A DNA stretch of 64,000 nt, taken from contig NC_092672.1 of assembly GCF_964355755.1 (NCBI RefSeq), positions 29,386,501-29,450,500 on the forward strand, given 5' to 3'. Within the stretch, counting starts at the first letter, position 1. Each line of letters opens with the position of its first letter. Source of the DNA: Antedon mediterranea (lineage: Eukaryota; Echinodermata; Crinoidea; Comatulida; Antedonidae). The translations under genes were made by a program, and so were the position numbers. Below are positions 1 through 64,000 of this stretch, in pieces. The notes below the pieces were generated by a model. That model made no database searches. It was not told where the DNA came from and was given only the letters and a program-made list of their open reading frames with translations.

Positions 1-179
1 GCGGAGAGGGCGTCATTTCAATCAGAGCCATTTTTATTTATTTATTTATCTGTTGACCATGCACTTCGTTCCAAGAGACAAAACAGAACATAACATATTG
101 AAAAAGAAATACAACAATAACTAAACTAAAAACAATTTACAAGCAACAACACAATACTATAAATCGATCATTAGGAGTA

Positions 180-582
180 CTTTAAACAGGGGATGCTAGT
201 CAAGTCGCCCCATCGCAAAGTCGCCCCATACAAAGTCGCCCCTTACACAGTCGCCCCATCGCAAAGTCGCCCCAAAACAAAGTCGCCCCGACACAGTCGC
301 CCCATCGCAAAGTCGCCCCATCACAAAGTCGCCCCAACGCAAAGTCGCCCCATCGCAAAGTCGCCCCATCACAAAGTCGCCCTATCGCAAAGTCGCGACT
401 TTGTAATGGGGCGACTTTGCGATGGGGCGACTGTGCCGGGGCGACTTTGTTTTGGGGCGACTTTGCGATGGGGCGACTTTGTATTGGGCGACTTTGTATG
501 GGGCGACTTTGCGATGGGGCGACTTGACTGGATCCCTAAACAGGGAGGTATAACATTTAATGTTATACCTCCCTGCTTTAAA
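180..582. mobile_element. 389-bp CAGGG...CCCTG element containing an inverted minisatellite, with 7-bp target duplication
   Basis: The segment 187-575 starts CAGGGGATGC and ends CCTCCCTG. It is bounded on both sides by the identical 7-mer CTTTAAA (180-186 and 576-582). Inside, 201-395 holds 12 tandem units of about 16 bp (AGTCGCCCCATCGCAA and variants). Then 396-530 holds 8 units in the opposite orientation, the centre being AGTCGCGACT (391-400). A separate 35-bp perfect hairpin (541-575, stem CAGGGAGGTATAAC) forms the right end. An open frame of about 150 codons across the array exists only because the repeats lack stop codons; I do not regard it as a gene. Confidence 0.75.
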
Positions 583-830
583 GTTAGAGGATCGTTTCTC
601 TCATGCAGAACTTATGTTTACAAAATGTATCAAATGAATTGTATGATTTATTAGAAAAAGGGACATACTTTCCAACTAATATAAAACTTAATTTGTTTTT
701 ATCATTTGCATTTACAAATAATGCCTATAGGTCATAATCATAGAGGGTCAAATCATTTTCTAGATTGCTTAATGTTCTTCTTTTCTAATTTTGTCAAAAG
801 CGTTAGGCCTACAGAATGTTTATAACTAAT

Positions 831-1045
831 TAGTGTATAATCCAAAGGAAAATGACAATACTGTGGGTATCAGTGGCTGCATCTCAATGAAGATACAAAA
901 AAAGAAAAGCACTGAAAAATGGCAATGCTGTGGGTATCAGTGGGTGGATCTCAATGGAGATACAAAAAAAATAAGCACTGAAAAAATGACAATGCTGTGG
1001 GTGTATCAGTGGCTGGTTCTCAATAGAAATACAAAATAAAATACT
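831..1045. repeat. ~67-bp tandem repeat, three copies, derived from a dispersed retroposon end
   Basis: Three successive copies of a unit containing ATCAGTGGCTGGATCTCAA, GAGATACAAAAAAA and AGCACTGAAAAAATGACAAT. The same sequence occurs singly at 10,660-10,755 and 13,150-13,245. A dispersed element has therefore been tandemly triplicated here. Its short open frame is a by-product of the repeat. Confidence 0.7.
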
Positions 1046-1243
1046 CAAAAATTAAATTGAATTCTACTTCTTTTAGTGATAATTTTATATTGATCATTAA
1101 ATATACGGATACAAATAAGACTTGATTATTATCATTACATAAAATCATTGAATGATAGAAGCATAAACAAATTGTTTAAGCTGATAAAGAAGAACAAATC
1201 ATCAAAATACGCCGCCAATGTGTTGTGTTATAAATATTATAAA

Positions 1244-1293
1244 CATTAAGCATGGAGGAAAAAATAATTATTTTTTTTCCTCCATGCATTAAG
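1244..1293. mobile_element. 36-bp palindromic micro-insertion with 7-bp target duplication
   Basis: The 36-bp element 1251-1286 begins CATGGAGGAAAAAA and ends TTTCCTCCATG. Its stem is at least 14 bp around an AT-rich centre. It is flanked by perfect 7-bp direct repeats CATTAAG (1244-1250 and 1287-1293). The structure is that of a transposon, but far below the size of any MITE class I know. It belongs to the same family as the elements at 1323, 1381, 5259, 8700 and 11,953. Confidence 0.85.
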
Positions 1294-1315
1294 TAAGTGC
1301 TGGTGGGTTAATTGC

Positions 1316-1350
1316 ATTAAATCATGGAGCTTATTTTTCCATGATTAAAT
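1316..1350. mobile_element. 21-bp micro-insertion with 7-bp target duplication
   Basis: The 21-bp element 1323-1343 begins CATGGAG and ends TTCCATG (6-bp perfect stem). It lies between two copies of ATTAAAT (1316-1322 and 1344-1350). It looks like an internally shortened relative of the neighbouring 36-bp element. Confidence 0.75.
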
Positions 1351-1373
1351 CAAACCCCAGATGAAATTCCATA

Positions 1374-1426
1374 GATAGAGCAGGGAGTTGTAAAATAATT
1401 ATTATTTTACAACTCCCTGGATAGAG
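1374..1426. mobile_element. 39-bp perfect palindromic micro-insertion with 7-bp target duplication
   Basis: The 39-bp element 1381-1419 has two perfect 19-bp arms starting CAGGGAGTTGTAAAATAAT around a single central base. Perfect 7-bp direct repeats GATAGAG flank it (1374-1380 and 1420-1426). It is the longest and best-preserved of the simple hairpins. Confidence 0.9.
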
Positions 1427-2014
1427 TGTCCTATTTTTTGTTTCGAATCAACAATTTTCTCAGATTTATTATTGTAACCGGTTTGACAGTCTCACACCAT
1501 CCTTATTTCTCTGGTATTGAAAACACACATTTGGCACATTGTTTTAAAATTTTATTTATTATTTAAAAAAAACATAGGCTGTCATTATTAAACTATACGC
1601 ATAGATAAGGAGTAGATTAATGTGCCCAGGAAAGAGTAACACACTCTTCCTTCCCTGAGCCTAATCATATAGATACTGTTCTATACGTGGAACTCGTGCT
1701 CATTTGTTCTGCTGCCGCTGCGTGTGAACATGGTTATGTTTTCCTATTCAAACACGATTATCACATCTAATGGCCGCGAACTTTTCAAACAGTCTTTTAG
1801 CTTCAATGCTTCTACTTTTTTTAAATTCTCTTCCTTTAGATATCCGACTTGCTCCAATTAAATTTTCTTGCTCTTCCTTCAAATTTCTGCTCAAGAACCA
1901 TCTTTTTGTTTAGTTGCTTCCTTTTCCTATCTTTTCTTCTGAGATGGTCAATTTAATAAAAATTTAGTTCATTTCATTTTTTATTCTAAATTGTTTGTGT
2001 ATTATGTTATCTTT

Positions 2015-2175
2015 ACACATTTTTATTTAATTTTTATTTTTAAATGTTTATGTCTCGTCATGATATATTTTTGTGAGGGTCCCTAATGATCAGCTTTGGC
2101 TGAATGGACCACCCTCGTAAAATATTGTTAAAATATTGTTAAATATAATAAAATAAAATAAATAAATAAATTATA
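2015..2175 (+). mobile_element. Retroposon 3' end (LINE or SINE tail), copy 1
   Basis: A segment containing GAGGGTCCCTAATGATCAGC and GACCACCCTCGTAAAATATT ends in an AAATA-rich simple tail (2140-2175). A diverged copy in the opposite orientation lies at 12,125-12,240. The A-rich 3' tail and dispersed copies indicate a retroposon 3' end; the family is not identified. Confidence 0.6.
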
Positions 2176-2199
2176 ATAATTCGTGCTCCAAGGATCTGC

Positions 2200-2735
2200 T
2201 ATTAATGCCCGTGCGTGCACTCGCGCTCTGCTGCTTTCTTATAAACGTGTGGCACCTGCAGCGTCCTCCTGCTGCAAACGCGGCTAATGGCTAATTACCT
2301 CTCCTACCATAAACGCGTGTGCACGCCCGTTCTGCTGCCTTCTTCTGAAACGTTTGGCGCATGTGACACTCGCGTCTTGTTGTTGCAAACGCATGTGACA
2401 CTCGCGTCTTGTTGCAAACGCATGTGACACTCGCGTCTTGTCGCAAACGCACGTGACATTTGCGTCCTGTTGTCGCAAACGCGTGTGACACTTGCATTCT
2501 CTTGTCGCAAACGCGTGTGACACTTTTGTTCTGTTGTCGCAAACGCTTGTGACACTTGCGTTCTCTAGTTACAAACGCGTGTGGCACTAGCGTCTTCTTA
2601 TCGCAAACACGTGTGATGCTTGCGGTCTCTAGTCACAAACGCGTGTGGCACTAGCGTCTTCTTATCGCAAACGAGTGTGACGCTTACGTCGTGTCGTCTG
2701 AGTCGCGTATGAAACTTGCGTCCTCCTGTCACATC
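2200..2735. repeat. ~33-bp minisatellite, CpG-rich
   Basis: A degenerate tandem array of a unit such as TCGCAAACGCGTGTGACACT followed by TGCGTCCTGTTG. It is regular from about 2335 and more diverged before that. GC and CpG content are well above the flanks. Overlapping open frames on the minus strand come from the repeat and are not genes. Confidence 0.8.
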
Positions 2736-2739
2736 ACTT

Positions 2740-4190
2740 TAAAGCATTGTCATAAAATTGTCACAATAACAACACAAAAGAATATTTTAAAGTAAAAACA
2801 CAATTAAGAAAATGAATAAGAAGCTTGGTACGGTTCAGACAGAAATGGGTGTGTGTATAAGCACAACAAATATGATACAATATTAACGTATGCCTAGTAA
2901 TTAATTCCTGCTATAGGTCCGATAAGTACGCATATTTTATCACGAGAGGATTGGCACCAGCTCCTCCCCGGCGCGGCCTGTTCATTCAACTTACAAAGGG
3001 TATAGGCCAATGTGCTATCATCACATCTGCAAGTTAATTATTGTATATCATTATTTTTCACGGCAGTTTTGACTGTCCATACATACTAACATTTATAAAA
3101 TGTCTAAACATTCTTAATAAACCGAATGCGTGGACGCCACGTGAGCGGAAAGGACAGCTAGCGCGGACGTACGCTTTGGAGTGCGGATGTTGTATGTCAC
3201 CAACGTCATCAGGAGAGGCGTTAACCTCGCGTTGATAGCAAAGCAGGAAACCTATGGATTAGAAGAATCCAATACACTTCCTTAGGGAATTGTATATTCC
3301 AGCATAATTATCATCATCTGTTGTTTTGTTCTTATTACTATTAGTTTTTTTGTTTTGTTTTTTTGTTTAATATTTTTTTTAATTCCTTTGTTTTAGGCCG
3401 ATATATTTTTTTATATTAAAAAATAATAATTTTTACAACAGGCGGTGGAATTGCAAAACACGCTCCAATAAAGCAACAAAAGAGGGACGCTGACCAATAA
3501 TAAATTAAAGGGGAAAAGACTAAAATTAATAACTTAATTCTACAGTCTACATTATTTCATTTCAATTCATGATAATTATTTGTAAAGGAAAGGTTCTTCC
3601 ATACTTTGTACAAACAAAGCAACTAGGCAGAATAGATATAGTCAACGACGTTATAACTTGAACATTTTAATGCACTAGGCCTATATGAAATTGTTAACAC
3701 GAACGGTAGAGATTCGAACCCGATCCCATTTGACCCCGTTTGTGACTTGTTCGGACCCTGTTTGAAATTAAATTATTAAAATGCATTATGCATTTTATTC
3801 ATTAAGCATTAGCATAATGGCGCAAACTATGAACTGACTTTTGTGATAATAAAAGTAACATCTATCTATTTCTCAACATTCTTTCACACCATTCGTATAG
3901 TTAGGCCTATGGCATTCCCCGATAAGTTAAAACATCCCAGAGGAAAGTACCTATCACTGGAGAGACATACTGTCCCATGCTTACGTGCATTAGATTGGCC
4001 ACTATATAACTATTTAACTGAAATATAACAATAATACTTTTTATGGGATTGATGTATGTTTTAGTGAATCTTTTTTTTTTATAAATCGTGATGTTATCTA
4101 GGACATGTATGATGTAATTGTGAACTTTTTGTTTGTTTTACTATTATTTCTATCGAGGAAAACAATTTTTCCATGTACATATTTTTACTC
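2740..4190. other. Intergenic, no gene seen
   Basis: AT-rich unique-looking sequence. It contains a short GC-richer patch near 2950-2985 and 3125-3240, and otherwise no frame with coding character. Confidence 0.5.
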
Positions 4191-4290
4191 TATAGTTCAC
4201 TTTGTCGGTCGGTCGGTCTGTTTGTCGGTCCGGTATCACTATGCGTTTTAGCACGCGACTTATGGCTGTTGGCCTCGTTATATATAGAGC
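4191..4290 (-). repeat. GACA/GACC-core dispersed element, copy A
   Basis: A variable (TGTC/GGTC)n core lies between TATAGTTCACTT and GGTATCACTATGCG, followed by CGCGACTTATGGCTGTTGGC. The same flanks in opposite orientation surround a GACA-rich core at 5440-5557 and 6131-6275. A dispersed element carrying an expanded microsatellite core fits best. Confidence 0.6.
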
Positions 4291-5099
4291 AAATATTTGA
4301 TTTGATTTGGATTTTGATCGCGTGCACTTTTTCTAAATCGTTTTATTAATTTTCTGAACTCAAGAGGTCAAAAACAAATTGTTTTTCCAAAAGTCAATTA
4401 TTACAAACAATAACTGCCGCTGGTTATAATATGTCTCTCTGGGAATACTTCGTTCTTTTTATTAATAATCTAGACAGAAATATTGAAAATCTCCCGTGCT
4501 GGTTATTCCACTTGCTGAAACTCTCAAAGGGATGATACTTCAGACAAATGACCAAGGCAGATAAGGACAACGCTGGACCACTGATCATATGCTGGACGTT
4601 GACCGGATAATATATTCAAATTTATTTGTATTCAAGGAAGAGTAAACGTACAGTAATTTACTATAATGTTTCTCTTCCCTGGTTACATTTACACTGTTTA
4701 TTTATGTGACCTTACATTTTTTTTTTTTTTTTTTAAACCTTACATTTACCTTTGATATACATTTTATCTTTGTAAATTGTGATTTTCTATTTATTGTTTC
4801 AATCCCTCTTGTTGTTTTAATGAATAAAGATACCGAAAATAATAATAAAATACTGGTACAACATATACAGTTAGTTGAATAGAAGAAATGAATATGCTAG
4901 AATATGATTATGTTAAGAAAGGTAGGCCTATGCTAAAATGATTATGTTAAGAAATGAATATGTTTAAGAAAATGAATACGCTAAGAAATTAATACGCTAA
5001 TGTGTTAAGAACTTAACATTTAAGGATATGTACTGTAGGCCTATATGTTAAGTTATGAATATATGAAATGAATATATTTTTATTGAATTGAAATTTATA

Positions 5100-5425
5100 T
5101 TTATACTGGGTAACCTCTTCAGTCAAAGACTGGTCTTCCAGAGGGCCCAGTTGGTGATCAGTGGCTGTGATGTACTTATACACCGGGGTAACCATACTCG
5201 TCTCGAAAGATGTACTAGGTTCTTTAAAGTGCACACGAGCTAGATGTGTACACTGGACCATGGAGATACCTCCATGACTGGACCTACGGTTTATAGTCCT
5301 TATCCGAGAAGACTCGTTCTACCACCAGAACCATGGAGTGAGTGAGCCTTGAACCCCTGCCGATGTTATGGCTACGTAATTACGGTTCCACTGTCTTAAC
5401 CGCTCGGCCACTCACTCACTTTAGT
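5100..5425 (-). mobile_element. tRNA-headed SINE (family 1), copy with micro-insertion
   Basis: Read on the minus strand, the head (5420 downward) carries an RNA polymerase III box A-like GGCCGAGCGGTTAAGAC and a box B-like GGTTCAAGGC. A conserved body and an A/T-rich tail near 5100 follow. Related copies lie at 23,235-23,545 (+), 47,003-47,267 (-) and 47,516-47,776 (-). The body is split by an 18-bp palindromic insertion at 5259-5276. The head resembles a Leu/Ser-type tRNA. Confidence 0.8.
5252..5283. mobile_element. 18-bp palindromic micro-insertion inside a SINE, with 7-bp target duplication
   Basis: CATGGAGATACCTCCATG (5259-5276) lies between two copies of ACTGGAC (5252-5258 and 5277-5283). 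Two other SINE copies have the unoccupied site with one ACTGGAC running straight into CTACGG: 47,125-47,131, and 23,374-23,380 on the opposite strand. The empty sites show that the 18 bp plus one copy of the 7-mer were gained together. Confidence 0.92.
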
Positions 5426-5439
5426 AATTAAAGAAAAAC

Positions 5440-5560
5440 AAGGCCAACAGCCATTAAGTCGCCTGCTACAATGCATAGTGATACCGGACCGACAGACAAA
5501 CAGACCGACAGACGGACAGACCGACAGACAGACGGACCGACCGACATAGTGAACTATACT
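5440..5560 (+). repeat. GACA/GACC-core dispersed element, copy B
   Basis: AAGGCCAACAGCCATTAAGT, then CATAGTGATACCGGACC, a (CAGA/CCGA)n core and CCGACATAGTGAACTATA. It is the inverted counterpart of 4191-4290, sharing about 45 bp of non-repetitive flank. Confidence 0.6.
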
Positions 5561-6130
5561 GACCGAAATTACTGAACATGTTTAAAAAAATGTTGAAATG
5601 TTTAAAAACATTTATATTTTTTTAATTTACACGTGCGTAGCCTGTCACTTTTGACGTGCTCGTATAACGTAATTTTCGAGTTGAAAAGTAAGTCAAGAAA
5701 ACAGAAATCGGGCAAAAAGAGTGCGCAATAACATTTAACGCGCACTGCGCGCGCAAAAATCTGCGCACTCATGGCAATTTTGTAAACGCTTAAAATTGCC
5801 TGAAACGTACTCTTATTTCATCGAAAATAAATTTTGAAAATTTTAGGCGCGCGTACGCATGCGTTACATGCGCTACGCACGTAATTGTATTGCCATATGA
5901 TGATTTATGCCCTGAAATTTATGAGTACCAAATTTTATTTAATTGTGATTCATGGTTGTTAAGATATGATTACAAACGTGATTTCGTTAAATCGTGCGTA
6001 GACCGCGTAATTTGTTATTGCAAACCGTGAAAACATAACCACATCGATTCCTGGCCATAAGGAATATTCTGTGAAAAATTGACTTAGCTAGATTAAACTG
6101 ATATCAAGATAAGGTCATAAAGCGATAAAA

Positions 6131-6149
6131 CGCATAGTGATACCGGACC

Positions 6150-6184
<35 letters not shown>

Positions 6185-6275
6185 CGACAGACAGACCGAC
6201 AGACAGACCGACAGACAGACAGACAGACAGACAGACCGACCGACCGACATAGTGAACTATAGAGTCGCTTCCACG
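6131..6275 (+). repeat. GACA/GACC-core dispersed element, copy C
   Basis: The same flanks as copies A and B (CATAGTGATACCGGACC ... GACATAGTGAACTATAG) around a longer, purer (GACA)n core with interspersed GACC units, followed by a CGCGACT motif. Confidence 0.65.
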
Positions 6276-6532
6276 CGACTAAAAATTAGTTGAATAGCAT
6301 TTTGATTTTTGATTACACACTTAGTTCATGGAACTTTTCATGATTTATATTTATTTAACTAGATTTTAAACAGCTATGGTGCAGGCCTACCATGAAGGAA
6401 AACATTGAAAATTGGAGCCCTAATAAGGGGACATGCTTTCCCATAAAATTAACAAGGGGCCATGTAAGCCTATAATATTGTTAATACGGTCATTCAGCTG
6501 TTGGTCCAGAAGTTTTCCCCTTAGAGGTTATG

Positions 6533-7710
6533 GTCTGATATAAATGTTAAATTTTGGTATGCAGAGCAACATTTTTAAAGAATATTTGTTTCTTTTTGTT
6601 TTTTCCTAATTCGATATAAACCAAAAAGTTTATTATTGATTTTGAATACATTATTATTTAAAAATTTCTGAAAAGAACTGTCGAGTTTCTCGACGATTTG
6701 ATCAATTATACTTTGATCGTCCTCTTGAGAGCATTCTCACTTTTGATGACGATCAAAGTATAGATCGAAACATGGAGGTAAAAAAACTTCCAAAACTATG
6801 GGCCTATACGTGGTGTATATCAAACTTTATATCAACATCTGGATATAGTGTGTTAATCTTTGTAAAATATCTATTAATAATAATATAATGTTGCAATTGT
6901 AACAGTTCGCATTCAGTATCAAATTCCAAGTTATCTCACTTCGGCAGACTTTGTTGGATTTATATTTTCAATAAGAATGAAAACAGTAATACAATGTACA
7001 TATTTTTAAGGAGAGGTTAGTTAAATGTGGACAGATTAGGTAAAGAAATCCTATCAAATTTAAACCCTGTAACCTCCGGGAGTTCACCTGTGATTATACA
7101 AATACATAGCCCAGGGTACCGTACGCGTCCACACACCTCGATTCACTATTCTCCGAGCCGTGATCAAGAATGGAGATATCCTGATAAAAAAAAATATCAA
7201 TATTTTTTTACTAATAAATTGCATTATTAGTAGAGTACTCAGCCGGAAGGTATAATTTCCTTATCACAGATAATCACAGCTCGTAGAAAAATAAGGGGGT
7301 TTAAAGAGAACGTTAACCGGTGGAAACTTTTCTTAATTGGATACCTTTTACCAGGGCTTGGAACTCAGCTAAGCCGAAATATCAACAATTCGAGTTTATC
7401 CTAAAAACGTGCCTATTGTTTGGTTTGTGACTTAACGAGACGGAATTTCACTTCATTAAACACGACCGATTAAACAGTAAAGCAGTTTAGATTTATGCTT
7501 GTTCTCCAAACTAAATATTTGTTAAATATAAAATTGTTTTTTCCGAGGTTTAATAATGTATGTTTTTCTAAAAGAATAAAATAAGTAGTTAGTCAACAGA
7601 AACTACAGCGTAATTATCTACCAACAAACGTGACATTACTACTATTGTTTATTTTATTTATTCTTTAAAAATGTTGCTCTGCATACCAAAATTTAACATT
7701 TATATCAGAC
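6533..7710. mobile_element. ~1.18-kb element with identical 52-bp inverted ends
   Basis: The sequence 6533-6584 (starting GTCTGATATAAATGTTAAAT) reappears without mismatch, inverted, at 7659-7710. No target duplication is evident and no coding sequence lies between the arms. It is probably a non-autonomous DNA transposon or an inverted duplication. A smaller hairpin (arms ATACTTTGATCGTC, 6708-6754) lies inside. Confidence 0.6.
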
Positions 7711-7712
7711 TA

Positions 7713-8074
7713 TTGTTTTTGTATTGAATTTTGTAATTGGTATGGACGCACCATCTACGCATGTGTGCCACTGTTAAAAAAGTGTTGTTCCAAATAAATA
7801 TTATTATTATTACTAGGATTCTCAGTGAGCTTATACTGTTAGGATTGTATTAAAAGTATTCATGCAAATTCCGTGAACAGCATCACATGTGTTTCACATG
7901 TAACGCCTGTATCCAACCTACCCTTAACCAGGGAATTGAGGAGAACCGAATCTTCATGTTATGCTGTATCACCGAATTTGCATAGATATTGAAAAAATAT
8001 CGTCATATACGGTCACCGACCGAGAATCAAGTGAATCACAAAATCTATTATAACATTCGGGTTAGGTTAGGCTA
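7713..8074. other. Intergenic, nothing recognised
   Basis: AT-rich sequence with no coding frame and no clear repeat structure. Confidence 0.4.
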
Positions 8075-8239
8075 GGCTTAGCTCTCTCTACATTATCAAA
8101 CTTTATGTGACAAAAATGCGATGTATCCATGATTATATGGACATGATATATATCTACCATATTTAAGCATATCACTACCATATTTGGGCACATCACTTTG
8201 TTTGGTCAAACTAGTTTGATAGTGTAGATAAAGCTTTAG
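8075..8239. mobile_element. MITE of the CTACACTATCAAAC family
   Basis: Ends resemble AGCTCTGTCTACACTATCAA and its complement. The interior carries CCATATTTGGGCACATCAC and an ATATGGACATGAT palindrome. Other copies in the window: 19,449-20,163, 23,853-23,967, 27,114-27,256, 27,904-28,190, 36,288-36,420, 48,393-48,540 and 56,926-57,492. Terminal inverted repeats with no coding capacity define it as a MITE. Confidence 0.75.
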
Positions 8240-8692
8240 TATTTTTTTACAAAATAAATCATATATTGGTGATTGAAATTGCATAATAAGAACAAAGTCA
8301 AAGATTATTTGTATTTTATGCAATGACGTATCCTGAATTCATGAAAGGAGTGTATATAGTGTTGGATTTGATTGAGCCCCACCGAGAATTCCCAAGCTTA
8401 AACTGTAGGCTCTCTGGGCTTAACATTGTCCAACCACATTGATCAGTTCCTTTCATTTTTTGCAGTGAAGAAAAGTCTTGCAGTAGGCCTATTACCCGGG
8501 GTACCACAAAAAGAACCCATTATTCTAATGTATAGGCGACAACTCCCTGATGCGTTTCACAAAACCAAATGCTGGATATAAATATACACGATAGGTCTAA
8601 ACTAATTCAGTACGGAACTTCACACAACCAATTTGTGTAGGCCTACTGGAAATTTTTTGGATTCCATGTAGGCTAAATACAAAACATCGTTG

Positions 8693-8728
8693 GGAAAACC
8701 ATGGAGAAATAATTCTCCATGGGAAAAC
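8693..8728. mobile_element. 22-bp palindromic micro-insertion with 7-bp target duplication
   Basis: The 22-bp element 8700-8721 has arms CATGGAGA/TCTCCATG around AATAAT. It sits between two perfect copies of GGAAAAC (8693-8699 and 8722-8728). Confidence 0.85.
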
Positions 8729-8739
8729 AAACAGGCTGC

Positions 8740-9480
8740 AATATCGATTGGAATTTTATTCGTAAAGACCCTAATTGAGTTACCTTAATTCTATACAGAT
8801 CATCAGATTTTAACTTTCTGCCGTTTATCGTTTTCATTTTCAATTCAATTTCTTTTATTTCTTATTATTTCTTTCTTCCTTAACCGAGTTTATAAAAAAG
8901 CTAACATTCTATGTGGAAGATTTTAACTTTCTGCTTATAAATAGTGAAATATATATAGAAAACACACAGTTGTGTTTATCGTTTTGGTAGAGTAATTCTT
9001 TGCAGGTTTGGATCAAGGATAAGACCTTAATTGAGTTTCAAAAAACTTAAATTCTATGCTAAAGATTTTAACTTTCTGATTAGTGAAATATATATAGAAA
9101 ACACACAGGTGTGTTTATCGTTTTGGTAGAGTGATTCTGGATCGAGGGTAAGACCTTAATTGAGTTTCAAAAAACTTAAATTCTATGCTAAAGATTTTAA
9201 CTTTCTGCTTAGTGAAATATATATAGAAAACACACAGGTGTTGGTAAACAGACGCGTTATCGAGAGGCATTCATTGAAACTTTAATTAAGTTTCACAAAA
9301 ACTAAATTCTATGCTAAAGATTTTAACCTTCTGCTTAGTGAACGGTACGCAATAGAAAGCTGATCACAAGAGTAAACAGGCGTGATATCCATTGGTATTC
9401 ATTAACATTGTTTTAATCCAGTATTCAGGCTCTAATACAGTGTTTCTCAAAACCAATTCTGAAAACTTTTAGATTAACGA
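8740..9480. repeat. ~128-bp tandem (satellite-like) repeat, about 4.5 units
   Basis: The landmark GATTTTAACTTTCTG recurs near 8806, 8919, 9064, 9192 and 9319. GAAATATATATAGAAAACAC and TTAATTGAGTTTCAAAAAAC recur between landmarks. Outer units are more diverged than the central two, as in a locally homogenised array. No coding sequence. Confidence 0.75.
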
Positions 9481-9882
9481 AACCCCTTGATGAAACGGAA
9501 TCACTCTTATAAAAGAATTAAAAGATTTTCATCTGTAAGGTACACAGATGCGCAATCGAAAATACCTAATGTGTGAAAGAATTAACACGTCTAGTGTTTA
9601 TGTACAATCGAGGTGTTATGCGAAAATTAGCCGACAATAAACCACCACTTTTCCCTCTTAATCTTTTAATTACTGAGCGGTAATGAGAAAATAGCACAAA
9701 ATAGACACTTTTTATCTCCAACATTGTCATCCTTTTATCCCATCTTGTAGTTTTTTTGTTTGTTAAAAGCGAGTTATTAACGAGGACAAAGGGTTACACG
9801 TGGTGTACTTAAATTTTAAAACACCCCCAGCTGTAAATGGTTCTTTTGATTCGTTAGATATTTTAGTGATTTGAATTTCCTA

Positions 9883-9908
9883 CGGTAACCAGGGAGTTGT
9901 GCGGTAAC
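9883..9908. mobile_element. 12-bp one-ended micro-insertion with 7-bp target duplication
   Basis: CAGGGAGTTGTG (9890-9901) lies between two copies of CGGTAAC (9883-9889 and 9902-9908). The 12 bp equal the left arm of the 39-bp and 30-bp palindromic elements, with no right arm. It is either an internally deleted copy or what remained after imprecise loss. Confidence 0.7.
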
Positions 9909-10129
9909 CGATTTTTCAATTTTATCATGCATGCTGCCGACAGTATACACTGTGCAGTATCGTGTCTGCTGACGGTAACATGCCTATACCAGGGCACCTA
10001 TACAGTAGAACCCACCTAAAAAAGTGTCCACTTAATAGTAGTGTCCCTGGATACCGCCCCAATTTGGATTTGCTGTAGTTGCACATATAGGCCTTATTAT
10101 GTTCTCGTTCGTTTCTTCGCAAGGAAGTG

Positions 10130-10455
10130 CCGGTGTCCCTTTAATATAGGGGTGACGTCCCTTTAATGTAGGGGTGTCCCTTTAATATAGGGGTGACGTC
10201 CCTTTAATATAGGGGTGTCCCTTTAATATAGGGGTGACGTCCCTTTAATGTAGGGGTGTCCCTTTAATATAGGGGTGACGTCCCTTTAATGTAGGGGTGA
10301 CTTCCCTTTAATATAGGGGTGACGTCCCTTTAATGTAGGGGTGTCCCTTTAATATATGGTTTCCCTTTAATTTAGGGGTGACCCTTTAATATAGGGGTGT
10401 CCCTTTAATATAGGGGTGTCCTTTAATTTAGGGGGTGTCCCTTTAATATAGGGGT
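10130..10455. repeat. ~20-bp minisatellite
   Basis: About 16 units of GTCCCTTTAATATAGGGGTG with or without an extra AC. AATATAGG/AATGTAGG variants alternate for much of the array, hinting at a dimeric higher-order unit. Confidence 0.85.
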
Positions 10456-10659
10456 AATAATTATTGTATTCTCGTTTCGCAAAAAAATTGTCCCTTTAAT
10501 AGGAGTGTCCCCTATAGGATATCCCATAGTACAGTTACTGTATTCGATTCCGTGAATTTTCATTATACATTAATAATTTTAGCTTTTACCGGTAGTTCAT
10601 ACTCCTTGCAATATAAACATTGATTGAGTAGATTACAAGTACTGTATATACAAAATATA

Positions 10660-10755
10660 AATATAAATCCAAAGGCAAGATACTGAAAAAATGACATTTT
10701 GGTATCAGTGGCTGGATTTCAATGGAGATACAAAAAAAGCGAAAAGCTAAATCAA
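10660..10755 (-). mobile_element. Dispersed retroposon end (same family as 831-1045)
   Basis: On the plus strand it contains AATCCAAAGGCAAGATACTG, ATCAGTGGCTGG and GGAGATACAAAAAAAGCGAA. A close relative lies at 13,150-13,245. Orientation is inferred from the position of the A-rich or T-rich edges and is uncertain. Confidence 0.5.
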
Positions 10756-11944
10756 AACGATAAAGTAAAACAGCCAGAATAAATTTATAAATGTCATCAT
10801 TGATGTTAGGCCTGCAGTATAAAATTAAAAGTACTGTACATTGAAATAACCATAGGCCTACTGGAGCTGTAGTTTGGTTGCTAACTTGCTTGCAAATAAC
10901 ATAATAAAACAAGTATACAAACACATTAAAAACATACGTTCACGTGAGAGGGAATATATAGACTTAACACTGCACTCTTTACACTATTCAGAGATTTACG
11001 CTCTCTAGCCCAAATATATATTTTTTATTGTTTAAAAAGTGCACAGACTTTCTATCTGTGCATTGTTATTCTTTTATCTATCTTGTTCTTTTTTTCTGTA
11101 TAGTTATTATTAAGTACGATTTTTGTGTGTGTGTAAATTGTATTACAGTCGGAAATCTTAGTTTATGATCACACTCTCATTTCCATGTCGGCAAACTGCA
11201 GGATTCGATTTTTATTATTATTGTAGGCCTATAAATGAGAAATAGTCTTTGTGTTTGAAGAGGATAGGATGTAATAAATCGTGCCAGGAAAGAAAAATGT
11301 TTAAATTGTTTTACACAGACCACCACCGGATTACTCCTTCGTGCCACGTACTAACTTCAACGAAAAGCTGAAACAACAACTTTTGTATATTTTATCATGC
11401 GAATACCACTCATAATATTAATAATAACAAAATGTAAACTTTTTTCCCCACAAATAACTTCCAATTATATATTTTCGGCGTTTTTTTAAAGGCAAATAAT
11501 AACAATCTATCTATTTCATCTATCTTTAATTTACCCTCTCTTCCCCTTCCTACAACATTATAGTATTTTTTGCAATTAAACTATTTTTTCCAGGATATAA
11601 CTTTCAATTAGTTAATATTTTCGGCGTTTCTTTGAGGCCAATAAATAATCTGTCCATTTTCAGTATCTATTTCGGCTATCTTTAATGCACTCTTTCGGAC
11701 TTCCTTTATTTGTAGATATTCTTATACTTATACTATTGATGATTCCGACAAAATGTACTATTGCGTATTATTATATACTGTGTACTGAACCGTGTATTTC
11801 GTGTTGATGCAGTTCTTTGGTTATCAGGATAGAGTGATTAATTGTATATTCTGCACGTGGTTAAAGAAAGAACAGGGCACTCATAAGAGAGCTCACACCT
11901 CAGACCATGCTCAGACTAGCATATGAAAATTTAAGGAAGTACAT
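10756..11944. other. Intergenic, no gene seen
   Basis: AT-rich sequence. The segments near 11,400-11,520 and 11,560-11,690 share TTTTCGGCGTTT and CTATCTATTTC-like words, suggesting an old local duplication. No coding frame has support. Confidence 0.4.
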
Positions 11945-11945
11945 A

Positions 11946-11989
11946 CATAATCCAGGGAGTTGTTATTAGTAACAACTCACTGCATAATC
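11946..11989. mobile_element. 30-bp palindromic micro-insertion with 7-bp target duplication
   Basis: The 30-bp element 11,953-11,982 has arms CAGGGAGTTGTTA/TAACAACTCACTG, with one mismatch. It is flanked by two perfect copies of CATAATC (11,946-11,952 and 11,983-11,989). Confidence 0.88.
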
Positions 11990-12124
11990 TATACATCGGG
12001 CGAGTTAATTTTTTCTTTTTCATTTTTTTAAATATCAAAAAATAAAAAATAATATATGTTTACCAAATTATACTAGCTGAAATCTTGTGAAAATCGGTCA
12101 ATAACTTTATTTATTTATTTTTTT

Positions 12125-12240
12125 TTATTTCAACAATATTTTACGAGGGTGGTCCATCCAGCCGAAGCTGATCATTAGAGACCCTCACAAAATACATCAT
12201 GACAAGACATAAACATGTTACAATAAAAATAAAATTGAAT
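12125..12240 (-). mobile_element. Retroposon 3' end, copy 2
   Basis: An inverted, diverged copy of 2015-2135, sharing the stretch with GATCAGCTT and GGACCACCCTCGTAAAATAT on its minus strand, with a T-rich edge consistent with a 3' tail. Confidence 0.6.
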
Positions 12241-13149
12241 TGAATCAAACTTGTTGTGTATGCCTAATCCCCCTAACTAACAAAAATAGATCAAAGAAAA
12301 CAAGAACACACACACAGACACTAGCGATCGACTCAACTCTTCTGCCCTTGAATTATGTATTCAGTATTATTTATTTATTTGTTGATTACTCTTTATTTAT
12401 ATATATATATACTCGTTGACATGACTCATTTTTTCTGGTGGAACTATATAGCCTTAAGCCCTCTAGGCTTATTTAAGTTTTTCCAGCACAAGTGCATTCT
12501 ACTCATTTTTTTTGTTTTTACATAATGATGAATCTTTATTTTTGTCTTGTGTGAGTTCATCTCACGTTTATTTAAATTCTCATTGGTGAATATATTATAT
12601 ACATATAAGTACATTTGTGACAATTAAAAGTAAGTGTTTAAAGTAGTTAAAATACAGGTATATTTACACAATAAGATGATTGAATTCAGTATTAACCATA
12701 TTTGTTTTCAATAAAATTTTAGATACGATGTTAATTAAAATGTAAAAATGAAAAATGGCGGTAAAATACATGATTACAAATTTTCTTGTTAAACTATCTT
12801 ATTTGTGATCTTATTTGTGTTCGAGTAGAGAGGCTATAAACTCAGGGGAGGAAAATGATGAATCTTATGAAAATAAAATTGAATTGAATAACCTCTCGCC
12901 ATTCTGGTGGAGGTTGAACAGTGACGTACACACTGTAAGAAAGGGGTCTCTCCTTTGTTAGATATCTTGGTTTTTTTATCACTCCGAAACAGTAAAAAAA
13001 CAAATTGCCAATGATTGACTGAATTGTTGTATTTTGTGTACATTATAGTTATGAAAAATGTATGTACAAAAATGTCACAGCGTAAAATAAAAATAAATAT
13101 ATTCAATTAAAATGATAAATTGGTTTGTTTTGCCGGTGTACATTATTAT

Positions 13150-13245
13150 TATAATATAAATACAAAGGCAAAATACTGAAAAAATGACAATGCTGTGGAT
13201 ATCAGTGGGAGATACAAAAAAAAAGCGAAAAGCTAAATCAAAATT
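13150..13245 (-). mobile_element. Dispersed retroposon end (same family as 10,660)
   Basis: Contains AATACAAAGGCAAAATACTG and GCGAAAAGCTAAATCAAAA, matching 10,660-10,755 closely. Confidence 0.5.
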
Positions 13246-13249
13246 ATTA

Positions 13250-14640
13250 TTATAATATTTATACAACATAAACATGTTATGTTAAATTGTTTAAATGTCA
13301 TGTAGTATACGTGTAGGCTACGCCTCTTACAATCTGAATATAAAAAAATAATGTATAGGCCTCCTATTCATGAACATGACTTTTGAAAACTACATTTTTT
13401 CCACATAATACTGGAAAGTTCTTGTCCGTAAAGTACAATCTGCCATACGATATGTGGAGTATTGGATTATTTTACACTCTTGGGAAAATAAACTTTTGAT
13501 GCATTTGTTAAGTTAGCAATAATGCCAGAATTATTAGCTTTTCTGCACGAGCAAATACCGCGTATAAGCATGGATAATGAAAGACTTACGCCCGTATTCT
13601 AACCGGACTTTAGTCGTAGTTCGAGCTAAAACTTTTAAAATGACGTCATTTTAATTCATAAACCGAACTTCAACTAAATCGGCAATCCATGGAAGATGAG
13701 AAAAATTAGCGCCCCAAAAGTTTATTATGAATTCAATTTTACACGTTTGTTCACTTAATTCTGTATATCATCATTCAAGATCGATAATGACGAGATGGGA
13801 TGGATGGATGAAGAAAATTCTTCTCATTCGTTTTATTATTTAACGTCCCTTGACTAAATAGAATGAGTGATTTTAACGTTCATTGATAACAAAACCCAAA
13901 GTCATAAATAGCATACAGTAGGGCCTAACAGTGAGATTAAATAATACCCTACTTGAGTGTGATAGACCATCGCAATACAATTCTGCAAAAAAAAAGAGTA
14001 CAGAGGATGACTTGAAGACACTTGTGACACACCCGGCCCATGACAGGAAAAAAATGGTCCAATGTAGTATTCTAACGAGGCATCTTATAGTGGGGAACCT
14101 AATGTAATTCCGTGATATTTTAATGCTCAAGTTGAGTTTTTGGCAGTTTTGAAATCCTTAGGACCAGCAGAATTCATTGCAACTGGGGGCCAATTTTTGG
14201 ATTTCAAAATGGCCCCCATTTTTTACTCAAAACTGATAGTAGCTCCTATTTTAAACCACGTACGAACGTAATTTGTGTGATAACTCTTACAATATTATGA
14301 TAAATCAGTCCAATGGTACAATTTATAAGAATAGCATATGGCAGCCATATTGAATTCCAAGATGGCCGCCATTAAAAACGTATATAATGTATGCATTTTA
14401 TAGTCGGGGTCGACCTCGTGTATTTCCGTAGGATTTTAATGCCCAAAGTGAGATTTCACTTCTTTAATAGGTGCTAGGATACCAAATATGCTAACAAATT
14501 TTCACGATCCCGTAACCATGGTAACAGTCCCAAGATCAAAATGGCGCCCAATTGGCCCTATGATCTATCTCCGTATCCCTGGACTAACTTTTAACCAATT
14601 GGTGGATCGATCAGTGTGAGTTAGCAATAATAGTTTACAG
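13250..14640. other. Intergenic sequence upstream of the THAP gene
   Basis: No gene seen. 14,130-14,560 contains repeated phrases of the type AAGATGGCCGCC, CAAAATGGCCCCC and AAAATGGCGCCC, which look like an old dispersed repeat. 13,590-13,700 contains a CGTATTCTAACCGGACTTTA motif typical of a transposon end, but I could not find its partner. Confidence 0.4.
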
Positions 14641-14697
14641 CGAACGTATATGAAATAAAATAGAGGGCGATGTATTACAATTTTTGACTCGCGATCA

Positions 14698-14759
14698 TCG
14701 CGAGACGACGACGAAGACGACACACCGAACGAGACAATTGAGAGTTGGGGGCCATTTTG
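14698..14759 (+). promoter_or_regulatory. Probable core promoter of the THAP gene
   Basis: TCGCGAGA (14,698-14,705) matches the TCTCGCGA promoter element, and GGCCATTTTG (14,750-14,759) is the complement of a YY1-type CAAAATGGCC site. Both lie within 85 bp upstream of the start codon. There is no TATA box at the expected place. Both motifs are typical of TATA-less metazoan promoters; function is inferred. Confidence 0.45.
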
Positions 14760-14779
14760 TTTCCTTTTTTGCAGACAAA

Positions 14780-14938
14780 ATGCCGGGATGCAGTGTTGTT
14801 GGATGCAAAACTCGTCGTAAAAAAGGTTTAACAATAAGATTGCATAGATTTCCAGCTAATCCAATTAGAAGAAAACACTGGCAAGAAAATGTTGGGCGGA
14901 AGGGATGGATTCCTAAAAAAAATAGTTTAATTTGTCAG
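14780..14938 (+). CDS. THAP gene exon 1
   Basis: 53 codons, MPGCSVVGCK to LICQ, ending in phase 0 at CAG|GTACAA. The ATG at 14,780 is chosen because Met-Pro-x-Cys is the usual THAP start; the open frame further upstream (from 14,684) has no THAP features. Confidence 0.88.
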
Positions 14939-17900
14939 GTACAAAAATACTCTGCTGAGTTTTGAAGGGAAGAAGGGGGCCCTTCCTGACTGCCTGCCTG
15001 CTGCTGTGTACTCCTGTTGTTGACGTTGTTGAGCCTGACTAGCCGGCTGGCCGCGATCAAAATAGGCTACTAGCTAGCTTAGGCCTAGTCTTAACTTTAT
15101 AGGCCTATGGCTATGCCTACCCAAAGCTAGGCATAGAGCTTGCTTGACTAGCCTGGCCTAGGCCTACTACTACTAGGCCTAGAGACTATCATCAGTATCA
15201 TGCTAGCTAGAAAGAGGGAGGCTAGGAAGTAGGCCTACTACTCTAGTCTAGGCTAGCCTCCTAGCCTACTACTAGATCCTAGGGCCTAGGCTAGGCCTAG
15301 AAGGTAGTTTTTAGTACAGCTTAATAATAATAGGAGGGCGCTATTGACATTGACTTTATTAAAGTTTTCATTTTATCTTGCATTTCTATTAATTAAAAAT
15401 TAGGCCTTCTTTGTTGAACAGAAAGGGCTATAAATTATAATTAATTTCAATAGGCTAATTAATTCCTAAGCGTGATTAAAAATTTCAATATAGTACAGTA
15501 TTAGTAAATTATAAATAGAAAATTTGAATGGTTTGTTTATGTATTTGTCCTAAAGTTAAACGCACACATTCATTTTACAGTATTGTTGTATAAAGTCTAG
15601 TAATTTACTTAACATTTTCTTTACCAGGCACATTTTGATGATGATCAATTTGAGAAAAATCGAACAGATGGAAAACGAAATCTTAAATTCAATGCAGTAC
15701 CAACAATTTTTCCGCATGGTCGACACCTACGAAAGCCATTAAAGAGAACGTACATAGCTCATAATAGTGGACTCAAGTTGAAGATTCCGGAGAGAGTGAC
15801 TGCCGACCATAATTACTGCGCTAAAGATATGCCATCTGAAAGACCTGGAAGAGCTAGGCCCCCTAGGTCACCTCTCAAACTAGGTTTGTACTATGAACAA
15901 AATATTTACAGTAGGAGCTTCATTTTAAGTAATAAAAATAGTCGCTTTTGTAGAGAGAATGAACATGTATGGCAATTGTCTCACAGCCATGGCTTTGTGG
16001 TTTGTTGTTAAATTGCGCCCTCAATGTAAGAAAATAACACTATTTATGTAATAAATTACGTTGTTTTATGCGTACGTAAACTCCAGGGAACGTAAAATCA
16101 GAGTATGTAAAACAAAGGTTCTACTAGCAGATATTGGATTAGTATTATTTTTTTCTTTGATTGAATAACTGCCTTGCCACATAAATATACATGTGACACA
16201 ATATTATATTTTATAACATGCCTGATTGTATTTTTGATTGGTTTTTATTATGCATCATGCGTCGGAAAAGTGATATCTAATGGTGATAATTAATACGCTC
16301 TATAAATGCACGTTCAGCTTTTCGTTGTCTGACCTTGACTGATGCGCTTTCAAAATCAACTTGTTGTGTGCGCCGTCTATAACTGTTGTACTCTGCATCC
16401 AAAGTTGAAGAACTGCCATTTTTAATGGCCTACTGTAGCTCCCAGCCTAGAATTTTTCAATGATTTACAATGTATAAATTGTATAAATTATTTGTTGAAT
16501 ATAGAATAACAACAAATTTCAATTTAATATAGCGCAAAATGCAGGGCGCTCCTAATTATTGAAAAATCAACAGAAAAGAAAAGTCAAACGATTAATGAAG
16601 AAAAATTTGACTGGCAATATTTTCAACTTGGCTCCACCTCATTATTAAAAATAGAGCAGTAAATTTGTCAACTTGTATAATATTCTCATCATCACATTCA
16701 TTATCATTTTGATTCACAATTATTATTTCTTCACTTCTATATATTTTTTTTATTTTAGAATTTGATAAGTCATCTTATCCATGGCTACGGAAATCAACCA
16801 CTAAAACCAAAAATTCCAAAAGATCCAGCTATAAAAGTTCAAATCAAACCAACACTCAAAATCTGGCTCACATGGACAGTCAAAATCTGCGTAATATTGA
16901 CGCGCAACATTCTGTTCACACTGACCAACAGCATTCTGTTCACACTGGCACTCAAAATCTGGCTCATATTGACAATGAGGATCATACCTACAGTGACACT
17001 CAAAATTGTATTCACACAGAAAATCAAAATAGCGAAAATCTGATTGAAACTGACAATAAATGTGGAAAGGAGGAACACTCATTTTCAAGACCGAATTCCG
17101 AATCAAATTCAGAAATGATAGAAGAGCTCAAAACATCTCTTCGTAAATCTGAGAGAAAATGCGAGAAGTTGATAAAAGAAAGAGAAATACTGACAGCTGC
17201 TTTTAAGAAGTTTTTTGCAGAGGACCAATTGAAGGCCCTCGCTACAGGTGGTTTACATGGCATTGAATGGACGAGTGAAACTATTAAGAAAACGATGGAA
17301 TTGAAGTCTATTTGTGGACGAAAAGGTTATCGATATCTTTTGGCTAAAAACTACCTGTTTCCTTCCGAAAGAACTTTACAACGAAGAATAAGACGTAAGT
17401 AATGTTGAATTTGCATATTAGAAATGTGTATGTAAATTAGCATGCCTAATTAACATAAAGTAATATGGTTATCCCAACTTGTATAAGTGTGCATGTTTTA
17501 ACATAAATTCAAAAGTTTTTACCAATAATTTGCATTTTTTATGTACTTGTGCAATGATGACACATTTTTTTAAGATAAGGTAATTTCATTAAAGGAGAAC
17601 TATTTATCAGAAAGGCATATAGTCGACCTTTCCAATAAACAATTTATGCATGGTTGATGGTGCCAATAGCCTCATCCCATAATAATATTAATATCAAATA
17701 ATAATAAAATCTTTATTTTAAAACGGAGGCTCGTTCACAACAAAATGTGTTCTTCCACGATGCCGTATGAAAGAAATAAAACTACAATATCACAATTATC
17801 AAACTGATGAACAAAATGTATTTATCAGTATGTAAAGTAAATATTTGTTTTTCCAGAAGAGAAAAAAGAAAAGGAGGAGAAAGCTATGGATGAAAAAGCA

Positions 17901-18626
17901 AAGATTGGAGAAAGATATGAACCAGGCACCCAAAATGTAGATGGTGCTCATGTCAGTTCACCATCATCAGATATGGTTGTCCTAAGACTTCTAGACAGTG
18001 AAAACGGCACTGTACAGGACTTGGCTTGTAACGATGAAAATGTCTTAGCTTTGTTTGGGATCACAAGGACAATAGGAGATGGACAAATTGTACCAGAAAG
18101 TGCTACCAATGGAAGAGATGAGACTACAGAGCATATTCTCCCTGATGAATTAATTAAAATATGTCAAAGTGAGGAATTTCTACAGACTAATAGTGAAGGA
18201 ATGACATTTGAAATTGGAGACATTTCGACAAATAATGACAATGTTGTATTAGGGACTAGGCAGTGTTTACAGCAGCAAGCCAATAATGGAACTAGTATAT
18301 CTGGAATACAGCAACAAAACAGTGCAAGTTGCAGTGATGTTTTGCCTGTAGTACTGCAACAACCCACTCTGGGTCACAGTACTGATTCACCTGTAACTAA
18401 TATGGTCTCTTCCAGTAATTCTCTCTCCACAACCATAGATACAGAAACTGAAGTGGTTGTGACAGCTGATTTTCTTGAGCCAAATGGCCCTTTGGTTGAA
18501 GTCCTTGCCATTCCTTATATGATGGAGAGTAGTATAGTAGACGGTGCTAGCCACGAAGCTGTCTATGCGTCTATCCAGGACCAGTGCAGTAACATGCTAT
18601 TGCAACAACATCCAAAACATTCATAG
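14780..18626 (+). CDS. THAP-domain protein derived from a P-element-type transposase (4 exons, 606 aa predicted)
   Basis: Joining exons 14,780-14,938, 15,628-15,883, 16,759-17,394 and 17,857-18,626 keeps one frame through three GT-AG introns. The product is 606 aa. Residues 1 to about 88 are a THAP zinc finger: Cys4, Cys9, Trp34, Cys52, His55, then AVPTIF at 76-81. Residues about 180-235 are a His/Gln/Asn-rich degenerate repeat, 256-291 a charged coiled coil. Residues 292-351 (LATGGLHGIEW ... GRKGYRYL ... SERTLQRRI) match the helix-turn-helix region of P-element and THAP9 transposases. The last 255 residues are acidic and Gln/Ser-rich, with no RNase-H-like catalytic region. A nuclear DNA-binding protein, probably domesticated, is the best reading; its targets are unknown. 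Codon phase is intact, with no internal stops. The 3' UTR contains an ~85-bp tandem repeat. Confidence 0.85.
14939..15627 (+). other. THAP gene intron 1, TAGGCCTA-rich
   Basis: 15,040-15,310 is packed with overlapping TAGGCCTA, CTAGGC and GCTAGC words. The remainder is AT-rich. No feature beyond the splice sites. Confidence 0.7.
15628..15883 (+). CDS. THAP gene exon 2
   Basis: Begins AHFDDDQFE, supplying the His of the C2CH zinc site, then NAVPTIF. The basic tail ends at CTAG|GTTTGT, leaving one base over. That phase matches exon 3. An alternative donor at 15,866 would break the frame. Confidence 0.82.
15884..16758 (+). other. THAP gene intron 2
   Basis: AT-rich. Near 16,074-16,096 two ACGTAAA 7-mers flank a 9-bp CTCCAGGGA. 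A T-rich tract precedes the acceptor at 16,757. Confidence 0.6.
16759..17394 (+). CDS. THAP gene exon 3
   Basis: Encodes the repeat-rich linker, the coiled coil and the P-element-type helix-turn-helix. Acceptor TTTTAG|AA, donor AGAC|GTAAGT, phase 2 in and 1 out. Open frames on the opposite strand here are shadows. Confidence 0.88.
17395..17856 (+). other. THAP gene intron 3
   Basis: AT-rich, no feature other than consensus splice sites (GTAAGT ... TTTTTCCAG). Confidence 0.7.
17857..18626 (+). CDS. THAP gene exon 4 (terminal)
   Basis: Starts with a charged stretch (EKKEKEEKAMDEK), then an acidic, Ser/Gln/Asn-rich tail to TAG at 18,624-18,626. No catalytic motif is visible. It has fewer features than exon 3, and its function is unknown. 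Confidence 0.85.
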
Positions 18627-18835
18627 AGATACAGCCATAGAGGTAGTATTAAACAACTAGAGAGTCAACTCCAACACAAGGCAACACATTCATAAATATC
18701 TTGAGATACAGCCATATAGCTAGTATTAAACAACTAGAGAGTCAACTCCAACACAAGGCAACACATTCATAAATATCTTGAGATACAGCCATATAGAGGT
18801 AGTATTAAACAACTAGAGTGTCGCTCTAACATTGC
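18618..18835. repeat. ~85-bp tandem repeat in the THAP gene 3' UTR
   Basis: Nearly three copies of a unit with GAGATACAGCCATA, TAGTATTAAACAACTAGAGA and GTCAACTCCAACACAAGGCA. A fragment with AGAGAGTCAACTCCAACA recurs at 61,407-61,425 in a MIB2 intron. An AATAAA at 19,194-19,199 could serve as a poly(A) signal. Confidence 0.8.
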
Positions 18836-18990
18836 AGTAACACTGAAGAAAACCAAGCTGAAGAAATGAGTCTAAAAAATCTTAAATCATATTCCAGAGA
18901 GTGCAAACAAAAATAACATTTTTATTGAAGTTTTGAATAACTTTTTGAGAGCACTATTTTTGCAATAGTACCCAGGCAAAGGTAAATAGG

Positions 18991-19178
18991 TTAAAGGGTC
19001 TTTCACACCTGTTCCGGCACGGTTCCGGTCCGGCGCCGGAAAATCCAATCGAACGCCAATGTTTCGTTTTCACGCGGCTACGCACATATCGATTGGCGCA
19101 TAGCCGCGTGAAAACGAAACATTGATGTTCGATTCGCCGGACCGGAACCGTGCCAGAACAGGTGTGAAAGACCCTTAA
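18991..19178. mobile_element. Near-perfect palindromic MITE, TTAA-flanked
   Basis: Arms of about 85 bp starting at TTAA plus GGGTCTTTCACACCTG, then GGCACGGTTCCGGTCCGG, meet around a ~10-bp loop near 19,082-19,092. TTAA lies at both ends. This is a GC-rich hairpin in AT-rich surroundings. TTAA target sites are typical of piggyBac and Kolobok elements, so it is probably a non-autonomous member of one of them. Confidence 0.8.
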
Positions 19179-19448
19179 TACAACTGCAATAATAATAAAG
19201 AAAATAAACGGGTGGAAAAGTATACAAAAAATGTCTAATAGATGGATGGTACATATTCTATGGAGAGATGGATGGTGGATATATAACAGAATGAATGGAT
19301 AATTGGATTGATAGATGGATGGAGTTAATATCATTAAGAAAATGATACTGTATTATCTAATGTGTTAACATAAGTAAGGTTCTGTTAATAAACAATATTG
19401 ATTGAAATTTAAAATACTGGCATTTTTTTTTCTGTTTTTACTGTTTAC

Positions 19449-20163
19449 TAAAGCTATTTCTACACTATCAAACTAGTTTGAGAAAAAAAGTATCATATGC
19501 CCAAATATGGTAGTGATATGCCCAAATATGGTAGTGGTATGACATGTCCATATATGGACACATCATATTTTTTTTATCACATGAAGTTTGATAGGGGTAT
19601 TGCTAAACACCGCAAACCCCGCAAACCTCCAAAAAAACATAGCAAACCCCATCGAACCAACATAAAAGTGATTGAATCATGTAGTGTACAACCCACTGGG
19701 TATATCCATGTAAAAAAAATAATACATTTTTACTGTTAACTAATTATTTTTGGGGTAAAACATCATTTTTTGGTAAAAAATGATTGCGAATTTTTAACCA
19801 AAAAATGATGTTTTATCCCCAAAAAAGTAGTTAACAGTAGAAATTTAATAATTTATATACCCAGTCGGTCGTACACTACATTATTCAATCACTTTTATGT
19901 TGGTTCGGTGGGGTTTGCTATGGTTTTTTGGAGGTTTGCTGGGTTTAGCAATCATTTTTGACCAAAAAATGATGTTTTACCCCAAAAATAAGTTGTTAAC
20001 AGTAGAAACTTAATATTTTTTTTTACATGGATATACCCAGTGGGTTGTATACTACATGATTCAATCACTTTTATGTTGGTTCGATGGGGTTTGCTATGTT
20101 TTTTTGGAGGTTTGCGTTTGCGGGGTTTGCGGTGTTTAGCAACACCCGTTTGATAGTGTAACC
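19449..20163. mobile_element. Large compound MITE with nested inverted repeats
   Basis: Outer ends CTACACTATCAAACTAGTTT and CGTTTGATAGTGTA belong to the CTACACTATCAAAC family. Inside, a ~150-200-bp module appears three times in alternating orientation. The module contains CAAACCTCCAAAAAAACATA, GTGATTGAATCATG, GTATATCCATGTA and GGGGTAAAACATCATTTTTT. Internal centre near 19,790. No coding sequence. Confidence 0.75.
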
Positions 20164-21250
20164 AGGTACGTGTAACCGCGAAAAAACATAAATATTAATA
20201 GCGCCCTCTATAATTAAGAGAAAGTTGTTGTAGACGTCGTTAAGTTGTTCATTTTATGACAGGGTTTTTTTTCGATTGCATTTGAACCTGTAATTCAATG
20301 GTGGTTGAAAAAGTATAAAAATCAATTAACACTAACACACAATGTTGGTCTACCTCTATTATTATTTAAAAACATGAAATGCGAAGTAATTTTAGGGCGG
20401 TGATCGCTTCTTCTTGGTCGTGCTCTCCCCTATGATAAAATGATAGGCATATGAACTGATATCTGTATAATTGGTTATTATTAGTGCCTAATTCAAAGTA
20501 ACGGAGAACAGACTACTTTAATTTTATGTCAGCGCTTCCCTGTTAAAAACCAGGATTCGCCTCGCGAGTCTGCCAATTCAACTGTTATTATTAATATTAC
20601 GGATGTTATATCGATCCTAATTTGTTTTAATCTTTATCGCGAAAACACGGATCTTTGGCAGTGCCTAATGGATTATAAAGAACTGAAATATTTTAACTAC
20701 TTCACGGAATGTAAATAGAAAACAAAGAAATAATCACAAGCAAACAAGACTTTATTTAAATTTATTAAAATAAAGTAAACGGAAAACTTCGACGTAGTTT
20801 TATCCCTTTCGCAATAGGCTAATGATTGTGTAATTAACAATCAACGCTATTTTACAATTTATTTAAATCTGAAATATTGTAAATCATGATTTATACTACA
20901 CATTGCAAATAACGAAAACGATACAGTCAGCAAGTAAAATATGCCATCTGAGTAGGCCACAAATAAACTAAATTCTTTTTTTTCATTTCATTTCCTTGTC
21001 TTGTAATTTAATTTAATTTAATGGAAGGGCAAAATTTAGTTGAATTTATTATTGCACTGCGGAAAACTAGCTGTAAATCCGGGATGAACATTTTAATTAA
21101 TTGTAAAATAAACATACATTAAAATCGTCTTCTATCTAACAGCATAGCAGAATTCATAAAATATTAAAGGGGAGTTTCCCTTTCGACGATTGCACAAAAT
21201 TCAACACATGGAAAAAAACATAAGTTACTTTATGGCGCATGCTCAGATCA
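20164..21250. other. Intergenic between THAP gene and MIB2
   Basis: AT-rich, no coding frame or clear repeat. Confidence 0.5.
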
Positions 21251-21255
21251 ATCAC

Positions 21256-21421
21256 AACCAATGAATAAACTGTTTTGGTCGGAAAATGGCGGATGTGTAG
21301 ATAGGTTGGTCTAAAAGGTCAGGTTTACGAATACACTGCTGTTCTACCTGTATAATTCTGTGGTGAGTTGACAATTCAGTTTACAGCACAACGCACATGT
21401 GTTTCTTTGGTGCATTTAAAT
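21256..21421 (+). promoter_or_regulatory. MIB2: Probable MIB2 promoter / 5' UTR
   Basis: A CCAAT box (21,258-21,262) and a YY1-type AAAATGGCGG (21,283-21,292) lie 130-165 bp before the proposed start codon at 21,422. No TATA box is seen. The arrangement is typical of a housekeeping-style promoter; no direct evidence for the start site. Confidence 0.4.
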
Positions 21422-21482
21422 ATGGTCTTTGGTGGAATAAAACGGAGCACTTCTAATGAATCTAGGCTAGGCCGAGGACGAG
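21422..21482 (+). CDS. MIB2: MIB2 exon 1 (proposed)
   Basis: ATG followed by [19 protein letters not shown], donor CGAG|GTAATG. Its one left-over base completes a GAT codon with exon 2, and exon 2 is open upstream of its first ATG. If this exon is wrong, translation starts at Met 22,211. Family members are variable at this end. Confidence 0.5.
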
Positions 21483-24400
21483 GTAATGAGGTTACAAATC
21501 CACCACCACCAGACGGAAAGTGCAGACGTCAATGTTTGTTGTGTGTGAGGGTTCGACCGTTGACAGATGGGTCAATGACAGTCACTGTCTAGCCTAAGTA
21601 ACTGTCGATGTAGGCCTAGGCAACTATAATAGCTCTAAATTAATGGATGAAACTCGAAATACAAAGTTATATTAATTATTATAATATTATTTTCAAATAA
21701 AAGTTTGTGAGTGACTGACTGACCGGACCTGACCTCCCACTCTGCTGGGGCCCTCCTGACTTCCTTATTTTTCATTTTATTTAGCATGATCTAGGCTAGT
21801 CTAGCAAGACTATTTAACTAAATAATACTAGGCTAGGTTACAGGTAGGCTGAGCTGTAGTACTATTTCTAGACCTGTAGTTAGCTGTAGTTATATACAAT
21901 AGGTTGGTCTGACAGTGTGCATGGAGGACAGGCTCGCTTAATATGAATGCAATAGGATTCCATGACGATGATTACAGTATACAGACCAAACTAGGAGAAC
22001 TGTTCAATGGTATACAGATGTGGCATGGAGGGAGGTTAAACCTTGAGCTGACCCTACAGAACTAACTACTAGTAGGCTAGGCCTAGATACCAATTACAAT
22101 AAGCCATTCAAATCATTCAATCAGCAGTTCATTGTAGTTTTTTATTCAAACTAACATTTATCTTTCTTTTTTTCACAGATATACGTACAAAAGTTTCTCG
22201 ACTGCGACATATGGAAGTAGGATTACGTGTAGTCCGCGGCCCAAACTGGAAATGGGGCAACCAGGATGACGGGGAGGGCCACATTGGGACTGTCGTGGAG
22301 ATAGGGTGTGCTGGTAGCACTACGTCTCCAGATAAAACTGTTGTGGTACAGTGGGATTGTGGCACACGTACCAACTACCGGACCGGATACCAGGGTTGTT
22401 ACGATTTATTGATTTATGATAACGCACCAGTTGGTGAGTACCAATAATATATATGATAAAAATAATATTTTTATCATTTAACAAATTTGTATTTAGTATA
22501 GGCCTAGTGCTACTGTACTGTACTGTACACAGGGACAATGATTTATTTGACGAAGATGTTCCTGATCTATATTACTAGTAACATTTATTTTTAATTAGTC
22601 AGCAAACGTGTAACTGTACACTTGTTTTTCATTTCACTTAAAACATTTAATTTATTTTTTTTTATTAACATTAAATTTTATAATCATATAGTATACAAAT
22701 TATACAATTAGATACATTCCGATCAATAATACAATACAAATTAATCTAATTTATTGCATTTGAACATTTTTTTTCCTTTGAACAATTAAATCTAAAGATA
22801 AAATTCTTAAATTCTGATTTTTTAAATCATCTTGTTTCCTGTTATACCATTTTGTGTATTATTAGTGGCAGGCTCCATACATTTGAATGTTAATTAAAAT
22901 AAAGTATGACAAAAAAACAATGTACGGTACACTTCATAAGGTGTCATTGACTTTTAACACGAAACATAAAATTAATAAGCATTTAAGTGCTTAAACTTAA
23001 ACTTAATTAAAAGGATATTAATAACTTCCGTGGCTATAACAATGATAATGATAAATTACTAGTCGTCTTCATATCAATCAGTCATTAATTAGAGAGTGTC
23101 CAAAATTAGGTAAAGTGTGTCAAAATATGTATTTAACCTAATTATTTTGCACACATGTTCTCGGTACCAGTACAGTAGGATTACAACAGTTTTGAACTAA
23201 GGCTGTCTTCTTGTGTACAGAAGCACTTTAAACACAAGTGAGTGAGTGGCCGAGCGGTTAAGACAGTGGAACCGTAATCACGTAGCCATAACATCGGCAG
23301 GGGTTCGAGGCTCACTCACTCCATGGTTCTGGTGGTAGAACGAGTCTTCTCGGATAAGGACTATAAACCGTAGGTCCAGTGTACACAACTTGCTCGTGTG
23401 CACTTTAAAGAACCTAGTACATCTTTCGAGACGAGTAGGGGGTTACCCCGGTGTATTAGTACATCACAGCCACTGATCACCAACTGGGCCCTCTGGGAGA
23501 TCAGTCTTTGACTGAAGAGGTCACCCAGTATAAAGATAAAACAAACAAACAAAACAAACAAAGGTCTAGTGTACAGTACAGTACTACAGTACTTAAATAG
23601 CTTGTGTGCATCTTTCGAATAGGGGTTCCCCCGATGTACCTGGTCTAATGTAATCAGCCTCTGTTGTTGTAGACAGACGAACGGGCAGCTCTTGTTTTTT
23701 GTATGACACACAGGGACCCTAGGGGGAAGCAGAAAGTTGTTTTACAGTATGTGGCGTCCACACCTGTGCATAATTCATCCCGGTTTAGACTGTAAGACAT
23801 GGGTCATTCCTATACATTTAGATGGTATTATTAATAAATAACTAGAGAACACTATACTTTATTTGACAACAAAATGTCATGTGCCCATATATGGACATGA
23901 TTATCATGGGCACATTCATTTTTTTTGTCAAACTAGTCATGATACTGATAGTGTAGACAGAGCCTAAAATCAAATACACTATTTATTGCAAATGAATGCT
24001 TGCTTCATAATCTTCTACATTGTGAAACAAACTATAAAATAATGTGTTGTTGTGGTGGAAAATGTAATTACCTGCAGTAACTGCAGTATAATAATTTTGA
24101 CATGATCCCTTAGTAAATATATTTGTATGGATTTTTCACATTTATTTCTCATTTTCAGTGATGATACTAGAATAGCTATCAAATATTGATTATTGTAAAC
24201 AATACCCAGCATTGACAGACAGTTTATCTAGGTCATTGATAGATCCACACCCAATGTGTACAAAATCCTATAATTATCATGACTATTCATTGAATGACTA
24301 TTCTTTCTATAGTGTACCAGCACAAATTATAATAATTTGTCATCTATTTTTAGTGCCTAGCATTGAAAAAATGTCATAAAATTTTTTTGTCAATATTGCT

Positions 24401-27400
24401 AAATCAAACTGATTTTTGAGTCGAGAAACATACAGTACAGTAGTTTTGTATTGTATTTTTTGCTACACTGTTTAGAAATGTTTTAGTTCAAAAAAAGGGT
24501 GTTTTGCTATGCTACACTAGCGAAATTATTTCCTGCCTGCTTACATGGATAAACCAACAATAGCCTATTCTCTTCAAAGAGCAAGATATTTATAACACAC
24601 GGTTTATTTTTATTACTTTAGCCTGCTATGCTACATTAGCGAAATTATTCCCTGCCCAGCTTACATGGATAAACCAACAATAGCCTATTCTCTTTAAAGA
24701 GCAAGATATAAAAGTAGAAAACAATTTTAATAACCTTTTTAAAAATTGTCCCCCTGAAAAAATATATATTTTGTACATTTTTTTTTGTTGATTATTAAAT
24801 TTTAATGTCAAATATAGTTAATATATTCCCTTTGAAAAAGAATTTGATCAAATGAAAAAAAATATTTACCTAAAAAAATAAACATAATTTAATCCAAAAA
24901 ATGTTGGAAATACATTGTAAAACTTTGGGTCATTTATTTGGGTCATCATTAAGCCTATGATCGTAATCGAAGATTGCTTTCACATGGTTGAATTTACAAA
25001 ATAATTTCAGTTGTAGCGTCTAGCGGCAGAAGTGTTTGGTATTACTACCGTGTCCGCAAAGAGTTCATGTACGAGACGAACATAAGCCTTTGGTAAGCCG
25101 TCAAACGCATACATGAATTTACGTTGATGGATATAGACGGCAAAGGTATCTCTATCAATCAAATGCATTTTATTTTGGATGACATTTTTTATTGTCTACA
25201 ACCATATTGGCGGTCTCCTTCGTCAACTGTCAGAAACGAATCGCGTTTGAGAAGTTGTTTCACAAGGCATGACAGATCAGCAGCACGACATAAAAGATAA
25301 TTTAGAAAGAAATTTGACGTGAATTGTCAGTTGAGAAAGTCCATTATGGAGTGGAATGAGGAAATGCTCCGAGGGGACCAATATGTTCATGATCCGATTG
25401 CCAGGAATGGTTTTTCATTAGTCGCAAATAATTGACTTGCTTCTCCGTATGATCCTTAGGTTTAGGCATGAAGGGGTGAGGTTTATTTCTTTTTTTAGCT
25501 GAAAAACACTTTCAATACTTAACAATTTTCATAATTTCCAAAGTACTGTAGTTTAATTTATGATTGTCTCGCGAAACATTTTGTTTTCTTCAAATTTGTT
25601 TGTTGATTATACCATTTTAATGTCCCGTTTTACCTGAAAAAATGTAATTTAAAGCAAAAAATGACAATAGTTTTTGGTTAAAATTAAAGGTTTCTTTTGT
25701 CTTTTTATAAATTAAATAATAATTTTTTGGGAGTTTTTTAACATACTGTAACTTTAATAAGTGAATAACGCTAACTTTTTGTCATGTTTTGGAGGAACAT
25801 TGCATCGAAAGATTAATGAAATTACTGTAAGTACAGTACGATATTTCTATGTCATAAAATTCATTAAAAAAAAACCAAAAATCTTTTTTATAGTCATTCG
25901 AAGTATAAAATGTATCTTGAAAAACCTCCTCCCTACGAATACATTGTTTGTATATTTTTGTTGTCTTTAAAATTCAGCAAAATTAAATTATTGCATTTTA
26001 TATAAATCATGACTCACCAAAAAGACTGAGAATAAATATATCTTCTTCAAAACCACTTTACATCAATCATCATCCCCCGAGAAATTTCTATTAAAATGTA
26101 AATTAAAATTGAGTAGAATAGATTCTGTATCATCCCTGTGTCATTTTCCATTATTGAATGGCTCCAGGTTGTATAGGAAGTTGCCATGTTAAAAATGATT
26201 CTCCTTTTTACTGCCAGTAGTTTTAGTTTTCAATGTTGTATGTCAAAATTGAGATCTTTAATATGATTACAGTATACTATAAAAACTTATTTTACTGTAA
26301 CTGGTTTTATTCATTTTATGTTACACAGTAGTCTCATAATAATATTATTTTATGAATTGAATGTCCAACAAAATATCGTCATCGTTAAAATAAATAATCT
26401 TACTTTAGTAACAGTGGAGTACAATAATGACATCAAAAGAAAAAGTGTCCAATAAATTAAAAACGAAAGATTAATCAAATGTTTACATTTTTTCATATTT
26501 AAAAATAATCCTAAAAAATTGCACTGCCCTTTAGTATTGAGAGTCCCTTGAATAGGAACTGGTCATATAGTGTTAGTTATTTAAAACGTGTAATATTTCT
26601 GTTGTTTGTAACAGAATGTCTGCTGAGGTGTCCCCTGAATGTCTGCTGAGATCTCTTTTGAATAGTGATGTCCTAAAAGAAGGGATACTATACAGTAGTA
26701 CTTGCCGCAGTATATAAAATGAAATCATACAATCTTGATAAAAGAATTAAACATTTCCATTTCCAACAGAAGATGTCATCATTAACAATAACGAAGTGTT
26801 GTTGTTTTAGATCAATTTGCTCAGTATTAAATGAATATTCATGTTTTCAATCAATATCTAAATTAAATATCTCCGTTGTTATGTTTTACCCTACAAAACT
26901 AAAAGCGCTTGACGTACAGTACTCATGAATATTAATTAGCTATTGAGAACCCCCAACCACTGAATAAACACACATTATACAATTTGGTGAGGTTTTCTAT
27001 ATTTTTTTTTTAATTTTATTCAATTTGTAAATTTCATACCAAGTGTGCATTTTTTCTTCAATAATAATTAATATTATTTGTCATGATGACAATGTTGGAA
27101 TCACTGTAACTAGTAAAGCTCTGTCTACACTATCAAACTAGTTTGACCAAAAAAGTGTGATGTGCCCAAATATGGTAGTGATATGACATTATCATGTCCA
27201 TATGGGCACATCACATTTTTTTGTCACATAAAGTTTGATACTGCAGACAGAGCTTAAGTAGTAATCACCAATGTCTTGGGTAATGATGTTTACATTGAGT
27301 ACTATTTACCAGTAGCAACATTTCCAATAATTAATTAACACAATGATCTAATAATAAAATTTATAATTTATTTTTCTTCTTTTCACGCGAGGCAAACAGA

Positions 27401-30400
27401 ATTTAATTAATTAATAATGGATTTAATTAAAGTAATGATAATTTACAGTAATATGATTAAGCCTGTACACTGTTCTTAATAAATTCAATTCATTTTTATT
27501 TCCGATTTTCACTTAATTAAATTATATAAAATATTACTATCAAACAGTATATTTTAACATTAACAAAGTTGTTATTAATATATTCTGCTAATTGAAATTG
27601 AAGCTTGGCTCCTACAGTACTTAGATAATGTCAACTGTGATAGATGTATTGTAACTCACTTTCATTGAAACTACATAGTTTGTATTAAAAGTAAATGCAA
27701 ATGGGGAATAACCTGGGACTTGCAGCCTACTGGGCTGAATTGCTCACAGGTGTGAACGACACATACAACTTTCTACTTAGCAAGGGTCCCTCGTTTCAAG
27801 TGCTGCCACCAAACTGTGACTGTTCGTGTGTCCACAACGTTTGTATCAAAGTGGGAACCAAGCTTTAGGATCCAGTACACCATATTAACGCTCAATTTTT
27901 TGTTATGCCTTGTTTACACTATCAAACTTTATGGGAAAAACTCAGATCTAGAAAACTCAGATCTCAGATATATCTGAGTTTTCTAGTTCTAGAAAACTCG
28001 GATATCTGACTTCTCTAGATTCAGAAAACTCAGATATATCTGAGATCTGAGTTTTCTAGACACCCAACTTTATGTGACAAAAAAATTTGATGTGCCCATA
28101 TATGGACCTGATGATGTCATATCACTACCATATTTAGGCATCACAGCCATATTTGGTTTGGTCACACTTTTTTTGTCAAACTAGTTTTAGTTGCTTTACT
28201 GTAGGTCCTGAAGATGTACATTTAATATGAATTCTAACCTCTGTGATTACTTTTCGATTTGAAAGTAAACATCATATTTCCTTCCTTCCAGTCTACTTAA
28301 CAATTTAGTATCAAAACAAGGAAAGCATAAGAATCGTTTTAATTCCAATGTTTGTAAAGATGTTTAGATAGTATAAGAACCTTTCATGTTAAGTGATCTG
28401 CATTGATTTCTTGGACTAAATTTTATAGACTGTCTATCCTCAAATCTCAGCTGAAAATAATGTTAAATATCGTGTCCCACAAAACACTGCACCACTGCAA
28501 TGCTAAACAGTTTATACTGTAGTGTATTATGAGACCATACAAATTAACCCTAGTATTTTCCCTCTTTGATTGAATACTAGTGTACATAGCACCCTAACCA
28601 GCAGCGGTAAGAGTGCTGGATATCTTCATATTAGCACGGGTAAAATTTCTTCTAATAATATTAATAATTTCTCTTTTCTTTTTTTTCCCTTTAATTGTTC
28701 AAATTTTTTTATATTTCCATTTACGGTAAGTATTGTACATTTTTTATGAATAAACGATCCTTGTAAACATACCGTAATTCAATAAAAACCTTTACTGTAC
28801 TACTGTACATATTAAAACAGAGAGAATAATTCGTGCCGAACCAACAAGACTTTCCTGTTGCTGTTTACATACAGTACCTCTGAACACTTGACAACAACAC
28901 AATAATTTAATAGATATTTTCAATTAAAAAAAAAATTTTTGTTTGGTGAAAAAAAATATCCTGCAGATCCAAAATGTAATGGCGAAATGGATGCAAAACT
29001 AACATTTTTTCCACCTAAAATCAACAAATTTTATCTCGAAACATCAAAGGATAATGGCCTGATTTGAATATTGTTGATAAATGAATCAACTAACGCACGC
29101 AATCAGCGCCATATGCCATTCAGTATCCTGTTTCGGTCTCTCTAGTATTACCACTGTTTAACTCATCAGCTTTGTTTACATTGTCATAATTACAATGTCA
29201 ACATCAGCAAAAGTAATTATTGAATTCATGTAAATTTTGTCTATTATAACACTATCTCCGTAATTTGTTTTCACATGGTAGATGGAGACAGTGGAGTAAC
29301 TGCTATGTGCGCTCACTGGCTAAACCCAGCGACACGGAGCTTACTCTATAGGGACCCCTGAGCATGGTCTAGAGGAAAAAGCTGGCATTAAAATATGTCA
29401 AAACAGGCTGAAAACGTCCAAGGTCTCCAGTATTGGGCCGCTTATTGTTCCCCAGGCTTCTCCATGCGTAACCTATACTGTAAATAGGCTGTGTAGGAAT
29501 ACTGCATGGCTTTCCATTCCATCCATATCTTCTGTATTGTATTTCACACAATAAAGCTCAGGTACAGGCTTGAATTTTAATAATATTTGGTTAATTGTAC
29601 ATAAATCAAATATTTGTAACAGAAATCAAGACGAAAAACATCAATTTCCCTTAATATGGTCAAATACAAAATTTGGCAAAATTCTTCCATAAAAACCAGG
29701 AAGACTTTTTTTCAGTAGTTAGGTAGTTACGGTAATGTAATATGTCTGGTGACTCTCTAGACGGTGAAAAAAGATGGTGGATATACAGTGGATAATTTTT
29801 GCTATAGCATGAAAATAAAAAATCTGAAGTTGAATAAAAATATCAGAAATGTAATATTTAAGTTATATTACCTATATTTAGTCATCTGATAACATTTTTT
29901 ACCACACCGTTTATTTTTTATAGCTTTTTAAAATGCCTCTCTATTTACAAAATGTGTGTACAAAAGAATAGAGATTTTACTGTGTAATTTGAACTCTCCC
30001 CCCACTGATAAGAAAGTGCTTATTTTCAACAAGCTCGTGTAACACAAATAAAATTATGAAACATAGGGGAAACTATAGATCGATAGTAATTGGAATGTAT
30101 GATCAATAGAATTTTTTTGCCCACACCTGGCCTTTAATCTATTTCATGCCCAGTCATGACTGTGGTGATCCCATCTTCTATGGCAGATATATCTTAGTAG
30201 AAGTAGAGAAAGCTTCACTCACTTTTCAATGAAAAATCCCTAAAATTTAAGCAGCAATTGTCCCTATGACCTTTTTGTTTGTTTTCCTGGTGTCCTCTCC
30301 CACTTCCCATTCCCCTTCCCCCAACATAAAAATCTGAAATCTTGCCTAGCTTTACTTGGATAAACTTGTCATCAATTTTTATATCAGATCAATGACCCCT

Positions 30401-33400
30401 TTCTTCCCAATAATTCTATCTAACTTAACCTATTAAAGCCATCTGTGGCCATATTCACCATTTACACTTAATGCTAACGGAAATATCTCACTTAAGTGTT
30501 GGTGAATATGGCCAATGGTCTACACTGTACAGAACTCCATACACATCTTATAATACCAGATCGGATCGAGAGCTTCATTTTCTCCGTCTGTCATTAATCT
30601 TCTGTATTGTTCACATAATAATTTAATACTTTAATTTAATAGCTATTTCGTGCCCCAATGTATATCAACTGCTATATATAGCTGCTATATTTGATAGTTT
30701 TTTTGATAGTTTTTTCATTAATGGCTAATGTGTGGTTGGTATCCTGAAATAAATTTTTCGTAAATTTAAATGTTTTTTTTAGCCAGATATTTTAACAATT
30801 AATACAATACATCATGAATTTCAAAGTTGGCCAAGGACGTCAAAAGTAAACTATTAATTTAACTCTAGCCAGCAAGCAAACTTATAAATTCTCAATAAAA
30901 TAAAGAATACAATTATTAATTTGTTTTATGTATTATGTTATTCATATTTTTTGAGCCAACATGATTTTGTATGTTTAACATTAACAGTTTGATATTAATC
31001 AGAATCAGAAAAAAAATTATGTTTCTTCTTGAGTTTTACTGTGTAAATAGAACAATTCTCTGAACATAATGACATCTGGTTGGTTTTGGCTCGGCAAAGT
31101 AAGGGATTTTATATTGCTATACGAGAAACTATCTTTATACAACCTGCGTAATATTCAATAACAATACGGCAAGAATAACTTGCTTTGTACAATAAAATAC
31201 CATTGTGTTTATTGTTATGTTAAGTGCATCAATTTGAGTGCATTAAAACCAGTGTGTGTAGTATTAATAGTGCAAAACAGGATCCTGACATTAAACAAAC
31301 CATAACAATTTGACATGCTATATTATCATTTTTCTTGGTTAAATTTTTATTGTACTGTACTGTAGATATCTAATGTTCCTATACTATTTCTGTACATTAC
31401 TATCATTAAACAAGCCTACAGTATGGTATTTACCCTCTTCTGTACTATTAATATTTATTTACTGTTTTAGTGGCTATTAAAGCCATATTATTTGCTTTTA
31501 GCTTGTTTAATTATTTGTTTTAAAATGAATACCATGTAGTATACTATACACAGTAGTATACATTGTTTATACAGTATTCAATTCAATTCAATTTCTTTTT
31601 ATTTCGGAAATATCATCAATATTAATAAACGTATAAACAGAAAAAAAATAAAAAATAAAAAATCGTAAACTCTAAACTTAAGTACAGTATATATAGAATG
31701 CTTCTCCTACAATACATTTTGGAGTTATGGAGCATATTTTTGCAAACACAAGCAACAAGGATGTTACCACTAAATTAAAGATAAAAATAATATAATAATT
31801 CCCTCCTGAATCCTTGCTATGTAAACATGAATTCACAATTACTAGACAAATAAAATAATAATAATTCATATTTCCCCAGTCCCTCTCACTAAATTTATTA
31901 TCAGATAATTATAAAAGGGTATGATGATACAGCTACTGTATCCTATTAAGATACAAACATTACAGCTGACTATGTTGAATGGTCGGTCAGTAAACACTAA
32001 CTTGAGCACGCGACTGCAGCCATGTATATGGCCTTGTTTCAGTACAATATTATTTGAAAATCCTACTGTACAGTACATACCAATTTTAAAATTGCAAAAT
32101 TATTCACTGAAAATTATAACTTCTTTCAAGTTTAACAAGAATATCTGCAGGAATGTTTTGAATTAAAAATTCATTAAGGGTAGAGTTGCTTTAGTAGGGG
32201 ATTATTTTAAAGGGACTACATATTTTAAAATTTTTATTTATAATCGTTTTTTTGCCATATATAAATACAGTATCTTTATTATTTAAAACTATAGTACTGT
32301 ATAAAATAATCTATTTTTTTGGGCGACAATAATGTCTTTAAATATTAATTCATTTTATTATTCAGCCTTCTTGAAAAAGGTCAAATCCCTATTGTAGGCA
32401 AAATCCATAAAACCTCAAAGTTAATTACCATGAAGGTAAAAACACTAAAATCCTATTGTTTGAAAGTTTCGTATTATAAGCAAGCAAGCAAGTGTTGCTT
32501 TATTGAAATACGAAACTGAAAAAGGTTCAGCACAGAGCCTGTCTCTAATGCCTAGACAAACTGCTTGAAAATAATTTGTGGATGAAAGAAACCTTATTAA
32601 GAGGACATCTTTGGTACCCAATAGCAGGCTCCTCTAAGGCCCTGTTTCTGCTGCCAAGAAAATACCGTATTTAATATGGTTTTTTTTAATACTCATGTAT
32701 TTATACCGTATTTAGGCAGCATAAACTGCGCTCATAAAAAAAATACCATATTTTCCCCACAAAATTTGTGGATAAAATACGGTATTTACAAATTTATACC
32801 GTATTTTTTGTACCCTTTTCTGCTGCCAATAAAAAACACCGTATTTTGTTTGACCTGCGACATGAGGTCAACATCGTGTTTTAATTTTTTGTCGCTGTCA
32901 CTCAGCTGTTTTACACACGTGTATAGATATATTTGGTGACGTTACTGTGTGGGGAGGGAAGCTAAAATGTCCGGCCAACTAAAAGGTAATAAAAGGGACA
33001 ACCACATTTATAAAGACATTTCTAAAAAAATAAAGCAGGAGTATGGAATAGACTTGTCTCCAAAGCAAGTAAATTCAAAACTAAAGAGCCTGTGAAAGCA
33101 GTACAACATTGCAAAAGACAATCACTCGTAGAGGAACGAATTACTTGGTGTTCTTAATTCATCAGTTGGAATTATAAATCATTTGAGGAGATACAGTGCT
33201 TGTTGAATGCATTTCAAATCATGATCAAACTACTGTAAATGTCTATATTGTATGGATTAAGACTGTCTACTTAAATTTAAATTACAAATCCAATTTGGCA
33301 TTGTTTCGGAACGTCTTAGCATATTGGATTTGTATGATGTTTTTGAGAACAAATACTCAGAAGGTGTTGGCTGTAGTTTAAAAATACATTTCCCTCGTTC

Positions 33401-36400
33401 GTTTTATGGAAAAGTGTCCCAAAGTGGTGTTTTTCTACTGTATAATGTCAATCTGCTGAAACATGAGCAAAATAAAATAACTGGTTGTTATTAACTATGA
33501 AAAAAAAAAATCCATGGTGTAAAACTATAAACTTTAAAAAGAAATGTAAATCATTTCGAAATCTTTTATTTCAACCTCTTAAAGCTTAATTAATCGGTAA
33601 GAGGGTGGGGTTAGTAAGAGGGTGGGGTTAGTAAGAGGGTGGGGTTAGTAAGAGGGTGGGGTGAGTAAGAGGGTGGGGTTAGGGTTATTGTTACATTAAT
33701 ATAAATGTTTTATTTCTTGCAAATGTGTTTATAAAATGTTTGTTTATATTTTGTAGTGTAACAAATATTTTCAAGTCTGGTTGCCATTTCAAAAATTTAA
33801 TACCAAAATAAATAATTTATATGTAAATAAATTAAATTTTGACTATATTATTTGTGGATTTAATTTAGTCATAGAATCCCGATCGGGAACGGGATTTCGG
33901 CCGGGATCCCGTCGGGAATTTTCCCAATAATCCCGATTTCCTAGTGGGAATCAAGACCAATAATGGGATCCTTATAGGGATCCCAACGATTTTTATTGTG
34001 GGGATATGTGGAGAGAAGTGGGGAAATAGCTACAATGCAAAATATAATTTTTTTATTTAAAATAGTTTAGAGTTTGTATCTGTACATGGCAAGGGAATTA
34101 ATGCAAATTAGTTTGCTTTTTTATCCAATTTGAAACTGATGAGAAGAAACATTTATGGTTCAGTTATTTTTACAATAAATTATTTAATTTTTTAAATTAT
34201 ACAGTATTCAAATTACAAGGATATGCAATGACACAAAGAAACCTATACTTTGAATTATTATTTTATTAGAATTTTAACTTTTGGAATTTTGAAATAAATC
34301 ATAGTGTGGGAATTATCGAAGCTTGAGTAGCATTTGATATTTTAACTAGGGAGATCTTCGGAGATATGAGTCACGTCCCATGTGACTTTGTATATAATTA
34401 CACGTGCAAGAATCCATTTTTACCTGCCTCGAGAAGCGTACCTTGCGCGCTTGCAATATATTATATCGTTGATTTGCCGAGTTTTAACAGCTTAAGACCT
34501 AATCACGCTGTTAAGCTAGAAAAATATTTTGACTAGGAATGTAGAGCTTTGATAAATTAATGATAATTACGTGATGATGGCGATGATAATGAGCATTTAA
34601 ATCGCACACCTGAGATAAGATTGTCAATACCTTGTGTGTACTAAAAAAATAAATTATATGAAAAATTATAAGAAAATGCAGTTAAACCACATTTTCAAAG
34701 AAGCTTTCTATTTTGTAGCCAAACATTTTAGATGTCATCTTTAAAGATATTGTCCACCTATTAAAAAAAATTATTTTTTTTAATATACCGTAACCATTTT
34801 AATGTCACATAATAGTTGTTCACTTTGACCAAAAGCTGGATCGAAAAGATTATTTACCTGAAAAAAAATGTAATTTTTTAAAGCAAAAAATACTTTAATT
34901 GTCTGTCTCGGGTTAAAATTGTCTTTTTAAATTGAAATCATTTTTTTTTTTACAGAAGTGAATAGTTTATTAAAAAAACTGCTAAATGTTATTAATCTTC
35001 ATTTTTCATGTCCATGTTCAATCTTTACAGGTTGTTCAATTTTCAATAAATAATATTGATATTATTCACAATATCCATTCCAGAAATACATCCACTATGT
35101 CTTTAATTTAATATATTCTAGTATCTTTTATTTTAATCTCAACGCAGCTATTGGATTGATAACAAAACAATACAAAAACAACAATATTTGCTAAAGTATG
35201 GAAAAAAGGAAAATATTAAAATAACCATAAATATTAAATAAGTATAGTTGTTTGTATTTCCTCTGTATAATATTTTTATGATTAATTTTTAATTTTGACA
35301 CCTAGGCATTTTTGTTGTTGTTTCTGTTTTGTTGTGCTTCTATTACTGTATTGTTTGTTTTATCTGTCTATGAGAGCCCTTGATTGTTTAGCTGTTTTAA
35401 AGTGTAGACAGAGTTTAAGGAGCATCATCTTTTACACCATCCACTTTTAAAATATGCTCAATATTCTAGAATAATTCAATTTAATACACAGGATACAGAA
35501 TATTGTATCGACACAAGAACAATTAAATGGAAAAAAAAAACAAGAATTTGGTTTGAATCTTTGTAATAAAAAAGGCATCATGCGTAATCAAATCTGAGTA
35601 TTTGTTCTCAAAAACATCATACAAATCCAGTTTGCTAAGACGCTCGGCAACAATGCCAAATTGGATTTGTAATTTAAATTTAAGTAGACAGTCTTAATCC
35701 ATACAATATAGACATTTACAGTAGTTTGATCATGATTTGAAATGTATTCAACAAGCACTGTATCTCCTCAAATGATTTATAACTCCAACTGATGAATTAT
35801 ATAAAAGAACAGCATGTTGTGAATAAGATAAACCACAGTCAACAAAACCAGCAAAATTGTTTTTAAAATTACAAAATAGAAAAAAATAAATTTTCATACA
35901 TAAATTTTAATATCAATTTTTTGCTGGCAGTCAAGTTAAAGATATAATGATTTTTTTTCTAGATTTTATTTGAATATTCTTTCTTTTTATTATAATAATA
36001 CAATGTGGTGTGATGGGATAGGAACTAGAATAGATAGAAGGTATAGATCTACATTATTCCCCAATTATAAAATTAAAACAGTCACTTTTACAAATTAAAA
36101 TTATTTCAGAAGACAAAAATGACAGACAATTTGATTAATCCTTGCATTAAATTACAGTTTTTTTTCAGGTAAATATTTTTTTTCCATCCAAAAATGGCAT
36201 ATTCAACATAAACAAAATGTTACAAATGGTTTTTTTTTCAGGACAATACCTTTAACCATATTTTTTCTATTATTAAGTACATGATTCTTAAGCTCTGTCT
36301 ACAGTATCAAACTATTTTGACAAAAAAAGTGTAATGTGCCTAAATATGGCATCAGTTCAAATAATCCGTACATCAAATGTTTTTGTCACTCATGAAGTTT

Positions 36401-39400
36401 GGTAGTGGAGACTGAGTTTTACAGTATTTTCTTTTTAATGAAGCTTTGTGAAAGAAAATAATGCTTTTTTTTTATTAAATTAAACTTGATTTATTTTTAT
36501 CTGCAGGCATCAAGCATCCAAATATAATCTGCAATGTATGCAAAAAACATGGAATACAAGGAACGAGATGGAAATGTAGTGATTGCCATGACTATGACCT
36601 CTGCTTCCTCTGTTATATGAACGACAAACACGACCTCAATCATTCCTTTCTACGATTTGTTACGCAACATTCTGTCGGGTTAGTATATTTGTAACACTAA
36701 TAGTAAATAATGTAGCTTTTTTTGTGTTTTCAACGTGCATTCAATCAAATAGGGAATTTAATGCAAATATAGGTGGGAGGAAAACTACAATACTAAACAG
36801 TAACGCTGCCTTGGTAGATATACTACTGTATAGAAAGTACAGTAACACTGCTTAATATATAGCAGTAATTGAGTGGCATAAACACTGCTTGCTAAGCCAG
36901 TAAAGCCTGCAAGGATAAGGCAGTAATGCTGCTACTATAAGCCAGTAACACAGATAAGGCAGTAATGCTATTACTGTATAAGCCAGTAACACAGATAAGG
37001 CAGTAATGCTATTACTGTATAAGCCAGTAACACCGATAAGGCAGTAATGCTGCTACTGTAAGCCAGTAAGACTGATAAGGCAGTAATGCTGCTACTGTAA
37101 GTAAGCCAGTAACACTGATAAGGCAGTAATGCTGCTACTGTATGCCAGTAACACTGATGGCAGTAATCCTGCTAGTCTACTGTAAGCCAGTAACACTGAT
37201 AAGGCAGTAATGCTGTTAAGCCAGTAATGGTTAAGCCAGTAACTAACAATGCTAAGCCAACACTGCTTAGGTTTATAATGCTTTTAATACAATAATAACC
37301 GTCCTTGTGGCAGTAACTGTACAGATTTTTTACTAGAGTTTAAACCCATAAATAGCTAAGAGAGATTGAAAAGAAATCAATATTGCCACTAAACACAAGG
37401 ATGGTCTTATACTGATCCAAAATGTATTCCTTAAATTTTATCCAGATAATTTTGCTTAAAAGTTCTGTAAACTTAATAAATAATAGCCAGGATACAGTTA
37501 CTACCATAACATCGTCGTAGCAGGTGCATTGTAATCAATTTGATTAGTTTTCTTGGCAATATCTTCATACCTAAATTAATGCTTCTAAGATAAAGTCATT
37601 ATGATTTTAAGCTTGCTTGAAGTAAGCCTTTTAAACCGAAAGCAATCCTGGATAAATTACTGCTACCCTGGGAAAAACCATCAAAGCTTGTATTGTATTG
37701 TTTTCCTGGTGGTCGTGCATATATTTTTATTTGCAATCATAATTTGTCTAGGTTTACATAACGAACTGAACGTTGCTACTTTACGATGTGTGCCATGTTA
37801 ATTAAATTTCTAACATTGATTTCCTTGCTGTAATAGTTTTTGTGTTTAATTTGGTTACATGGGAATAAATTAGTTCCCAGAATATAAATTGCTTTTTGGA
37901 ATTGAGTACTACAAATCCGAGAACTGGGTTGTAGAGTGCACCATTGCTGACGCCGACAAATTTCAGAAATATGACCATAGTTACTTTGCATTTCCATTCA
38001 AATTTATCTAAATTGAAGGTACTGTTAAAACATATACAGTATTACAACTAACTTCTTTCCATCATCAATAACAGCAAATTGAATAGCAATGCATTTTCTC
38101 AGGTAGTTGAGCTGTAGCTTAGTGGTTAACATCCTTGCCTTCCAATTCCAATGTCCAGGGTTCAATCCTGACATACAATACTGTAGTGCCAGGGTTGTAA
38201 CTCCACTCCGTAAGCCTCAAATGAGACTTAGATAAGCATGATAAATAATTCATAAAATAGTTTATTCATCCTGTAATTTGGGAGTTTCTTGCTGTTGGAT
38301 TCATATGAAATAAAAAGGTAAATTTCTTTCCCCTCGTTTCTTCTCCCTAAATTTGTAAACATGAAAATTAAAAGTAATTTCCCAATTGCAGTCATTCATT
38401 GCCTGATGCATTGCTTTTAATAACTGTGTTAATTTAATTTGTACTATGCAATGTGGTGTGTCGATCAATCATTTTATAGAATACGATATTGTTTACGATA
38501 CTTGTAATAACTTGAGGCCAGCTGAAGTGGTAATAATAATATAATCGTATTATGAGAAGTTCAGAAACCTTTAGCATTTCTACTAATACAAATTCTTCGG
38601 AGAATTCTCGCTCACAATACTTGAAAATAAAATGATTGAGATTTTAAGAACTCATATTATAATAACAGTATTGACAATAAGGAGAATCTTTAATAAGCAG
38701 GTTGTTCTTTTGCCAAATCTTCATATTCTGTGAAAAACTACCATATTTGCCTGATCTATGATTTCACTGACTCAGTGTATAGAATATCACTTCTGGCATC
38801 AACCTCCTGAATGGCTCCCTGCAATAGCTACATCTCAGAGACATTATCTCATTGTGTCACTGTCTCCCACATAATGTACCTACCACCACTTCTCGTATTT
38901 ACTGACTTCACATTTAGTCTCATCCACATTCCCTGCCTTCCTGCAGCAGTAAATACCTCCCGGATTCACAGGGCTTCCATATTCACTGGACTTCCATATT
39001 CACAGGCCTCCCAGATTCATCCCAGATTCACATGCCTTCCATATTCATGCCTCCCATATTCATGCCTCCCATATTCATGCCTCCCAGATTCATGCCTCCC
39101 AGATTCATGCCTCCCAGATTCACAGGCCTCCCACCAATATTCATGCCTTCCATATTCACATGCCTCCTACAGTATATTTATGCCTCCCATATTCATGCCT
39201 CCCAGATTCACAGGCCTCCCAGATTCACAGGCCTCCCACCCATATTCATGCCTTCCATATTCACATGCCTCCTATATTTATGCCTCCCATATTCATGCCT
39301 CCCATATTCAATGCCTCCCAGATTCACAGGCCTCCCAGCCATATTCATGCCTTCCATATTCACATGCCTCCCATATTCGCATGCCTCCCAGATTCACAGG

Positions 39401-42400
39401 CTTCCCAGATTCACATGCCTCCCAGATTCACATGCCTCCCAGCTTTAGCATCTCCAACATTCTTCTTCTTCTTACATTGTATTCGGCTCCAACTATTGCA
39501 ATCACAGTCTTCTTCATTCACTGCCCTTTTTTCACTCTCCTGCCAAGACTCATTAACTGCAGCATTTAAAATTCAACTCACTTCACAAAACAAAACATGT
39601 TACTGTCACTAAAAATTGATTATAATTTAGCATACAGTACAACTTGACTACAGTACATTACAATTACGGTAATTAAGAAATTTCAATGACTTTTTATACT
39701 GTATGTCTGAAATATATAGTTGGCCAAGAAATAATTTTTGCCACAGAAATTTTACTAAGCTAGTGTACACACTATCAAACCGTACAAGTTGCATTCTGGG
39801 ACGTCGCAGTATACTTTACTTTAGGGTAAAGCCATTATATAAACAGTGCCGATCATAGAACCAATTATAGATGTAATTTATTTGAAACATCTTGCCGCGG
39901 AAATTCAACTACGCTAGTATAAACGCTATCAAACCGTACAAGTTGCATTCTGGGACGTCACAGTATACTTTACTTTAGGGTAAAGCCATTATATAAACAG
40001 TGCCGATCACAGAACCAATTATAGATGTAATTTATTTGAATCTAGGTAACTTGTGTTAGACTAGAAAATCCTTGAATTAAATGATTAGTCTAACTTAGAA
40101 TAGATTGGATTGCGCATTGTCGCTTTCATGTTCATTAATTTATTGAACTGTTATTTTAAATGAAAAGTAACAGTTTTAAGATTTAACGACAGATGCTTGC
40201 TATTTCATACGATTTTCCGACTTCATATTCACCTTCAGTACAGATAGCCTAGTTCTCTAGTGTAATATTTTGTTTAAAGATGTTAGGCCCTATTGTCCCC
40301 CAAAATCATGAAAAATAAAGCTTTATAAAATCAGACTTTGAAGAGGTCATTTTTTAAATGTTTTCACTTCTATCCATAGGGAAAAAAAAATTATTTCACT
40401 TATAAAAAGAGGAAATGATAAACAATGAAATTTAACACTGACGACAGAAAATTTGACTTTAAATTACAGTTTATTCAGATAAATTATTGTTTTGCCGATC
40501 TTATTTTTAACAAATTGAATATCTGTTTCGACTTTAAAATGGCATTAAAAAAAATTGTTTTGTACATACTGCTTTGGGATAGGCCGATTCAGGGGACACT
40601 CTCTTTAAACTTAACAACTAAACAATTTATTTTGATGAAGAATAATCCCAATCTGTGTAGTTTTTTAACATATTTTTGGATTGTTTTTATTGTACCTTGG
40701 TGATGTTGTTATGGCTGGTGATATCCTCTATACAGATCCTTCTTTTATGGCATATCCTGTTGGGAAAAATGATCAAATATAATCCCTTTAAATCATGTAT
40801 AATAGATGTTTAATCCGATGAAATCCAAATATTATTATGTTATCCCATCAAACCTAATCCCTTGAGATGTCTAATTGGCATTTAATCCTCATAAATGCAT
40901 ATAAGTTTATATCCCATCTCATTTAATCCCCTAGAGATTACAATTGATTTGTTTAATCTATAGAAAATCAATAAATCATTGTTATAATCTTTGATTGAAT
41001 CTACTGCCATTATCGTGATTGTTATTATGGTTGCTAGGCAATGTATAGTGATGTACACAGTATGCCTGGTGGCAACAGTGTAAATTAATAATAATATATT
41101 TCATTAAGGTTATTAATTTACTGCTTAATTAGAGTGCTTGGTCTTTGCAATAGAATTTCTTCTGGAGTTGAGAATTTCTTATACTGTACAGTAGTTCTAC
41201 TTCCAATTAGGTTTATGAATTACATTCAGTTTTCCTCTTTTGTAGTGTAACTACCACTTTTATTCATTCATCATTACAATATACAGTATATTAACTAGTT
41301 TATTTAAACTCTTTTTGTCATTATTTTCTAGAATTTAGAATACTGTACTCTAAATTTATAATAAATAAAAATGCATATATTAGCGTTTACTTACACCCTG
41401 TATACAAATTTATAAGTTTATCGCTTTCAATTTTGGATAGGATCCAAGTTTAAGTTTGTTAATATTATCTATTAATTTTTTCTATTATGGAAATAAAACT
41501 ATCTATTAGGAACAACTTTGTACAAAATCTTGATAAGCTTATTAATTTATGTTTAATTAGGGACCATTTCAAAATTATTCTAGTGCAGTTACAGCAGTAT
41601 CTCAATTTTGTTGGTATGGTACTGTTTAAAAACTTGTTTGTAATTTTACTTGTTTTGAGTAATGTTGTACATCATTGTCATTATTGTCGTAATCATCATG
41701 TTTATTTCAATGACAAAAAGTACTGCAACTTTCAAAATTGAAACTAAAATCATTGATTGCATAATTGTAACAAAATGAATCAGTGTGATATAAAAATAAT
41801 GAATGTGTATTATGAGTGGAATGGTACAAATAATTTCATGAGGTGAAAGATGGAATTCTATTTTCACAAGGCAACAGGTGAGTGGATAGAATTTGATATT
41901 TCACTTCATGAAATTATTTGTACCATTCCACGAAGAATAGATATTCATTAAGATTTAGTTTTTCTTACGCGAGAAGATTTTTTTGTCATATAATATTTGT
42001 CTCCATACTCCAGTAACTGCAGTACAAAAAATTGACATGATCTCATAATCATATACAAAAAAAGCAAAACTGAAAATATGCGTGATAATTAATGCAAGCT
42101 TTTAAAAATGAAAGTACTTAAATAATTAAAATGATATCATACTTTCTAATTCGCTGTCAACACGGATTCACAAAACTGCGTGTTATGGTCATGTGCTAAG
42201 TGACTCACCCACCACTATCTACCTTCCTGTTGAAGAACAACTTAAAATTTAACTAATTTTTGATGAGTATTGATGAACCTTTGTTCTCACAATAAAGTTG
42301 TCCAGTTATGATGGAAAGATACATTTCTGGAAATATTGGAAATTTTAACTGAATTTGATTTATTAGTAATTGTAATATTAGCAAGTTGATATTTCAGTGA

Positions 42401-45400
42401 GAAGAAAGAAGTTTGGTGTTTCTATTTCAAGCTGTGATCACCTGAATCTTGTGGATTTATGCGTTAAAATGATACTTTGTGTGTAATTTGGAAAAGGCAT
42501 CTAGAATCGTTGATATTTGTGGATACATTTAATTTTAGATGGGATGAAATTTTGAAGTAACACATACTATAGTATTACTTTATTGTGCTGTTAAACCCAT
42601 CTGATGATTCATTGTTCTCTATTGTTTGAGAATTTTAATACATTATTGTAGTTTGAGAGGAAAATCGTAAATGAAATTAATCGTTAGATAGTTATGGATT
42701 TAAATACTTTTGAAATGGCGATATTTCAAAGTAAACAAGAAAATAGTTTTAAATTAAACTGCTACATACTGTAAGTACACTAGTCCATCTTGTGCCTGAC
42801 TTACCTGAATAAACCAACAACAGTCCTCTGTCTTTGAAGAGAAGATACATTACGAAAAGAAGACATTGAGTTAGAATACCCCTGTTGGATAATGGGACCA
42901 TTCCCACATAGTGTAACCTGTACTGGCCAGTAGGAAAAACATCGTGGAGTCATTTCAAATTGAACAATATTTTATATCAAGAAGAGTACAGTTCGTAAAC
43001 TTTACAATTGGTTCAAATTTGATGATTTCTACCACCGTTGTTCAAGTCTGAAACTCAATTCAACAAGGCACAAACAAACTTATCTGATATTCTCATAGGT
43101 TTTATTTTCTAAACTGTACTTTTAAACAATAGTAGCGTACAATTATTTTTGAAACTTTTTATTTGAATCATTTCAAATAATATGGTATCAACAGAGCGAT
43201 CGGTAACAATCAAACTGATCTTAAGGGTACCTACATTACCAAGGTGTGTTGATATTTTTTTTTTAATGCACATTTTAGGTTTCCTGAGAACATTTTCTCC
43301 TATGTATATTTGTTTTTTTTCATTAATATTATTATAATGACATTGCTTTATAACACTTCACAATAGACTATTATATTTAAATACAAAACCAAAATACAAA
43401 GGGCAGTGGACGAGATGATGTCACATCCCCTAAGGGTCGCTACGTGTCAACCTGCCAACTATACAGACCTCATTGTCATTTGTCAGTCCATGACAGAGTG
43501 TGAATTTTTTTTTTAATTTGGCATTTAATAATTATAGAAAACAAGAAAATAACAAACTAGGTCATATCATTTAATAGGCTTAAAGATCAGCTTTTAGCCA
43601 GTACAGTATTATTATGCATAAGTACTAACTATAAGAATGCTATAAGCACTTAAGTATGATACATCTAGTCAATTAAGATTCACAAACTATCCTGTTTACA
43701 TCCAATTAAAATTTAAAAATCACGTTTCAACCCGTTACATCAACTACTATATGTTGCTACTTCTCTTGAAAAATCTTTAAAAAAAACCTGATTTTTTAAT
43801 TTATTATTTAACTTTTAAACACACATCCATTCTCCTTAATGAATACAATTCTTTTTGCATTTTAATTAAATTAAAAAAAATTCACATTTTAAACTGTATC
43901 TAATGTGTACATCTCTTTAAAAAAATGTAATGAATTTTTATTTTGAAGGTTAACCCTTTATTAACATTCTTTCTCCTTCCCAAAATCGATTTACAATTTA
44001 ATCGACTTCACTCCTTCCTAGAATAGAAAGTAGAAATTTATCATCAAAATGAATGTTGTTTATAAAGAAAAAAAATTACTAGGAAATGATGAAAGTTCTC
44101 ATTTGCAGTTGATAAACTCACTGTTAATGAATGTGTTTTGAATTACAAAAAAAAAAATGTTTAAAGTATTTATCATGTTTATAACGACCTTAACTATTTG
44201 ATTTTTTTGTTGGTAATCAAGGTTAAAACAATTGAAACCAATCAAGAAAAGTAACAAATTTCCACTTGGAAATTCCAAGTTAAAAGAAAAATCTATTGCT
44301 GATTGAGAGTTTATATGATTTTGTTTTTATAGAGTACGGATGCCAAAGAGACAAGGGGGTACCAAAATACAAAGTAGAGGGCTCTTTCCAGGAGCAAAGG
44401 TCGCAAGAGGACCGGACTGGGATTGGAACCATCAAGATGGTAAGTTGTGAAGTGATAAGAAAATTGATGATAGATTGCTTTACACAGCCGTAGCCAGCAT
44501 AGAGGCAGATGAGGCGCCGGTCTCATCTGAAATTTTCAATTTTCACCTCCCACCCCAATTCCCCAGTACAGGTTGTCCTATTTATGTTATTAATTATATA
44601 AAACATCTTTGCCTCATCTGTTTTTAACCTCACACTACGACCTTTTCAAAAGATCTCCATCTTTATTGTGGTACAATTTTAGAGTGTTATGACATCATAC
44701 TGTAAGTCGACTCATATCACTGAAAATTTGGCAGTCAACTTCCACATGCGCAAGAGGCGCCTATACACAGTCCCTAATTTGATGAATTGACAGTCATGGA
44801 GATTGTGGTACAGATAGTGGTAAATTTCAGTAAAGTTAAAATAATGTCAGAATTAGGTAAAAATATTCATTTTCTTCTTAAACAGGTGGAGAAGGTAAAC
44901 ATGGAAAAGTCAATGATATTCGTGGTTGGGACACCGAGTCGGGCCGCAGTGTTGCAAATGTTACATGGTCTGCTGGAACGACAAATGTTTATCGTATCGG
45001 ACACAAAGGAAAAGTAGATTTAAAGTATATTCAAGATGCCCCAGGTAGCTACTATTACAAGGATCATCTTCCAAGATTAGGTAAGTAAGAACAACATATA
45101 TAATAATGTTGTCACTTTGGATGTTTTTACAGAATTTTTAAGCACCTGAAAATAAACTTTAAATCTAGTCAGCTCGTTTACGAAAACCTGAACATTTCCA
45201 GATACATTTTAAATTTTTGCATGAGAGTACAGTAGCATGATTTGCATCTCATAAAAAAAATTGCTAACAAATATAATAATAAAAAAAAATAATTGAAAAG
45301 AAATAATATTGTTTAATAAACAAAAGGAAAATGCTACATCTTCTATTCTTTCTTACAATTGAATATTGGTTATGACAAAAATGGTAGAAATAATTCATAT

Positions 45401-48400
45401 CACTCATACATAATATGTAGTATTTTGTTTTAAACTTTGAATACAATTCAATATTGATAACAAAGAAGCGTTTAAAGAATGATTTAATTCCAGGTTTGTT
45501 TTCATTTCTTTTTGATTTATCATTCACCATTCTCACTCAACCATTTCTCTTTGTTTATGTTCATCCACCCTTTCAAATGTCAAAGGTCATCTGTGAACAT
45601 GAGTGAACTAATTTTTATAGTAATCAATTATTATCATTTTTATTTATATTCCTTTATACTTTTCAATTTAGTAAACCATGTATTATTATTTTAAAATAGA
45701 GACCATGTCAAAATGATTGCATTTGGTACTCAGAGTTTTTGCTGAATAATGTTTGGCTCTAAACTATTTTTCTGTATATTTTTCTTGATTTGCTTTAAGC
45801 AGATGAAAGTCTTTATCAATCCATGCGTTCAATTATCTATCCCTTAATTTTTTCGTCCATTCATTGCCCCATGCCTAAACCATTCGCACACTTTCTGCCT
45901 TTGTTAACGTTCCACCACAGACTGATGAGCTTGCTTATCTATCCATAGGCTTACTACATTATCTATAGCTGTCTAGCATTGTGTATTGAGAGATTCTTTA
46001 AAATCTTATTTTTAACCGAAGATTGATTTTCGCAAATCGCATTTAATATACCGCTGCACACAGCTGCAATACCAGTGATTCAAACCTTTTAGGAAAATAA
46101 ATACATTTACGCTTAATATCCACGGTTCATTGAAGTTTATAATGTGCGTTAAATCGTAATCATGCTTTTTACGATGAAGATGAGTATTGGTCATCACAGA
46201 CTCCAATTCCTAAAATGAAACTTAATATTTGGTAGATTAATTTGTCTGTAATGTGTATTTCAAGTAATTTATTTCAAAGATGATAGTCATTCAATTAAGA
46301 TATTGTGTTTAATATTGAACATTATGAAAGTAAATGGTTTTATGTTATTTCTTTCTATATCATTTGTATGGTTGTGCATTAAAACGCATTTCAAGCAATT
46401 TATTTTGAAGATGATAGTGTTTCAATTAAGATATGTTTTGAAATGAAATGAAAAGTAATTTAGTGTTTTTTTTGTTTCTATTTGGTTATGATTTAACACA
46501 AATAATTGTTTTTTGACACAAATAATTTTTTTTAAAAAGTATAGTGTTCACTGGTCTAAAAAAAGAATAATAATTATTAAGATAGTAAAATAACATGCAC
46601 AGCAACGCTACATGGAAGTAAATGATGCCAGTAGTATCTTGAGATGCTCCTGTGGGGTGTTTTCCGCACTGTTCGTAAAATCAAAACGGTACTGGGTATG
46701 ATACTGTAGCATTCTTGTCACCATCCATTCATAGAAAGTTTGATGAAGAAGGCCATCTGTATGGCGACTGTAGAATGTACCAGAGACATGACTTACTTTT
46801 TATGATAGAAGATTGGAATATTTTTTACTAAAGAGTTATACAATGCATACTGTACGTTTTATAAAATTGCGGTTTTGTACTGTCCCATTTTCGGATAGGT
46901 GGCATTAAACACTTTTCTAATTTCTAATTTTTTCAGTAAGATACAGTACTATTGAAATCTTATAAAAGTATTCCTTATTCTAAATTTGAAACTATCATAT
47001 CAGGTATCCAACTACGGCGCCATTACGTCTGTCCACGACAGTGTGTGTGAACTAGTAGACCGGGGTAACTTCCTACTCGTATCGAAAGATGTACTAGGTA
47101 AGTGCACACAAGCAATATGCATACACTGGACCTACGGTTTATAGTCCTTGTCCGAGAAGACTTGTTCTACCACCAGAACCATCCAGAACGAGTGAGCCTC
47201 GAACCCTTGTTGATGTTATGGCTATGGATTACGGTTCCACTGTCTTAACTGCTTGGCCACTCAATGTATTAAGCCTACGTATTTATACAATTAAATTATT
47301 TAATATTTTAGTATTGTTTTCCTTGTCAAAAACTAAAATAAATAAGAAAATTCACTAAACCATAAGAACTGTCTCACCATTTTGAATGACAGACATAGGA
47401 CACACAATCACATTCATATTTTATATTCATCATATGATAACAATTAAATCTTTAGACTTAGATGTTACACCTTTTCAACAACATTCTTCTACCCTCGGGT
47501 CACATCGTGTCATTGGTAGCCAACTACGGCACCATTACGTCTGTCCACGACAGTGTGTGTGAACTAGTACACCGGGGTAACCCCCTACTCATCTTGAAAA
47601 ATGTACTAGGTTCTTTAAAGTGCACATGAGCCAGATGGTGATGGTTTATAGTCCTTATCCGAGAAGACTTGTTCTACCACAAAAACCATGGAGTGAGTGA
47701 GCTACGAACCCTTGCCAATGTTATGGCTATGGACTATGGTTCCACTGTCTTAACCGCTCGGACACACTCGCTCAAACTATTAGTCGTATGGAGCCAGTTT
47801 TTTAACTTCTTTTTTTTATTATGTTATATTTTTTTTAGTACAAGATACTATATTGAAGTCAATACAATTTCTTATTCAATATAAACCTGAAACTAACATT
47901 ATAAAGAGTATACATTCCATCTTACAAACAAACCATAAGCAATAATAATTGATAATATCGAGCGAGTATAAATACATTTCATGTTTCATATTCTAGCTTT
48001 TCATTATTTTTGTATTTAAGTGCATCTATTCATCATGCGAATCATTAATTCCATTGAAATTCAGAAAAAAAAAATATTGAGCATGGTAAAATAAAATGAG
48101 AGATACAGTATGGTTTGCAATTCCATTACTTCTTCCAATCACAAATTGTGTTATCACTCATTTTTACTGCGATATTTCTGCGGTCAAAAATTTTATATCG
48201 ATAATATTAAACTTTATTGTAAAAAATAAAATAAGGAGATAAAAAATGATGACATTTCATTATCGTTGTGAAACTTTATTTTCCGGTCCGTATACAATTT
48301 TTTTTCCCATCCGAGATTATAAAATTGAATTTCTATGAAAATACAACAATATTTTTCTAAACTTGTATTCGTTTTTTGATTTGCACTGTTTGTTAAGCTC

Positions 48401-51400
48401 TGTCTACATTATCAAACTTTTTGTGACAAAAAAGTGTGATGTGCCGATATGGAATTGATGATGTCATATCACTACCATATTTGGGCATATCACTACCATA
48501 TTTGAGCACGTATCACACTTTTTTTGTCAAACTACAGTAGCTAGAAAGAATATTGGTCAGATGTTTTGCCCTACTCTGACGTAATTTGTACTTTATACTA
48601 AGTGCATTTGAGAATACATTTTCAGGTGGGACTCAAACCCATGACCTCCAGATCACTAACCTGGCGTTCATACCTTTAGACCACCGAGCTTGCGCTGATG
48701 GCTAGGGTTAGATTCGAACCCAAGTATGCAGCTGGTACTGTACCAACAGAGTTGTAATTGTATTTACCTATTGTGGAGAGCTTGCATCAGGGAGTGAAGT
48801 ATTTGGTCAGATGTTTTGGGTTATTCATCTTTATTACATGAGCTATTCTTAATACTTTGTTGGGTACTAAAAGTGCCTTTAGTGTCAATCATAACTAACA
48901 GCAGACCTCACACTTAGACTTTTTTTTTGCTGAATAGAGGCGGGATGTTTGTCTGTTTTTACCTCTGTATATTGTTTTTACAGTACTTAATTGTGTGCAT
49001 CGGAAAAAAGAATTTTACTTTTGTGATTTCCACATCTGACAATAAATATATCATATCTTGTATGTTGTACTTAGCTATGATACAGATGATACAACCTTCT
49101 TCAATCTTGTGATCACACAATAAAAGCATCTGTCCCAAATATTGATTAAATTCAGTCTCTGATCAATAATCTTAAATAGAGTTACATTATATAGGTCACC
49201 TGCTATCGAGTATATGATTCCTGAGAGAGGTAATTTGTTTCAAAATAAATGAAACTATATATCACTCGTTGGAATTAACCTGTTTTATATAAAATAGGAC
49301 AATCACAAACCGGACTAAGTTGCTAAAAGCCTGTTACAGCTATTTTTCACCTTTCGGATTGTCCAATATACAAGTTACGAGAAATTGTTAACGTTCTGTC
49401 ATCAACAGTTTGAGTTAAATATGAGGTACGGTTTCTCGATGTTCTCCAGTTTAGTGGAAAATTTAAAAAGTATTACTATACAAAATTGCAAGGATTTAGT
49501 TTAATGTATAGCTGAGAATTTATTCCATGAAATAAATTAGGTATGAAATGTAACATTTAAGAGTAAGCTGAGGACATTAATCACACCTGTCGTTTATGTG
49601 TGTATGTAACTGTGCCATAATGATGTATAGCCCACATTACATTATAAAATAAGGCTAGCAATATCATTAAATGGTTTAATAGACTTCCATGGCCCACAGT
49701 TTTAATTACAATTCTGCATCCTGTCTATTTTATTCACACATTTATAAAAGGGATGGGGAGGGAGAGGGGTTATAATAATACTCTCTAGCTATATTATGAT
49801 CCAAGCTAACCATCACCATAATAGACTGGCCCGCAGTTTTAATTTAACATTCTACAGACACCTTGTCCGTTTTATTCACATATTTATTAAGGAGGTGGTA
49901 CAGAGGCATGTACTGTAGATATTTTAAAGACCCCTTCCCTGCAATTTTGGACGTTTTTTGGAAAATAATACATATATATCACTTTAAAAACATTAAACCA
50001 TGTCATTCCTTGTCTTTAATGTACGTTTTATGGTAAATTATGATAAAAAGTGAGAAACAATGCACTACCTAAGTAGCTCGCGGCGATCGACCTCTCGTGG
50101 ACGGTCTTAGGCCTAGCCTAGCTAGGCTTAGTTTTGTAGGCCTAGCTGGTAAACATCAATAACGTACGAACATCGTACGCTAGCTATATACCTAGCCTGA
50201 CGTTGTATAGTTGCTGCATTAATTGTCTTTCTATTTTTGCCAGACTCCGTTGATACAAATTGGGGAAAACCCGGTATTTTCGCTGAAAAGTTAGGAGTCT
50301 TCCATTTGTTTTGGCTTCACGATCGATCGAAAAGTGGGCGAATTACAGGTGAAAAACAAAAATATCAATCCGCGCGCAATGCATTTTGGGATTTATAGCG
50401 GGCCGCTATAATTATTAGAATCGATTTATTTTTCACATTTTTAACCGTTTAAAGACGAAAAAAGTTATTGCAATAGGACCATATAGTATTATTTTTACAT
50501 TAAATATAGTTTGTGATCTTAAATTAGATCTAAAAAACGTAGGGAATGGGGCTTTAAGTAACACTCACTAGCTATATACTGTATTAACCCAGCCAGAAAT
50601 ACTGTATAAAGACCTGCAGGCTGTAATCCAAGCTAGCCAATCCACCTAGCAATATAACCCAACTCAAACCATTTGAAGCCCAGCCATTATGCTCTCCAAC
50701 CAGTTATTGCACTTCACACTACACTGTCCAAATTTTCAGTGATTTTATCTTAGAAATTGCAAATATAAAACCAAAGCTTCATCTAGTGTGCAGAGAACAA
50801 CTTCAGAACTGGTGTCCCAAAGAACTTGAGGTTCTACTGTATTCATAAATAATAGCTGTGGAGGTTATTTTCTTTTTATTGAGCTTTTTAAAGCTCGGTT
50901 TACGCAACACAGGGGCGTAGGTGTGTCGCAAGTAATTTTACAAAGCATGACAAGATGGATCTCCCGAAATGCCGCTCGTGATTGGTCAATGCACTTCGTT
51001 GTACCTACAACATTGCTTTGCTGCTAAGTAGGAACCAAGCTTGCTAGTAGCTATGTTCTGTTCTTTACTGTCAGCTACTGTATCTTAATAAGTACACCAC
51101 TGTGATATCTAACCTCATTTTATGATCTTCTCTTTCTAGGGTTTATGCACTTTTAACACATTTCTTACGGCTGATTCAGATTACAGTACCTCTACACTCT
51201 ACCTTTAGACATAGTCATTAGTAATGATATTAGAACCTAAGGGTTAAATAACAATTGCTTTTCTTCTATACATTTGACTGCAATTAAACAGTTACGCATA
51301 ATGAATAATACGGTCTCATTTGCTGAATACGATACCGACAGTTACTTAATCAATACCAACTCCTTCTTAATTCTATGAATATTGTGAGTCATTAAAGTAC

Positions 51401-54400
51401 AGTTTTTCAGTAAGGTCAGAGGGAGGATGTTTTCTTGATTGAACTGTTTTAAAGTCTTTATTATATAAAGAGGATTCTTTTTTCCATGATTATTATTATT
51501 ATTAGACCTCCACTCTGTCAAAGCCACTGCTTTTCACTGCCACTCCTACCTGCTACCCAGGCCTCCTCCCTCCCTGCTACCCGGACCTCTCCCTCCCTGC
51601 TACCCAGGCCTTCACCCCCTGCCATATGGGCGGGCGGTATGTAAATATGGATTTCGAACCAACCAATGATCTTTTTGTTTAAAAATGAAAAGATCGAGTA
51701 CGTATAGTGCTGAATGTACAATCGAGACTGAACAACTGTTGAAATATAAAATCGTGTTGCCAAGTTGTTTGTTTATTAATTGTCTAGGCCTCCTTCGTAG
51801 GCCAACTCAACTTGTACGTAGGCCTATGACCTGCCATAAAACGTCAATAAGGCACATACCACCACCGGCACACAACAGAGCTACACCACCACACAGACAG
51901 GACAGGCTAGGAGGAGGACAGGGTCTTAAATAATCTCCACATAATAAATCCATTCAATGTTTAATTTGCGAAGAAGCTAGCCTATCATTATCAAGAAGAG
52001 TTTTCATGTTCTTGGAGAAAATCCCATCAAATGTTTACCAGACTACTAGGCATATAAGATCATTTCTAGCCTTCAAAAACTTTCATCAATGTACAAAAGT
52101 ACACACGTGTGTACGTCACCACACATTGTCTAAACGTAACATAGCGCATGCGCATCATCTTAGTTGAGTCTTTGAAATTCTAAAATATGAATATTAAAAC
52201 AGCGTACGAGTGAGTAGCCAATCGCATGCAGCTGAAACTAGTCAACCGTATAATCTATGCACCAAGAATTCTTGGTGTCAAACCACATGACTTGTGCTTG
52301 TTTCCCCAGACAGAGTATACAAACTCAAGTAATACACGTATGAAACGCCATATGTGCAAAAATATTTATATTTTTACTAATATTAAGACAAAACTCTGTC
52401 TGGTGCCCAGACTACTCATTCCCCTACGTTCAGAAATGAATACGGGACTTACTACACTACACCTTACTTTACATAAACTGAATACATATCACTTCAGTTA
52501 AATAATGTATATTGAATGTTGTAAACATTTTTCAAAACAATTATTTGAAATTGTAACTTCAGAATTGTATGTAAAAAGCTAATACTTCTTTCTTAGATTG
52601 AATAGTTAGCAATTATTCCGTCGTCCATTAACTTATATTTTATTCCGGTTCTTCAACCATTTTTCAATTACACATATTGGGATTATGCTGCTCTATAACA
52701 CATGCTTTCCATTTTTTCTGTAAAATGTACAATTTTATCCGATGCTTTCTCTATGATTATTTAGTCTCATTGTCGCCAAGTTGATGCCTGCAATCCGAAA
52801 ATACTTAGACTGGTTACTATTGCCGACTTTTGAACAATTTCAATGTTTAATGACAATGGCATCTTGAAATAAAAATAAATGATGATTTTATTATTTCTGA
52901 TAGATTTCATAAACGATGAATATTTCAGAGAATTTCAATGTGACGACATCACAATTGGTTTCTCCATTTAAAACCGCTTATTTTATTTATTTATATATAG
53001 TTTGGAACTTAAGTATCTAGTGTTAAATATAATTATCAAATGGCAAATTAAAATATTAAATTTCTTCCCAGATATGCAATGAAGGATAAAGGAATGTAAT
53101 TGCTTTTTTTTACATTGTAGCACCAACAAATCAATCGTAATATATAGTTCAGCTACAATGTAATTTTTTTGATAGCTGAAGTGATGATCTTAGCGAAACT
53201 TATCACTTACACGTTTCTAATGATTGGCAAATGGCCGACAAATAGCCAATGTGATACGCAATGTTTCATAGATCTCTTTGACTACAGCCCGCATTATGAT
53301 TAAATTGTCGTCGTGGTCTGACGATTACCGTAATTCAAAACAGATGACAGACTGGAAGCATGTCTACACATTCAAAATTTCTCAACTCTTCTCCGATAAA
53401 ATAACGTGTATTTCAAAGTATTTTTGAATCCATAGAAACTGGTTTTGTGTAACTTAGGATGACATTTGTTCAATTTCCACACATCCTCCACAAGGACTTG
53501 CTCAAGTAAAATGCCATCATAATTTGTTTGTACCCAGTGGGCTAGTGTGAAATTACCACATGTTCCTATGTCCACTTTATAATTCATTTATTTTCTTTAT
53601 TTCGGATATACAAATCATACAAAATACAAAAAGAGAAAGAATAATATAAGCAACTTCCACAAAACCAAAACACAATGGAGAGAGCTAAAATCAATTTGAC
53701 CTCTTTTGATTTAAATTACATTTTTCCAGGTTAAAATAACTTTTTATTTTTCTATCTAATTTTTGGTCAAAGTTAATGTTATTAATAAGCAAGTTGGTTA
53801 TGGGTACAGTGCTGACCTTGTTTAATGCTTGCTAGGAACTAACTTACCAGCCTGAACGGGCACCTTTCATTCTTCTTAATAGTATACTTTCATAAAATCT
53901 AGCAGAGAGATGTAAAATAAAATTTTATATCTCCCTGCCGTAAGTATTTGGCATGTATTCTATGTATAACTTTGTACATAAAATAGATAGACTATAGGCA
54001 GTCATTCCTTATCATTAATCTTTGCCAGTGGAACTTCCTACTATAACAGTGAGTTATCTAAATTCACTCGAAGACTTCATTCCAAATGAAGATAAAAACA
54101 GTATGTGTGTGATGTGAAATATTATACAAATTGCTTTTTATAACCAAATAAAGCTACAGAATTAAAAATAAACCAAAGTGAAAACTGTGCATTAACCTCG
54201 GAATTGATGGTTCACGACGGAGATCCATGAATCGTGATTACCACTCTGGCGCCGTCGTTTGCTCAATTCACTCTATCAGTTTCGAGCGATCTTCTCATTT
54301 TGATTAAACGAAATGGCACCCGTGAGAAAATCACAGCGTCAACCGGAATGATCGTTCATTCGCAGGAATATATCATTGTTTGTAATCAAATGTCTTTTAA

Positions 54401-57400
54401 AATAATTTAGAGATATTGAATTCATCGTAAATGGGAAAATTTGATAAAGTGGATGGAAATAAAATGTTAGAGGATTTTTTTTATTTGATTAAAATGGATG
54501 TTACTAGAATTTCAATTTTACTTATTGCTGGAAAAAATGTTTGATTAAGACAATTTATTGAATAATATGTTTTAAATGCAAAGAATTATACACATTATCA
54601 GATATAATTGTTAATGCTTTAATACACATTAAATATCTTATCCTTTTTCTTTTCATCAATATTTATTCTTATTATATTTCATATTAATGAAGTTGATATC
54701 ATCATTTATATCATTTATATGACTGCCATTATTTTTATCTTATAGAATTAATTCACATGTACTTTGTTTCTTTTAAATATATTTGAAAATATTATTTTAC
54801 AATATAAAAATGATTTTTTTTCCCCTTAAAGGTGAAAAGTTGGAGATGTCGCCTACTACTACAGAAGGAAAGAAAAACACATTTAATGTCGGAGACAAGG
54901 TAAAGGTAGTCCTGCAGGAGGACATTCTGAAGGCCATGCAGGAGGGACATGGCGGATGGAACCCAAAAATGGCAGAGGTAAAAGACAAACCATGTTGACA
55001 ATTTTTTGAAATGGTTTTTGGGTGGTCAACATCTCAGATTTCATTATGGCTGCCATTTTAGTTATTTTATGGTCATCGTTTTAGATTTCATTATGGGCAC
55101 AATTTTTGATTTCATTAGATGCCGTCTTTGATTTATTATAGCTGCCATTTTCAATTTCATTATGGCCACAATTTTAGATTTTATTCGTGCTGCCATCTTA
55201 GATTTCAATGGACGCCATCAATTTTTGGAATATGTAGTTTTTAGGTTGTCAGCATCTTAAATTTATTCTGGCTGCCATTTTAGTTATTATGGTTGTCATT
55301 TTTAGATTTCCTTAAACAGTAGCCACAATTTTTTTTTATTATGGACTTTTATCTAATATTTCATTAAGGCCGATAATTTAGATTTCATTATGGTTGCCAT
55401 CTTAGATTTCATTTTGGCTGCCATCTTAGATTTCATTATGACCGACATCTTAGATTTCATTATGACTGACATTTTAGATTTCATTATGGCTACCATATTA
55501 GATTTCATTATGACCGACATCTTAGATTTCATTATGACTGACATCTTAGATTTCATTTTGGCTTCCATCGTAGATTTCAGTATGACCGACATCTTTGATT
55601 TCATTATGGCTACCATTATTAGATTTCATTATGGCTGCCATCTTAGATTTCATTATGGCTACCATCTTAGATTTCATTAGTGCTGCCATCTTAGATTTCA
55701 TTATGCCATCGACATCTTTGATTTCATTATGGCTGCCATCTTAGATTTCATTTTGGCTGCCATCTTAGATTTCATTATATCTGCCATCTTAGATTTTATT
55801 ATGTCTGCCATATTAGATTTCATTATGGCCACAATTTTAGATTTTGTTATGGCTGTTTATCTATAATTTCATTATGGTCGCCATTATGGACAACATTTTT
55901 AAGGCTGCCATCCATTCCTAGAGATATTATTTTGGTTGTAGTGGCTTGGCTTTTGTCCTACTTACCCGAATTAATAGAAAATATCCCTTGCTCTTTCTAG
56001 GGAGAGCTATAATACAAACAATATTCCTTCCGGCAATAATGGACTAGTCTGACCAACTCTGATTTTGTGAAATATCATTGTTCCATCAGTAATAATGTAC
56101 TTGTTTTTATTTGTTTGGTTCATGTTTTTTTCCCAGTATATTGGAAAAGTGGGGGTAGTTCATCGAGTAACTGACAGGGGTGATATCAGGGTGCAGTATC
56201 ATAGTTCAGGCACCAGGTGGACCTTCCATGCAGGTGCATTAATCAAGGTATGTATACAATTATTTCATTTGCATAGTAAATTTATATTTTTAAAAGAAAA
56301 AATTAAGATTGGTTTAATAGCAGAATTTTGCAATTTAAGAGAAATTTCACTTTTTTTATTTAGTTACTTTAATATTTAACCAAATTTTATAATCTTAAAT
56401 TCATGGCTGTATCTGAGCTTTTAACATTTTTTTTCTGAAGATGCCAAATAATTCTGATTCGCTCCAGTGAACCTGCTGCCCCTCTTCCCTGCTGCTACTC
56501 AAATAATATTTTGAGTAAATTGCACACATGAGTGAACGTGCTCATTTATCAACGTTCTTCTTCCCTAAAGGTCTCCTGATATGATCATCTGACTATCTTT
56601 TTTTGCCACGATATAATGATAAGATGAAATGAACCAAATCAAGGATAAACTTTAATAGTCGCAATGAAAATTGACATTTAATTGACCTTTGTCTTTTACG
56701 AGAATATATTTTCAGGTTACGCCTTCCCCCCACCCCCTTTATATCATATTAATTGTCTAATTTGTTTGTAGGTTGAATTTTATGCAGTAAACGATATTGT
56801 TCGTGTCTTAGATGATGTTTCAAAAATTAAGCAGCTGCAATCAGGGCATGGGGAATGGACAGAAAATATGCGTGTAGTAAGTATACTATAACAGTGATTA
56901 TAATACATGGATACTTTACAAAGAGTGCCTTGTCTACACTATCAAACTTTATGTGACAACAAAATGTGATGTGCCCAAACATGATGATGATACAGATACA
57001 GATACAGATACAGATACAGATACAGATTCATTTATTGTCCAAAATAATAATGGAAATTACAGTGCTCATAAACCTTGGCTTGCCTAAAATAAATATAAAT
57101 ATAACGGGGACTATCTAACAAATGTTTTGTTATAATGCCTTTATCCCAGCTGGGTAGAACGAGTACTTGTAACGGTCCGTCTGCGCATTCACCGTCCTCA
57201 TCCTACCACTTCTAACGATAACGGAGCCGATAATGTCCTTATGAAGAGGATGGTTGGTGTCTTCCAATATAGTATGGAACACATCGGCAAGACGTTCGCT
57301 GTAGAAAGAGTCGAGCGTTTGCACAGACGAACCAATTACTTTCCCCGCTCTACCCAGCACCTTTTCAATTCGGTCTTTATACCCTTTACTGATATTCCCA

Positions 57401-60400
57401 GCCCAGCCCAAATAAAATGGAATATTACTACCATATTTGGGCACATTACACTATTTTGTCAAACTAATTTGATAGTGTAGACAAAGCTTTAGACAGTGAG
57501 CATCTTACAAGATATTGAACAATTTCCTCCAATTTATTAAGAGTTTCATTTTCTTGCAGATAATTGGTAAAGTAGGTAAAGTATTAAGAATATATTCTGA
57601 TGGTGATTTGCGTGTGTTGATTGATGCTGCTCCATGGACGTTAAACCCAGCGTGCGTTGTACCAGTGTCACAAAATAGAACAGACATTAATAACACAATG
57701 AGACCAGACCGAGAAGAAGAAAAAGGTGATTAAATGAATTACTCTAATATTATTATTAAAGGCAAAACTATCCTATACTTTTAGGCACCAGCAGCGAGTA
57801 ACTCGCCAGTGACAGGATAGATAAATTATTTTATCATGCTTGTATAAACTAAGTCTCATTTGAGGCTTAGGTAGTGGAGTCATAAGATGCAACCCTGCAC
57901 TAGGTCAGGATTAAAAAGCTTGAGATTGGAAGCAAGCACGTTAACCACCAAGCTACAGCTCAACTACATTTGTGAATATGTAATAGAACCTGTTCTTTGA
58001 ACATGATATTCAAGAATACTTATAAAACTAATCTCTTTATTTGCAGGCCACATGCAAGCTCTTATAGACCAGATTGTATCTGTGAACTTAAGCACCGAGA
58101 GTTGTGATAAGCTGGTTAGTGACGCGGCACATGGCAATGCTAGGGCTGTCACTGATATACTTGCTAAACATCCTGAGTGGGTAAGTACTGAGAGTTGCAT
58201 TAAAACACTACCGTATTTATTTGAGGGGGCGTTTATTTTAAGCGCGGCGTTTATATAAATAAATACGGTATTTCATTGAGACAGTTTTGGAATATGTGCT
58301 CCCTGGGACTAATTCAAATGGCAATTCTCAAAATTACATTCTATATTCTACTCTAATTATTTTTCCTTAGGCAGATTCAATTCGAAGGCCCACCTGGCCT
58401 AGGTTTTCCAAAAGGTGTAAAATATTTTTTTAAATAAATAATTCTGTTTAAATTGTAATAATGTAGTTAGTAAGCTACATGTTTCTACCAGAGCTGTTTG
58501 TCTTATTCTGTTATTCCGTATCAACGAAATAGAGGGCTCTCATTTCTAAATTACATTAGCAGTCAGTCAAAACATTTCCATCTTTTCTAGGTTGATGCAA
58601 AAAATACAGGGAAGACAGCGCTGCAGGTTGCTAGCCACCAAGGTCATGTAGAGGTCATCAAGGTTCTTGTGGTTGCTAAGGCTAATTTGGAACTAAAAGA
58701 CCAGGATGGAGATACAGCTCTTCATTATGCAATATTTGGGTATGTGTGTTATGTATGCTTCTCGCAATATTTATTAAATGATTTTGTTTATTATTTTATT
58801 TAACTACGTACACTTTAATTATAATGATTTCCGCAGCAATCAGCCAGAAGTGGCGTCATTTCTACTGTCGAAAGGTGCTAACGTAAACGCTTTGAATAAC
58901 GTTGGTTGCAGTAGTCTACATGTGGCAGTCAATAAAGGTTTTACAAGATGTGTGCGTGCTCTACTCAAACACAAGTGCGACATCAATAAACAGGTATAGT
59001 TGTCTGTAGCCCTCTATCAAAAATGTAATCAAAGAGTGTACGGTATAACCAGGGATGTCACCAGCTTTTTGGAGTGCCGGTCGGCAAATTTCCCGGGGGT
59101 TTGTCGTTATTTTAGCGAAACATAAAGAATTATGAAAATAAATAACAACAAATTGCGTCAGGTCTAGGCCTAACCTTGTACCACCGGGGAGTCGCCGTTA
59201 TTATTCGCGAAAACAAAAAAATGCTTACGAAATGAATAGCAATAGATCGCGTCAGGCTTAGGCCTAGCCTTGTAGACACTACGACCACTAGGCCTAGCCA
59301 AGGCTTAGATAGATGCCCCAAAATCTGAATTCCACAAAAACAGGCGCTTCCTTATTTAGGCCTAATCCCTAATCAAATACTGTAGATAAATTATTAGCCT
59401 AGACCTTACTATTTGTTGCTCGATATAATGTTCGTGTTCTTTTGCGCGAGAGTTTTTTAGCGTTTTCGCGAATTCCGGATTTTTTGTTTCACAACTGTGC
59501 GGCAAGCATGTAGTGCATGGCCGGCAAAAACAGACACGTGTTTATGGGTTAACTGAAGTTCAGCAACCTGAAGTTATCCCAGGGACGTGGAATTATTGTA
59601 CCATGCTCGGCGATCATAAACGAACGAACTTGCCCGGTCTCACTGAAACCATGCGCATGTTTTTTTATTTTTTTTAATAGTTCGTAGAGTACAAAAATGT
59701 AAAACTAGTAACATAATATAATTAAAGCAGGGTGACAAAACATTCAGCAATTAAAAATGATTTTGTTTGGGTCTATGTAGTTGTACATTTTTAATTACTG
59801 CGTACTTGTTTGTATTTTTAATCTGTGCAAAATAAAACGCTTGAATGGTCGCTATGTGAACTTTAAACTTGTACACTGTGCTGTGTAGCACGTTGTTCGC
59901 CATGACTCACAAGCTGTAACAATGAATACCAGGGCAGGGTAGGCCTGGTATTGTGTTACAAATAAAGTAACGTACGTAACCACGGAAACATTTGCTGTAG
60001 TCTTTTGTCTTATCTATATGAGGCTAGCTTGACGATGTGCTAGGTAAAATGTTTTAGTACGAATTTTAGTTAGGCCTAGGCCTAATATAAATATCGTAAT
60101 GATTAATAAATAATAGTGGTGGTCGGCAGCCTGTAAATCCTGGTCGGAAATGTTGAGTGCTGGTCGGGGCTGACCAGCGTGGTGACATCCCTGGTATAAC
60201 CAATTAACATTATAATAAACAATGTTTAGCTTAGTGCCATCCTAATATAATAACAATAATTTAAATTTGATGCTACCGACCTTTCGTAGTGTCTTTCATT
60301 AAATTGTTTTTACTATTGAACTCATGAACATTAATTATTTGTTTTACTATCAAACTTGTGTCTACTGTTTTATAAGCAAATAAATGAATTGTGTCTATAA

Positions 60401-62705
60401 ATTAAATATATAATTTTGCCTTCAGGATGCGTATGGTGATTCTGCCCTCCACGATGCAGTCGCTAAAAATAACAAAGAAATAATTGAAATGTTGATAGAT
60501 GCACCGTCAATAGATTTGACCGTAAAAAACAAGAAAGGATTCAATTCACTTCACCATGCTGCTCTCAAGGGTAATAAGTTGTAAGTACTTAGATCTCGGT
60601 TTTTACAATCTAAAATTATATTTGAATATACCATGACAGCCCCAGTGGTCCACTATTTAGGAATCGAGTCTCAGTTGACATGGTTTTTTCTCAGTCTCGT
60701 AGATTTCCTCATCTTTGATCAATAGTTACTTCTCTGGTTGGTTTAGTGTTTCTCCATGCCTGTCATGAATATACTGTATACATTTATAAAAACTTCTATG
60801 GTATTATGATGAATATTGTTGTATAACTTCGTATTATGCTATGTGACAACAAATCATGTGACAATTAATTGCTGTAGATAACTGTTTAAAGAAGTATTGT
60901 CCCCCAAAACATGAAAAATGAAAATGAATAAAATCAGACTTTAAATAGGCCATATGCCGTAGCTTTAATAATATTAATCACTTCCGTAGAAAGAAATAAG
61001 GAAAAAATAATGTTTTCAATTAAAAAAGACAAATCAAGCGGTTAAATTCAACCAAAAACTTGTTGGCTGGCAGTCAATTTGACAATATTTGCTTTAAATT
61101 ACAACTTTTTTCAGGTAAATTTCACTCTGATTTTTTTGGTCAAATTGCATTAAAATGCCATATTCAACAAAAACACATTTTTTAGGGGTACAATATATCT
61201 TAGGATTTCTAATGACAATTTTTCGTGTTTCTACCAGTGCTGCTGATAAACTGTTAGTGAAGGCTAGGCAGTTGGCAGATGTAAGGAAAGACGATGGCTT
61301 TGCATCGTTGCATCTTGCCGCCCTGAATGGCCATCGAGAAGTTGCGGACATACTAATAACCAAGGTAAAGATTGTTATTGTTATTGCTAAAAGATTATAT
61401 AGTGAAATAGAGAGTCAACTCCAACATTAACGTAGCACGATATAGAGGGACCATGGCCAATCAGATATACAAGTTTAATGTCACCACTTACGTAGTCACA
61501 CACCACTACTCCTATAGTGCTGTGTGTTGAGATATCAATGTGAGTTGTATGATCCTTGTTGTATGCAAAAATGTTAGGCTTTACCAAGAAATTATGTGTG
61601 TTATTGCCAAATTGACCGATACGAATTTCTCTTTTCTTGATTACATAAGGGTCACTGTGAAGTGGACATTAGAAACAACCGGCAACAGACCCCACTCATT
61701 CTGGCGGTCAGTCAGGGACACACAAACATTGTAGAGTTATTAGTAACAAAAGGCGCTGATGTCAACTCAGAAGATGAAGATGGTGACACAGCACTGCATC
61801 TAGCCTTGATGCGACAGGCTCTAAACTCACCAACAGAGCTTGCAACTGCTGCAACTAAGGTGAGGCTAACATCTGGGATTGTCTGTTTAAAAATATTGAG
61901 GGCAGTGTTTTTAAAGAACAGAAATAGAATCAGCTTTAATATACTAATATTATTGTGAAAATATTTTTTTTATTAAAAGTTAATTTTAGTGTTTTTTTAA
62001 AGGCCAGGTGCGGGCACAAAATTTCTATTGATCATACATTCCAATAATCATCGATCTATAGTTTCCCCTATGTTTCATCATTTTTGGGATTTTATTTGTG
62101 TTACACGAGCTTGTTGAAAATAAGCACTTTCTTATCAGTAACAAACAAAATTTGATAGTTCAAATTACACAGTAAAATCTCTATTCTTTTGTACACAAAT
62201 TGTGTAAATAGAGAGGCATTTTAAAAAGCTATGAAAACTAAACGGTGTGGTCAAAAATGTTATCAGATGACTAAATATAGGTAATATAACTTGAATTTTA
62301 CATTTCTGGTATTTTTATTCAACTTCAGATTTTTGTTTTCATGCTATAGCAAAAATTATCCACCGTATATCCACCATCTTTTTTCACCTTCTAGGGAGTC
62401 ACCAGACATGTTATTACATTAGGTTAACTACCTAACTACTGAAAAAAATTCTTCCTGGTTTTTATGGCAGAATATTGCTAAATTTTGTATTTGACCATAT
62501 TAAAGGAAATTCATGTTTTTTCGTCTTGATTTTTTTTACAAATTTTTGATTTATGTACAATTAACCAGATATTATATGTAAAATTCATGCCTGTACCTGA
62601 GCTTTAAAACAACATAAAACAAAACATTCTTTAGATTTTATTAGCATACTAATTACCCAGTGATGATGATTTCAGATTTCATCATCAATGAAACGGCTTG
62701 CGAAG
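21422..62705 (+). CDS. MIB2: Mind bomb 2-like E3 ubiquitin ligase, 5' part of gene (15 exons plus one possible)
   Basis: Fifteen exons join in phase to 750 codons. Order: MIB/HERC2 domain (residues about 32-106), ZZ finger (114-151; Cys114, 117, 129, 132, 138, 141, His147, 151), second MIB/HERC2 (about 180-263), MIB repeats (about 275-430), ankyrin repeats (about 445-750). This is the Mind bomb order. The first domain has the longer [20 protein letters not shown] type, which fits MIB2 better than MIB1. Mind bomb proteins ubiquitinate Notch ligands of the Delta/Jagged type in the signal-sending cell and drive their endocytosis. Human MIB2 is about 1000 residues, so roughly 250 residues with the last ankyrin repeats and RING fingers lie beyond the window. 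No frameshift or stop. Introns range from about 0.35 to 14 kb and are filled with repeats. Confidence 0.9.
21483..22178 (+). other. MIB2 intron 1
   Basis: TAGGC-rich patches (21,780-22,090) and AT-rich sequence. No other feature. Confidence 0.5.
22179..22433 (+). CDS. MIB2: MIB2 exon 2: first MIB/HERC2 domain
   Basis: Contains [36 protein letters not shown] and [12 protein letters not shown], the hallmarks of the substrate-binding MIB/HERC2 fold. Acceptor TTTCACAG, donor G|GTGAGT, one base left over. Confidence 0.95.
23235..23545 (+). mobile_element. tRNA-headed SINE (family 1), full-length-looking copy
   Basis: Head GTGGCCGAGCGGTTAAGAC ... GGGGTTCGAGGC (boxes A and B), then a body with TAGAACGAGTCTTCTCGG and GTACATCTTTCGAGACGAGT, ending GGTCACCCAGTATAAAGAT and an (AAAC)n tail. 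This copy shows the unoccupied target of the micro-insertion found at 5259-5276. A partial, more diverged segment of the same body follows at 23,600-23,690. Confidence 0.85.
23853..23967. mobile_element. MITE of the CTACACTATCAAAC family, left end degraded
   Basis: Interior CCCATATATGGACATGATTA and right end GATAGTGTAGACAGAGCCTA match the family; the left terminus is eroded. Confidence 0.65.
24500..24712. repeat. ~118-bp direct duplication
   Basis: Two copies of a segment with GCTACACTAGCGAAATTATT and TTACATGGATAAACCAACAA ... GAGCAAGATAT (24,506-24,591 and 24,625-24,708). A related fragment occurs at 42,795-42,850. Confidence 0.7.
25017..25430 (+). pseudogene. Possible degraded coding fragment, unidentified
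   Basis: One frame reads from about 25,045 to 25,297 with a single stop near 25,098. It contains [20 protein letters not shown] and, after the stop, [19 protein letters not shown] further open piece, [17 protein letters not shown], lies near 25,345-25,435. GC content is higher than the flanks. It could be an old transposon ORF or a processed fragment. I cannot name the family. Confidence 0.25.
27114..27256. mobile_element. MITE of the CTACACTATCAAAC family, well preserved
   Basis: About 143 bp with ends TAAAGCTCTGTCTACACTAT and its near-complement AGACAGAGCTTA, around an internal CATGTCCATATGGGCACATC. Best representative of the family in the window. Confidence 0.8.
27904..28190. mobile_element. 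MITE of the CTACACTATCAAAC family, split by a palindromic insertion
   Basis: The MITE's left part runs to AACTTTATG at 27,933, then resumes with AACTTTATGTGACAAAA at 28,066. The 132 bp between (27,934-28,065) are a separate insertion. Confidence 0.8.
27925..28074. mobile_element. 132-bp palindrome-rich insertion with 9-bp target duplication
   Basis: 27,934-28,065 is flanked by AACTTTATG (27,925-27,933 and 28,066-28,074). Other MITE copies have this sequence once. The insert consists of CTAGAAAACTCAGAT-type palindromes, its first half (27,949-27,987) being close to the complement of its second half. 9-bp duplications are typical of Mutator-like elements. Confidence 0.75.
29551..30137 (+). mobile_element. 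~0.6-kb TTAA-flanked MITE, copy 1
   Basis: Aligns with 61,999-62,610 in opposite orientation over nearly its whole length, for example ATAGCATGAAAATAAAAA and CAACAAGCTCGTGTAACACA. Ends are AGCTCAGGTACAGGC and the complement of AGGCCAGGTGTGGGC, with TTAA at the right edge and a mutated ATAA at the left. No coding sequence. Confidence 0.75.
32645..32850. repeat. Inverted-repeat element built on ATACCGTATTT
   Basis: TTTCTGCTGCCAAGAAAATACCGT (start shared as CTGCTGCCAAGAAAATACC) at 32,646 is mirrored by CGTATTTTTTGTACCC and CTGCTGCCAATAAAAAACACC near 32,800-32,845. AATACCG/CGGTATT words alternate in between. Probably a small MITE. Confidence 0.5.
32967..33131 (+). pseudogene. Degraded Myb/SANT-like DNA-binding fragment
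   Basis: From ATG 32,967 the frame reads [20 protein letters not shown] and then [20 protein letters not shown] before TGA at 33,093. The same frame continues [11 protein letters not shown] to TAG at 33,129. The spacing of hydrophobics and the QVNSKLKSL...QY end match the trihelix/SANT-like domain of Harbinger-type transposon companion proteins. The first stop falls inside the third helix. I judge it a relic, with moderate certainty. Confidence 0.4.
33157..33361 (+). repeat. ~205-bp inverted repeat, left arm
   Basis: Matches 35,594-35,798 in inverted orientation with only a few differences, for example AGATACAGTGCTTGTTGAAT and TGTATGGATTAAGACTGTCT. The arms are about 2.2 kb apart. The SANT-like relic lies just outside this arm. 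Confidence 0.85.
33596..33685 (+). repeat. 17-bp G-rich minisatellite
   Basis: Five to six units of GTAAGAGGGTGGGGTTA, one with a G substitution, ending GGGTTAGGGTTATTG. Each unit has GGGT and GGGG runs, so two neighbouring units could form a G-quadruplex in the transcribed MIB2 intron. Confidence 0.85.
33875..33990. repeat. Palindrome-rich GGGATCCC/CCCGATCGGG cluster
   Basis: Repeated CCCGATCGGGA, CGGGATCCCG, GGGAATTTTCCC and AGGGATCCC words in about 110 bp. GC-rich amid AT-rich intron sequence. Origin not identified. Confidence 0.6.
35594..35798 (-). repeat. ~205-bp inverted repeat, right arm
   Basis: The inverted partner of 33,157-33,361. It differs, for example, by CGCTCGGCAACAATG against the left arm's AACGTTCCGAAACAATG-like sequence on the same strand. 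Confidence 0.85.
35936..36258. mobile_element. Dispersed ~320-bp element ending GGACAATACCTTTAA
   Basis: Contains GGCAGTCAAGTTAAAGAT, AAATTACAG followed by a T tract and CAGGTAAAT, and GGCATATTCAACATAAAC. It ends GGACAATACCTTTAA. Related segments at 40,290-40,620 and 60,890-61,195 share TATTGTCCCCCAAAA and CATATTCAACAAAAAC-type words. TTAA-ended MITE, family unnamed; weaker relatives at 24,750-24,920, 25,590-25,690 and 34,740-34,970. Confidence 0.5.
36288..36420. mobile_element. MITE of the CTACACTATCAAAC family
   Basis: TTAAGCTCTGTCTACAGTAT at the left and GTAGTGGAGACTGAGTTTT at the right. It lies 86 bp upstream of the ZZ-finger exon, so it sits close to the branch-point region. Confidence 0.7.
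36507..36678 (+). CDS. MIB2: MIB2 exon 3: ZZ-type zinc finger
   Basis: [10 protein letters not shown] ... [17 protein letters not shown] ... KHDLNH supplies the complete C2-C2-C2-H2 set of a ZZ finger. Acceptor CTGCAG, donor CGG|GTTAGT. Phase matches exon 2 and exon 4. Confidence 0.95.
36890..37265. repeat. ~39-bp minisatellite
   Basis: Units such as AAGCCAGTAACACTGATAAG plus GCAGTAATGCTGCTACTGT, about nine copies, the last ones shortened. It begins about 210 bp after the ZZ-finger exon. Confidence 0.85.
38104..38325 (+). mobile_element. tRNA-headed SINE (family 2), copy 1
   Basis: Head GAGCTGTAGCTTAGTGGTTA (box A) and GGGTTCAATCC (box B), then GCCTCAAATGAGACTTAGAT and a 3' AT-rich tail. 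An opposite-orientation copy lies at 57,752-57,966. Different from family 1. Confidence 0.8.
38940..39450. repeat. 15-18-bp minisatellite
   Basis: About 30 units of CCTCCCATATTCATG and CCTCCCAGATTCACAGG. Unit lengths are multiples of three, so three forward frames stay open for over 130 codons. The peptides are repetitive and no gene is implied. Confidence 0.9.
39737..40044. repeat. 154-bp tandem duplication
   Basis: Two adjacent copies (39,737-39,890 and 39,891-40,044), about 93-95% identical by eye, containing ATCAAACCGTACAAGTTGCA and AAAGCCATTATATAAACAGT. Confidence 0.85.
40290..40620. mobile_element. Relative of the TATTGTCCCCCAAAA element
   Basis: Begins TATTGTCCCCCAAAATCATG, then AAAATCAGACTTTGAAGAGG, AAATTACAGTTT and AAAATGGCATTAAAAAAA. 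It matches 60,890-61,195 in order. Ends are not sharply defined. Confidence 0.45.
41817..41930. repeat. 114-bp hairpin (about 50-bp arms)
   Basis: TGGAATGGTACAAATAATTT at the left is mirrored to 41,930. The arms pair with a few mismatches to a loop of about 12 bp near 41,868-41,880. No target duplication. It could be a solo MITE or a miRNA-precursor-like hairpin within the MIB2 transcript. Confidence 0.7.
44333..44439 (+). CDS. MIB2: MIB2 exon 4: start of second MIB/HERC2 domain
   Basis: Encodes [12 protein letters not shown] and [18 protein letters not shown], the conserved opening of the second MIB/HERC2 unit. Acceptor TTTTTATAG, donor GATG|GTAAGT. Confidence 0.93.
44440..44885 (+). other. 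MIB2 intron 4
   Basis: Short intron, no repeats or other features recognised. Confidence 0.7.
44886..45080 (+). CDS. MIB2: MIB2 exon 5: second MIB/HERC2 domain
   Basis: [39 protein letters not shown] and [10 protein letters not shown] are family signatures. One base carries over to exon 6. Confidence 0.95.
47003..47267 (-). mobile_element. tRNA-headed SINE (family 1), subfamily B, copy 1
   Basis: Head near 47,265 (minus strand) as in family 1. The 3' part contains CCAACTACGGCGCCATTACG and GTCCACGACAGTGTGTGTGA instead of the ending seen at 23,235. It retains the unoccupied ACTGGAC site. Confidence 0.8.
47516..47776 (-). mobile_element. tRNA-headed SINE (family 1), subfamily B, copy 2
   Basis: Same 3' part as the copy at 47,003, about 510 bp away in the same orientation. 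An internal deletion near 47,640 removes the segment containing the ACTGGAC site. Confidence 0.8.
48393..48540. mobile_element. MITE of the CTACACTATCAAAC family
   Basis: TTAAGCTCTGTCTACATTAT at the left, a duplicated CACTACCATATTTGGGCA inside, right end TTTTTTTGTCAAACTA truncated. Confidence 0.7.
48610..48765 (-). mobile_element. tRNA-like SINE (family 3) or tRNA pseudogene
   Basis: On the minus strand 48,696-48,622 reads GCAAGCTCGGTGGTCTAAAG, then TGAACGCC and GGGTTTGAGTCCC, giving boxes A and B. It does not fold as a clean cloverleaf by eye. Its neighbour GGGTTCGAATCTAACCC (minus, near 48,715) gives a second box B-like word. Confidence 0.5.
49929..50557. mobile_element. ~620-bp TTAA-flanked DNA element
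   Basis: TTAAAGACCCCTTCCCTGC at the left pairs with GTAGGGAATGGGGCTTTAA at the right. The interior is GC-richer, with TAGGCC and CGATCGATCG words. No coding sequence. Consistent with a piggyBac- or Kolobok-type non-autonomous element. Confidence 0.65.
51530..51625. repeat. C-rich minisatellite, about 30-bp unit
   Basis: Three units of CCTCCCTGCTACCCAGGCC with spacers, on a strand with strong C bias. Confidence 0.7.
53903..53937. repeat. 35-bp near-palindrome resembling the micro-insertions
   Basis: Begins CAGAGAGATGTAAAAT and ends ATTTTATATCTCCCTG (two arm mismatches), similar in size and ends to the CAGGGAG hairpins. No flanking 7-bp duplication remains. Could be an old member. Confidence 0.45.
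54832..54977 (+). CDS. MIB2: MIB2 exon 6: first MIB repeat (first part)
   Basis: [20 protein letters not shown] followed by [12 protein letters not shown], the MIB-repeat signature. Ends in phase 0 at GCAGAG|GTAAAA. Confidence 0.94.
55015..55915. repeat. 24-bp minisatellite, over 30 units
   Basis: Units of CCATCTTAGATTTCATTATG plus GCTG or ACCG, regular from 55,385 to 55,860 and degenerate outside. Because 24 is a multiple of three, both strands have stop-free frames of 87-96 codons. Located in MIB2 intron 6, 40 bp after exon 6. Confidence 0.9.
56137..56247 (+). CDS. MIB2: MIB2 exon 7: first MIB repeat (second part)
   Basis: [20 protein letters not shown] and [12 protein letters not shown]. 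Phase 0 at both ends. Acceptor TTTTCCCAG, donor AAG|GTATGT. Confidence 0.94.
56772..56876 (+). CDS. MIB2: MIB2 exon 8: second MIB repeat (first part)
   Basis: [20 protein letters not shown] and [11 protein letters not shown]-like end parallel exon 6. Phase 0 both ends, donor GTA|GTAAGT. Confidence 0.93.
56926..57492. mobile_element. MITE of the CTACACTATCAAAC family, interrupted by a LINE fragment
   Basis: Left part CTTGTCTACACTATCAAACT ... GTGATGTGCCCAAACATG to about 56,987. The right part resumes near 57,428 with CTACCATATTTGGGCACATT and ends GATAGTGTAGACAAAGCTTT. The 440 bp between are retrotransposon-derived. Confidence 0.8.
56988..57427 (-). mobile_element. Non-LTR retrotransposon (LINE) 3' end with RT C-terminus
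   Basis: On the minus strand an open frame (from 57,444, the first residues lying in the MITE, to 57,130) contains [10 protein letters not shown] and [20 protein letters not shown]. That is the usual extreme C-terminus of LINE reverse-transcriptase polyproteins. It is followed by a short 3' UTR and a (CTGTAT)n tail at about 57,025-56,995. Strongly 5'-truncated; no catalytic motif is present. Confidence 0.75.
57560..57725 (+). CDS. MIB2: MIB2 exon 9: second MIB repeat (second part) and linker
   Basis: [20 protein letters not shown] and [11 protein letters not shown], then a charged linker ending EEEKG. One base carried over. Confidence 0.94.
57752..57966 (-). mobile_element. tRNA-headed SINE (family 2), copy 2
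   Basis: Minus-strand head GAGCTGTAGCTTGGTGGTTA near 57,960, then GCCTCAAATGAGACTTAG. It lies between exons 9 and 10. Confidence 0.8.
58047..58180 (+). CDS. MIB2: MIB2 exon 10: start of ankyrin region
   Basis: [20 protein letters not shown] and [19 protein letters not shown], an ankyrin-like helix pair. Donor TGG|GTAAGT. Confidence 0.92.
58209..58273. repeat. 65-bp fold-back
   Basis: ACCGTATTTATTTGAGGGGG is mirrored by ATAAATAAATACGGTATT around a GCGTTTATTTTAAGCGC centre, 28 bp after exon 10. Probably a small MITE. Confidence 0.55.
58591..58739 (+). CDS. MIB2: MIB2 exon 11: ankyrin repeats
   Basis: [20 protein letters not shown] and [14 protein letters not shown], two ankyrin consensus starts. 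Two bases carried over. Confidence 0.95.
58837..58993 (+). CDS. MIB2: MIB2 exon 12: ankyrin repeats
   Basis: [20 protein letters not shown] and [20 protein letters not shown]. Phase 0 end at CAG|GTATAG. Confidence 0.95.
58994..60425 (+). other. MIB2 intron 12, mostly one DNA transposon
   Basis: About 80% of this intron is the 1144-bp element at 59,050-60,193; the flanks are plain AT-rich intron. Confidence 0.7.
59043..60200. mobile_element. 1144-bp DNA transposon, CAGGGATG ends, 7-bp target duplication
   Basis: The element 59,050-60,193 has a 14-bp terminal inverted repeat CAGGGATGTCACCA, with looser matching GGTCGG/CCGACC words further in. GTATAAC lies on both sides (59,043-59,049 and 60,194-60,200). 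No long coding frame, so it is non-autonomous. CAGGG ends recall hAT elements, but those usually duplicate 8 bp; P and Dada elements are reported to make 7-bp duplications. Superfamily left open. Confidence 0.8.
60426..60580 (+). CDS. MIB2: MIB2 exon 13: ankyrin repeats
   Basis: [20 protein letters not shown] and [16 protein letters not shown]. Two bases carried over, donor TT|GTAAGT. Confidence 0.95.
60890..61195. mobile_element. TATTGTCCCCCAAAA element in MIB2 intron 13
   Basis: Starts AGTATTGTCCCCCAAAACAT and ends AACACATTTTTTAGGGGTAC. Interior as in 40,290-40,620. The right end lies about 43 bp before exon 14. Confidence 0.55.
61238..61364 (+). CDS. MIB2: MIB2 exon 14: ankyrin repeats
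   Basis: [20 protein letters not shown] then [18 protein letters not shown]. Phase 0 end. Confidence 0.95.
61650..61859 (+). CDS. MIB2: MIB2 exon 15: ankyrin repeats
   Basis: [36 protein letters not shown] and [17 protein letters not shown]. Acceptor ACATAAG is weak in pyrimidines, but the frame and family match are clear. Ends AAG|GTGAGG in phase 0. Confidence 0.93.
61999..62610 (-). mobile_element. ~0.6-kb TTAA-flanked MITE, copy 2
   Basis: Opposite-orientation partner of 29,551-30,137. Ends TTAA plus AGGCCAGGTGCGGGC and GCCTGTACCTGAGCT plus TTAA. TTAA is intact on both sides, so this is the better preserved copy. Confidence 0.78.
62676..62705 (+). CDS. MIB2: Possible MIB2 exon 16 (30-nt microexon)
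   Basis: GATGATTTCAG|ATTTCATCATC ... GCGAAG|GTAGGT encodes [10 protein letters not shown] in phase 0, continuing from exon 15. Family members have a poorly conserved linker at this point, so sequence similarity cannot decide it. Splice sites are good. Confidence 0.35.
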
Positions 62706-63244
62706 GTAGGTTCAAAGGTCAAAAGCTTCAACTTAATCTGAAATTACAAATCTTCAAATTAAATTTTAAAGTTTATAATAGGTAAAGTAAAATTCTCTAG
62801 AAAAAAAAGAAATCGAGAAAAAAACAAGACAGAAAAGTGTCTTTTTCTTTTGATGATGCTATCATGGTTGACATTTTAATCAAGGGGATTTGCATAGTTT
62901 AAACTATGCTATTATTCTTTATAGACCATCGCCCAAAAAACGATTTTCAAATTCCTGTCATGTTGATATCCCATTACACCAATCCCACCCCTTCCCTTGG
63001 ACTGTTAAAGGGTATAATCCCAACACACATACAGTTTCCATCGACATATTTAATCTTTGGGTGTTTGTGAGGATCGCCTAAAAACGAGACAAGTTTTTCT
63101 TTTTGATTTGAAGATTTTTATTCAGACTCGGGTTAATTTAGGTTGCTATATTACGTAACCATGGTTCCATAATAAGAAAAGAAAAACATGTGCTTTGTAT
63201 AAGCTTATAGATAGTATTAACATCTATTGTATTGCAGCAGTAGT

Positions 63245-63470
63245 TAAAATCTATGTTTAGGTGTTACTGTTAAATAGAGGTTCACTAACAAACAGCTTAT
63301 GCAAATAATAATAATAGTATTTAAGTTTTAGTAATATAGTATTGGTGACCTGTTTGTTACTGTTTGTGGTTTAGAATCTATTGGGTGTTACTGTTAAATA
63401 GAGGTTCACTAACAAATAGCTTATGCAAATAATAGTATTTAAGTTTTAGTAATATAGTATTGCTATAAAC
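63245..63470. repeat. ~120-bp direct duplication
   Basis: Two copies of a segment with GTGTTACTGTTAAATAGAGG and TATTTAAGTTTTAGTAATAT (63,260-63,350 and 63,383-63,462), differing mainly by an ATA-repeat length change. Confidence 0.75.
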
Positions 63471-63590
63471 TATATTGTGAGACATTGGAATATATAGTCA
63501 ATATGTTTAACACATAACATAGTAAAATACAATAATAATGAGATATTTATCAGATCGAAAAGTTTAAAATTTGTCCTATAATACAAGATG

Positions 63591-63900
63591 CTTCCAAAGG
63601 CCATACTGCATTAAAACACCGGTTCTCGTCAGATCACTGAAGTTAAGCAACGTTGGGCCTGGTTGCATTCTGGATAGGAATAGCGGCGGGGGCTGTATAT
63701 AGCGGAGAGTGATGGTATAATGATATCGGACTTGCATGTTGTAGGCTTGGGGGTGAGCCTATCTGTACCATACTGATTTAATACATCTTTGGGCAAGATG
63801 CTTTACTCTTATTGCCTCATCATTTTGATAGGATGTTAAGCTTGAGGACCATAAAAATTACAGTTAACAGTTAACTAGAATCCATGTTCATTTCTTTTCG
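63591..63900 (+). mobile_element. 5S rRNA-derived SINE (SINE3-like) or 5S pseudogene
   Basis: GGCCATACTGCATT, CACCGGTTCTCGTCAGATCA, CTGAAGTTAAGCAACG and TTGGGCCTGGTTGCA follow the 5S rRNA order (63,599-63,668), including box A. Box C (GGATAGGAATAG) and the 3' strand of helix I are degraded. Non-5S sequence with GGGCAAGATGCTTTACTC follows, a word common in SINE bodies. A 5S-headed SINE fits better than a functional gene. Confidence 0.65.
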
Positions 63901-64000
63901 TTATTTAACTGTATTTAGCTGTTTTAAACAATGTTATGTTAAACGGTTTCTTCTCTGTACTTGTTGTATACTTAATTGTGCTTTATTTGTCTGTATTGCT

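Follow-up and report, generated by a model that had tools for sequence, protein, structure and literature searches.

Why does the genome of the crinoid Antedon mediterranea carry short palindromes that each stand between two perfect copies of a 7-bp sequence, a different one every time? The question is raised by three such palindromes near the start of the 64,000-nucleotide stretch of DNA analysed here (the window), which belongs to a 354-Mb genome of 18 contigs. A sequence-only reading had described the three with their perfect, mutually different 7-bp flanks, and its coordinates and letters proved exact. It had also counted four further sites in the window. Three more short ones were found, so that the total is six and not seven, all of them within the first 9 kb. 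The features are given below by window position; none is assigned a strand, and "scar" anticipates the explanation that is argued for in this text.

180..186, no strand, target duplication CTTTAAA, left copy (scar 541-575), moved away from it by the insertion at 190-536
190..536, no strand, later insertion, with inverted ends around a tandem and inverted AGTCGCCCC array (boundaries by eye)
541..575, no strand, probable excision scar of 35 bp, end family CAGGGAGGTATAACAT
576..582, no strand, target duplication CTTTAAA, right copy (scar 541-575)
1244..1250, no strand, target duplication CATTAAG, left copy of scar 1 (letters checked)
1251..1286, no strand, probable excision scar 1, 36 bp, end family CATGGAGGAAAAAATA, arms identical at locus L016
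1287..1293, no strand, target duplication CATTAAG, right copy of scar 1
1316..1322, no strand, target duplication ATTAAAT, left copy (scar 1323-1343)
1323..1343, no strand, probable excision scar of 21 bp, asymmetric, the left remnant longer and the right remnant short
1344..1350, no strand, target duplication ATTAAAT, right copy (scar 1323-1343)
1374..1380, no strand, target duplication GATAGAG, left copy (scar 1381-1419)
1381..1419, no strand, probable excision scar of 39 bp (19 + 1 + 19), end family CAGGGAGTTGTAAAATAA
1420..1426, no strand, target duplication GATAGAG, right copy (scar 1381-1419)
5252..5283, no strand, probable excision scar of 18 bp (5259-5276) between two copies of ACTGGAC, within a dispersed repeat
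8693..8728, no strand, probable excision scar of 22 bp (8700-8721) between two copies of GGAAAAC

The palindromes are very probably the excision scars of P-superfamily transposons, mended by error-prone end joining. A cut-and-paste element of this superfamily would insert and duplicate a 7-bp target (roughly GTNNNAC). Its transposase would later excise it by long staggered cuts, one strand being cut at the boundary and the other some 17-19 nt further in, within the inverted end, and each chromosome end would keep the duplicated target together with a 3' tail, single-stranded, that consists of roughly the first 17-19 nt of the end. Since both tails have the same sequence and would be unable to pair along their length, they would be rejoined by end joining instead: at 1-3 nt of microhomology, as blunt ends once filled in, or with the arms serving as template for inserted bases, and one side would often be trimmed. 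The product would be a duplication, an end remnant, a junction, an inverted end remnant and the second duplication. This is the structure that a long staggered excision predicts and that is observed at these sites. The staggered cut itself, a polymerase theta-like repair pathway and germline timing are what we infer to lie behind it. The palindromes had earlier been taken for transposons of 21-39 bp, which is most likely wrong, as each looks like the remnant after a larger element left. An unusual process had also been thought necessary; the ordinary transposition of a tiny element is indeed not the answer, and templated insertion fits the repair step only.

The insertion at 5259-5276 is real. 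The repeat around it has four paralogous copies, two within the window, one in L030 and one in L044, that run on uninterrupted with a single ACTGGAC, and relative to these empty sites the scar copy carries 18 + 7 extra bases. In a fifth aligned repeat copy, w47589, the sequence of the site is absent. The earlier view that transposon ends and genuine 7-bp target duplications are present is right.

One of the six sites is split. TAAACAG(GG) at 183-191 and 537-545 flanks the insertion at 190-536, which parts the scar at 541-575 from its left CTTTAAA (the pair came from a computed scan, the reading was made by eye). By eye, a stretch whose translation resembles that of this insertion of inverted AGTCGCCCC-type repeats ends the P transposase frame of L168.

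Ends, targets and transposases of the P superfamily

The terminal inverted repeats of the P superfamily measure 13 bp in zebrafish and 27-31 bp in insects, and are longer in Galileo. The two cuts of the Drosophila P transposase are described as offset: one strand is cut at the end of the element, its partner strand 17 nt within the repeat of 31 bp (PMC7776569). Its excision junctions are described as carrying an 8-bp duplication, at most 17 nt from either end of the element, and microhomology, blunt joins or templated insertions, and polymerase theta has roles in the repair (PMC2895639). The sites in A. mediterranea are like these junctions in their flanking target duplication, their end remnants and their microhomology, blunt or templated joins, a match in kind (PMC2895639, PMC7776569). 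The Drosophila junctions differ in that they come from laboratory-induced excision and have 8-bp duplications (PMC2895639, PMC7776569), whereas the scars described here were read from a genome assembly, belong to several end families and have duplications of 7 bp. Excision by zebrafish THAP9 is reported to leave flanking deletions larger than those in Drosophila (PMC10983969), and deletions of that kind may bear on the places here where one side is lost.

A 7-bp target is known from Galileo, a member of the P superfamily with the target GTATTAC or GTANTAC (PMC4168063). The sites described here share with it the 7-bp target duplication and a palindromic GT...AC consensus; their target preference is weaker than GTANTAC (PMC4168063). 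In the CATGGAGAAATAAGTT family the majority letters of the duplication are, by position, G, T, T/A, T/A, A, A and C. Galileo has very long inverted repeats, in contrast to the intact element found here, which has 32-bp ends and measures 878-880 bp, and the available part of the Galileo source reports no genomic excision scars (PMC4168063). The P-MITEs of Anopheles are short non-autonomous P relatives with inverted ends and 8-bp duplications (PMC1562414). The intact 880-bp element is comparable to them, and palindromic scars are not reported in the available part of that source (PMC1562414).

The genome also holds P-type transposase genes. The RNase H domain of the P transposase has 35 matches in it and none in any of 14 control genomes; among the 35, three have the same score and an open frame of 794 aa, and two others agree in a second score and in 617 aa. 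The frame at L168 matches Pfam PF21787 and the P-element HTH domain, PF12017, as well as the solved P transposase of PDB 6p5a at 1.2e-15. L168 and L169, the 3.4-kb stretches that hold the best two transposase loci, showed no ends. On contig C9, a CATGGAGAAATAAGTTAGG end at C9:21463595-21463613(-) has transposase matches 2.8 kb inward of it, at C9:21460387-21460792(-), a pairing known by positions only, whose end may be a scar; the chance of any such transposase-end pair, estimated after the fact, is about 0.03. The P-type transposases of this genome presumably move these very ends.

Two further observations concern genes in the window. At 14654-17402, exons with a THAP domain (PF05485; the match of the second falls below the cut-off) precede an exon weakly like the P transposase (PDB 6p5a, E 7e-4); a P transposase may here have given rise to a host gene. 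At 22103-22444 and 61131-61427, a MIB/HERC2 domain with a weak ankyrin match suggests what are perhaps exons of a mind-bomb-type gene.

Could the scars have been left by a superfamily other than P? CA/TG-type ends are found in other transposon superfamilies too, and no single element with both scar-family ends and a P transposase was met among the loci read, which would agree with such an origin. Most other cut-and-paste families, however, leave few nucleotides of their ends, whereas the places described here have inverted terminal repeats and a 7-bp duplication and would have kept about 17 nt of the end after excision. The length of end retained and the 7-bp targets, which resemble GTNNNAC, speak for the P superfamily, as do the P transposases of the genome, one of them beside a matching end (by positions only). 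A source outside the P superfamily is improbable on these grounds.

Junctions and retained ends

Three end families were followed: (a) CATGGAGAAATAAGTT, (b) CAGGGAGTTGTA and (c) CATGGAGGTATAAAAT. Across them the outer end is common and the centre varies, with microhomology, blunt joins and insertions that match the arms in part. The first, CATGGAGAAATAAGTT, occurs 171 + 163 times in the genome (control 0). The sample drawn from it consists of 81 places: 59 among the first 100 listed, 20 picked for the 19-mer CATGGAGAAATAAGTTAGG, and L002 and L011; L065 and L105 were left out as second readings of L056 and L066. A second arm and a duplication were recognisable in 55 of the 81 places and not in the other 26. 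Some of the places without a recognised second arm, here and in the third family, show, by eye, that one end or the duplication is lost, and part of them is unexplained. L114 has no second arm and L091 almost none, both with 7/7 duplications.

After four of the 55 scars were dropped for repeated flanks, 51 were analysed. Their duplications agree at 7/7 in 39, at 6/7 in 10 and at 5/7 in two, the 7/7 share being conditional on a second-arm rule that tolerated up to two mismatches in the duplication. Scar lengths range from 23 to 71 bp and are most frequently 27 (nine scars), 30 (seven) and 32 bp (six). Seven of the nine 27-bp scars join at TTA, and four of the six 32-bp scars at TA. Over all 51 joins, 13 have an overlap of 1-3 nt, 15 have no overlap and 23 have extra bases, although in L092, L119 and perhaps L053 the script took a mutated arm for an insertion. 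With L092 and L119 omitted for this reason, the insertions of 12 scars add up to 119 bases, 86 of which lie in 4-mers that also occur in the end. Shuffling matched this score in 4 of 2000 trials, and three inserts of the 12 have no 4-mer in common with the end. Some junction insertions look as if copied from the arms. These places have the marks of end-joining footprints, with the duplication retained and a varied junction that shows microhomology or insertion.

A similar diversity was seen for the second family. The pattern CAGGGAGTTGTA N0-30 TACAACTCCCTG matches 121 palindromes in the genome against 0 for the control, and 25 different sequences occur among 37 listed places (50 listed of the 121, minus 13 array copies, an array of 14 being kept once; the flanks were mostly not read).

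How much of the end is kept can be told from the third family, which occurs 127 + 159 times (controls 0 and 1). Two CATGGAGGTATAAAAT pairs, 878 and 880 bp apart, are intact elements (L126 and L127), 97% identical, with 32-bp inverted ends, one L126 end being three bases shorter (29). The 878-bp L126 has a 7/7 duplication (GTTCAAG/GTTCAAG) and L127 an imperfect one (GTCCAAC/GTCCCAA). A further 41 CATGGAGGTATAAAAT places were read, from which six with repeated flanks were removed. In the remaining 35 arms, with a search floor of 16 nt, the retained end is 16-19 nt long in 34 and the full 32 in one (L152), and none has a length of 20-31. A second arm and a duplication were recognisable in 19 of the 35, 17 of these at 7/7; the other 16 include the intact L152. 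Among the places read, scars outnumber intact copies. In L166, the first 380 bp or so of the 880-bp element are followed by other DNA and then, further on, by a 36-bp piece of the element.

The retained length differs by family: 16-17 nt dominates in one, and up to 19 nt, perhaps 20, is kept in another. Beyond the 19-mer CATGGAGAAATAAGTTAGG, all 20 read places part from one another in the first few bases and have no continuation in common. The next letters vary, with A first in 16 of the 20, and the stop is thus at 19 or 20, a value to be read with the selection of this set for 19 and with the limit of 19 that the CATGGAGAAATAAGTT script placed on retained length.

Two other pairs of readings were considered as possible elements. 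L066/L105 was rejected as an intact element: 19 nt of the end run straight into the duplication, of which the last 5 nt are there, and on into the flank, and it is therefore read as a scar minus its second arm. For L056/L065, no second end was found within 4 kb by the end-search rule used. In the window, a 1144-bp element at 59050-60193 has CAGGGATGTCACCA inverted ends between 7-bp repeats GTATAAC. It has no match in the rest of the DNA compared (the window and the fetched loci), and thus no link between it and the scars was obtained. A 136-bp candidate element at 60632-60767, with CATGACAG ends and 7-bp repeats AATATAC, is possibly a short non-autonomous relative; a 48-bp stretch of it resembles L038.

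Are the palindromes themselves mobile, as minimal transposons or ultra-short MITEs that insert in units of 20-40 bp? Their ends and 7-bp duplications are as expected of a transposon, and some identical palindromes stand at different sites, such as the recurrent 27-bp TTA join and a 35-bp junction with the centre AGG/CCT. The latter recurs at differing duplications in L002 and L011, with near-identical forms in L006 and L018; it fits a blunt joining of 19 + 16 nt and could be read as limited re-mobilisation. Copies with identical arms, however, differ mostly in the centre, and this diversity is observed at unrelated sites. Mutated copies of one master would look otherwise, and a MITE-like master with its centre included was not found: the same arms go with many centres. 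The 34 of 35 arms that break off after 16-19 nt, in a family whose end is known to measure 32 bp, and the 7/7 duplications of L114 and L091, also speak against mobile units of this size. To be mobile, a Drosophila P element must have no less than 138 and 216 bp at its ends, and a 35-bp unit would be without these inner sequences (PMC1562414). Minimal mobile elements were rejected on the diversity of the junctions and the stop inside the 32-bp end, and it is highly improbable that they account for the palindromes.

Flanking identity and recurrence in the genome

Among palindromes of 14-100 bp with CAKGGRR-type ends, the window has five cases of full flanking identity at k = 7 and none at k = 5, 6 or 8, in a test where a true 7-bp duplication scores at k = 7 only. 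The five are the three palindromes described earlier together with 5259-5276 and 8700-8721. With the ends unconstrained (7-nt perfect arms, length 14-60 bp), the window cases number 11, 5, 2, 4, 1, 0 and 1 for k = 4 to 10. All four cases at k = 7 have CAKGGAG ends, which are absent in the listed cases at k = 6 and 8. At maximal-arm boundaries, identity at k = 7 was found for 2 of 492 window palindromes versus 1 of 12,014 in 40 Markov-1 simulated windows, where 20 occurred at k = 5, six at k = 6 and none at k = 8.

In the genome, the exact 35-bp form has 72 places versus 1 for the reversed pattern. Flanking identity in the 23 places read is 7/7 in 16, 6/7 in three and lower in four. Together with the simulated windows, these numbers confirm that palindromes of the CAKGGAG type with flanking 7-mers are no coincidence, as had been claimed. 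Twenty random 10-kb stretches of contigs C1-C7 contain two more short 7/7 sites (L034:7689-7704 and L038:6811-6830), which gives a very loose estimate of ten per Mb; a 38-bp CATGATC-ended candidate with 6/7 flanks was seen in the same stretches, in L032.

The scar CATGGAGCTATAAAATTAG... is listed six times in G000:C3 at 21.2-24.2 Mb (L019, L020), and as two read copies share flanks, some scar counts are not independent events. In L167 (G000:C3:297650-298650), a 38-bp scar and its 7-bp duplication ATTGGCT form a local tandem array. It has 14 exact copies, and its commonest spacing, in seven of 13, is 45 bp (38 + 7). This is a scar seeding a satellite.

That hairpins or replication slippage produced the palindromes from AT-rich DNA, with flanking repeats by chance, is vanishingly improbable: some arms are simple AT-rich sequence, but the fixed CAKGGAG ends with 7-bp repeats, the empty site, the control matches (72 versus 1, 121 versus 0) and the single simulated case stand against it, and chance palindromes were likewise rejected on the specificity for k = 7, the control patterns and the simulated windows.

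A probable standing population of excision scars

Most DNA transposon scars consist of a few bases and are hard to distinguish from ordinary mutation. P-type elements are cut deep inside their ends, and their excision can thus keep a tag of 16-19 nt, the target and the repair junction. P excision scars themselves are already known, from the laboratory, and a paper on DNA-transposon excision in rice genome comparisons has the phrase "excision footprint(s)" twice (PMC4423477). Narrow word searches of the open-access literature found no paper, by title or the start of its abstract, on standing genome-wide P-type excision scars, and within these searches no precedent was met for a standing genomic population of scars with a readable cut position, repair junctions and 7-bp targets.

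How far could such scars shape a genome? Germline excision of P-type elements might be so efficient, and restoration from the sister or homologue so rare, that the lasting trace of the elements is their scars, which would form a second layer of repeats. This is an unlikely proposal. If it is true, the second layer is exemplified by the tandem array whose 45-bp unit is a scar plus one duplication, and excision could be a regular, transposase-driven clearance.

The scars also carry a warning for annotation, as very short palindromic "MITEs" may be scars. Many such tags, in turn, are a readable record of where elements stood, where they were cut and how the breaks were repaired over evolutionary time, and this record is obtained without any experiment.
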